Under the pieces are notes generated by a model, which saw only the letters and a list, made by a program, of their open reading frames with translations, ran no database searches and had not been told where the DNA came from. A program made the translations under genes and the position numbers. From a virus, in IMG/VR virus record IMGVR_UViG_3300030109_004497, positions 1 to 30,735 of that record: a stretch of DNA of 30,735 nt. The stretch is one strand, 5' to 3'. Positions 1 through 30,735 of the stretch are shown here, piece by piece; position 1 is the first letter of the stretch; every line of letters begins with the position of its first letter.

Positions 1-675
1 TATGTGACCTCTTGTAAGCACTTCTTCTTGGATTTTAGGATATATTTTACGAAATGTATTTGTGACTTGTGTTATTTTAGATGTTTTAACATCTGTCATC
101 TCACGAATCATTATATAGATTGCTTTCTTATTGAAGTTATCTATACTATCTTTATTCTTACAAAGATATAATATAGACTCAGCAATCTCTCTATCTTGAT
201 GTTTTGGAAACAATCTTTCAATGTGTTCATCAAAATAATCAATTGTTTTTTTAAATACATCTGTAGATGGATTTTTATTTATGTTTTCATCTTCATCACC
301 ATGCCCATATAAAATATCAATGTCATCATGAATCTTCATCTTTTTATAATTTGCATTATTATTTAGAATAAGATAATTCTTTGCCACTACAGAAAAATAA
401 CTAAAGGCTTTACTACCTTTGGTTTCATCAAACTTGTGCATATTAATTACAAGATTAGATACAACCTCTTCTTGTAAATCTCTAAATCCATAACTAAAAT
501 AACTAAACTTAAAAGTATTAATTATATTTTCTGCTAACTTAAGAAATGCTGCATGTATCTCTTCAGTATAAATTTTGTTTCTTTCAATCGGACTATCACT
601 ATGATTATATCTAATTATAGCTTCATGTACTGGCGTACCAAAATAAATTTTACTTTTCTTTTTTCTCTTTTTCAT
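1..675 (-). CDS. 55: gp55-like late-transcription sigma factor (3' end outside window)
   Basis: The reading frame is open for 225 codons from ATG 675 to the window edge, so the C-terminus is missing. The protein starts MKKRKKKSKIYFGTPVHEA. It then carries a block (KLAENIINTFKF, DLQEEVVSNL, KFDETKGSKAFSYFSVVAKN) that matches the region-2-like core of T4 gp55 (AEGLSKRFNF, NFDETKYKNPHAYI). This is the part that binds RNA polymerase and reads the late -10 element. The last visible segment (TDVKTSKITQVTNTFRKIY) looks like a helix-turn-helix. GAGG lies 9 nt before the ATG, and the start overlaps the upstream gene by 26 nt. By family knowledge, gp55 replaces the host sigma for late genes. Identity is fairly sure; the T4 symbol is by homology. 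Confidence 0.85.
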   Translation of the reverse strand, partial: MKKRKKKSKIYFGTPVHEAIIRYNHSDSPIERNKIYTEEIHAAFLKLAENIINTFKFSYFSYGFRDLQEEVVSNLVINMHKFDETKGSKAFSYFSVVAKNYLILNNNANYKKMKIHDDIDILYGHGDEDENINKNPSTDVFKKTIDYFDEHIERLFPKHQDREIAESILYLCKNKDSIDNFNKKAIYIMIREMTDVKTSKITQVTNTFRKIYPKIQEEVLTRGHI

Positions 676-940
676 CACCTTCAACCTCGGTTTCAAATAA
701 ACTATTTAACTCATTTGCAAGTTGTTTTATTTCAGTAAAGAAAAAACCAACTTCATCATCGGACTCGAAAGTCCCCTTGTCATCTATGGTTTTTAGTTGA
801 AGTTTTATTGATTCTACAGTATTGCTTATGTTTAGTATTATGTTTTCGTAATTGTTAATACGGCGTAATGCATAGAAAATTACCACCCCAAAAAAGATGG
901 CAATAATTCCTAGTATAATGGTAATAATTAAATGTAACAA
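650..940 (-). CDS. small membrane protein with coiled-coil tail
   Basis: This is a 96-residue protein of unknown function. Residues 2-25 form one hydrophobic membrane segment (LHLIITIILGIIAIFFGVV). It is followed by a charged helix with heptad-like hydrophobics (about 30-60) and an acidic/lysine tail, GDEKEKKEK. There is no ATG in the frame near the start: the first usable codon is TTG at 940, 4 nt after the stop of the 47-codon gene upstream, so reinitiation after that stop is likely. Its tail overlaps the gp55-like gene by 26 nt, so the two are translationally linked. The topology suggests an inner-membrane anchor with a cytoplasmic coiled coil. No family is recognised. Confidence 0.7.
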   Translation of the reverse strand: MLHLIITIILGIIAIFFGVVIFYALRRINNYENIILNISNTVESIKLQLKTIDDKGTFESDDEVGFFFTEIKQLANELNSLFETEVEGDEKEKKEK

Positions 941-944
941 TTAT

Positions 945-1088
945 TTATGACTCTAATTCGATAATTTTATCATCTATTAAATCTATCACTTCTATAATGA
1001 TTTCGTTTTGGTCTTCTTCATGGTGTGTATCTAATTCTAATAACAAAGCCTTTAAATCTTCTAAAAAGATTATCATTTCGGGATTCAT
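945..1088 (-). CDS. 47-residue acidic hypothetical protein
   Basis: This short gene reads ATG at 1088 to TAA at 945. The product begins MNPEMIIFLEDLKALLLELD and continues as a strongly acidic, leucine/isoleucine-rich helix (IIIEVIDLIDDKIIELES). Its ATG overlaps the stop codon of the upstream gene as TAATG, a classic translational-coupling junction. The next gene starts 4 nt after its stop. The tight packing on both sides and the helical composition support it as real. Function unknown; possibly a small partner of a coiled-coil neighbour. Confidence 0.6.
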   Translation of the reverse strand: MNPEMIIFLEDLKALLLELDTHHEEDQNEIIIEVIDLIDDKIIELES

Positions 1089-1417
1089 TAAGCGTCTCCT
1101 ACTATTTGAGTTAATAAGTCAAGAACATCATCGTCATTTAAATCGTCAAGTTCTGCTATATGTTTGTCTAACGTGGAAACCAAATCTTTCACATGACCAG
1201 TTTGATATTGTTCCATAGTCTTACTATACAACTCTGGATTCTCTATCTCTAGTACATCAAGTATCTGATTTATTAAATCATTAGCATCTGTAAGATTCTT
1301 ACGAACCTTGTAAAACATTTCTTTATGTTTAGATTGCTCAATCTCTAATGTATCTAACTTACTTAATATGAAAGACAATACTTTAATGATTTGTTCGTTA
1401 TTTTCTTTTTGTTCCAT
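1088..1417 (-). CDS. hypothetical coiled-coil protein
   Basis: This 109-residue protein, MEQKENNEQIIKVLSFILSK..., is almost entirely helical. It has leucine/isoleucine spacing suggestive of coiled coils (residues 8-60) and an acidic C-terminus (DDLNDDDVLDLLTQIVGDA). It has no Cys, signal peptide or membrane segment, so a soluble cytoplasmic protein is expected. It starts at ATG 1417 with a weak ribosome-binding site, about 60 nt after the stop of the 83-residue gene, and couples by TAATG to the 47-residue gene downstream. Promoter P1 (1866-1894) lies upstream of this run, which ends in the gp55-like gene. Function not recognised. Confidence 0.7.
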   Translation of the reverse strand: MEQKENNEQIIKVLSFILSKLDTLEIEQSKHKEMFYKVRKNLTDANDLINQILDVLEIENPELYSKTMEQYQTGHVKDLVSTLDKHIAELDDLNDDDVLDLLTQIVGDA

Positions 1418-1480
1418 ATACTCATAAATAGTCTACCAATCAACCAAATCACTTATATTTAAGTATTAAGATTTTAAATT

Positions 1481-1732
1481 TTAATATACATCCATTCCGA
1501 TATCACCCAGCGTTTCAACATCTTCACGACCTACACAGTCTGAATAGTCATCAACAGCAACATCATCTAACTCATCTTCGTTGAAATATTCAAGATTAAC
1601 TCTTTTGTTATTCTTATAATTTTCACTTAATGGTGATAACTTATCTAAAGACTTCAATTGCTTTTCATCTTCTTTATCTAACATGAATTGGGACATATCT
1701 ATCTTCTGTACCTTGATTTTCTTTTTTTTCAC
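1481..1732 (-). CDS. hypothetical acidic protein, first gene after promoter P1
   Basis: This is an 83-residue protein. The N-terminus is basic (MKKKKIKVQKIDMSQFMLD) and the C-terminal half very acidic (NEDELDDVAVDDYSDCVGRE). It resembles small phage proteins that bind nucleic acid or mimic it, but no family is recognised. It is the first gene downstream of promoter P1. Its untranslated leader is about 125 nt and carries a 10-bp hairpin (1763-1799). AGAGGTTAAAGTGAAA precedes the ATG, giving a Shine-Dalgarno sequence about 9 nt upstream. It lies in the operon that leads to gp55. Confidence 0.65.
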   Translation of the reverse strand: MKKKKIKVQKIDMSQFMLDKEDEKQLKSLDKLSPLSENYKNNKRVNLEYFNEDELDDVAVDDYSDCVGREDVETLGDIGMDVY

Positions 1733-1762
1733 TTTAACCTCTTAGTTTATGTTTTAAATTTA

Positions 1763-1799
1763 AGGGGCATAGAAGAAAGGAAGAAAGAACTATGCCCCT
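1763..1799 (-). promoter_or_regulatory. 10-bp hairpin in the leader of the gp55 operon
   Basis: AGGGGCATAG (1763-1772) and CTATGCCCCT (1790-1799) pair perfectly around a 17-nt purine-rich loop. The hairpin lies between promoter P1 and the 83-residue gene, inside the predicted 5' leader. On the minus strand it is followed by TTAAATTTAAAAC, not a T-run, so it is not a clear intrinsic terminator. Leader stability, attenuation or protein binding are possible roles. Confidence 0.5.
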
Positions 1800-1865
1800 A
1801 TAAGAACCTCTTAAATTGAGATTCAATTCTTTGAGAACGATATAACCTATTTAATTATCCAATAT

Positions 1866-1894
1866 AATATACGAACAAATAACCATTAAAACAA
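1866..1894 (-). promoter_or_regulatory. sigma70-like promoter P1
   Basis: Minus-strand TTGTTT (1889-1894), 17-nt spacer, TATATT (1866-1871). The GCTTG before and CG just ahead of the -10 match the other promoters of this window. It sits right after the stop of the Popeye-like gene and points to the genes 1732 to 1. Confidence 0.75.
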
Positions 1895-1897
1895 GCA

Positions 1898-2551
1898 TTA
1901 TTTTTGAGAACTTGATACTAAGTTATTTGAAACTTGCTCACTTAAGAGCGATTGTATTGTGAAGTATAAAGAGGGATTTCGTTTCAATAAATCCTTAAAG
2001 TCTTTTTGATTCCAAACTAAACATTCAGCATTATGTTCTACTCTACAAGTTGCTGTTGCTGGTTTCTCTGTAAGGAAAGACATCTCTCCTACAAACTGAC
2101 CATCTTTTAGTTCGGCTACTTTCTTATCATTAACGATAACATCAACTGCTCCGTTATAGATAAGGATTAAATCTTTTACTGGTTTACCTTGTGTTATGAT
2201 TGGTAATGGAGACTTAAATTCTTTCCAATTAGCAACCTTAGTTATCTTTAGAAACTCTACAGGTGATAAACCACGAAACATAGTTTCGTATAATTCTTTT
2301 TCTTTAGGAGACATCTTAACAGGTCTCTTTTCATATATAAGAACAGCGACATGGTAAACGTTGACAGCTATGAATATAAAGTTCCAATTGATAGCCAACC
2401 ACATCGGTTCTATTGGTATAGTGTAGTTATAGAATACTGAAAATAAACTAGCGATAATAGATACTAATCTTAAATATAAAATGTCCTTAACTAAAAAAGA
2501 AAAGGCGATAAGACCAAATGCCAAATGACCAGCTAGTGTAGCGATATTCAT
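1898..2551 (-). CDS. Popeye-like membrane protein with cyclic-nucleotide-binding domain
   Basis: This 217-residue protein has three N-terminal hydrophobic segments (about 4-20, 25-44, 50-72) followed by a cyclic-nucleotide-binding fold (about 95-210). The phosphate-binding cassette is visible as GQFVGEMSFLTEKPATATCR (151-170). Canonical cAMP receptors have R-x-A-T there; here the arginine position is alanine (PATAT), so ligand binding may be altered or lost. The membrane part (ILYLRLVSIIASLFSVFYNY, then PMWLAINWNFIFIAVN) and the LSPVEFLKITKVANW linker resemble Popeye-domain proteins. The ATG overlaps the lytic transglycosylase stop by 4 nt. Such a protein is unusual in a phage: a signalling sensor or a nucleotide sponge in the inner membrane are inferences only. 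Confidence 0.8.
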   Translation of the reverse strand: MNIATLAGHLAFGLIAFSFLVKDILYLRLVSIIASLFSVFYNYTIPIEPMWLAINWNFIFIAVNVYHVAVLIYEKRPVKMSPKEKELYETMFRGLSPVEFLKITKVANWKEFKSPLPIITQGKPVKDLILIYNGAVDVIVNDKKVAELKDGQFVGEMSFLTEKPATATCRVEHNAECLVWNQKDFKDLLKRNPSLYFTIQSLLSEQVSNNLVSSSQK

Positions 2552-3126
2552 TTTAGATTTTTAAATACTCGTTTAACATAAAAATTATTGTTAACATAAG
2601 TGGGTGAATACTTTTTAGTAGCAGTAGGACCGTGACTATATGCCGTAAGTGTAGATTCTAAATCATCAAAATGATTATCCAACTTAGATAGATACTTTAT
2701 CCCAACCGTAACATTTACATACGGGTCAAACAAGTCTTGTTTAGGTGTGTTAAATTCTGATTTTGCAGTAGATGGTAACACTTGCATTAAACCTATTGCT
2801 CCACTCGTGGAGACAGCTTTATGATTCCAATCGGACTCAGTTTGTATAACGGCTTTAACCATTTCATAATCAACCCCATACTCCCAACAGAGAGCTTCTA
2901 TATAAATAAGTATATGTTTGAGCTTGGATTTATTCAAAGAAGATTTGATTTCTTCTGCCTGTGATGTGTAATCACTTGGAGTAAAAGGTACATTGACCAT
3001 ACGAACTATGGTCTCTGTTTTGGTAGGTATCTCTGGCATCTCAAATTCAGTTGTTTCCATGTAGATAACAACAGACAATGAAGTTACTAAGACACCTAAT
3101 AAAAAGTGTAGTTTGTTTAATGACAT
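2548..3126 (-). CDS. membrane-anchored lytic transglycosylase (SLT family)
   Basis: This is a 192-residue protein. Residues 7-22 form a signal anchor (HFLLGVLVTSLSVVIYM), followed by a linker to about 70. The C-terminal SLT/goose-lysozyme-like domain has the catalytic glutamate in VIQTESDWN (E97), then SGAIGLMQVLP and the Tyr/Ser motif TAYSHGP. The family cleaves peptidoglycan between MurNAc and GlcNAc without water. The anchor would place the domain in the periplasm, suggesting a role in lysis or local wall opening. AAGGAAA gives a ribosome-binding site, a terminator-like hairpin lies just upstream (3164-3225), and the gene overlaps the Popeye-like gene by 4 nt. TACTTATTA at 3147-3155 may be a late promoter element. 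Function sure, biological role inferred. Confidence 0.88.
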   Translation of the reverse strand: MSLNKLHFLLGVLVTSLSVVIYMETTEFEMPEIPTKTETIVRMVNVPFTPSDYTSQAEEIKSSLNKSKLKHILIYIEALCWEYGVDYEMVKAVIQTESDWNHKAVSTSGAIGLMQVLPSTAKSEFNTPKQDLFDPYVNVTVGIKYLSKLDNHFDDLESTLTAYSHGPTATKKYSPTYVNNNFYVKRVFKNLK

Positions 3127-3163
3127 AAGGTTTCCTTTCCTATTATTAATAAGTATAAAATAA

Positions 3164-3225
3164 AAGACGGCACTTCTTCTTTAAAGTCGTTGACTTTTTG
3201 TGGACTAAAGAATTAGTACCGTCTT
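3164..3225 (-). terminator. nested hairpin with T-rich tail after the zinc-ribbon gene
   Basis: AAGACGG (3164-3170) pairs with CCGTCTT (3219-3225), and an inner stem TTCTTTA/TAAAGAA lies inside. On the minus strand the 3' arm is followed by TTATTTTATAC, a T-rich tail. It overlaps the stop of the 3224-3778 gene and precedes the lytic transglycosylase, so it plausibly ends the upstream transcript. Confidence 0.6.
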
Positions 3226-3778
3226 ATAAATCTTTATTTTTGAATTTCTTTTTATCTTTACGATTCATCATACCTAACTCTGCTAGGTTGTCAATCATTT
3301 TACTTTTTTGTATTAGTGAAATTTTATCTTGGGAATATAACTCGTTAACTTTGTTAACTGCTTGATGATAACCTTCTTGGATGAATTCTTTTACTATTTC
3401 GTGGTAGAGAGTTTTGGATTCCATATGAGAGAAATTTTGAAATTTTTTACGAGAGATTTTTTTCTTTGGTCTCTTATTATATATATTGTCATAGTAACTT
3501 TCTAACCACCTATCCCAACTATTATCAGCGAATATACCTTTAGCAATTCGATTACCATTAGCAGACCTTCGGTCTAATCTCTGAAGATTCTTTTTAGTAT
3601 CCTTTTGGACAGGTTGAACAGTCGAACCTGTTTTGTGTGGATACACGATATGTGCTGAATACTTCTCAGTATCAGAACATTCGATACAAGTGAATAGACC
3701 GAGTTGGACTCGTGATGAATCTAACTCTGTCGAACACTCTCTACATACTATATCACTTGTCGTCTGCAAACCTATCAA
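3224..3778 (-). CDS. zinc-ribbon protein of unknown function
   Basis: This 184-residue, basic protein has an N-terminal C-x2-C...C-x2-C motif (VCRECSTELDSSRVQLGLF, then TCIECSD; residues about 12-35), a typical zinc ribbon. A linker with HIVYPHKTGS follows, then a lysine-rich helical C-terminal region that includes RPKKKISRKKFQNFS. This layout suits a nucleic-acid or RNA-polymerase-binding protein, but no family is recognised. There is no ATG near the start: TTG at 3778 or TTG at 3769 are the candidates that keep the zinc motif, so the start is uncertain. It overlaps the upstream 71-residue gene by 26 nt. The hairpin at 3164-3225 follows. Confidence 0.7.
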   Translation of the reverse strand: MIGLQTTSDIVCRECSTELDSSRVQLGLFTCIECSDTEKYSAHIVYPHKTGSTVQPVQKDTKKNLQRLDRRSANGNRIAKGIFADNSWDRWLESYYDNIYNKRPKKKISRKKFQNFSHMESKTLYHEIVKEFIQEGYHQAVNKVNELYSQDKISLIQKSKMIDNLAELGMMNRKDKKKFKNKDL

Positions 3779-3968
3779 TCGGGTCTAATAGTTTATCGGT
3801 TATGATAGCTTTTTCCAAGTCGTCCTTGAGACAATACAATTCATTCTTAGCACAATCAAGGGATGTGAGTGCGTCTGAATTAGCATTGTATTCAGGTAAC
3901 TGATTTGAAGCGTCATCAAGTTCAGCCTCAATCAGTTCTAATGATAATAATATCTTCTCAAGTTTCAT
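3753..3968 (-). CDS. hypothetical acidic helical protein
   Basis: This 71-residue protein, MKLEKILLSLELIEAELDDA..., is predicted to be two helices with a leucine-rich first half. It has two cysteines (DCAKNELYCL) spaced seven residues apart, which could be a structural pair. It starts at ATG 3968, overlapping the upstream stop as ATGA, and overlaps the zinc-ribbon gene by 26 nt. It is part of the run of small genes driven by P2. No family recognised. Confidence 0.6.
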   Translation of the reverse strand: MKLEKILLSLELIEAELDDASNQLPEYNANSDALTSLDCAKNELYCLKDDLEKAIITDKLLDPIDRFADDK

Positions 3969-4225
3969 ACAGCCGCCATCATAGGGACATCCCTATCCAA
4001 ATCTATCTCGGAACTATATTCACCAGTACCACACATCCTATCTGTCATATCATTTTCCAACCTATTCATCAACATCTTATTACCTTCTGGACTCATCCAA
4101 GTAGTCCTATGGAACTTACCATTAACCCACATCTCAACCACTTTGATTGAATCTGTAATACTGCTATGGCAATACTCCACCTTAACATTGTCATTACCGA
4201 CAACATATTCATAAACATATGTCAT
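3965..4225 (-). CDS. hypothetical small protein
   Basis: This 86-residue protein, MTYVYEYVVGNDNVKVEYCH..., looks mainly beta in its first half. The charged second half has EGNKMLMNRLENDM and ends DVPMMAAV. It directly follows the stop of the 115-residue gene (TAA then ATG) with GGGAG upstream, and its stop overlaps the next start as ATGA. It is soluble by composition. No family recognised. Confidence 0.6.
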   Translation of the reverse strand: MTYVYEYVVGNDNVKVEYCHSSITDSIKVVEMWVNGKFHRTTWMSPEGNKMLMNRLENDMTDRMCGTGEYSSEIDLDRDVPMMAAV

Positions 4226-4573
4226 TTATACTTCTCCCTTTACTTTGTTAAAAAATTCTTCCTTTGTAATACCAAGTCTACCTTTGGTTTTCAAACCCCA
4301 AGATAAGTCACTCTTTAGTTGTTTGTTAGCCAACACTTTACTCCAAAAAACTATATTTGGATTCTCACAAACAAACTCGTAATTCTTTAAGAACCTATCA
4401 ACAGCATCTTTCCTAAAGAAGTAATCTCTCTCATACCTAAGATTAAGAGTAGTGGTGCTTAACTTTAAATTACCACTCCAATCCACATCAGCAAAAACCA
4501 TATGAGTAGTGCCGGTTTTCTTATTTACCCAATAAGTAGTAGTGTCAGCATCTACAAATTTTCCGAAGTTCAT
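4226..4573 (-). CDS. hypothetical protein, first gene after promoter P2
   Basis: This 115-residue protein begins MNFGKFVDADTTTYWVNKKT. The open frame extends upstream to 4618, but that part runs through the -10 box of promoter P2 (4600-4628). The ATG at 4573 has AGGAAAG just upstream and falls about 20 nt inside the predicted transcript, so it is the chosen start. The body has aromatic beta strands and a C-terminal stretch, GLKTKGRLGITKEEFFNKVK. No known domain. It leads a transcript of short unknown genes ending near the hairpin at 3164. Confidence 0.65.
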   Translation of the reverse strand: MNFGKFVDADTTTYWVNKKTGTTHMVFADVDWSGNLKLSTTTLNLRYERDYFFRKDAVDRFLKNYEFVCENPNIVFWSKVLANKQLKSDLSWGLKTKGRLGITKEEFFNKVKGEV

Positions 4574-4599
4574 TGTTTCTTTCCTTTTTTTCATGTCTA

Positions 4600-4628
4600 A
4601 ATATACATAGAAAAACAATACAAGTCAA
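4600..4628 (-). promoter_or_regulatory. sigma70-like promoter P2
   Basis: Minus-strand TTGACT (4623-4628), 17-nt spacer, TATATT (4600-4605), preceded by TGC and followed by TAGAC. It begins inside the last codons of the SWIM-finger gene and drives 4573 and onward. Confidence 0.8.
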
Positions 4629-4858
4629 GCATTATTTTTAAATAAATTTTGTTTAAATGTATTACTTATTTCCTTGATATGTTTACAAGTTCGTCTGAAG
4701 GCATATCCTTTACACCCACAACTATAATGTTTATGGAACGGATGCCATTCAACCCAATAGTGATTTCCTTTAGAACCATTGACACGCCATTTGTTATCTT
4801 CCATTATAGTTCCATCGAACTTATCGATAATAAAATCTATTAGTTGTTGACCTCTCAT
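4625..4858 (-). CDS. stand-alone SWIM zinc-finger protein
   Basis: This 77-residue protein carries the SWIM signature C-x-C-x9-C-x-H as CGCKGYAFRRTCKH (about 47-60), preceded by strands with GNHYWVEWHP. SWIM fingers bind DNA or protein and usually form part of transposases, MEKK1-like proteins or SNF2 partners; here the finger makes up almost the whole protein. The start at 4858 overlaps the stop of the 124-residue gene as TAATG. The last codons overlap promoter P2. It may be a DNA-binding adaptor, but this is inferred from the finger only. Confidence 0.75.
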   Translation of the reverse strand: MRGQQLIDFIIDKFDGTIMEDNKWRVNGSKGNHYWVEWHPFHKHYSCGCKGYAFRRTCKHIKEISNTFKQNLFKNNA

Positions 4859-5232
4859 TATATTAGGTAGTTAGGACCTGTCCAAGAGTAAAACTTATCT
4901 TTACTGAAGATAGAACCCCTAGCCCATTTAGCAGGAGCCCTCCAACCAGCTGCCTTAAAGACATCACCTTTCTTGTGTGGTATTCCCTTTAGTGAACCAT
5001 CACCAGCGGCGATAAATCCCCATACTGAACCACCTTGAATAACCTTGATATATTTCCTACCAATCTTTATATTAATACCTTGATTGAACTCGTCAATCAT
5101 TTTTAACCTAATCTTTTTAGATGATTCATCTAATGAGTCTATATCATTACCCCAACCAGCGTAATCTTTTTTTATACCGATAAGTAACTTATCTATAGCA
5201 TCCCAAAAATCGATTGTTGAATTTTTATCCAT
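4858..5232 (-). CDS. conserved phage protein of unknown function
   Basis: This 124-residue protein has a helical N-terminus (DAIDKLLIGIKKDY) and a beta-rich C-terminal part: GRKYIKVIQGGSVWGFIAAG, then KKGDVFKAAGWRAPAKWARG and SWTGPNYL at the end. I recall similar 'KGD-KAA-W-APAK-RG-W-TGP-YL' patterns in hypothetical proteins of marine T4-like phages; no function is known. It is coupled on both sides by TAATG (5232 and 4858). It lies in the P3 operon downstream of the tRNA genes. Confidence 0.72.
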   Translation of the reverse strand: MDKNSTIDFWDAIDKLLIGIKKDYAGWGNDIDSLDESSKKIRLKMIDEFNQGINIKIGRKYIKVIQGGSVWGFIAAGDGSLKGIPHKKGDVFKAAGWRAPAKWARGSIFSKDKFYSWTGPNYLI

Positions 5233-5432
5233 TAGTTACCCCCTACTACTGTATGATTTGGGAATTTTTTCTTAAGTGATTCTACTAACTCGTCCATACC
5301 ACACTTAGGTTCAGGTTCTGGAAGATGGTCAGTAATGACATCGACCTCATCTGGATCTCTGTCTAATATTGAATCTATATGGTCGAAGAACTCGTCCATG
5401 TCTTTTTGTATTTCTTTAAAAATTGAATTCAT
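5232..5432 (-). CDS. hypothetical acidic small protein
   Basis: This is a 66-residue protein, MNSIFKEIQKDMDEFFDHID..., acidic and helical in its first 40 residues, with PEPEPKCGMDELVESLKKK after. It starts at ATG 5432 with AGGAG upstream and is the first gene of the P3 transcript. Its stop overlaps the next start as TAATG. No family recognised. Confidence 0.65.
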   Translation of the reverse strand: MNSIFKEIQKDMDEFFDHIDSILDRDPDEVDVITDHLPEPEPKCGMDELVESLKKKFPNHTVVGGN

Positions 5433-5458
5433 TAAATATCTCCTTTTTCTTACACCTA

Positions 5459-5487
5459 AAGCTACTAATAATATTCGAATAAAACAA
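5459..5487 (-). promoter_or_regulatory. sigma70-like promoter P3
   Basis: Minus-strand TTGTTT (5482-5487), 17-nt spacer, TAGCTT (5459-5464). A TGCATTTTTTTT tract lies upstream, as at other copies. It separates the tRNA genes from the 5432-4625 run. Confidence 0.75.
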
Positions 5488-5522
5488 GCATTATTTTAAA
5501 AAAAATGCATTTAATTAAATGG

Positions 5523-5596
5523 AGTAGAGGGTGGGATTCGAACCCACGAATAACGGATTTGCAATCCGCCCCATTAGACCACTCTGGCACCTCTAC
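5523..5596 (-). tRNA. tRNA-Cys (GCA)
   Basis: On the minus strand the acceptor GTAGAGG pairs with CCTCTAC, and the discriminator is T followed by an encoded CCA (5520-5522). The anticodon loop TTGCAAA gives GCA, cysteine. The T-arm is GTGGG-TTCGAAT-CCCAC. It lies 7 nt downstream of tRNA-Ala and is probably cut from the same transcript. It may aid translation of the Cys-rich small proteins of this phage. Confidence 0.95.
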
Positions 5597-5603
5597 ATGG
5601 AAG

Positions 5604-5676
5604 TGGAGCTGACTGGATTCGAACCAGCGACCTCTACAGTGCAAGTGTAGCGTTCTCCCAACTGAACTACAGCCCC
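5604..5676 (-). tRNA. tRNA-Ala (UGC)
   Basis: On the minus strand the acceptor GGGGCTG pairs with CAGCTCC, including a G3-U70 pair, the alanine identity element. The anticodon loop CTTGCAC gives UGC. The T-arm is CTGG-TTCGAAT-CCAG. CCA is not directly encoded: the bases after A73 are CTT. It begins 5 nt after the stop of the PseT-like phosphatase gene, so it is probably cotranscribed from P4. Confidence 0.95.
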
Positions 5677-5681
5677 ATCAA

Positions 5682-6221
5682 TTAAAAATCCCCAGGCGCT
5701 ACTTGAAAACAAGTAAGACCTAAATCTCTCCACATGTCCACAACTTTCTGTCTATCGTCTACAGTCATTAACACGTCATCTTTATCTACGAAAGTATCTA
5801 ACATTTTTGTTTTGAGGATTTCGTCTGGCATGAATCTCATGTCGGGTGTTGCTGGATTACCATCAGCAATCGGCCATGAGTCAGCCTGAAACTTATCAGG
5901 TCTCATCACTAAAAGGTCAAAGGGAACATCGTGTTTCTTTAACCATTTTTTAGTGGTGTGAAAAGACCTATCGTTTCTACCTGAGAAGATAACAATTTTA
6001 AATCCATCCTTAGCAAACGTTTGAGCCATCTTAATGACTGGTACGTTTGGTTGGTCAAGATTGAATACGTTATCAGGATCAAAGAATACATCCCAATCCA
6101 TCTTGTTGGTAGGTACACCATCTTTGGTTTTACCAGCAAGAACTCTCCTTTTATCTATGATGGCAAGTGTACCATCCAAATCGAATATTATTGTTTTTTT
6201 ATCTTTCATTTTTAATCCCAT
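5682..6221 (-). CDS. PseT/Pnkp-like polynucleotide 3'-phosphatase (HAD family), no kinase domain
   Basis: This 179-residue HAD phosphatase has motif I as IIFDLDGTLA (D14 and D16), motif II in IVIFSGRND, and a C-terminal DDRQKVVDMWRDLG-TCFQVAPGDF. The end closely matches the 3'-phosphatase domain of T4 polynucleotide kinase ([20 protein letters not shown]). The kinase half found in T4 PseT is absent. In T4 the enzyme repairs tRNA or DNA ends with RNA ligase after host nuclease cleavage. Its position directly before two tRNA genes fits an RNA-repair role, but no ligase lies in this window. The start may be ATG 6221 or ATG 6209. It overlaps the upstream gene by 10 nt. Confidence 0.85.
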   Translation of the reverse strand: MGLKMKDKKTIIFDLDGTLAIIDKRRVLAGKTKDGVPTNKMDWDVFFDPDNVFNLDQPNVPVIKMAQTFAKDGFKIVIFSGRNDRSFHTTKKWLKKHDVPFDLLVMRPDKFQADSWPIADGNPATPDMRFMPDEILKTKMLDTFVDKDDVLMTVDDRQKVVDMWRDLGLTCFQVAPGDF

Positions 6222-6403
6222 ACTACAAGGTTAAAGTCTACCCATTTAGTTTTACCATTGGGAAACTGAAGCTTGGTCTTGAGTTTTACCCAAGTATCAT
6301 TCTTCACTTTACCACCTTTTACATCAACGGCTTTTGCTTGAAAACCATTGAAGAAAACGACTTTGTCTTTCCAAAGGCCGTTTTTAAGTTGTTTAGATTT
6401 CAT
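6212..6403 (-). CDS. hypothetical small beta-rich protein
   Basis: This 63-residue basic protein, MKSKQLKNGLWKDKVVFFNG..., is predicted to be all beta (WVKLKTKLQFPNG, then KWVDFNLVVWD). It has a good ribosome-binding site, AGGAGAG, at 6410-6416 and is the first gene after promoter P4. It overlaps the PseT-like phosphatase gene, so the two are made together. Function not recognised. Confidence 0.68.
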   Translation of the reverse strand: MKSKQLKNGLWKDKVVFFNGFQAKAVDVKGGKVKNDTWVKLKTKLQFPNGKTKWVDFNLVVWD

Positions 6404-6427
6404 TTTACTCTCCTTTTATTACCCCTA

Positions 6428-6457
6428 AAGATACAAAAGAAAATGTATATGAGTCAA
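6428..6457 (-). promoter_or_regulatory. sigma70-like promoter P4
   Basis: Minus-strand TTGACT (6452-6457), 18-nt spacer, TATCTT (6428-6433) followed by TAGGGG. It overlaps the stop of the 67-residue gene and drives 6403 through the tRNAs. Confidence 0.72.
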
Positions 6458-6657
6458 GCAATTTCTTTCTTTAAATCGATTTTTTCTTGCTGTCTTGATT
6501 TACGTTTTTTACTTTTAAATACCTTTGTGGTGGGTATAGGAAAGTCCGACATCTTTGGTTTGAATATCCTATCGTAGTTCTTATCGTACTTCTTTTTGTC
6601 TGATACTCTACTCTTATCACCTTTACCAGCGTTTGAATATTTAGTTGTCTTTGCCAT
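6454..6657 (-). CDS. hypothetical basic protein
   Basis: This 67-residue protein, MAKTTKYSNAGKGDKSRVSD..., is very rich in lysine and arginine, with a PIPTTKVFKSKKRKSRQQEK tail. It suggests an unstructured nucleic-acid-binding protein. The open frame extends to ATG 6705, but ATG 6657 has AGGA 7 nt upstream and overlaps the previous gene by only 17 nt, so it is preferred. No family recognised. Confidence 0.62.
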   Translation of the reverse strand: MAKTTKYSNAGKGDKSRVSDKKKYDKNYDRIFKPKMSDFPIPTTKVFKSKKRKSRQQEKIDLKKEIA

Positions 6658-7063
6658 ACCAATGTCCTGTATAAGGTAGTCTAATGAGAATGTAAGGTTT
6701 GTCATCTACATAGAATATCTCATTAACTCCCCAATAGTTAGTTTCTTCGAATATTATCCTATCCATAAGTATATCCAAAGTCTCTTCTTTTTGTATAGTT
6801 GGTACATTTCCCCAAGCATAAGATTCGACTATCTCTATCTGAATCTGACAATGGACATCGTTTGATGGTTTAAGAACATACCCTATTATCTCAGGCTTAA
6901 CTTCACCTCTAAGTGCTGGTGATGCTAACAGAAACGTTACTATTGCTAATAATAAATGTAACCAAGATAATGATATCTTTTTCATTTTACTCTCCCTTTT
7001 TATTTTTACTTCACATTCTTCACCTGTTGTTTCAGATGTAAATCTGTAAGTTTTATATTTCAT
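6641..7063 (-). CDS. hypothetical membrane-anchored or secreted protein
   Basis: This 140-residue protein has a 25-residue polar N-terminus, then a basic-hydrophobic segment (KKISLSWLHLLLAIVTFLLA, about 27-46) that could be a signal anchor, followed by SPALRGEVK. The rest (about 50-140) is polar with aromatic strands and looks extracytoplasmic. If translation began at the internal Met27 the segment would be a normal signal peptide. The ATG 7063 overlaps the stop of the 32-residue gene (TAATG), so the longer form is coupled. Function unknown. Confidence 0.65.
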   Translation of the reverse strand: MKYKTYRFTSETTGEECEVKIKRESKMKKISLSWLHLLLAIVTFLLASPALRGEVKPEIIGYVLKPSNDVHCQIQIEIVESYAWGNVPTIQKEETLDILMDRIIFEETNYWGVNEIFYVDDKPYILIRLPYTGHWYGKDN

Positions 7064-7161
7064 TACATACGAAAGAAATCTGAGTAGTCATCGTAATACA
7101 AAATGTATACTAGATAAAATACACCAAGCACAATACCACCGACTAAATAATATTCAAACAT
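7063..7161 (-). CDS. 32-residue membrane micro-protein
   Basis: ATG 7161 to TAA 7063 encodes MFEYYLVGGIVLGVFYLVYI then LYYDDYSDFFRM: one hydrophobic segment with an acidic/aromatic tail. AGGAGAG lies just upstream of the ATG. The stop overlaps the next start as TAATG. The membrane character and coupling on one side support a real gene. Function unknown. Confidence 0.62.
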   Translation of the reverse strand: MFEYYLVGGIVLGVFYLVYILYYDDYSDFFRM

Positions 7162-7170
7162 AACTCTCTC

Positions 7171-7497
7171 CTATTTAATTTGTAAATCTTGTAATCCTTG
7201 TGGTACGTTCTTTTGTATGTAATGTTGTATCACGAAGGCCTCTGCTAAATGAGAAAAGAACCAGAAGAAACATAGTATAGGAACAAAGATTCTATAATCC
7301 AATCCTATCATAGAGACACCCAACCAAGTAAAGAATATCATACCCATAGATTTGGTTAGGAAACTAATACCACTAAACCCTAACGACATAACACTACCTC
7401 TAGCATTGACCACATAAACACCAATCATCAAGTGTAGTAGATTAAGAAATGAAGGAGCAATAACTCCCATTAAAAAATATAAAGATGCTGTAATCAT
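7171..7497 (-). CDS. small multi-pass membrane protein
   Basis: This 108-residue protein has about three membrane segments (about 4-28, 38-62, 68-92): SLYFLMGVIAPSFLNLLHLM, then FLTKSMGMIFFTWLGVSMIG, then FVPILCFFWFFSHLAEAFVI. The size and pattern recall AtpI-like or small phage membrane proteins, but nothing decisive is seen. The start overlaps the upstream 29-codon gene as ATGA. The gene is the third of a coupled chain (7684, 7583, 7497) under promoter P5. Confidence 0.68.
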   Translation of the reverse strand: MITASLYFLMGVIAPSFLNLLHLMIGVYVVNARGSVMSLGFSGISFLTKSMGMIFFTWLGVSMIGLDYRIFVPILCFFWFFSHLAEAFVIQHYIQKNVPQGLQDLQIK

Positions 7498-7583
7498 TTA
7501 AAGATATCCCTTTCTAATTCTTTTGCTAGATTGTAAAATGCGTATACAAAGATAACATACAATGATATCTCTAACACTGTCAT
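7494..7583 (-). CDS. 29-residue membrane micro-protein
   Basis: ATG 7583 to TGA 7494 encodes MTVLEISLYVIFVYAFYNLA then KELERDIFK: a single hydrophobic helix with a charged tail. The start overlaps the stop of the preceding 34-residue gene, and its own stop overlaps the start of the next gene (ATGA both times). The double coupling is the main evidence. Confidence 0.6.
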   Translation of the reverse strand: MTVLEISLYVIFVYAFYNLAKELERDIFK

Positions 7584-7684
7584 TTATTAAACTTATCTTG
7601 TATCTTATCAGCTAACCATTCTACTACATCAGTAGACACAACGATAAAACCGATTGTAACTATTGCCCAAATAATCTCATTCAT
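7580..7684 (-). CDS. 34-residue membrane micro-protein, possibly leaderless
   Basis: ATG 7684 to TGA 7580 encodes MNEIIWAIVTIGFIVVSTDV then VEWLADKIQDKFNK: one hydrophobic helix and an amphipathic tail. The -10 box of promoter P5 ends only 7 nt before the ATG, so the transcript would start at or next to the start codon, making the mRNA leaderless unless P5 is not used. It begins the ATGA-coupled chain of three membrane proteins. Confidence 0.58.
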   Translation of the reverse strand: MNEIIWAIVTIGFIVVSTDVVEWLADKIQDKFNK

Positions 7685-7690
7685 ACCTAT

Positions 7691-7719
7691 AATATACGAA
7701 AAAAATATATTCGTGTCAA
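7691..7719 (-). promoter_or_regulatory. sigma70-like promoter P5, near-consensus
   Basis: Minus-strand TTGACA (7714-7719), 17-nt spacer, TATATT (7691-7696). This is the best match of all copies in the window. It is preceded by a T-tract (GTAAAAAAAGAC). It drives the small membrane-protein chain at 7684-7171. Confidence 0.82.
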
Positions 7720-7755
7720 GTCTTTTTTTACATAAAATAGAGTTATTTATTAGTG

Positions 7756-7779
7756 GTAGAGGAAAGTCCTCTACTTTTT
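7756..7779 (+). terminator. intrinsic-terminator-shaped hairpin just before the plus-strand gene
   Basis: GTAGAGGA (7756-7763), AAG loop, TCCTCTAC (7767-7774), then TTTTT (7775-7779): a textbook intrinsic terminator on the plus strand. It lies 23 nt before the ATG of the only plus-strand gene, with no plus-strand gene upstream. It could block antisense read-through, act as an attenuator or protect the 5' end of the mRNA. Confidence 0.7.
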
Positions 7780-7802
7780 CCTTTAACTAACGGAGAATAA
7801 AC

Positions 7803-8024
7803 ATGAAGGAAGTAATAACAATGGTCAAGGGATATGTAGATGACATAGCTCATTTACTTATGTCCTTTGTTGCCATAGGTGCTGTGTCCGAAGTAATCTT
7901 TGGAACTGGTGTCTTTGGTGTCAAAGTTATTGGAAACTTAACATCAATTATCAGTACATTCGGTCAGTCCGGATTTGCTGGACTTGTCGCTTTATTGGTG
8001 TTGGTGGGTTTATTTCGTAAGTAG
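7803..8024 (+). CDS. small two-helix membrane protein, only plus-strand gene
   Basis: This 73-residue protein has two hydrophobic regions: about 17-48 (LLMSFVAIGAVSEVIFGTGV and onward) and 56-71 (GFAGLVALLVLVGLF). It is rich in Gly, Val and Ser, with a short basic end, RK. CGGAG lies 8 nt before the ATG. I recall similar small proteins in marine T4-like phages without assigned function. The size and two helices would suit a holin or a small virion/membrane protein, but this is not shown. It is framed by a hairpin before (7756-7779) and a bidirectional terminator after (8034-8067), so it is an independent unit. TATTTATTA at 7744-7752 may be a late promoter element. Confidence 0.78.
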   Translation: MKEVITMVKGYVDDIAHLLMSFVAIGAVSEVIFGTGVFGVKVIGNLTSIISTFGQSGFAGLVALLVLVGLFRK

Positions 8025-8033
8025 GTAAAAGAA

Positions 8034-8067
8034 AAAGGGATGGCATACCTACTTGTGCCATCCCTTT
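8034..8067. terminator. bidirectional intrinsic terminator between convergent genes
   Basis: AAAGGGATGGCA (8034-8045) pairs with TGCCATCCCTTT (8056-8067) over 12 bp with a 10-nt loop. On the minus strand the hairpin is followed by a T-rich run (TTTTTCTTTT when the A-tract is included), a strong terminator for the TonB-like gene. On the plus strand it ends the 7803-8024 gene, with a weaker tail. Confidence 0.85.
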
Positions 8068-8079
8068 GGTTATAAAGTC

Positions 8080-8394
8080 CTATCTAAATATTATCGGTAA
8101 CTGATATCTTACTCTAACAGGTCTTCCATTTTGTAACGCGGGTTTGTATTTTGTTTGTTCTAACTTGTCTATAACAATACGATTCAGGTATCGGTCAAAG
8201 GTATCGAGTATCTTTGGTTGTTCTACTTTACCATTTTCGTCTATCATAAATGAAACTACTATCTTACCCTTTTTCGGTGTATATGGTAGTTCATGAGAGT
8301 ATAACTCAAATGGTGTCTTTGGTATAGGTGGTTGACTATCTACTACATTAGCAAATGTCAATCCAACAAGTAACAAACACATAAGTCGCTTCAT
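8080..8394 (-). CDS. secreted TonB C-terminal-domain protein
   Basis: This 104-residue protein has a signal peptide (MKRLMCLLLVGLTFANVVDS, cleavage around 18-20), a proline-rich link (QPPIPKTPFELYS) and a TonB C-terminal fold (GKIVVSFMIDENGKVEQPKI, then KYKPALQNGRPVRVRYQLPI). It lacks the membrane helix and long Pro spacer of real TonB, so it would be a free periplasmic TonB-like domain. In bacteria this domain docks on the TonB box of outer-membrane receptors. A phage copy could interfere with a receptor, for example in superinfection exclusion, but that is inference. GGAGAATCAC precedes the ATG. No P-type promoter lies upstream; TATTTATTA occurs at 8437-8445. Confidence 0.82.
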   Translation of the reverse strand: MKRLMCLLLVGLTFANVVDSQPPIPKTPFELYSHELPYTPKKGKIVVSFMIDENGKVEQPKILDTFDRYLNRIVIDKLEQTKYKPALQNGRPVRVRYQLPIIFR

Positions 8395-8459
8395 GTGATT
8401 CTCCTACTTCGGTTTGTGGATTATTAAGCTAATCGCTAATAAATATTGTAATGTAAAAT

Positions 8460-8795
8460 TTAATCTTCTTGATACTTAGATAAATCGAGATTTGGTAAAG
8501 GTTTCTCTATCTTAAGGTCTTTCAGTTTACTATTCGCTACAACCAACTTACTACCACCCACTATCTTACCGTTTACTATATGATATATAAAGAATACAGT
8601 CTTCCACATCCCTACTCTTACGATACGACCAGGTGAACCATCCACCTCTACAACATCATCCTCATTATAGTCATTACCTAAGAATATCATAATACCATCC
8701 ACTAATTCCTGTATGGTATTATTAAATAAGAGTAAAGCTATGCCAGTAACTAATAACCAACTATACTCATTTACAAGGTTTTTTATTTCTTCCAT
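8460..8795 (-). CDS. MscS-like beta-domain protein with one membrane helix
   Basis: This 111-residue protein has one hydrophobic helix (about 12-38: SWLLVTGIALLLFNNTIQEL) followed by the MscS-type beta domain. The family pattern 'GD-V...G..G.V..(I/V)G...T' appears as NEDDVVEVDGSPGRIVRVGM, and the 'V.(P)NS.L' motif as VVANSKLKDL. Full MscS channels have at least three helices and about 280 residues, so this is a trimmed version that may join host MscS heptamers or change turgor sensing; this is inferred. The ribosome-binding site is weak. Neighbouring TonB-like and membrane genes make an envelope module. TATTTATTA is at 8818-8826. Confidence 0.72.
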   Translation of the reverse strand: MEEIKNLVNEYSWLLVTGIALLLFNNTIQELVDGIMIFLGNDYNEDDVVEVDGSPGRIVRVGMWKTVFFIYHIVNGKIVGGSKLVVANSKLKDLKIEKPLPNLDLSKYQED

Positions 8796-8882
8796 TTCTT
8801 CTATGCCCTTCTTCCAATAATAAATATCAAACCGACACGATATCCTATGTCGCTAGACATATAAAAAGGATCCATGGGTAAA

Positions 8883-8919
8883 AAATTGACAGCAAAATGT
8901 TTGCCACCCTAGCGCTGTT
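8883..8919 (-). terminator. intrinsic terminator ending the cobS 3' region
   Basis: On the minus strand ACAGC (8914-8918) pairs with GCTGT (8889-8893). An inner hairpin of GCAAA and TTTGC shares two bases with the outer arm, so the two compete. CAATTTTTT follows. The T-run and position suggest the end of the transcript from promoter P6. Confidence 0.6.
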
Positions 8920-8934
8920 AAAGTATCGCTTTAA
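8918..8934. repeat. 17-nt palindromic repeat, copy 1
   Basis: TTAAAGTATCGCTTTAA, with arms TTAAAG/CTTTAA, identical to copy 2 at 9003-9019. The part TATCGCT can also pair with AGCGATA at 8968-8974, so alternative foldings between the copies are possible. Confidence 0.85.
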
Positions 8935-9002
8935 CTGTTTGGAAAACCGAATGAAGATTGGGGGTACAGCGATAGGTCGGTGAAAGGAGATTAACACCAA
9001 CC

Positions 9003-9019
9003 TTAAAGTATCGCTTTAA
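9003..9019. repeat. 17-nt palindromic repeat, copy 2
   Basis: This is an exact copy of TTAAAGTATCGCTTTAA, 85 nt from copy 1; only the immediate flanks differ. It lies between the GGTCGGTG hairpin and the large stem at 9028-9089. Confidence 0.85.
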
Positions 9020-9096
9020 TTATGAGTCGCCCACCTCGGAGGCCTTTTAACTCGTGACATTATGTCATGAGAACCTCGGAGGTTGGGCGATGTCTT

Positions 9097-10272
9097 TTAG
9101 TCGTTGTCCTCTATCTCGTGGTCGGTGAACAACTCTTCTTCACTACCATCAGACACGAACTTCTGTACTATCTGTTTGACGAATGTTCTCTCCGAGTCAA
9201 CACCACCAGTAGCGTCATACTGAGGGTAGATGGTGATGTCGGCAGCTTCCATTAGATTGAATCCATCGAAGAGTAACCCAGCTATCTCTACTGAGGTTCT
9301 TGTCGACACACCACTCGTAATACGAGGATTGTCATTAGCCGCCTCAACACGAGTAAGGTGGGTAATGGACGAAATATTTTTTAGTTCACTTTCTTCGACA
9401 GTCGGAAACATGTACTTAAGTAAACCAAGCTCTTCTTCGTCATTAAGTAAGTCCATCTCGATAACGGTGAATCTATCCATGAGGGCTTTATCTAGCTGAC
9501 GAGTAGCGGTGTACTCATTACCGATGTTAGCCGTAGCGATGAATGTCACACCATCAGCGACCTTGATAGTATCTTGACCATCAGACTCATCAAGTCTTAA
9601 GTATCTCTGACCATAGTCGAGAACAGTCATCAAGATATTCCAAGCATCAGGATGTGCCCTTGTCAACTCATCTAAGAGTATAACGGCATTTTCCGTCTGT
9701 ATGGCTTTAACGAATAGTGACTCAGAAAAGTAAGTACCCTTACCTTTGTCGAAGTGAACGTTACCTATTAAGGACGCCCTCGGGTCTTGAGTCGCACCCA
9801 AGTTAAAGTAGAAGTCAGGTCTGTCAAGAGCATTGACGAGTGACTTAGCAGCCATTGTCTTTCCACAACCGGCTTGACCAGTCATCATTATATTCTTACC
9901 TCTGACGGCAGACCTTATGAGGTACTTCCACTTGAGTTCCTTCATGACCAAACCTTTCGGTTTTAGTCCATAGGAATTAGAAATAAAATCTACTACAGCC
10001 TCATGACCATCAGGTATCTCTACATCAGATGGAGCATCAGGTACGTGTGATACCGCACCGAATTGTTCCATTGGTACTTTCCACCAATAGATTCTTCCAC
10101 CCTTGCCCTCTCGGCATTCAAGAGCCATACCTTTCATGTATGCTGATTTCCTCGTACCAGTTCTGATATACGAGGTATATTTTACTCCATCTTTATCCCA
10201 AGCGTTGTATCTATTACCAGATTTCTCAATCTTGACGACTACGCCTGGTGATGGGTTTTTCCTTTTTGTCAT
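9097..10272 (-). CDS. cobS: CobS-like AAA+ ATPase (MoxR/CobS class)
   Basis: This 391-residue protein has an N-terminal basic region of about 100 residues, then an AAA+ module. Walker A is GQAGCGKT (132-139), Walker B VILLDE (197-202), sensor 1 lies in IATANIGNEYT and an arginine finger candidate in LMDRFTVIEMD. It is related to CobS, the ATPase of the cobaltochelatase, and to MoxR ATPases that remodel protein complexes with a VWA partner. The CobT-like VWA partner is encoded at 14195-16198 in a separate operon. Phages with this pair generally lack other cobalamin genes, so a chaperone-like role is as likely as cobalt insertion. GGAGAAAAT precedes the ATG and P6 is the promoter. A structured 3' region follows. 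Confidence 0.88.
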   Translation of the reverse strand: MTKRKNPSPGVVVKIEKSGNRYNAWDKDGVKYTSYIRTGTRKSAYMKGMALECREGKGGRIYWWKVPMEQFGAVSHVPDAPSDVEIPDGHEAVVDFISNSYGLKPKGLVMKELKWKYLIRSAVRGKNIMMTGQAGCGKTMAAKSLVNALDRPDFYFNLGATQDPRASLIGNVHFDKGKGTYFSESLFVKAIQTENAVILLDELTRAHPDAWNILMTVLDYGQRYLRLDESDGQDTIKVADGVTFIATANIGNEYTATRQLDKALMDRFTVIEMDLLNDEEELGLLKYMFPTVEESELKNISSITHLTRVEAANDNPRITSGVSTRTSVEIAGLLFDGFNLMEAADITIYPQYDATGGVDSERTFVKQIVQKFVSDGSEEELFTDHEIEDND

Positions 10273-10295
10273 ATTTTCTCCTTATTTAACAGTTA

Positions 10296-10324
10296 AAGCT
10301 ACGAATAATAAATGAATAAAACAA
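10296..10324 (-). promoter_or_regulatory. sigma70-like promoter P6 (cobS)
   Basis: Minus-strand TTGTTT (10319-10324), 17-nt spacer, TAGCTT (10296-10301), followed by TAACTG. It lies 24 nt before the cobS start codon and matches P3, P7 and P9 in the -10 box. Confidence 0.8.
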
Positions 10325-10365
10325 GCATTATTTTCGTTATTTCGCCTTTTTTTTAATAAATCTTT

Positions 10366-10701
10366 GTGAGACATTTACCCAAATCCGGCATTTCCACCCG
10401 ACGGAAGCGGCCTGTACCACCACCATGTCTCACGAATCATTGAGGGGGGACTCGAACCCCCCAGCCATACTAACGGACTACTAAGGGAATCACTCCTTTT
10501 CGTCCTCTGACGCCACTTACCTAAGAGAGTGATTAGTTCTCTATCATGGGCCTTTCAAAGCCTGACCTTACTCAGTTGCGGTTTCCAAACCCAGCATTTC
10601 AGCCCCTTTCGGTCAGATGTCTTGGGGACTCCAGAAGTCGATGACTAGCAGTGGCTCTTAACCTTAGTCCCACTTAATTCTTTGTTTTATCTCTTTAACT
10701 C
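10366..10701 (-). ncRNA. large structured RNA with a tRNA T-arm-like hairpin
   Basis: This is a gene-free stretch of about 335 nt with its own promoter (P7). From its 5' end it contains: GGGACT/AGTCCC (10666-10671 with 10625-10630); CTGACC/GGTCAG (10611-10616 with 10562-10567) enclosing the hairpin GGTTT-CC-AAACC; a GGC...GCC hairpin (10549-10562); an 8-bp stem (10488-10495 with 10527-10534) enclosing CGTC-CTCT-GACG; a T-arm-like hairpin GGGGGG-TTCGAGT-CCCCCC (10444-10462); and a closing 9-bp stem GTGAGACAT/ATGTCTCAC (10366-10374 with 10425-10433) around another hairpin. The loop TTCGAGT fits the T-loop consensus TTCRANY. No matching acceptor, anticodon arm or tag frame is found, so tRNA and ordinary tmRNA are not supported. 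The class is unknown; GOLLD-like or divergent tmRNA-like RNAs are candidates. Confidence 0.7.
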
Positions 10702-10708
10702 ACATATA

Positions 10709-10737
10709 AAGCTACGAAGAAAAAACGACAGTTACAA
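10709..10737 (-). promoter_or_regulatory. sigma70-like promoter P7 (structured RNA)
   Basis: Minus-strand TTGTAA (10732-10737), 17-nt spacer, TAGCTT (10709-10714). It is nearly identical to P9 over the -35, spacer start (CTGT) and -10, and is preceded by a T-tract. The predicted start near 10702 matches the 5' edge of the structured RNA; no gene lies between P7 and that RNA. Confidence 0.8.
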
Positions 10738-10807
10738 GCAAAAAAGGCAAATAAATGCATTTTTTTCTGGGTAATTCATCCTAATCTAGCTTGCTGTGCA
10801 ATCCTCA

Positions 10808-10836
10808 AATATAACACTATTAGCGTTAAAATACAA
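10808..10836 (-). promoter_or_regulatory. sigma70-like promoter P8
   Basis: Minus-strand TTGTAT (10831-10836), 17-nt spacer, TATATT (10808-10813), then TGAGG. It lies 99 nt upstream of P7, so it gives a second, longer start for the structured RNA. A 15-codon frame (MNYPEKNAFICLFCL) starts just after it, but is too short to call. Confidence 0.7.
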
Positions 10837-11058
10837 GCAAAAAGTGATAAAAACCTATAGAAAAAGCTTTTTTTTCAAGTGTGTGTGAGCCCTATACTTT
10901 GAGGTGTGTCAAATAGTCATCTTCATGTAGTTTTGACATATATATAATATTATAAATTAGGGAAAATACCCACTACTACCCACGAGTAACCATAGAGCTA
11001 GTGTATTATATTGGATATTTGATGTGTATCCCTCGCTAGAGGGTGGAACGTGTTATAT
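10837..11058. other. gene-free AT-rich tract
   Basis: No credible gene was seen on either strand. It holds the hairpin CCCTC-GCTA-GAGGG (11029-11042) just past the stop of the 67-residue gene, a run of alternating TA (10939-10955), and an A/T tract near 10861-10875. The small hairpin lacks a T-run on the minus strand. The tract may simply space the end of the cobT operon from P8. Confidence 0.5.
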
Positions 11059-11262
11059 TTAGGTAAAAGGTGGCTCTTCCTTCCTTATCCATTCTATGTC
11101 TTTTACCCCTTTAATGCTTAATAATTCTTTTATGTGTACTTCAGAGTCACCCCATAACCAGAACTGAATAACTTTACCATTAGGTTTGTATATACCCATG
11201 TCTCTGGCTCTTATGTGATACCAGCCTTCTTGTGTATCGTCACCCCAAAAGGGATTAGGCAT
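11059..11262 (-). CDS. hypothetical small protein, last gene of the cobT operon
   Basis: This 67-residue protein, MPNPFWGDDTQEGWYHIRAR..., has four or more tryptophans, a beta-rich middle (GKVIQFWLWGDSEVHIKELL) and the end EWIRKEEPPFT. No family is recognised. The ATG 11262 overlaps the stop of the 28-residue upstream gene by 8 nt. A small hairpin (11029-11042) follows and may stabilise the 3' end. Confidence 0.6.
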   Translation of the reverse strand: MPNPFWGDDTQEGWYHIRARDMGIYKPNGKVIQFWLWGDSEVHIKELLSIKGVKDIEWIRKEEPPFT

Positions 11263-11341
11263 CTGTCCACTCGTTAACTAGCCATTCTATGAAAAGAAGC
11301 GTCAAGTTAACCCCTATTACTTGCATAATAAATTCACCCAT
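11255..11341 (-). CDS. 28-residue hydrophobic micro-protein
   Basis: ATG 11341 (or ATG 11344 in frame) to TAA 11255 encodes MGEFIMQVIGVNLTLLFIEW then LVNEWTDA. It overlaps the stop of the preceding gene by 8 nt and the start of the next by 8 nt, filling what would otherwise be a gap in a tightly packed operon. One short hydrophobic helix is likely. The evidence is positional. Confidence 0.48.
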   Translation of the reverse strand: MGEFIMQVIGVNLTLLFIEWLVNEWTDA

Positions 11342-11612
11342 CATTCTTTTCTTTTTGGTTGAGTATATCGATTAGTTCATATACGAGTTGATGATATTGA
11401 GGATGGTTGGATAGAGACTTTAATAGGTTGGTAACGTACTCATCGGGTATCTTATCTATCTCGGGATTGTCCACGAGTATCTTACCCGCTTTAAAGAACG
11501 TGTCTATTGCTACCTGTACTTCCTTTGGATGGTCACCCCTTATACGGGCTCTTCCTTCATCGTACTCGTTGATTAGGAATTCAAAGTATTCTTTCTTTTG
11601 TTTCTCGTTCAT
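11334..11612 (-). CDS. hypothetical helical protein
   Basis: This 92-residue protein, MNEKQKKEYFEFLINEYDEG..., is mostly helical and mixed in charge: GRARIRGDHPKEVQVAIDTF, a middle with DNPEIDKIPDEYV, then the NHPQYHQLVYELIDILNQ helix. It has no membrane segment or metal motif. ATG 11612 overlaps the GIY-YIG gene by 32 nt. No family recognised. Confidence 0.62.
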   Translation of the reverse strand: MNEKQKKEYFEFLINEYDEGRARIRGDHPKEVQVAIDTFFKAGKILVDNPEIDKIPDEYVTNLLKSLSNHPQYHQLVYELIDILNQKEKNDG

Positions 11613-11859
11613 TTGCCTTTATCCAAGATAGTTTTTTTCTACGATTCCATTGTTTTATACCATACTCCACTTTCATAGCGTCGCTTCTGTTACCTATAAG
11701 ATGACTTAGATATACTATGTGAGCTGGAATTCGTTTACTCACATACTTTGCTCCCTTACCACTATTATGTTCATTTAACCTTCTCTTCCAATCCGTTGTT
11801 ATTCCTGTATAGATAGTCCCATCCGAACATTCCAACATGTATACTCTATATTTCTTCAT
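11581..11859 (-). CDS. GIY-YIG nuclease domain protein (YhbQ/UPF0213-like)
   Basis: This 92-residue protein consists of a single GIY-YIG domain: YRVYMLECSDGTIYTGITTD (4-23, the VYML...YTGI form of the GIY/YIG pair), then WKRRLNEHNSGKGAKYVSKR with the conserved Arg and His-Asn, and AMKVEYGIKQ with the catalytic glutamate. Small proteins of this class (Slx1/YhbQ-like) cut branched or nicked DNA, or are of unknown use. It stands inside the cobT operon, overlapped on both sides, which argues against a mobile homing endonuclease and for a fixed role such as DNA repair or host DNA breakdown. The start is ATG 11859. Confidence 0.88.
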   Translation of the reverse strand: MKKYRVYMLECSDGTIYTGITTDWKRRLNEHNSGKGAKYVSKRIPAHIVYLSHLIGNRSDAMKVEYGIKQWNRRKKLSWIKANERETKERIL

Positions 11860-12079
11860 TATTTAACTTATCCATATTACTTAGTAAACCAAGCTTATCT
11901 TTAATAGTATGTAGGTCGTCTTCAATCTTATCAAGTCGTTTTTGTACTTTTTCTAATTCTTTATGACCAACTACACCATGACCATAGACACGGTGTGGTG
12001 TCCTAAGTATCTTGAGGATTTCCCTAAGTGACTTCTCGATGTTGAGTTTTGGTCGTAGCTTGTTTAGTTCATCCATCAT
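11846..12079 (-). CDS. hypothetical coiled-coil protein
   Basis: This 77-residue protein, MMDELNKLRPKLNIEKSLRE..., has a short linker, HRVYGHGVVGHKE, followed by a clear heptad helix (LEKVQKRLDKIEDDLHTIKD). It is probably a dimeric coiled coil. The start overlaps the SET-domain gene stop (ATGA) and the end overlaps the GIY-YIG gene by 14 nt. No family recognised. Confidence 0.62.
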   Translation of the reverse strand: MMDELNKLRPKLNIEKSLREILKILRTPHRVYGHGVVGHKELEKVQKRLDKIEDDLHTIKDKLGLLSNMDKLNNEEI

Positions 12080-12486
12080 TCCAATTCACCCACCAAAGGT
12101 ATGTCGTTAAATGCGTCCCTAGCAAAGTAGTAATCATCATCATAGTATGTACAAACCTCTTCACCTACCTCGATGTCCCTTGTTGCTACAAATTGAAACA
12201 CCCTATCCAACTCGGGATGATTAATCCAATTTGCATTCCAATTGTTACGGCTATGGTTATATACCGCACCGTAACCAAGAGGTAAACATAGTATTTGTGG
12301 TACATCGGTAGGTGACTTGGGCCAAGCAAAACGATAGTCGGGTAGTGGATTCTCACCATCCAACGGAATCACTGGACATTCCTCTATTACCTCTTTATTC
12401 ATTATCGGTGCACACGCAAACATCCCCCAAATTGGTTTTTCGGGTGAGTAATCAATCCTTACTTTTTTTGGTCTAACTAAACTCAT
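12076..12486 (-). CDS. SET-domain protein (putative lysine methyltransferase)
   Basis: This 136-residue protein has the order expected of a short SET domain. GMFACAPIMNKEVIEECPVI (21-40) is the first strand block. LPLGYGAVYNHSRNNWNANW (68-87) contains the NHS motif that forms the SAM pocket. The block from ATRDIEVGEEVCTYYDDDYY (101-120) contains GEE and the catalytic Tyr region. The family moves a methyl group from SAM to lysine side chains. In phages the target is unknown: a host or phage nucleic-acid-binding protein is possible. There is no pre- or post-SET zinc cluster. It couples with its neighbours by ATGA at both ends, in the cobT operon. Confidence 0.82.
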   Translation of the reverse strand: MSLVRPKKVRIDYSPEKPIWGMFACAPIMNKEVIEECPVIPLDGENPLPDYRFAWPKSPTDVPQILCLPLGYGAVYNHSRNNWNANWINHPELDRVFQFVATRDIEVGEEVCTYYDDDYYFARDAFNDIPLVGELE

Positions 12487-12710
12487 ATATCCTCATCTCT
12501 TTCATCCCAATACCTTCGCTCCCATAGTTCCTCTTTGGATGTGTCATCCCAATCGAATCCATAGTTGAAATAGTCCATTATATAACCACGAATATCTTTT
12601 TCATTCACATACAAACCGACCAGATTTCTTGGTCTACTACGAGAGAATCTCTCTTGGTCTTGGTTAATTCTCTTCCAAATATAGTATCCTAACTTGTTGC
12701 TATTTCGCAC
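12483..12710 (-). CDS. hypothetical basic-to-acidic small protein
   Basis: This 75-residue protein starts at GTG 12710 with ACAGGC upstream. It has a basic, Tyr-rich first half (MRNSNKLGYYIWKRINQDQE) and an acidic/aromatic end, WDDTSKEELWERRYWDERDE. No family recognised. It overlaps the SET gene by 4 nt and the previous gene by 11 nt. Confidence 0.58.
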   Translation of the reverse strand: MRNSNKLGYYIWKRINQDQERFSRSRPRNLVGLYVNEKDIRGYIMDYFNYGFDWDDTSKEELWERRYWDERDEDI

Positions 12711-12954
12711 GCCTGTAGAAAGACTTCTTACTTATAACCTTACCTGTGTTATTAGTCCACTTACCCTTCGTAAGTGTCACATCATCCTTCGGATACCAAT
12801 AACCTATTCCTGTATCTCCACCTTCCATCACGAAGACCGATTCCACCTCTTCGATTGTTTTACGTTCTTGAGCATAACCACGGCGTTCCACGATGTGAAC
12901 ACCATCTTCACGATACTCTACTTTTTTTACTCTACATGGATTACGTTTATTCAT
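12700..12954 (-). CDS. hypothetical small protein
   Basis: This 84-residue protein, MNKRNPCRVKKVEYREDGVH..., is beta-rich: EEVESVFVMEGGDTGIGYWY, then DDVTLTKGKWTNNTGKVISK. The frame is open to ATG 12981, but ATG 12954 has GGAAGG 8 nt upstream and the usual 8-nt overlap with the previous stop, so it is preferred. No family recognised. Confidence 0.6.
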   Translation of the reverse strand: MNKRNPCRVKKVEYREDGVHIVERRGYAQERKTIEEVESVFVMEGGDTGIGYWYPKDDVTLTKGKWTNNTGKVISKKSFYRRAK

Positions 12955-13297
12955 TATCTTTACCTTCCTCTTTGTTATCATCCCAACTAGGTAACTTAAG
13001 TCCTAAGTTGACTAGCATTAGGTTTAAATCATTACTAAATTCTTTTTTTGTAGTTTTTTTCTCTTTATCATTCAAGTCGACCAACTCATCAAGTGAACGT
13101 TCAATTGAAGTTCTTGGTCTTGGTTCTTCGAAATCAAACGGGTCTTTTTCATTATACGGGTACTTGTCGTACATCTTGGCATAGAACGTCATTATTAGTT
13201 CATTGTATTCGGGATGTAACCTCATTAGATGTTTTACACAAAACATCATACGAACCCAATCTTCTCGGGCAATCTTAACGTGTTTAGGCAATCGCAA
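12947..13297 (-). CDS. hypothetical protein with TTG start
   Basis: This is a 116-residue protein. Its first third (DWVRMMFCVKHLMRLHPEYN) is helical; the middle is charged (NEKDPFDFEEPRPRTSIERS) and the tail acidic. The start codon is TTG 13297 with GAAGG 5 nt upstream; no ATG fits. It overlaps the upstream gene by 14 nt. No family recognised. It belongs to the cobT operon. Confidence 0.6.
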   Translation of the reverse strand: MRLPKHVKIAREDWVRMMFCVKHLMRLHPEYNELIMTFYAKMYDKYPYNEKDPFDFEEPRPRTSIERSLDELVDLNDKEKKTTKKEFSNDLNLMLVNLGLKLPSWDDNKEEGKDNE

Positions 13298-13508
13298 TAT
13301 TACCTTCCATCATGGATTTAATAGCTTGAATCTCTTCTTCTTCACCTACCATCTTTCCAAACGATTCCTCTACAATATTTTGTAATTGTAGTTCGGTCAT
13401 ACTCGATACTATATTATCTATGGCATCATCAAGTGATTTACGAGCTTCTTCGGGCATCTCTTCGGTTGACAATTCTATTAAACTATCTACTATTTCATGT
13501 AATTTCAT
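13284..13508 (-). CDS. hypothetical acidic helical protein
   Basis: This 74-residue protein, MKLHEIVDSLIELSTEEMPE..., is acidic and all-helical, with repeated leucine/isoleucine patterns (DDAIDNIVSSMTELQLQNIV). AAGGAG lies upstream of ATG 13508. The 67-nt gap before it is the only real gap in this part of the operon. It contains a T-run and a TA-rich stretch (13532-13548) that may hold a weak terminator or an extra start. Confidence 0.6.
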   Translation of the reverse strand: MKLHEIVDSLIELSTEEMPEEARKSLDDAIDNIVSSMTELQLQNIVEESFGKMVGEEEEIQAIKSMMEGNIAIA

Positions 13509-13575
13509 TATACTTCTCCTTATTAATAATTATGGATTATATATATAACCCTCAAAAAAAATTTCCCCAAATCTC

Positions 13576-14022
13576 TCAATTGTCCAAGTCCATCTTCACC
13601 ATTAACCTATCCACCCAATCTTTGCATTCTTTCAAACTCACCTTATTACCTCGGTCATGCATGAATGCTCTGTATTCCTTAATCGCATTTATCTTTTGTT
13701 TCTGTTTCAGTAAGTCACCACATCTATACTCAATATTAGACATATCTGGCCATCCATCTTTTTTGACTTTTTGTCTCCATCGCCAGATAGTATTAGCTCC
13801 CTTCATGATTTCTGTCATTTCGTGTATCTCATAACTACCCTCTAAAACTTCTTGTAGATAGAATTTAGCATCGATAAGTTCAGGCGTAAATAGGTCTGTA
13901 ATGTCAGCATTTTTCTCACCAGACATCTTCAGAAGTTGTTTTGGTGTAGGTTCAGTTTCCACACATAACTCTATGAGCATCTCAAGTTTTTCTACCAACA
14001 TATTTTGACTTATATTAGCCAT
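13576..14022 (-). CDS. hypothetical helical protein
   Basis: This 148-residue protein, MANISQNMLVEKLEMLIELC..., has helices through about 70 (LLKMSGEKNADITDLFTPEL), a tryptophan/lysine segment (TIWRWRQKVKKDGWPDMSNI), then a basic helix to the end, SLKECKDWVDRLMVKMDLDN. It may bind nucleic acid, but no known domain is seen. The start overlaps the 59-residue gene by 8 nt. Third gene of the cobT operon. Confidence 0.62.
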   Translation of the reverse strand: MANISQNMLVEKLEMLIELCVETEPTPKQLLKMSGEKNADITDLFTPELIDAKFYLQEVLEGSYEIHEMTEIMKGANTIWRWRQKVKKDGWPDMSNIEYRCGDLLKQKQKINAIKEYRAFMHDRGNKVSLKECKDWVDRLMVKMDLDN

Positions 14023-14194
14023 ACCAATATTTTACCTTTCCACCATCTTGTGCAAATGCTTCCCAGGTACATACATCCCATATACACGTCCAATAGTGTG
14101 TAAAGTGCCTTCGTGGGTGGTCAATCATTCGCCACCCACAAGGACACATCGGGTTGTTTTTGAGTTTTCTGTTATGTAACCACTTTCTAATCAT
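14015..14194 (-). CDS. 59-residue Cys/Trp/His-rich micro-protein
   Basis: ATG 14194 immediately follows the TAA of the CobT-like gene, and TAA 14015 overlaps the next start by 8 nt. The product begins MIRKWLHNRKLKNNP and contains MCPCGWRMIDHP and YWTCIWDVCTW. Four cysteines as C-x-C...C-x4-C, with nearby histidines, suggest a small zinc-binding knuckle. The basic N-terminus could touch nucleic acid. It is real by position and composition. Function unknown. Confidence 0.62.
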   Translation of the reverse strand: MIRKWLHNRKLKNNPMCPCGWRMIDHPRRHFTHYWTCIWDVCTWEAFAQDGGKVKYWYG

Positions 14195-16198
14195 TTACTT
14201 CGAAAGAAACTTGTCATTCATTGTTTTCGCAACGTTCATCATGTTTGTGGAATCAATGAAACTCGCATCCTTACCATACATTCTTTTGAAAGTCTGAACA
14301 TCACTTTCGTAAGGTGTTCCATTTGAAATGAAATAACTCATGATTTTGATTCCATTGTTTCTCATCAACTTAGTCATTCTACGAGTGTGGTCAATGGCTC
14401 TGTCACCACAGTAGTAAACATCAGGATTATTATATCCTCTACCACCAGTAGAAAACCAAGGCGCCCCATCTGAGTAGTTGATGAAGTAGTTATCCTCACC
14501 ATTTGTACCACCTAACCACTTTTTCATAATAGCCTCGTAACATAGTGACTCAGGAGTAACTCCACTTGGTTTTAGTGTCTTCCAAAGAGTTTTGATAGTA
14601 GTCAACTTATCTTTCTTACTATTGTAAATGATGACAACAACAGGCTTGTCATTATGAGTATATCTCACATCGACAGTCACATGAATGTTTCCAGCCATAT
14701 CGGCAGCCTTAGCAATCGCAACCGCAGACTTGATGGCTTTTTCAAACTTTCCACCACTCATGGAACCAGAACCATCAATCGACAAGTGTAAGTTAGCTTT
14801 GTTATATCTTTCTTTGACCACTTGGGAAAAGACATTCTCATTACCAAAACCCAACTCGGAGATTAATCTTTTGTTAATCTTACCAGTGTTTTGTCTTGTG
14901 AAAATCAAGTCTTTTTCCTCACCACGAATCTTAAGTTTTTTACCAAGAATAGCACCAAGTCTAAGACCTTCGTCAATTGTCTCAATCATCTCGGCACCAC
15001 CACCATAACTACTCGTGTACTCCCAAGAAGAATTATCAAGTTTACGAAAGAAAGGAAAGGCACCACTTTCGATAAGTTCCTTAGTTAGTGATGGAATCAC
15101 AACAGTTCCAACCTTACCAATTCTACCATCGCCAGTCTCAACCAACTCAGTATTTGAGTTTGAAAGAGCGTCAACAATCTGAGAATCTTTCTTGGTCAAT
15201 GTGGACTTTTTAGTCTGACCATCCAAGAACTCTTTTTGTTTCTCGAACATATTAGAAATTTGTTTCTGTTGTTGAGGTGATAACTCTTGACCATTTGACT
15301 CAGTAGGTTCTCCACCTTCAGGAGTCATCTGAGCATCACCAGTATCAACCTCAGTTCCATCTCCATCAGAACTACCACCACCATCAGAACTACCTTCAGA
15401 CTCTTTATTTTCACCACTCTCGGTATTTTCGTTGTTACCTTGACTATTACCCTCTTCAGGTTGTTTGACACTATCTACAATCTTGAAGACAATCTCACAA
15501 ACAGACTTTGCCAACTGAATCGCATCATCAGTAGATTTTAGTCTTGAGATGTTTTTCATGTTGATTAGTTTGTAAATGTCAATTAGTCTTGGAAGAGAAC
15601 CAAAATCAGTAGCTTCATTAGTGAAGTTAACGATTCTGAACATATAAGAATCTAAGTCCAACTCACGATACATGTTTGAATTAAGACCTTTGGCAACTTT
15701 CTTACCATTGAAATACTTGTTGTAAAGACTATGGTAGTAACCCTTGTAGCCAGGTGAACCTCTGAAGACAATACTATCGACTCGTCTATCTTCAATGTAA
15801 TTGATTATCCCACGAAAGAACTCCATCTTTTCATAGGTTAGTTCAAACTCTCTGATTTTTGACATCCTACGAACTTCACCGAAGGCATTAAAATCAGAGT
15901 AGGCTATGTGACTACCCTCATGAAGAGCCAGACCAACAACATAGTCAAAGTTCTTCTCATTGATATTAGCACCGATAGTAACAGACTTACCATCAGTATA
16001 ACTATCTCCACGAGATGGAAACTTGACAGGAATACTTTCACCACTCACGATACGGACAAAATTAGCAATTGCCCTTTTGTGACCAGCAAGAGCGATGTGG
16101 TCTTTACCTTTTTTTACTGGCTTGTCATCAAGAGACAACAGGTCATCGACCAAACTTGTCCTACGATTGTCAAACCAAAAATCCGAATATTTACTCAT
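14195..16198 (-). CDS. cobT: CobT-like protein: metallopeptidase-like domain plus VWA domain
   Basis: This is a 667-residue protein. The N-terminal part carries HEGSH (93-97), an HExxH zinc motif, with a further acidic pair in IEDRR (135-139), as in CobT/VWA-like putative metallopeptidases. Residues 245-310 are a low-complexity acidic linker (Gly, Ser, Glu, Asn, Gln). The C-terminal von Willebrand A domain has the metal-ion site DGSGS (475-479) and later INYSDGAPW. The family works with a CobS/MoxR ATPase, for cobaltochelatase or for complex assembly. CobS is at 9097-10272. GGGAG precedes the ATG, with P9 upstream. It heads a 12-gene operon whose other members are unrelated to cobalamin. Confidence 0.88.
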   Translation of the reverse strand: MSKYSDFWFDNRRTSLVDDLLSLDDKPVKKGKDHIALAGHKRAIANFVRIVSGESIPVKFPSRGDSYTDGKSVTIGANINEKNFDYVVGLALHEGSHIAYSDFNAFGEVRRMSKIREFELTYEKMEFFRGIINYIEDRRVDSIVFRGSPGYKGYYHSLYNKYFNGKKVAKGLNSNMYRELDLDSYMFRIVNFTNEATDFGSLPRLIDIYKLINMKNISRLKSTDDAIQLAKSVCEIVFKIVDSVKQPEEGNSQGNNENTESGENKESEGSSDGGGSSDGDGTEVDTGDAQMTPEGGEPTESNGQELSPQQQKQISNMFEKQKEFLDGQTKKSTLTKKDSQIVDALSNSNTELVETGDGRIGKVGTVVIPSLTKELIESGAFPFFRKLDNSSWEYTSSYGGGAEMIETIDEGLRLGAILGKKLKIRGEEKDLIFTRQNTGKINKRLISELGFGNENVFSQVVKERYNKANLHLSIDGSGSMSGGKFEKAIKSAVAIAKAADMAGNIHVTVDVRYTHNDKPVVVIIYNSKKDKLTTIKTLWKTLKPSGVTPESLCYEAIMKKWLGGTNGEDNYFINYSDGAPWFSTGGRGYNNPDVYYCGDRAIDHTRRMTKLMRNNGIKIMSYFISNGTPYESDVQTFKRMYGKDASFIDSTNMMNVAKTMNDKFLSK

Positions 16199-16222
16199 TA
16201 AACTCCCTTTTAATTACACTTA

Positions 16223-16251
16223 AAGCTACGAATAAAAAACAACAGTTACAA
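16223..16251 (-). promoter_or_regulatory. sigma70-like promoter P9 (cobT operon)
   Basis: Minus-strand TTGTAA (16246-16251), 17-nt spacer, TAGCTT (16223-16228), then TAAGTG. TGCATTTTTTTGAAG lies upstream. It is almost the same as P7, so the structured RNA and cobT would be switched on together. Confidence 0.82.
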
Positions 16252-16273
16252 GCACTTTCTTCAAAAAAATGCA

Positions 16274-16696
16274 CTAAGGTAAAATCCTCTTGTTGAATTG
16301 TTTATATAAAGTATTGGCATATTTTGCCTGTTTAGGTGTTAGGTTACCCCTCGAATGTGCCCTACTCGTTATACTATCTAAGAACTCCATTTTCTCTCTT
16401 TCATATTGTTGAGTATAACCACATTGTGATAATAAGTATTTTAACTTGGTTATCTTAGCTAACATATTATCCCTTTGAATCTTGATATCAGGTCTATTAT
16501 AATTACCATAACAATGAATAGCCGTTTCTATTGATTTTATCATCTTTGGTGTCACATTTCCATCACCAATTAATTTCATGTGCATATCATTCAAAAAACC
16601 ATGATAAGTGGTTGACAATGTCCTTGTATATTGATTATCAGACAATAGCTTTCTGAGACTCTTTATCTCTTTATTATATCTTTCTTTATTTCTCAT
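16274..16696 (-). CDS. hypothetical protein with an internal duplication
   Basis: This 140-residue basic, helical protein contains two similar halves: FLNDMHMKLIGDGNVTPKMI (about 29-48) and FLDSITSRAHSRGNLTPKQA (about 105-124). Each is preceded by a K/R-x-Y helix (KSLRKLLSDNQYT and KLKYLLSQCGYTQ). The 'G-N-(V/L)-T-P-K' step is a good mark of the repeat. This points to a repeat of about 70 residues. No family recognised; the charge suggests nucleic-acid binding. The promoter-like sequence upstream (16715-16732) looks damaged. Confidence 0.68.
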   Translation of the reverse strand: MRNKERYNKEIKSLRKLLSDNQYTRTLSTTYHGFLNDMHMKLIGDGNVTPKMIKSIETAIHCYGNYNRPDIKIQRDNMLAKITKLKYLLSQCGYTQQYEREKMEFLDSITSRAHSRGNLTPKQAKYANTLYKQFNKRILP

Positions 16697-16714
16697 ATAG
16701 TAAACTTAACTCCA

Positions 16715-16732
16715 AATATACATAACAGTCAA
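16715..16732 (-). promoter_or_regulatory. promoter-like remnant with shortened spacer
   Basis: Minus-strand TTGACT (16727-16732) and TATATTTGG (-10 box at 16715-16720) are present, but only 6 nt separate them. The bases just before the -10 (TATG) match P2, so it looks like the same promoter type with about 11 nt lost. A weak alternative -10, TAAGTT at 16703-16708, has an 18-nt spacer. Confidence 0.4.
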
Positions 16733-17217
16733 GCACTTTCTCTATTTTTATTCCAATATTTTGTGTTGACTATTTTCTTCCAAGCATCATCTAACGATTT
16801 ATGTGTAGTTATGGACGTGATAAAACAAGGTGCCTGTACTCTTGTTCTAACTCCGTTTCTTTTTATCTTCTCCCAAGGACTAAAACATATAGCCTTTAGA
16901 AGACCAAGTCCTATCATATCTAAATTACTTGTTATCCAAGCCTCATATTCTTTAGTTTTTTGTTTTCTCCACTCACCATTGACATGTAGATATAATGCTG
17001 TAGTGTAGTTATCATCCTTATTAAACTCTTCTATTTGGCTAAACAGTGAGTTTTCTGTATAATCGTAAAAATCAATCAGTAACTTACCTTGTTTACGTTC
17101 AGGTGCAAGAAACGGACAAGGTGGAAATCCACCAAAATCTTTATTTGGTGTCTCCAACCAATCCATCCATTTTTCAAGTTGTTTTAGTTTATGTGAATAT
17201 TGACCAGATTTTTTCAA
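16729..17217 (-). CDS. conserved phage hypothetical protein, TTG start
   Basis: This 162-residue protein is marked by DFGGFPPCPFLAPERKQGKL (27-46), a tryptophan-rich N-terminus (KWMDWLETP) and a C-terminal RTRVQAPCFITSITTHKSLD block. I recall the 'FPPCPFA' type pattern in hypothetical proteins of aquatic phages, with no function. The start is TTG 17217 with AGGA 7 nt upstream. It overlaps the membrane-protein gene by 29 nt. A soluble alpha/beta protein is likely. Confidence 0.68.
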   Translation of the reverse strand: MKKSGQYSHKLKQLEKWMDWLETPNKDFGGFPPCPFLAPERKQGKLLIDFYDYTENSLFSQIEEFNKDDNYTTALYLHVNGEWRKQKTKEYEAWITSNLDMIGLGLLKAICFSPWEKIKRNGVRTRVQAPCFITSITTHKSLDDAWKKIVNTKYWNKNRESA

Positions 17218-17470
17218 TAACCAATCCTATAAAACCTATTCCGATGATACCTCTCCATTTTTGGGAATTTTCTCTGAACTGAGTATTTTGTTTTGTTTCA
17301 GCCCAAAGTCCCTCATGTGGATTAAAGAGGTTTTCTTTCATGAATCTCAGAGTCTCCTCTGTTTTACCATGAGCCATAGACATGTCATGTTTCATGTCTT
17401 TTATATCTTCTTTGATGTTGTCTATCTTCTCGTGAATTAACTCGAATTCTTTTCTATCTGCAGCGTTCAT
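17189..17470 (-). CDS. coiled-coil protein with C-terminal membrane helix
   Basis: This 93-residue protein, MNAADRKEFELIHEKIDNIK..., carries a heptad-rich helix to about 50. The last 20 residues (WRGIIGIGFIGLVIEKIWSI) form one membrane helix, so it is tail-anchored with the coil in the cytoplasm. This shape is seen in T4-like rI/spanin-like or phage tail-associated small proteins and also in hemolysin XhlA-like proteins (N-terminal helix, C-terminal membrane helix). XhlA-like is only a possibility. It starts at ATG 17470 with no clear ribosome-binding site and overlaps the next gene by 29 nt. Confidence 0.65.
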   Translation of the reverse strand: MNAADRKEFELIHEKIDNIKEDIKDMKHDMSMAHGKTEETLRFMKENLFNPHEGLWAETKQNTQFRENSQKWRGIIGIGFIGLVIEKIWSIFT

Positions 17471-17528
17471 ACTTATAAATATATCTTTATTTTATCTACG
17501 TTGTATTTTCTCTCATGGAAAATATAAA

Positions 17529-18752
17529 TTATTTTTCCCATATCCAAATTGGTTCACCAAAAGCATCATTTTTTGTATCCAAGGCCTTGTCTTGAAAATC
17601 ATCTGAAAAGTAATCACTCGCAGCTTTACCAGCTCCAGCCGAGTTGAACCTTTTGGTCATTTCCATACCAATACATCCTCTGTATTTTAGTCCTTGTGAT
17701 TTTATGAAGTCATTCATTGGATTACAGATGTCAAGATATCCTTTCTTTTTAGCACAATATACATCTGCTATATTAACCGCAAGAATACCACCTGTCTTCA
17801 TCGCTGGAATTATGTTACCCAAGGCCTTATGTAAAAAGTCCTTATTCCAACTATCTATCTCGCTGTATCTTCTGAAACTCTGTGTATCATGTTCAGAATA
17901 TTTCTCCGTATTAAAATAAGGTGGTGAGGTGAACACTGTATCAAAGTGTTCCTTATATTTAGTAAAATCAACATCTTCTGCTGGTAGTGGTATTAAATCT
18001 ACTTTCTTTTCTTGTTCGAAGAATGTTTGATGTTTCTTATAGAATTCCACTTGTCTTTGATAATTTGGATGATTGTTGGTGTTCGGGTCAATCCCGACAT
18101 ATGATTTTGTAGTCTCTCCACAATAAAACCCAGCCAACCTATCACCCCAACCAGCACTAAAGTCGAGTACATTATTACTTCCAAAATAGTCATAAAAGGC
18201 CTTTGCAATACTTGGTTTGAATTGAGATGCAATATACTTTCTTAAAGTAGTTGCCATCCTCAATGTGTTTTCGTTAACTTCTGTTAGAACCTTTTCCAAA
18301 CTGAAATAGGCTCTGATAATTGTTTTTATTCCCTTCTCTGTTTGCCATGTTTTCCATCCACTTGGCATTCTAACCCAATCAACCTTCCATCTATTTTCGA
18401 TATGAAATGGATTAGAGGCGTTGTTACCCGCATTTACTCTCTTGAAATACTTCCACTCTCCAAGAAATCGTAAGTCATAATCTGACTTTGTGTCATTTCT
18501 TGGAAACCAAACACCATCAAGTAAGATATCATTCCACCAAGTTGATTTTAGTTTTTTCAGAGCATCAATCGTGTCTTGTTCTGTTATCTTCTGAATCGGT
18601 GGTTTGTAGGTATGTAACACCTTTGCTAACTCGTCTATGATATCATCTTTCTCATAGTCCTTGAGTATGGATTGCCACTCATCATGCGGTATGTTGATAT
18701 ACGGCTCCATATTATAATACTTTTTAAATCTTTGTTCTATTTCTTTTCCCAT
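17529..18752 (-). CDS. SPPYF-type DNA methyltransferase paralog B
   Basis: This protein has about 407 residues. The N-terminal half (about 1-190) is family-specific. The SAM-binding motif I region is LDFSAGWGDRLAGF (about 196-209), followed by the acidic GIDP strand. The catalytic motif IV is SPPYF (about 276-280), a form of the (D/N/S)PP(Y/F) motif of amino-methyltransferases acting on adenine N6 or cytosine N4. NIADVY marks the following strand. The end is EPIWIWEK, as in its upstream neighbour. It is a tandem paralog of 18737-19966 with the same motif order. ATG 18752 is preferred over TTG 18758. It could also transfer another group to DNA. Confidence 0.82.
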   Translation of the reverse strand: MGKEIEQRFKKYYNMEPYINIPHDEWQSILKDYEKDDIIDELAKVLHTYKPPIQKITEQDTIDALKKLKSTWWNDILLDGVWFPRNDTKSDYDLRFLGEWKYFKRVNAGNNASNPFHIENRWKVDWVRMPSGWKTWQTEKGIKTIIRAYFSLEKVLTEVNENTLRMATTLRKYIASQFKPSIAKAFYDYFGSNNVLDFSAGWGDRLAGFYCGETTKSYVGIDPNTNNHPNYQRQVEFYKKHQTFFEQEKKVDLIPLPAEDVDFTKYKEHFDTVFTSPPYFNTEKYSEHDTQSFRRYSEIDSWNKDFLHKALGNIIPAMKTGGILAVNIADVYCAKKKGYLDICNPMNDFIKSQGLKYRGCIGMEMTKRFNSAGAGKAASDYFSDDFQDKALDTKNDAFGEPIWIWEK

Positions 18753-19966
18753 ATCCAAATTGGTTCACAGAACCTTTTGTCCTTTGTTTCCTCTGCAAGT
18801 TTTAAAGACTCTTCACTATATTGTGTCTTATCTTTTGCCGTACCAGCTCCACCACTATTTGGTCGTTTTGCCATTTCCATTCCAATACAACCTATGTATT
18901 CCATATCTCTATATTCATCAAGAAACTCATTCATCGGGTCACAAATCTTTGACCAACCCCTCTCAGTTGACCACTTAGAATTTCCGTAAACGTCTGATAT
19001 ATTGACACATAGCTTACCACCACTTCTTAAGGTCGGTAACATATTATCGAGGGCTCTATGTAAAAACTGATTATTCCAATTATCAATGTCTTTATATCTA
19101 ACCCAACTTTGAGTATCATCATGACTATATCTTTCCACATTAAAATAAGGTGGTGATGTAAATATAATATCAAATGTATCTTCATAACCATCATAGTAAA
19201 AGTCCTCAGCGGCCTCACAATAGAAGTCAACCTTTTTCATCGACTCAAACATCGTAAGTTGACCTTCGTAGTAATCAGCCTGTTCTCTGTAAATCGGATG
19301 GTTCTCTTTACGAGGATCGACACCAACATACAACTCGGTGTTCTGACTAGCAAAGAAACCAGCTAACCTATCTCCCCATCCCATCGAGAAGTCCATAACA
19401 TTTTTGACCTTGAATAAGTCGTACAGAGCTTTTGCTACATTCGGTTTGAACTGACTACAGATGTACTTACGAAGTCCTAACATTACTCTTAATGCTGACC
19501 TATCTATCTTTGGTAGTTTCAGACTATATGCTGAACCCATCAATGATGTCATAAACTTTTCAGACTCCCAAGTTCGTTTGGGACCTGGTGATACTGAACC
19601 ATCAACTGACCATCTATTTTCTTGTTGAAAATAATTAGATGATTTATTACCTATGTTATTTCTACTAAAATACCATTGTTCACCCTTATAAGTTAAAGGC
19701 CACTCATAACCCTCTTCGGAACGAGCAAACCATTCTCCTTCTTTCAGAATATCATAAACCCAAGTTCCCTTTAACTTATTGAAGTCCTTACGACAATTTT
19801 CTTCGGTCATCTCCATTGTCGGCATTGGATAGTCCATAGCGACTTTTGCCAGAGATTCCTTTACATCATCCTTCTCGAATGTATCCTTTATGTAAGTCCA
19901 TTCTTTTTCATCGATGTGAAGATATGGTTCTTGGTTCTTGAACTTGTCGAAGTAATCTAAGTACAA
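18737..19966 (-). CDS. SPPYF-type DNA methyltransferase paralog A
   Basis: This 409-residue protein has motif I DFSMGWGDRLAGF (192-204) with VGVDP on the next strand, motif IV SPPYF (271-275), then NISDVYG. The N-terminal region aligns with paralog B (EPYLHIDEKEW against EPYINIPHDEW; SQFKPNVAKALYD against SQFKPSIAKAFYD). The start is TTG 19966 with GGAGAG 3 nt upstream; no ATG fits. The last codons overlap the start of paralog B by 16 nt. Two diverged copies in tandem suggest either different target sites or a two-subunit enzyme. The expected chemistry is methylation of an exocyclic amino group in DNA, with SAH released. Confidence 0.82.
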   Translation of the reverse strand: MYLDYFDKFKNQEPYLHIDEKEWTYIKDTFEKDDVKESLAKVAMDYPMPTMEMTEENCRKDFNKLKGTWVYDILKEGEWFARSEEGYEWPLTYKGEQWYFSRNNIGNKSSNYFQQENRWSVDGSVSPGPKRTWESEKFMTSLMGSAYSLKLPKIDRSALRVMLGLRKYICSQFKPNVAKALYDLFKVKNVMDFSMGWGDRLAGFFASQNTELYVGVDPRKENHPIYREQADYYEGQLTMFESMKKVDFYCEAAEDFYYDGYEDTFDIIFTSPPYFNVERYSHDDTQSWVRYKDIDNWNNQFLHRALDNMLPTLRSGGKLCVNISDVYGNSKWSTERGWSKICDPMNEFLDEYRDMEYIGCIGMEMAKRPNSGGAGTAKDKTQYSEESLKLAEETKDKRFCEPIWIWEKK

Positions 19967-20710
19967 TTACTCTCCGAATAGGTCTTTGAATGCCTGATTG
20001 GCAGCTTTTGATTGTTGAGTCTTCTCTTTCGTTACCACTTCCTTCTGTACTTTAATATCATGGTCACCTCGTTTCCACTCATCATACTCTATTTTACTAG
20101 CCATCATATCTGCCTGATGTAATATATGAGCAATATTAGACCTAAGTTGTTTATGTGGCATGTAACTGACATAGTAACCTTTATTAGCTTCTTCATACAT
20201 ACCATCGGTTAATCTTAGTCCAAGATACTCATTTTCAGACATCTTGACATCAAAATGTTGTAATAACCAAATTGCCCTATCAGTTACAGTCATGTACTGA
20301 ATATTAGGATTATGTTTATAGATTAACCCTTGATTCTTACGATGCCAGTCTGATTCGTTTGGTACATAATAGTCCTCAGCCAAACCACCAACTTTACCCA
20401 AGTCATGATGTAAGGCAGCAAATATTAACTCTTCTTTATCAAAATCGTCAATTGTAGCACCATTTTTACCCCATAAATCCCATATCTGAACTACTAAATC
20501 AGTTATATGTAGGACATGTTCCACATAACCACCAGCGTGAGCGTTATGGAAGTGTTCTTTACCACTTGCTGGTGCGATACACATCCTCTCTTCAAAGTAG
20601 TCATACATTTTATTTAAGTTATCGAGTCTTTCACCAACGAATGTTTCATTGATGAGACTCCTCAGTTTTTCCCAATTCTCTTGAATTTGTTCGGGTGTCA
20701 ACTCTTTCAT
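19967..20710 (-). CDS. HD-domain phosphohydrolase
   Basis: This 247-residue protein has an HD superfamily pattern: AHAGGYVEHVLHITDL (58-73, first metal histidines), the HHDLGK signature (101-106) and a later helix, HILHQADMMASK, with the last Asp. Members hydrolyse nucleotides or phosphodiesters, or act as 3'-5' exoribonucleases. Similar proteins occur in T4-like marine phages with unknown substrate. The C-terminus is a lysine-rich tail (EVVTKEKTQQSKAANQAFKD). It overlaps the DUF262-HNH gene by 4 nt. It could trim modified nucleotides for the neighbouring enzymes, but that is inference. Confidence 0.82.
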   Translation of the reverse strand: MKELTPEQIQENWEKLRSLINETFVGERLDNLNKMYDYFEERMCIAPASGKEHFHNAHAGGYVEHVLHITDLVVQIWDLWGKNGATIDDFDKEELIFAALHHDLGKVGGLAEDYYVPNESDWHRKNQGLIYKHNPNIQYMTVTDRAIWLLQHFDVKMSENEYLGLRLTDGMYEEANKGYYVSYMPHKQLRSNIAHILHQADMMASKIEYDEWKRGDHDIKVQKEVVTKEKTQQSKAANQAFKDLFGE

Positions 20711-22392
20711 GATTCTATACCTCTTTGTTTCTTTATTTCTTGTATCTCGAAAACCTTACTTAAGTCTATCTTACCCATCATTACCAAACCTTGTAAGTCT
20801 TCTGTAGATAGGTCAACCAGTTGTTCGTCATCCATTGTGTCGGTCTTCTGTAAATTGTGTTCGGAACATAACAATTGTCCGTTGTCGATGTGAGTCTTAC
20901 CACCTTTACTCCAAGGTTTTTTGTGGTCAACTTGTAGACCTTCTGTCACATTACAACCAGGATGATTACACACACAACCATCTCTGTCTTCTATCTCTTG
21001 TCTTTGTTTCTTAGTGAAATCTCTTTGATTATCTAGTATCACTATACCCCAATTGGATAGATTCTTTTCCATGTCAGTTTCAATGACACCCTTCAACCAC
21101 TCGTAGTCATTGATGTTAATACCAGTCTTCCACACACCTTGAAATCTATACTTAGACCTTTCAGATTTCATATTCTTTTTGTGAACAATTGTTAACTTAC
21201 CATTCACAACCTCATAACGACAGTTCTCAACCATACTTAGTTCTTTGACAGTTGTCAACAGATAGGAAGTTAACTTGTTGAAGAAAAGATTCTCATCCAT
21301 TCTCTCCATTGAAAAGTGTCCGTACTTGTCAATCCAATCATTTATCATCAATCCAAGTTTAACCAGTGAACTCTTTGTCCAAAGTGTATTAATCTTCTTG
21401 AATCTTTTGTCGTTACTATTGTTGACGATGATTCTGTTCATCACAGACAATATTTTCTTCACTCTGTTCATTGTCTTACCATTTATGTGGTAGGAACCTG
21501 TCTTTCCTTTCTTCTCGTGTAAATCATTCTCATACACATTATCTATATATGTCTTACTCGGTGTAAGAGATGGATAAGTTTCAGGTTCGATACTACCTAA
21601 AAACTTCTCTTTAATTCGTATTGAAAGTATGGAAACAATTTCATCCGTAACACGACCTGTGTGAGATACTTTTGAACTCAAGTATAATAGTTTGTTTTCA
21701 CTATTTATTCTCTTTGTGAAAATCTCAAACTCACTACTATCAAAAGAACCCAACTGACGACAACTATAAGAAATCTGTTTTCTGTATGAGTTTCTCCATT
21801 GTGGATCGGTCATGACATGTAAGTTATTCAAAGTTCTAAATTTCTCTCCAGCTAATGTATCAGTTAAAGTAGTGTAAACATCAACATCAAAAACCAAAGT
21901 CTTAGACAAATAGTCTTTGACCACTGGTGGGAACTCAACCCAACTCATCTCACCTAAGTCATACGACTTACCATTTATCTCCAAAGTAAATCCCTTTGGT
22001 GTCTCTAGTAAACCTTGATAAAAGTTGAAAAAAGTACGAGTTCTGTGTCCACCATCTAACAGTTCTTGTATATAAAGTTCAATGTATTGTTGGTTATAAT
22101 CTTGAAAATCTATTGGTTTGTCATTAACCTGTCTTAAAGAAAGAGGTGGTATCTTGTCTCCTCTCAAAAAGTTTGAGATTAAATTCTTCTGCCAGGTATT
22201 ACCTGTATAAGAACCCAACTCGTCTTCATATGTATAAGGTCTTTGATAGGTTGGTTTCGGGTCAATAACTCCACTTCTGAAAAGTTCCATGTAAGTACCA
22301 AATTGGATGTTACCAGTGTAACCACCCAAAAACATCCTTACATAATTAAAACCTTGTAAACCCTCTAAATTATTTTCATTAACTAACTTCAT
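20707..22392 (-). CDS. DUF262-HNH nuclease (GmrSD/BrxU-like)
   Basis: This 561-residue protein has an N-terminal DUF262 (ParB/Srx-fold) region: YQRPY (49-53), WQKNLISNFLRGDKIPPLSL (67-86) and LLDGGHRTRTFFNF (111-124), a variant of the family's DGQQR motif. The C-terminal HNH module (about 465-518) has RDGCVCNHPGC, LQVDHKKPWSKGG, then LCSEHNLQKTD with zinc-type cysteines. Proteins joining DUF262 with an HNH-like nuclease include GmrSD and BrxU, type IV enzymes that cut modified, often glucosylated, DNA. Here it is phage-encoded and next to methyltransferase genes. It may attack host or rival phage DNA while the phage's own DNA is protected. AAAGAGATAAATC precedes ATG 22392; P11 is the promoter. 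Confidence 0.82.
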   Translation of the reverse strand: MKLVNENNLEGLQGFNYVRMFLGGYTGNIQFGTYMELFRSGVIDPKPTYQRPYTYEDELGSYTGNTWQKNLISNFLRGDKIPPLSLRQVNDKPIDFQDYNQQYIELYIQELLDGGHRTRTFFNFYQGLLETPKGFTLEINGKSYDLGEMSWVEFPPVVKDYLSKTLVFDVDVYTTLTDTLAGEKFRTLNNLHVMTDPQWRNSYRKQISYSCRQLGSFDSSEFEIFTKRINSENKLLYLSSKVSHTGRVTDEIVSILSIRIKEKFLGSIEPETYPSLTPSKTYIDNVYENDLHEKKGKTGSYHINGKTMNRVKKILSVMNRIIVNNSNDKRFKKINTLWTKSSLVKLGLMINDWIDKYGHFSMERMDENLFFNKLTSYLLTTVKELSMVENCRYEVVNGKLTIVHKKNMKSERSKYRFQGVWKTGININDYEWLKGVIETDMEKNLSNWGIVILDNQRDFTKKQRQEIEDRDGCVCNHPGCNVTEGLQVDHKKPWSKGGKTHIDNGQLLCSEHNLQKTDTMDDEQLVDLSTEDLQGLVMMGKIDLSKVFEIQEIKKQRGIES

Positions 22393-22424
22393 GATTTATC
22401 TCTTTTTCTTTATCATTACCCCTA

Positions 22425-22454
22425 AATGTAACAATAAAACAGTATATGAGTCAA
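22425..22454 (-). promoter_or_regulatory. sigma70-like promoter P11
   Basis: Minus-strand TTGACT (22449-22454), 18-nt spacer, TACATT (22425-22430), then TAGGGG as at P4. TGCCTTTTTTT lies upstream. It starts directly after the stop of the glycosyltransferase gene and drives 22392 through about 17189. Confidence 0.72.
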
Positions 22455-22471
22455 GAAAAAAAGGCATTTTT

Positions 22472-23296
22472 TTAGAAAAAATCATGGGTTATATTTTTAG
22501 ATGAAGTGTACGCATCTTTCCATTTATATCTGAATTCAACGAACTCACCAAAGTTGTCAGCATATTTACCCCAAGGTTTCATCTTGTCATTGTGTATGTA
22601 AACGAACTCAGGATAATAGTCCATCAATTTCATGTGTTCTTTTTCCCACATCTCCACGGTTCTACCACTACTTTGACAACCACCAGGCGCCCACATACCT
22701 TTTTTAAAATGACAGAACTCATCTGATATTCTATTCTTATATCCGTTAACCAAACAATCTAATGTAAATCTACTATCCGAACCTAAGTAACACAAATCCC
22801 AATTTATGTCGTCAATAAACTTTGAAAGTTCTCTACCATCTATCATGGTCGCCTGTGTAATAGCTTGGTTTTCTAAGTATCGTTTGCCAGGTGGCATCGC
22901 TGATGCTTTATGTCCAATGTGCATTATATTTTCATCATCCATCCAACCATGAAACAGAGTGAACATATCATCTAAGTCTTCTTTTGTACACACTCTTTTA
23001 GCAGTATCCATATTTGACTCATCACCAAAATATTTAGCATTTCTTCTCTGAATGACAAGTTGGTCATCTAACATGTAAAATCTCTTATTACCCGCATCTC
23101 TACAGATTAACTCTCTTGTTTTAGCGATACCAATATTGTCACCAACTACCAAATATTCCACGTCATATTTGTACTCATCCCTCTCTTGTTCTTGAACTAC
23201 CATAACTACCTTTTCTTTATACTCATCTGGCAAACCATCAAAGGTAGTTTGGTCATTCACTCTACGAAACGTGGGTATATAAATTTTATCAATCAT
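22472..23296 (-). CDS. TET-associated-type glycosyltransferase (GT-A)
   Basis: This 274-residue protein begins MIDKIYIPTFRRVNDQTTFD. It has GIAKTRELICRDAG (56-69) and the acidic FYMLDDQLVIQRR motif (73-85) expected of a nucleotide-sugar/metal site, with an RR after it as in the phage TAGT group. The C-terminal part has WAPGGCQSSGRTVEMWEKEH. In that group the enzyme puts sugars on oxidised or hydroxymethyl bases of phage DNA; a protein or glycan target is also possible. ATG 23296 has GGAG 6 nt upstream, while the frame's earlier Met (23338) would overlap the upstream gene by 50 nt. It overlaps the upstream gene by 8 nt. Last gene of the P12 operon. Confidence 0.75.
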   Translation of the reverse strand: MIDKIYIPTFRRVNDQTTFDGLPDEYKEKVVMVVQEQERDEYKYDVEYLVVGDNIGIAKTRELICRDAGNKRFYMLDDQLVIQRRNAKYFGDESNMDTAKRVCTKEDLDDMFTLFHGWMDDENIMHIGHKASAMPPGKRYLENQAITQATMIDGRELSKFIDDINWDLCYLGSDSRFTLDCLVNGYKNRISDEFCHFKKGMWAPGGCQSSGRTVEMWEKEHMKLMDYYPEFVYIHNDKMKPWGKYADNFGEFVEFRYKWKDAYTSSKNITHDFF

Positions 23297-24644
23297 CTTC
23301 ACTCCAATAATAAGTGGGTGTGGCGTCATCACCATCATAGATATTCGAGTCTGCCATGAGTGCCCTTCTGTATGGCGTCCAAGTTATACCACCACCCCAC
23401 TTTAGTTTTTGTATTAACTCTCCTTTGGTAATACCAAAATAAGAATGCCTTATCATTTCTTTTATATCTTCTATCCTTGTTGACTTTTTCAGAGTTGGTA
23501 AGTCATCCACAAGATTATCTATATAGTCTGACATTTCTTTCATACTATCTTTAAACAACAAGTTGTCTCTCATCCAATCTAATCCTCTCTTACCCATCTC
23601 ATTTCTGTGATTGTTGTCATCCAAGTATTTGTTTAACAAATCTACAGCTTGACCATTTGTCTTAAAAAACTCAGCATTAGATTGTAGTTCCTTATAATAT
23701 AGTTCATCATACATAATATAAGGTGTTCCATTCATTAAACCATCGGTTGTGGCAACACTCCATCCACCATACTTTTGTTTGGGTGATAATCCGACACGAC
23801 ACTTACTTAACTTTTCGTAATAACCAGCCTTCTCAAATTTATCAGTAATAACATAATCTCTGTTAGGTTTATTTAATAGTGGTATCCACACCTTGAAATC
23901 TTGTCTTTGCTCTCTTAACTCGTCTACTATGGACATGAAATTATTGAAGTCTTTATATTCTTCTGGTCTATGATTGAACACGATTATTTTATCAGTATTT
24001 TCATTTGTCTTTTCAAGTATATCAGATTCTTTCACACCAAGATACTGAACCTTTAATATGTCATCTACCTTATCTATAGTATCTTGATTAAATGTATCCT
24101 TCATCTCTGTCAATACCAATTGTTTTTGATACTCGGTATTTAGATAACATCTATCATACTCCAATAGACCAGTTATATTTTGATTAAACGAACTGACTTC
24201 CCATGTTGCTGTATTTTTAAAATCAAACCAATGACAATATCCAAATAAGTTTGGCCAATGGTGTGTCTTGTTAAAAAACATATTTTTTATTTGATGGGTG
24301 TGTTCTGGCAAATGAGACATTACCAAATCAAAGTCAAACTTTTTAGTCACATTTTTATAAAAATCAAAGGTGTTAAAATGAACCCTCATCGATGGTATGT
24401 AAGATGGAAAATCCATGAAATGTTGACTCACATTTTTGAAATCTAAATCCTCAACGGGTTCAGGTAAAATCAGATAAAACCATAAGTCATCTCGTATATC
24501 ATTCAATACGGATATCTGACTTTTTATTGCCTGTATGTAACTATCTTTCTTTAAGTCCTTCAAATAAGTTATATTTGGATAGACTAATATCCTAATTGTT
24601 TTCTGTAATTTTACTTCTTTGTTATAACTAAAATAATCGTTCAT
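23289..24644 (-). CDS. GT-B fold glycosyltransferase (GT4-like)
   Basis: This 451-residue protein has an N-terminal Rossmann-like half (RILVYPNITYLKD, then DLVMSHLPEHTHQI). The C-terminal half has IIVFNHRPEEYKDFNNFMSI, KVWIPLLNKP, LSKCRVGLSPKQKYGGWSVA and TTDGLMNGTPYIMYDELYY. The last is the nucleotide-sugar-binding region of GT4-type enzymes (the E-x7-E region, here with D/E variants). It lacks a signal or membrane segment, so it acts in the cytoplasm, on DNA, protein or sugar intermediates. ATG 24644 has AGGA just upstream and overlaps the PLP gene as ATGA; the TTG at 24659 is less likely. Confidence 0.78.
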   Translation of the reverse strand: MNDYFSYNKEVKLQKTIRILVYPNITYLKDLKKDSYIQAIKSQISVLNDIRDDLWFYLILPEPVEDLDFKNVSQHFMDFPSYIPSMRVHFNTFDFYKNVTKKFDFDLVMSHLPEHTHQIKNMFFNKTHHWPNLFGYCHWFDFKNTATWEVSSFNQNITGLLEYDRCYLNTEYQKQLVLTEMKDTFNQDTIDKVDDILKVQYLGVKESDILEKTNENTDKIIVFNHRPEEYKDFNNFMSIVDELREQRQDFKVWIPLLNKPNRDYVITDKFEKAGYYEKLSKCRVGLSPKQKYGGWSVATTDGLMNGTPYIMYDELYYKELQSNAEFFKTNGQAVDLLNKYLDDNNHRNEMGKRGLDWMRDNLLFKDSMKEMSDYIDNLVDDLPTLKKSTRIEDIKEMIRHSYFGITKGELIQKLKWGGGITWTPYRRALMADSNIYDGDDATPTYYWSEDD

Positions 24645-25390
24645 TTTCCTACGTTCCAAAATAAAGAGTTTTTACTTGCATGTTCATTCATAAATTTCCA
24701 AGCCTTACTATCGTAAGTTAATGAACTTGGAAATGGTGGTCTTTCTGGTTCTTTACATTCTTGTTGAAATTTATACTCAGAACGGAAACACTCAGCTCTA
24801 CCCATTTCATGTAATGTTGTGTTATGTCCTATTTGAACACCATAAATTTTTGCTTCAGGCCAAGCACCTTGTAAACCACGACTCAATACTCCACTACTCA
24901 TAACAGTCCAAACTTCTTTTGGTCTAATACCAAGACTTAATGCTGTTCTTCTCATAGTCTCAACTATTATCGGATGGTCACCACCAAATGGAATTAGATG
25001 AGCATCATTATCTAAACAATACTTTTTAGCCTTTGCCTGTATGTTAGTTAGAAACCCCATTGGAACTTCTATTATATTACAACCCAACTCCTCAGCCGCA
25101 TCTGTTAACCAATATCTCTTTCCTTGTGGAACAGTTACCGTACACTTCCTACCCATATCTTTACAAGCATATGCTAGTGATAACTGAGCATATCCTTGTC
25201 TTGGTGAAGCGTAAACAAACTCCTCTACATCAGGTTTGTTCTTAACATAGGTAGTGAATGCCCGTCTCTTCGTACCACCATCAAGTAGGTCATCACGAAC
25301 AACCCAAAAACCACCATGTTCTTTTACCACTGGTTTTGGTAAGTCTACCTCGTAATCTATCTCGTCTAATTTGTAATCTAATATATCCAC
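24641..25390 (-). CDS. fold-type II PLP-dependent enzyme (ACC deaminase/cysteine desulfhydrase-like)
   Basis: This 249-residue protein has VVRDDLLDGGTKRRAFTTYV (30-49) with the likely PLP lysine K41 in the GGTKRR step, typical of the ACC deaminase/D-cysteine desulfhydrase group (E-D-L-GG-N-K-R). ASPRQGYAQLSLAYACKDMG is the alpha-carboxylate loop, where the family usually has S/T-N-H, and MSSGVLSRGLQG (164-175) the phosphate-binding loop. It is about 80 residues shorter than usual family members. It may supply or transfer an amino-acid-derived group; PLP enzymes take part in phage base hypermodification. It is coupled to the methyltransferase gene before it and the glycosyltransferase after it. 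Confidence 0.78.
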   Translation of the reverse strand: MDILDYKLDEIDYEVDLPKPVVKEHGGFWVVRDDLLDGGTKRRAFTTYVKNKPDVEEFVYASPRQGYAQLSLAYACKDMGRKCTVTVPQGKRYWLTDAAEELGCNIIEVPMGFLTNIQAKAKKYCLDNDAHLIPFGGDHPIIVETMRRTALSLGIRPKEVWTVMSSGVLSRGLQGAWPEAKIYGVQIGHNTTLHEMGRAECFRSEYKFQQECKEPERPPFPSSLTYDSKAWKFMNEHASKNSLFWNVGK

Positions 25391-26997
25391 TAAGGTTTAT
25401 GAAAGATAAATATTGGTTCATATTTTACAGTAACTCCATTGACATCAACTTTGTTTTTGACGTTAGATTGGTCAACACCAACCATAGATGCCATCAACAT
25501 CTTCAACTTACCTTGATATTTACCACCAAGTGATTCTATAATATCAATTGAGTCTTGTTCTAATGGATGAAAAGTGTCTTTACCTATCTTGATATCAGCG
25601 ATGTTCCAAAGTAGATATCTGTCACTTTTAAGACTCTCGTAAGCGTTTGTCAATGTTGGTTTAAGAAAGTTATCTCTCCAATCAGAGTACATCGGATAAG
25701 CCTTAAATGATTGTTCATCATCATCTGAATATTGTTCTCTATCAAAATAAGGTGGTGAAGTGAATACCATATCCAACTTACCTTTATATTGTTGATAATC
25801 AGGATGGTCACCAACATGTTCAGAACCTAACTGAAAATAATGATAAGTATTTTTTGGTTCTTCCCAAAACGGATTTGTTTCCAATCCATGTTCATTGAAG
25901 AAGTCAGCAACATACTCGTATCTTGACTTATCTATTTCGTCTATCCAATTGTCTGTGTTCGGGTCTGTTCCGATATAATGTATCCTCTTCTTGGAAGCCA
26001 TAGCACCAAGAATCCTACCACCCCAACCACTTGACGGGTCGTAAATGTTTAGTGGTTCATCTTGTTTGATATGGTCTGTATACTTCTCGTATAATAATCT
26101 AGCAGTAAGTGGGGGGAAGTTAACTGCTGGTTGTGAGTTTAAACTCAATCTGAATATCTGAAATGCTGATGGGAATAGTTTCCTATGAATATTATAGTAT
26201 CTAATCATGTAAACATTTCTCTTTAGTTTACCACCCTTCGTAGAAACATGGTCATCTAAATCTTCAACTGACATCAACTTCTTTAATGTGGGACACCATA
26301 AGTTAGTAACCATCTCATCTGTAATTAAACCCTTATCATAAGCATACTTTATATCATCCGCAGTTAAAGTCACATATTGTTTAAGATATTCTTCCTTGTG
26401 AGACTTAGAAATCCATAAACGGATGTCTTTAAATTTTAATTTATTATCATGGTAATATTCCAACCAATCTAATGCTGACTCTTCGTTCCAATATGGTAGT
26501 CCACCCTTATCGTTTTCTTTTCTATCCAAAGATACAGATTTACTGAAACTATACATGGAATCTCTACGAACTCCCCTTCTCATAGACCTAAAGAAAAGGT
26601 CTTTATTCGAGTCTTCTTTAATTCTATCATAGATTGAGTTAAGTCCAACATCACCAGTATCTCCAATACGAGTTTTCATCATAGTTGGGAAGAATTGGTT
26701 GACACCATTAGCAAACTTATTAAAGTTCTTAATTACATTCCTTTGACCATCGTCAGCTTTTTCTATGAAACCATGTATGTCATATTCTCTGAGTTTCTTG
26801 AATGAACTAATTATCTGGTCAATGTTCTGACCAACCATCGGTGGTGTACCATTCTCATCCCAATCCTTAATGATGAACTGACGAGCTTCTTCAATCCACT
26901 CGTCAAGTTCTTCATCAGTTTTTAGGAACAACTCGTGATAAGTGATATTGATTTTGGAATCAATGATACCACTTTTTTCGTAGTAGTGTTTACCCAT
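25390..26997 (-). CDS. large SPPYF-type DNA methyltransferase
   Basis: This 535-residue protein has about 300 N-terminal residues of unknown fold, which probably recognise the target. The catalytic part contains motif I as YDPSSGWGGRILGA (319-332), YIGTDPNTDN as the next acidic strand, and motif IV VFTSPPYFDREQYSDDDEQS (411-430), then LWNIADIK. The catalytic core resembles the tandem paralogs at 17529-19966 (the same SPPYF-x2-E/Q-x-YS-x-D-x-QSF pattern). It heads the enzyme part of the P12 operon and couples to the PLP enzyme gene by a shared TAATG. Methylation of DNA amino groups is expected; another SAM-based transfer is possible. Confidence 0.82.
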   Translation of the reverse strand: MGKHYYEKSGIIDSKINITYHELFLKTDEELDEWIEEARQFIIKDWDENGTPPMVGQNIDQIISSFKKLREYDIHGFIEKADDGQRNVIKNFNKFANGVNQFFPTMMKTRIGDTGDVGLNSIYDRIKEDSNKDLFFRSMRRGVRRDSMYSFSKSVSLDRKENDKGGLPYWNEESALDWLEYYHDNKLKFKDIRLWISKSHKEEYLKQYVTLTADDIKYAYDKGLITDEMVTNLWCPTLKKLMSVEDLDDHVSTKGGKLKRNVYMIRYYNIHRKLFPSAFQIFRLSLNSQPAVNFPPLTARLLYEKYTDHIKQDEPLNIYDPSSGWGGRILGAMASKKRIHYIGTDPNTDNWIDEIDKSRYEYVADFFNEHGLETNPFWEEPKNTYHYFQLGSEHVGDHPDYQQYKGKLDMVFTSPPYFDREQYSDDDEQSFKAYPMYSDWRDNFLKPTLTNAYESLKSDRYLLWNIADIKIGKDTFHPLEQDSIDIIESLGGKYQGKLKMLMASMVGVDQSNVKNKVDVNGVTVKYEPIFIFHKP

Positions 26998-27181
26998 TAC
27001 CTACCTTGTCTAAGGTATCTGGTTTCATCCAAGAAGTTGCACCAACTTTCTTTACATATAGTTGTGCATCTTCATCATTTCGTGCTAAAAACTTTACAGG
27101 TTTAGCATCTTTACCTACACCCTCAAGGTATGTGTATTCACCATAACCTTTCCATTGAGTTTGATTTTTATTTTTCGGCAT
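26990..27181 (-). CDS. hypothetical small basic protein
   Basis: This 63-residue protein, MPKNKNQTQWKGYGEYTYLE..., contains GKDAKPVKFLARNDEDAQLY and a VKKVGATSWMKPDTL end. It appears beta-alpha and soluble. It overlaps the large methyltransferase gene by 8 nt and the previous gene by 14 nt. It may be a cofactor of the methyltransferase by context only. No family recognised. Confidence 0.6.
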   Translation of the reverse strand: MPKNKNQTQWKGYGEYTYLEGVGKDAKPVKFLARNDEDAQLYVKKVGATSWMKPDTLDKVGNG

Positions 27182-27377
27182 TATGTAACTCCTCTTGTTC
27201 TAAAATCCATTTTTCATAGATGTCATCTACTTGTTCTTCGGTTAATCCTCGTTTATCGTAGGCATCTTTTCGTGTCATATAAGTCATGGGTACATCAGAT
27301 AGATTGTAATCCCTACCATATGTATCCACGAATATCTTTTCTTGTAACCAAGTTGGTCTGTATTCTCGATATGTCAT
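27168..27377 (-). CDS. hypothetical small acidic protein
   Basis: This 69-residue protein, MTYREYRPTWLQEKIFVDTY..., has a basic first third and a helical acidic end (LTEEQVDDIYEKWILEQEEL). ATG 27377 overlaps the stop of the 39-residue gene (TAATG) and its stop overlaps the next gene by 14 nt. No family recognised. Confidence 0.6.
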   Translation of the reverse strand: MTYREYRPTWLQEKIFVDTYGRDYNLSDVPMTYMTRKDAYDKRGLTEEQVDDIYEKWILEQEELHNAEK

Positions 27378-27496
27378 TATCTACCAGCTCTCTTTTTACC
27401 ATCTTCATACATGTACTTTACAAATGCGTAAAATACAAAAACGGTAAAAGCAATTGGTGGTAGATTAAAGTAAATAATCATTCCGATATCATTCAT
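27377..27496 (-). CDS. 39-residue membrane micro-protein, first gene after P12
   Basis: ATG 27496 to TAA 27377 encodes MNDIGMIIYFNLPPIAFTVF then VFYAFVKYMYEDGKKRAGR: one hydrophobic helix with a basic tail. AAGGA lies 6 nt before the ATG, and the stop overlaps the next start as TAATG. It is the first gene of the P12 operon that leads to the methyltransferase, PLP and glycosyltransferase genes. Confidence 0.65.
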   Translation of the reverse strand: MNDIGMIIYFNLPPIAFTVFVFYAFVKYMYEDGKKRAGR

Positions 27497-27523
27497 AGTT
27501 TATCCTTTATTTTAATTGTAATT

Positions 27524-27552
27524 AATTTACGAAGATTTTGGTAAATAGTCAA
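27524..27552 (-). promoter_or_regulatory. sigma70-like promoter P12
   Basis: Minus-strand TTGACT (27547-27552), 17-nt spacer ending in CG, TAAATT (27524-27529). It sits across the last codons of the nucleosidase gene and drives the 27496-22472 operon. Confidence 0.75.
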
Positions 27553-28231
27553 GCACTTTTTTCTTAAATTCTACAATACCTTTTCCAACATTCTCTTCCC
27601 AATCATTACTAGCATCTGGATCAGCTGTATCTGTAATATATTTAAACGATATAAATGGTACATCATATAACTTACATACTTTTGCTAGAGCATAAGATTC
27701 CATATCTACCACATCTCCCATAGTTTTATCTTGTACAAAAGAATCACCACTACCACATAGAGCCTTCTTACCTATAGGATTAAACTCTGATTCACTCTGA
27801 ACTATTATTGGAATGTCTTCTTCAAATGGTGTCTGACCTAACCTTAAACCAAGTGGAGTTACATCCATATCTCTCTGAACAAATCGTGTGCAATCTACCA
27901 AGTCACCTTTTCTATATTCCCAATGTTGTGAACCAGCAGTTCCATAATTAATTACTAAATCATATGGTATATGTGAACCAAACTTACCAAATTTCTGTGT
28001 TAGTTTAAATGTGGCATTTACCTTACCAACTCCAGTATATAGAACATCATAGTCATCCAATTGTCCTTGAGTCTCTATTGGTAGAGCACAAACAATAAGT
28101 GTTTTCTTTTTAATATTTCCGTAACCCATTAAATTTGTATTTCCTTTTGTATGTTTAGGTTCGTATGGACACATCAAACAACCATGTCCGCAACAATAAC
28201 CTCTTTCTGTTAAAAACTCCCTTGATAACAT
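27527..28231 (-). CDS. Cys-rich domain fused to MTA/SAH nucleosidase-like enzyme
   Basis: This is a 234-residue protein. The first 35 residues hold FLTERGYCCGHGCLMCPYEP, a C-C-x2-G-C-x2-C-P-Y knuckle as in DUF5522 proteins. Residues from about 40 form a purine-nucleosidase fold: TLIVCALPIETQG, GTAGSQHWEYRKGDLVDCTR, GDVVDMESYALAKVCKL with the catalytic Glu, and KYITDTADPDASNDW with the catalytic Asp. The class splits methylthioadenosine or S-adenosylhomocysteine to adenine (futalosine hydrolase is a relative). This fits the SAM-using methyltransferases nearby, with Apt encoded two genes upstream to salvage the adenine. It overlaps phoH by 1 nt. The fusion is unusual, and the frame is continuous across the joint. 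Confidence 0.8.
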   Translation of the reverse strand: MLSREFLTERGYCCGHGCLMCPYEPKHTKGNTNLMGYGNIKKKTLIVCALPIETQGQLDDYDVLYTGVGKVNATFKLTQKFGKFGSHIPYDLVINYGTAGSQHWEYRKGDLVDCTRFVQRDMDVTPLGLRLGQTPFEEDIPIIVQSESEFNPIGKKALCGSGDSFVQDKTMGDVVDMESYALAKVCKLYDVPFISFKYITDTADPDASNDWEENVGKGIVEFKKKVLDYLPKSS

Positions 28232-28956
28232 TAGTCATGACTTAAATCTATTTCATGTTCATCCTCGTATGTCTTCAAGATTCTCTTAACCAATGGATGT
28301 CTAACACAATCTTCTCTATTAAATGCCATGTGATTAACACCCTCGACACCTTTTAATCTAAACCAAGCATCATAGAAACCACTCTTCTCGTATGCTGTAA
28401 CTCCGTTAGCCTTGAACTTATCACATTGTGACATGTCACCTTGTATAATCATCTTACAATTTTCAGATATTCTTGTCATCAAAGTCTTGATTTGCATAGG
28501 TGAAACATTCTGAGCCTCATCAAGTATCACATAACAATTCTCTAAGTTAACTCCCCTCAGAAAGTTTAACACTCCAATCTCTAATTTATTATCCGAAATC
28601 ATCTTGGTTGCTCTAGCCTTACCAATAATCTTGTCTAATATCGTAAAGGTGGATTCATTATATTGTTGTATCTTTTGACTCAACTCACCTGGTAAGTATC
28701 CTAACTTATCTTCATTACCAACGTCTACTGTAGGATTTATTATAATGAGTTTATGATAAGGTGTCCCTCTTCTTAACACATCTTGTAGAGCTCTATAGAT
28801 GGACACATAAGTTTTACCAGTCCCAGCTATCCCATGACACAATACAAGTTGAGTATCTTCCTCTCCTATTATATTGTAGAATATGTTTTGATTTGCTGTT
28901 CTCGGATTGAAATTGTTTACTATCTTTGGTATGGCACCGATTGTTTTTCTAGGCAT
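28231..28956 (-). CDS. phoH: PhoH-like ATPase
   Basis: This 241-residue protein has Walker A GIAGTGKT (42-49), Walker B YVILDEAQN (142-150), and the PhoH-typical PTVDVGNEDKLGYLPGEL and IQGDMSQCD blocks. PhoH proteins are widespread in marine phages; the related PhoH2 and PhoH proteins are ribonuclease/helicase-like ATPases, but the phage function is unsettled. No phosphate-box promoter was seen upstream. It overlaps apt by 8 nt and the nucleosidase gene by 1 nt. Confidence 0.93.
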   Translation of the reverse strand: MPRKTIGAIPKIVNNFNPRTANQNIFYNIIGEEDTQLVLCHGIAGTGKTYVSIYRALQDVLRRGTPYHKLIIINPTVDVGNEDKLGYLPGELSQKIQQYNESTFTILDKIIGKARATKMISDNKLEIGVLNFLRGVNLENCYVILDEAQNVSPMQIKTLMTRISENCKMIIQGDMSQCDKFKANGVTAYEKSGFYDAWFRLKGVEGVNHMAFNREDCVRHPLVKRILKTYEDEHEIDLSHD

Positions 28957-29440
28957 ATTTTACTACTGACCTCACATTTAAGTTAAAGTTATCGATTCTT
29001 GGAACATATTTCAAATCAACTAAAACTAAATTACCTACCACTTCGTATCCAGCCTTTTCAGCCAAATTATTAGTTGCCTGTAATGTCCCACCTGTTGCTA
29101 ATACATCATCAACTATAACCACTTGACCATTACCTGGTTGTAATTCTAACGTAGCAGTTCCATACTCTAAATCATATGTCTCACTAACAAATTCGCCAGA
29201 TGTTTTACCTTGTTTTCTAGCACATACTACACCACCACCAAAATAAGTGGCAAGTGCTGAAGAAAAAAGATAACCACGAGAGTCTATCCCAATCCAATAA
29301 TCTGGTAACCTAACTTGTCTACCCATATCCACAAGAGCAGACCTAAATGTCTCTTGGTCTGCAAGTAATGGTGATATGTCTTTAAAGTCAATTCCATCTA
29401 TTGGAAAGTTCGGTACTTCTTTTATAAATTCTTTATACAT
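28949..29440 (-). CDS. apt: adenine phosphoribosyltransferase
   Basis: This 163-residue protein has the PRPP-binding signature VVIVDDVLATGGT (107-119), the family start NFPIDGIDFKDISPLL and the GIDSRGYLF loop (51-59). It converts adenine and PRPP to AMP in the cytoplasm. It is near the family's usual length (about 170-180). It stands in one operon with phoH and the MTA/SAH nucleosidase, which makes adenine: a plausible salvage pair. ATG 29440 follows the oxygenase gene after 10 nt. Confidence 0.9.
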   Translation of the reverse strand: MYKEFIKEVPNFPIDGIDFKDISPLLADQETFRSALVDMGRQVRLPDYWIGIDSRGYLFSSALATYFGGGVVCARKQGKTSGEFVSETYDLEYGTATLELQPGNGQVVIVDDVLATGGTLQATNNLAEKAGYEVVGNLVLVDLKYVPRIDNFNLNVRSVVKYA

Positions 29441-29450
29441 TTTGTTCCTC

Positions 29451-30062
29451 TTATTTTAGTTTAGGTCCTGCCACCCACACGACCAACGATTTTCTTATCC
29501 CCTTAGTTACAGGATGAACTCTGTGAAATGTATTTGATGGGAACATTATAGCTTCATTCTTTTTTGGTTTCAAAAACCCCCCACCAGGAATTAATAATTC
29601 AAGTTCACCACCATCAAAATCATCATTCAGTAAAATAGACAAACTTATCTTACGATGATTATGTCCAACCCCATTATCTTTATGCCACCCATAATGTGGT
29701 TTTTTATATTTTGATGAATCATAAGTAGTATATTGACATAAATCAACAAATCCAGTTATGGTGTAGTTCCAACCATTTGTATTACAGGTAGCCGTCCAAA
29801 TAGAATCATAAATCCACTTTGTTTTGTGATTGTTTTCAAGCCATCTAATATCTGATGACCTCCATCCTTTGTCTGTGTTAGCTTCGTTAGACATTGTCCC
29901 ATCTACCAATGGAAAACTCTCACATAATTTAATTACTTTTTCTACTTGATTATCTTCAAAGAAGTTCGAAAAGGTATAAAATGGTACGTCAAAATCACTA
30001 GCCCCACCAAAACTCCACTCTTTAGGACCTCCCCAAACGTAATGTTTCTTATTCCCATCCAT
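29451..30062 (-). CDS. 2OG-Fe(II) oxygenase (prolyl-4-hydroxylase type)
   Basis: This 203-residue protein has the iron triad and 2OG-binding residue in the usual order: H127-x-D129 in HYGWHKDNG, the second His at 180 in FPSNTFHRVHPVTKG, and R190 in GIRKSLVVW. The middle LSILLNDDFDGGELEL is the P4H jelly-roll core. Such enzymes are common in marine T4-like phages, and their targets are unknown (proteins, possibly nucleic acids). ATG 30062 has GGAG 8 nt upstream. A GTG at 30071 is less likely. It overlaps thyX by 14 nt. Confidence 0.88.
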   Translation of the reverse strand: MDGNKKHYVWGGPKEWSFGGASDFDVPFYTFSNFFEDNQVEKVIKLCESFPLVDGTMSNEANTDKGWRSSDIRWLENNHKTKWIYDSIWTATCNTNGWNYTITGFVDLCQYTTYDSSKYKKPHYGWHKDNGVGHNHRKISLSILLNDDFDGGELELLIPGGGFLKPKKNEAIMFPSNTFHRVHPVTKGIRKSLVVWVAGPKLK

Positions 30063-30735
30063 GAGCTTCACTCCATATTTCAGTTATTTTTGGAAATGTT
30101 TCATGCATTAATTCTAACAACACCTTGGCATATTCTTGTATCTCTATCTGTGATGTCTTTTCGTTTCTCAACTCAATAAAATTCATGATTGCCTGAAATG
30201 ATGCTGTCCAATAAACTTCGGTGTATTGTGAAAGTGGAAGTATAGCTCTAGCTTGTTCTTTTGCAACTCCCAAATCATTAATGAGTCTATTGTACATATT
30301 AACCGTGGTGGATAATGCAGTATCATAATAGTGTTTAGCTCTTGAGTTGTTTTCTGACTCCAAAACACCCTCACTTGCTTGTTTGTTATCCTCTGATTGT
30401 TTTCTCCATATTTCTGGTATGTAAAACTCCTCTACTGGTACATAACGACCACTAATCTCATTCCACGCATGGTCTTTGGTAGATGAGTTGGATGTTGTCT
30501 CAATCCCAACCACATGTTTGTACCATTGTCTCATTACAAACTCAGGTGCCTTTATATGGAACTGAACTTGTAGATGACGAAATGGTGAATAGTGTTTATA
30601 CTTTGCGAGATACTTTACTAATCTTCTATCAGATGCTGACCACACAGATTTTCTTTTACCAAATGATACACGAGCAGAGTTAACTACTGTTAAGTCATTA
30701 CCAAGTGAATCTACAACCTCAATAAAACCCTTGTC
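30049..30735 (-). CDS. thyX: flavin-dependent thymidylate synthase ThyX (N-terminus outside window)
   Basis: The frame is open to the window edge (229 codons), so the start lies beyond it. Visible features are VVDSLGNDLTVVNSARVSFG, then RRLVKYLAKYKHYSPFRHLQ, QFHIKAPEFVMRQWYKH, WNEISGRYV and LPLSQYTEVYWTASFQAIMN. The ThyX signature RHRxxSxNExSxR is present in a modified form: RHR reads YKH, and about 13 residues (IETTSNSSTKDHA) separate it from the NE-S-R part. The enzyme makes dTMP from dUMP using FAD, NADPH and methylene-tetrahydrofolate, and would feed phage DNA synthesis. It appears to be the first gene of the operon with the oxygenase, apt, phoH and the nucleosidase. Confidence 0.93.
   Translation of the reverse strand, partial: DKGFIEVVDSLGNDLTVVNSARVSFGKRKSVWSASDRRLVKYLAKYKHYSPFRHLQVQFHIKAPEFVMRQWYKHVVGIETTSNSSTKDHAWNEISGRYVPVEEFYIPEIWRKQSEDNKQASEGVLESENNSRAKHYYDTALSTTVNMYNRLINDLGVAKEQARAILPLSQYTEVYWTASFQAIMNFIELRNEKTSQIEIQEYAKVLLELMHETFPKITEIWSEAHGWE

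Follow-up and report, generated by a model that had tools for sequence, protein, structure and literature searches.

A single phage spacer, the gene-free stretch ahead of the cobS-like gene described below, carries two RNA families, here called modules A and B, that are supported by covariation and absent from Rfam 15. Comparison of relatives shows module A to be a three-way-junction RNA, present in many marine phages, and module B to be a cloverleaf-shaped, tRNA-like RNA; both also occur elsewhere alone and, on their compensatory base changes, are under selection for structure. We hold, with about as much confidence as doubt, that the stretch is a noncoding RNA unit of separate modules, in which B would be a tRNA mimic handled by the host tRNA machinery and A an RNA boundary element.

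The window, meaning the whole stretch of DNA analysed, is a virus record of 30,735 bases (IMG/VR IMGVR_UViG_3300030109_004497) whose long ORFs lie mostly on the minus strand. The spacer is bounded by a gene for a cobS-like AAA ATPase (9097-10272; PHROG 249, Pfam AAA_5) and by the next minus-strand ORF at 11059. It is free of genes, as the earlier note had described it, with no ORF of at least 50 amino acids within 10316-11058 on either strand. The G+C content is 50% in 10366-10685 versus 35% window-wide, and 31% in 10690-10836. The part at 10674-10836 is an AT-rich putative promoter and leader lying outside the structured RNA, which shares the minus strand with the neighbouring genes and extends from about 10673 to 10366. 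The G+C-rich part bearing the RNA begins about 30 nt past a TTGTAA-N17-TAGCTT box on the minus strand; a second such box follows, and then cobS. Elsewhere in the window, 20707-22392 (minus strand) encodes a 561-amino-acid protein that has an HNH endonuclease domain and, at its N-terminus, matches GmrSD weakly. The features of the RNA unit are as follows.

10709-10737, minus strand: putative promoter of the RNA unit, TTGTAA (10737-10732), 17 nt, TAGCTT (10714-10709), read from the sequence.
Near 10702, minus strand: expected transcript start of the RNA unit, from the position of the putative promoter.
10623-10673, minus strand: module A, predicted three-way-junction RNA (covariance model R1, pair counts, consensus fold).
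10671-10667 / 10629-10625, minus strand: module A P1, GGGAC/GUCCC.
Within 10623-10673, minus strand: module A P2, a GGU/GCC hairpin.
10646-10643 / 10639-10636, minus strand: module A P3, AGUC/GACU.
Module A core, minus strand: UAR ... ACUGYU ... UCWGGM.
10561-10622, minus strand: module D, stem CUGACC/GGUCAG (10616-10611 / 10567-10562) enclosing GAAAGGGGCUGAAA...CUGAGUAA.
10437-10561, minus strand: module B, predicted tRNA-like cloverleaf RNA (covariance model R2, pair counts, acceptor swap test, RNAalifold).
10560-10555 / 10443-10438, minus strand: module B acceptor, CUUUGA/UCAAUG, with one U.U mismatch; an AAGG... spacer comes next.
10542-10538 / 10528-10524, minus strand: module B H1.
10511-10508 / 10467-10464, minus strand: module B H3, GUCA/UGGC.
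10505-10502 / 10478-10475, minus strand: module B H2, GGAC/GUCC.
10444-10462, minus strand: module B T arm, GGGGGG-UUCGAGU-CCCCCC; relatives vary both strands of the stem and conserve the loop, UUCRANU.
10488-10534, minus strand: candidate loop-loop (kissing) contact of module B, AAUCAC (10534-10529, H1 loop) with GUGAUU (10493-10488, H2 loop).
10366-10433, minus strand: tail hairpin with 9-bp stem GUGAGACAU/AUGUCUCAC, present in the window only.
10297-10324, minus strand: putative separate promoter of the cobS-like gene, TTGTTT (10324-10319), 16 nt, TAGCTT (10302-10297), read from the sequence.

Folding energy was not beyond chance on either strand (minus strand, z = -0.48, with 35 of 100 shuffles equally good; plus strand, z = -1.26). 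Stems of at least 8 bp numbered two, against 0.67 expected by shuffling, and this count was reached in 35 of 200 shuffles, so there is no clear excess. Taken alone, the sequence folds no better than chance, and only its relatives, contigs of marine phages, reveal the structure.

Such relatives came from a search with the cobS-like protein, which gave 80 IMG/VR loci; the closest, L001 and L002, have a cobS that is 100% identical. The window and its relatives were compared with Rfam 15 at gathering and E<=10 thresholds, tmRNA, permuted tmRNA and GOLLD models included. Weak chance-level matches aside, the only ones were to tRNA, tmRNA (plain, permuted and alpha) and manA RNA, all off both modules, and ARAGORN called neither a tRNA nor a tmRNA in the gene-free stretch. 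No meaningful match came from BLAST searches of 50,697 phage records with either the region or module A. Neither module was described in the titles and abstracts that searches of the open-access literature gave, though a description may exist elsewhere. We regard modules A and B as new RNAs because neither matches a known RNA family; the earlier note's proposal of a phage RNA of unknown class thus stands, now with covariation, and the GOLLD-like RNA it had offered as one option found no hit.

The known copies of module B come from some 20 contigs, many of which are near-identical. Applied to an untrimmed MAFFT alignment of nine copies, RNAalifold recovered H1, H3, H2 and the T arm, with double changes in 13 of the 22 pairs; in one alignment the named structure was 95.5% paired with 31 double-change cells (0/500 shuffles). 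With 15 distinct copies, in an alignment fitted to the covariance model, it was 93.3% paired with 57 double-change cells (again 0/500). MAFFT misaligned the acceptor in trimmed pieces, and its strands were therefore tested by swapping them between copies, in a fixed register beside the AAGG spacer and the T stem: 55 of 60 positions pair, against a mean of 35.6 with strands swapped (1/20000). Later copies (among L159-L170), found with a pattern that left the acceptor out, keep it in the same register, and on the set including them RNAalifold recovered acceptor, H1, H3 and T arm unaided. Covariance model R2 scores 135 bits at the window copy.

The T arm is paired in all copies of module B, its stem varying on both sides around the conserved loop UUCRANU, and the hairpin with loop TTCGAGT that the earlier note had likened to a T arm is this element. 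The six acceptor pairs and six T-stem pairs form a 12-bp stack as in tRNA, and most copies have a C74 after the discriminator (N73), as do the tRNA genes examined in related phages. In the window's clade C74 is missing, and the acceptor retains five of six pairs in the window and has two mismatches in L001 and L002. The claim that the T-loop lacks a matching acceptor arm thus holds in part, and for this clade only; the homologues have a covarying acceptor stem. Given the degenerate acceptor end and the swapped tail in this clade, module B here may be impaired or may rely on its fold alone. The loops of H1 and H2 are complementary (UAAUCA/UGAUUA) in nearly all copies, and since this complementarity hardly varies, a kissing contact is only a candidate. 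An 8-bp stem, AATCACTC/GAGTGATT (10488-10495 / 10527-10534), that had been read as enclosing a second hairpin corresponds in relatives mostly to the loops of these two hairpins. Inspection by eye of the copies in the window, L001 and L079 showed no tag reading frame.

The core of module A, UARGRUUAAGAGYYACUGYU, occurs in 55 stretches of the viral collection, some of them by chance. A descriptor that also required UCWGGM as second strand, together with two variable stems, was passed by 28 distinct copies and by none of the reversed-sequence controls; loosening the pattern by allowing gaps and dropping the UARG start yielded no additional copy that the descriptor accepted. In an alignment of 24 distinct copies, 98.6% of pair cells are paired and 10 of 12 pairs show double changes; the alignment leans toward structure, since the variable P3 interiors were trimmed by hand. 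Its pairing score was equalled in 0 of 500 shuffles, sliding the partners lowered pairing to 60% or less, and RNAalifold recovered the same three helices. Covariance model R1 scores 66 bits at the window copy, which was among the sequences used to build it. P2 is longer or replaced in more distant copies (L018, L072, L187 and L222), and a T-loop-like reading of the P2 loop was dropped, as L018, L187 and L222 carry other loops there. Circularly permuted copies, with P1 capped and P3 closing, were found in L084, L114, L119 and L135, and by eye in L098. Scanning the genome collection for the core yielded 18 stretches. The structure is present in just one of them, L142, which is a possibly phage-derived contig within a Flavobacteriales MAG; the others have the core without stems and are most likely chance.

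Module A is found most often in the gene 32/uvsX spacer, flanked by genes whose products were identified by Pfam as gp32 and RecA. At loci with both genes it starts 10-15 nt past the upstream stop codon and ends 18-24 nt ahead of the uvsX ATG. Among 80 uvsX relatives, this spot is occupied by module A, by one of two further elaborate domains or by a plain hairpin, or else is empty. One of these other domains has a G+C-rich stem, e.g. GGGGAGUUGAAGACAGGAAUAAAACCGCCUGC...UUACCGGAUACUCCCC (L172, L181, L191, L202, L209 and L240), and the other has, e.g., GGGUGGCAGUCUACAGAUUGAAGA...GUACGCCUAACCACCC (L183, L220 and L235); neither gave an Rfam match. The two phage records whose cobS proteins are closest (L251 and L252; 52-54% identity) lack module A near that gene.

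The earlier note had taken the stretch for a single large RNA, a view that did not survive comparison with relatives, in which the modules occur singly or reordered. Their order is A-D-B in the window and B-A in L005, L079 and L125; in L005 and L079 the T-arm piece precedes the piece that stands first in the window's RNA. The stretch is thus made up of modules in a chain. Over window positions 12000-8500 the alignment identity to L002 is 98%, yet the two sequences differ immediately ahead of cobS, with a 68-nt hairpin in the window and a different short one in L002; L001 has an extra 5' hairpin. The 9-bp stem already noted at 10366-10374 / 10425-10433 belongs to this tail hairpin, which is absent from the near-identical L001 and L002; these have another hairpin. 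Module D, whose P1 differs on both sides in L097 (CGCACC/GGUGCG), is known from few sequences, namely the window, L001 and L002, L097 and a rearranged form in L121. For module D and the tail hairpin the structural case is weaker than for modules A and B.

Other recurring elements were seen in similar RNA islands. A module C, found upstream of cobS or near tRNA-Cys, has a stem (e.g. CUUGA/UCAAG) enclosing a core of the UUCUGACGAGAA type, with a G+C-rich hairpin after it; its copies are at L004 3297-3396, L007 1025-1129, L085 69-170, L010 5779-5855, L011 1044-1114 and L012 3274-3361, and both sides of its P1 are changed between L004 and L007. Three further noncoding modules recur: CCCTRTTTGAAGTTCACC... 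(L110 ~290-480, L010 ~5590-5745), AAGATGGTGGGTTGAGAGTGACTACC... (L110 ~480-530, L099 ~4960-5020, L012 ~3390-3445) and GATACCGAAATGACTTGAATACTGCCCGACTCGACC... (L125 ~7495-7570, L011 ~930-1010).

Promoters pointing into the RNA had also been claimed. They are plausible in that relatives have TTGACT-N16/17-TA-rich boxes immediately upstream of the corresponding modules, but in a generic promoter scan of the window the boxes of the RNA unit were not above chance. Boxes matching the putative cobS promoter precede cobS in relatives as well. In L159, L160, L163 and L165 module B forms its own unit, preceded by a promoter box and by a 5' hairpin or leader, and immediately followed by another promoter box. 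These positions suggest that the modules may be independent transcription units. The leader after the promoter box (window 10702-10674, TGAGTTAAAGAGATAAAACAAAGAATT) is shared with L002, L121 and L164; its first codons are a start codon, AGT or AAT, and a stop, in the window GTG AGT TAA.

In the reading that we prefer, the unit would be transcribed on the minus strand from the promoter near 10737-10709, ahead of the cobS-like gene with its own promoter box. RNase P and 3' trimming would set the ends of module B, CCA would be added at N73-C74 in intact copies, and the mimic might engage a tRNA-binding partner during infection. Module A, for which the place it takes, wedged in the gene 32/uvsX spacer, suggests the role of a boundary element, could set RNA ends or stability between units by cleavage, by protein binding or as a stability element. 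The cloverleaf likeness of module B is not proof that tRNA enzymes act on it; their recognition of it is something that we infer. If true, the presence in DNA phages of a tRNA-like noncoding RNA that forms a unit of its own would suggest that phages use tRNA mimicry as a tactic; module A draws interest through its permutations, its repeated placement between gene 32 and uvsX, and its small size.

It is conceivable, though doubtful, that module A is a new self-cleaving ribozyme, which would cut phage RNAs in the gene 32/uvsX spacer and at the joints of the noncoding modules. A small three-way junction with a near-invariant core and freely exchanged stem sequences fits the pattern of hammerhead-type ribozymes, as do permutation (P1 or P3 closing) and placement between transcription or coding units; a protein-binding site, however, would give module A the same pattern. 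Since other phages have plain hairpins or nothing at the uvsX site, cleavage there would be at least dispensable.

Module A might instead be a protein- or ligand-binding regulator of uvsX and of the noncoding unit, with the whole stretch a cis-acting leader of cobS, which we think unlikely. Its place in the spacer just before the uvsX start codon would suit a regulator, and contigs with module A also contain manA RNA (L110 927-1121; L099 7028-7221, with a weak match at 6837-6966), which Weinberg et al. (PMC2864571) list among riboswitch candidates. Module A does not overlap a Shine-Dalgarno sequence, however, and a cis-acting leader is opposed by the separate promoter box that comes after the RNA at cobS and by the stand-alone units of module B, which directly precede another promoter box. 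We are more sceptical still of a wider picture in which marine phages would carry exchangeable RNA modules, including a new ribozyme class (A) and a tRNA-mimicking B that takes over part of the host tRNA machinery, swapped at the gene 32/uvsX spacer and upstream of cobS.

The tmRNA-like RNA envisaged by the earlier note holds up only loosely, in that module B includes a tRNA-like domain, and it is highly improbable that module B is a divergent tmRNA or a remnant of one. It does have an acceptor and a T arm without a normal anticodon arm, its spacer in L079 (AAGGGUAUUGG) resembles the start of the L003 tmRNA (AAAGGUAUCGACAGG), and very weak Rfam tmRNA hits are confined to its T arm. Nonetheless it is about 125 nt long, no tag frame was seen by eye in the three copies inspected, no tmRNA was called by ARAGORN or at the Rfam threshold, each of H1, H3 and H2 covaries as a separate arm, and L003, which holds part of module B, has a separate canonical tmRNA. 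That the stems are chance pairings in a G+C-rich spacer without RNA function, as the folding energies and stem counts of the single sequence would allow, is refuted for practical purposes by the strong covariation of modules A and B, which also occur independently in other contigs.

Among known RNAs, tRNA (RF00005) shares with module B the order acceptor, arm, arm, T arm, the 12-bp acceptor/T stack, the T-loop UUCRANU and the 3' N73-C74 seen in related phages' tRNA genes. Module B differs in having 6+6 rather than 7+5 bp, a hairpin with loop UAAUCA in the position of the D arm and, in place of the anticodon arm and its 7-nt loop, a two-part helix (H3+H2, with a long insert). The acceptor stem and tRNA-type T arm are thus present in the family, but the anticodon arm and an ARAGORN or Rfam call are not; on these grounds, and with no tmRNA match and no tag frame seen by eye in three copies, we file module B as neither tRNA nor tmRNA, for all its likeness to a tRNA. 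With tmRNA (RF00023) and permuted tmRNA (RF04321) it shares a tRNA-like domain lacking an anticodon arm and an AAGG-rich spacer after the acceptor, but it is far shorter, with no messenger part seen and no pseudoknot chain. Both forms of tmRNA occur in these contigs: L003 has a canonical phage tmRNA (4193-4549, tag GNTANFAYA) along with module A and part of module B, and L114 a permuted one (12071-12328) along with its permuted module A.

GOLLD and ROOL are large structured noncoding RNAs in phage DNA. The present RNAs are likewise structured, noncoding and found in phage DNA, but they are small modules rather than one large RNA and have no covariance-model match in Rfam 15. The hammerhead core is CUGANGA / GAAA / UH, unlike the UAR / ACUGYU / UCWGGM of module A, and module A gave no match in Rfam 15 to known self-cleaving families (hammerhead, twister, pistol and others) or to any riboswitch family. 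The two are alike in their three-way junction, compact conserved core and circular permutation, which is reported for natural hammerheads (PMC3088659). The manA (RF01745) and wcaG RNAs were described from marine metagenomes and T4-like cyanophages (PMC2864571); neither has an Rfam hit in the window, and no similarity to modules A and B was seen. Like modules A and B, they are structured marine-phage RNAs of unconfirmed function, and RNAs of this sort are the nearest known kind to the two modules.
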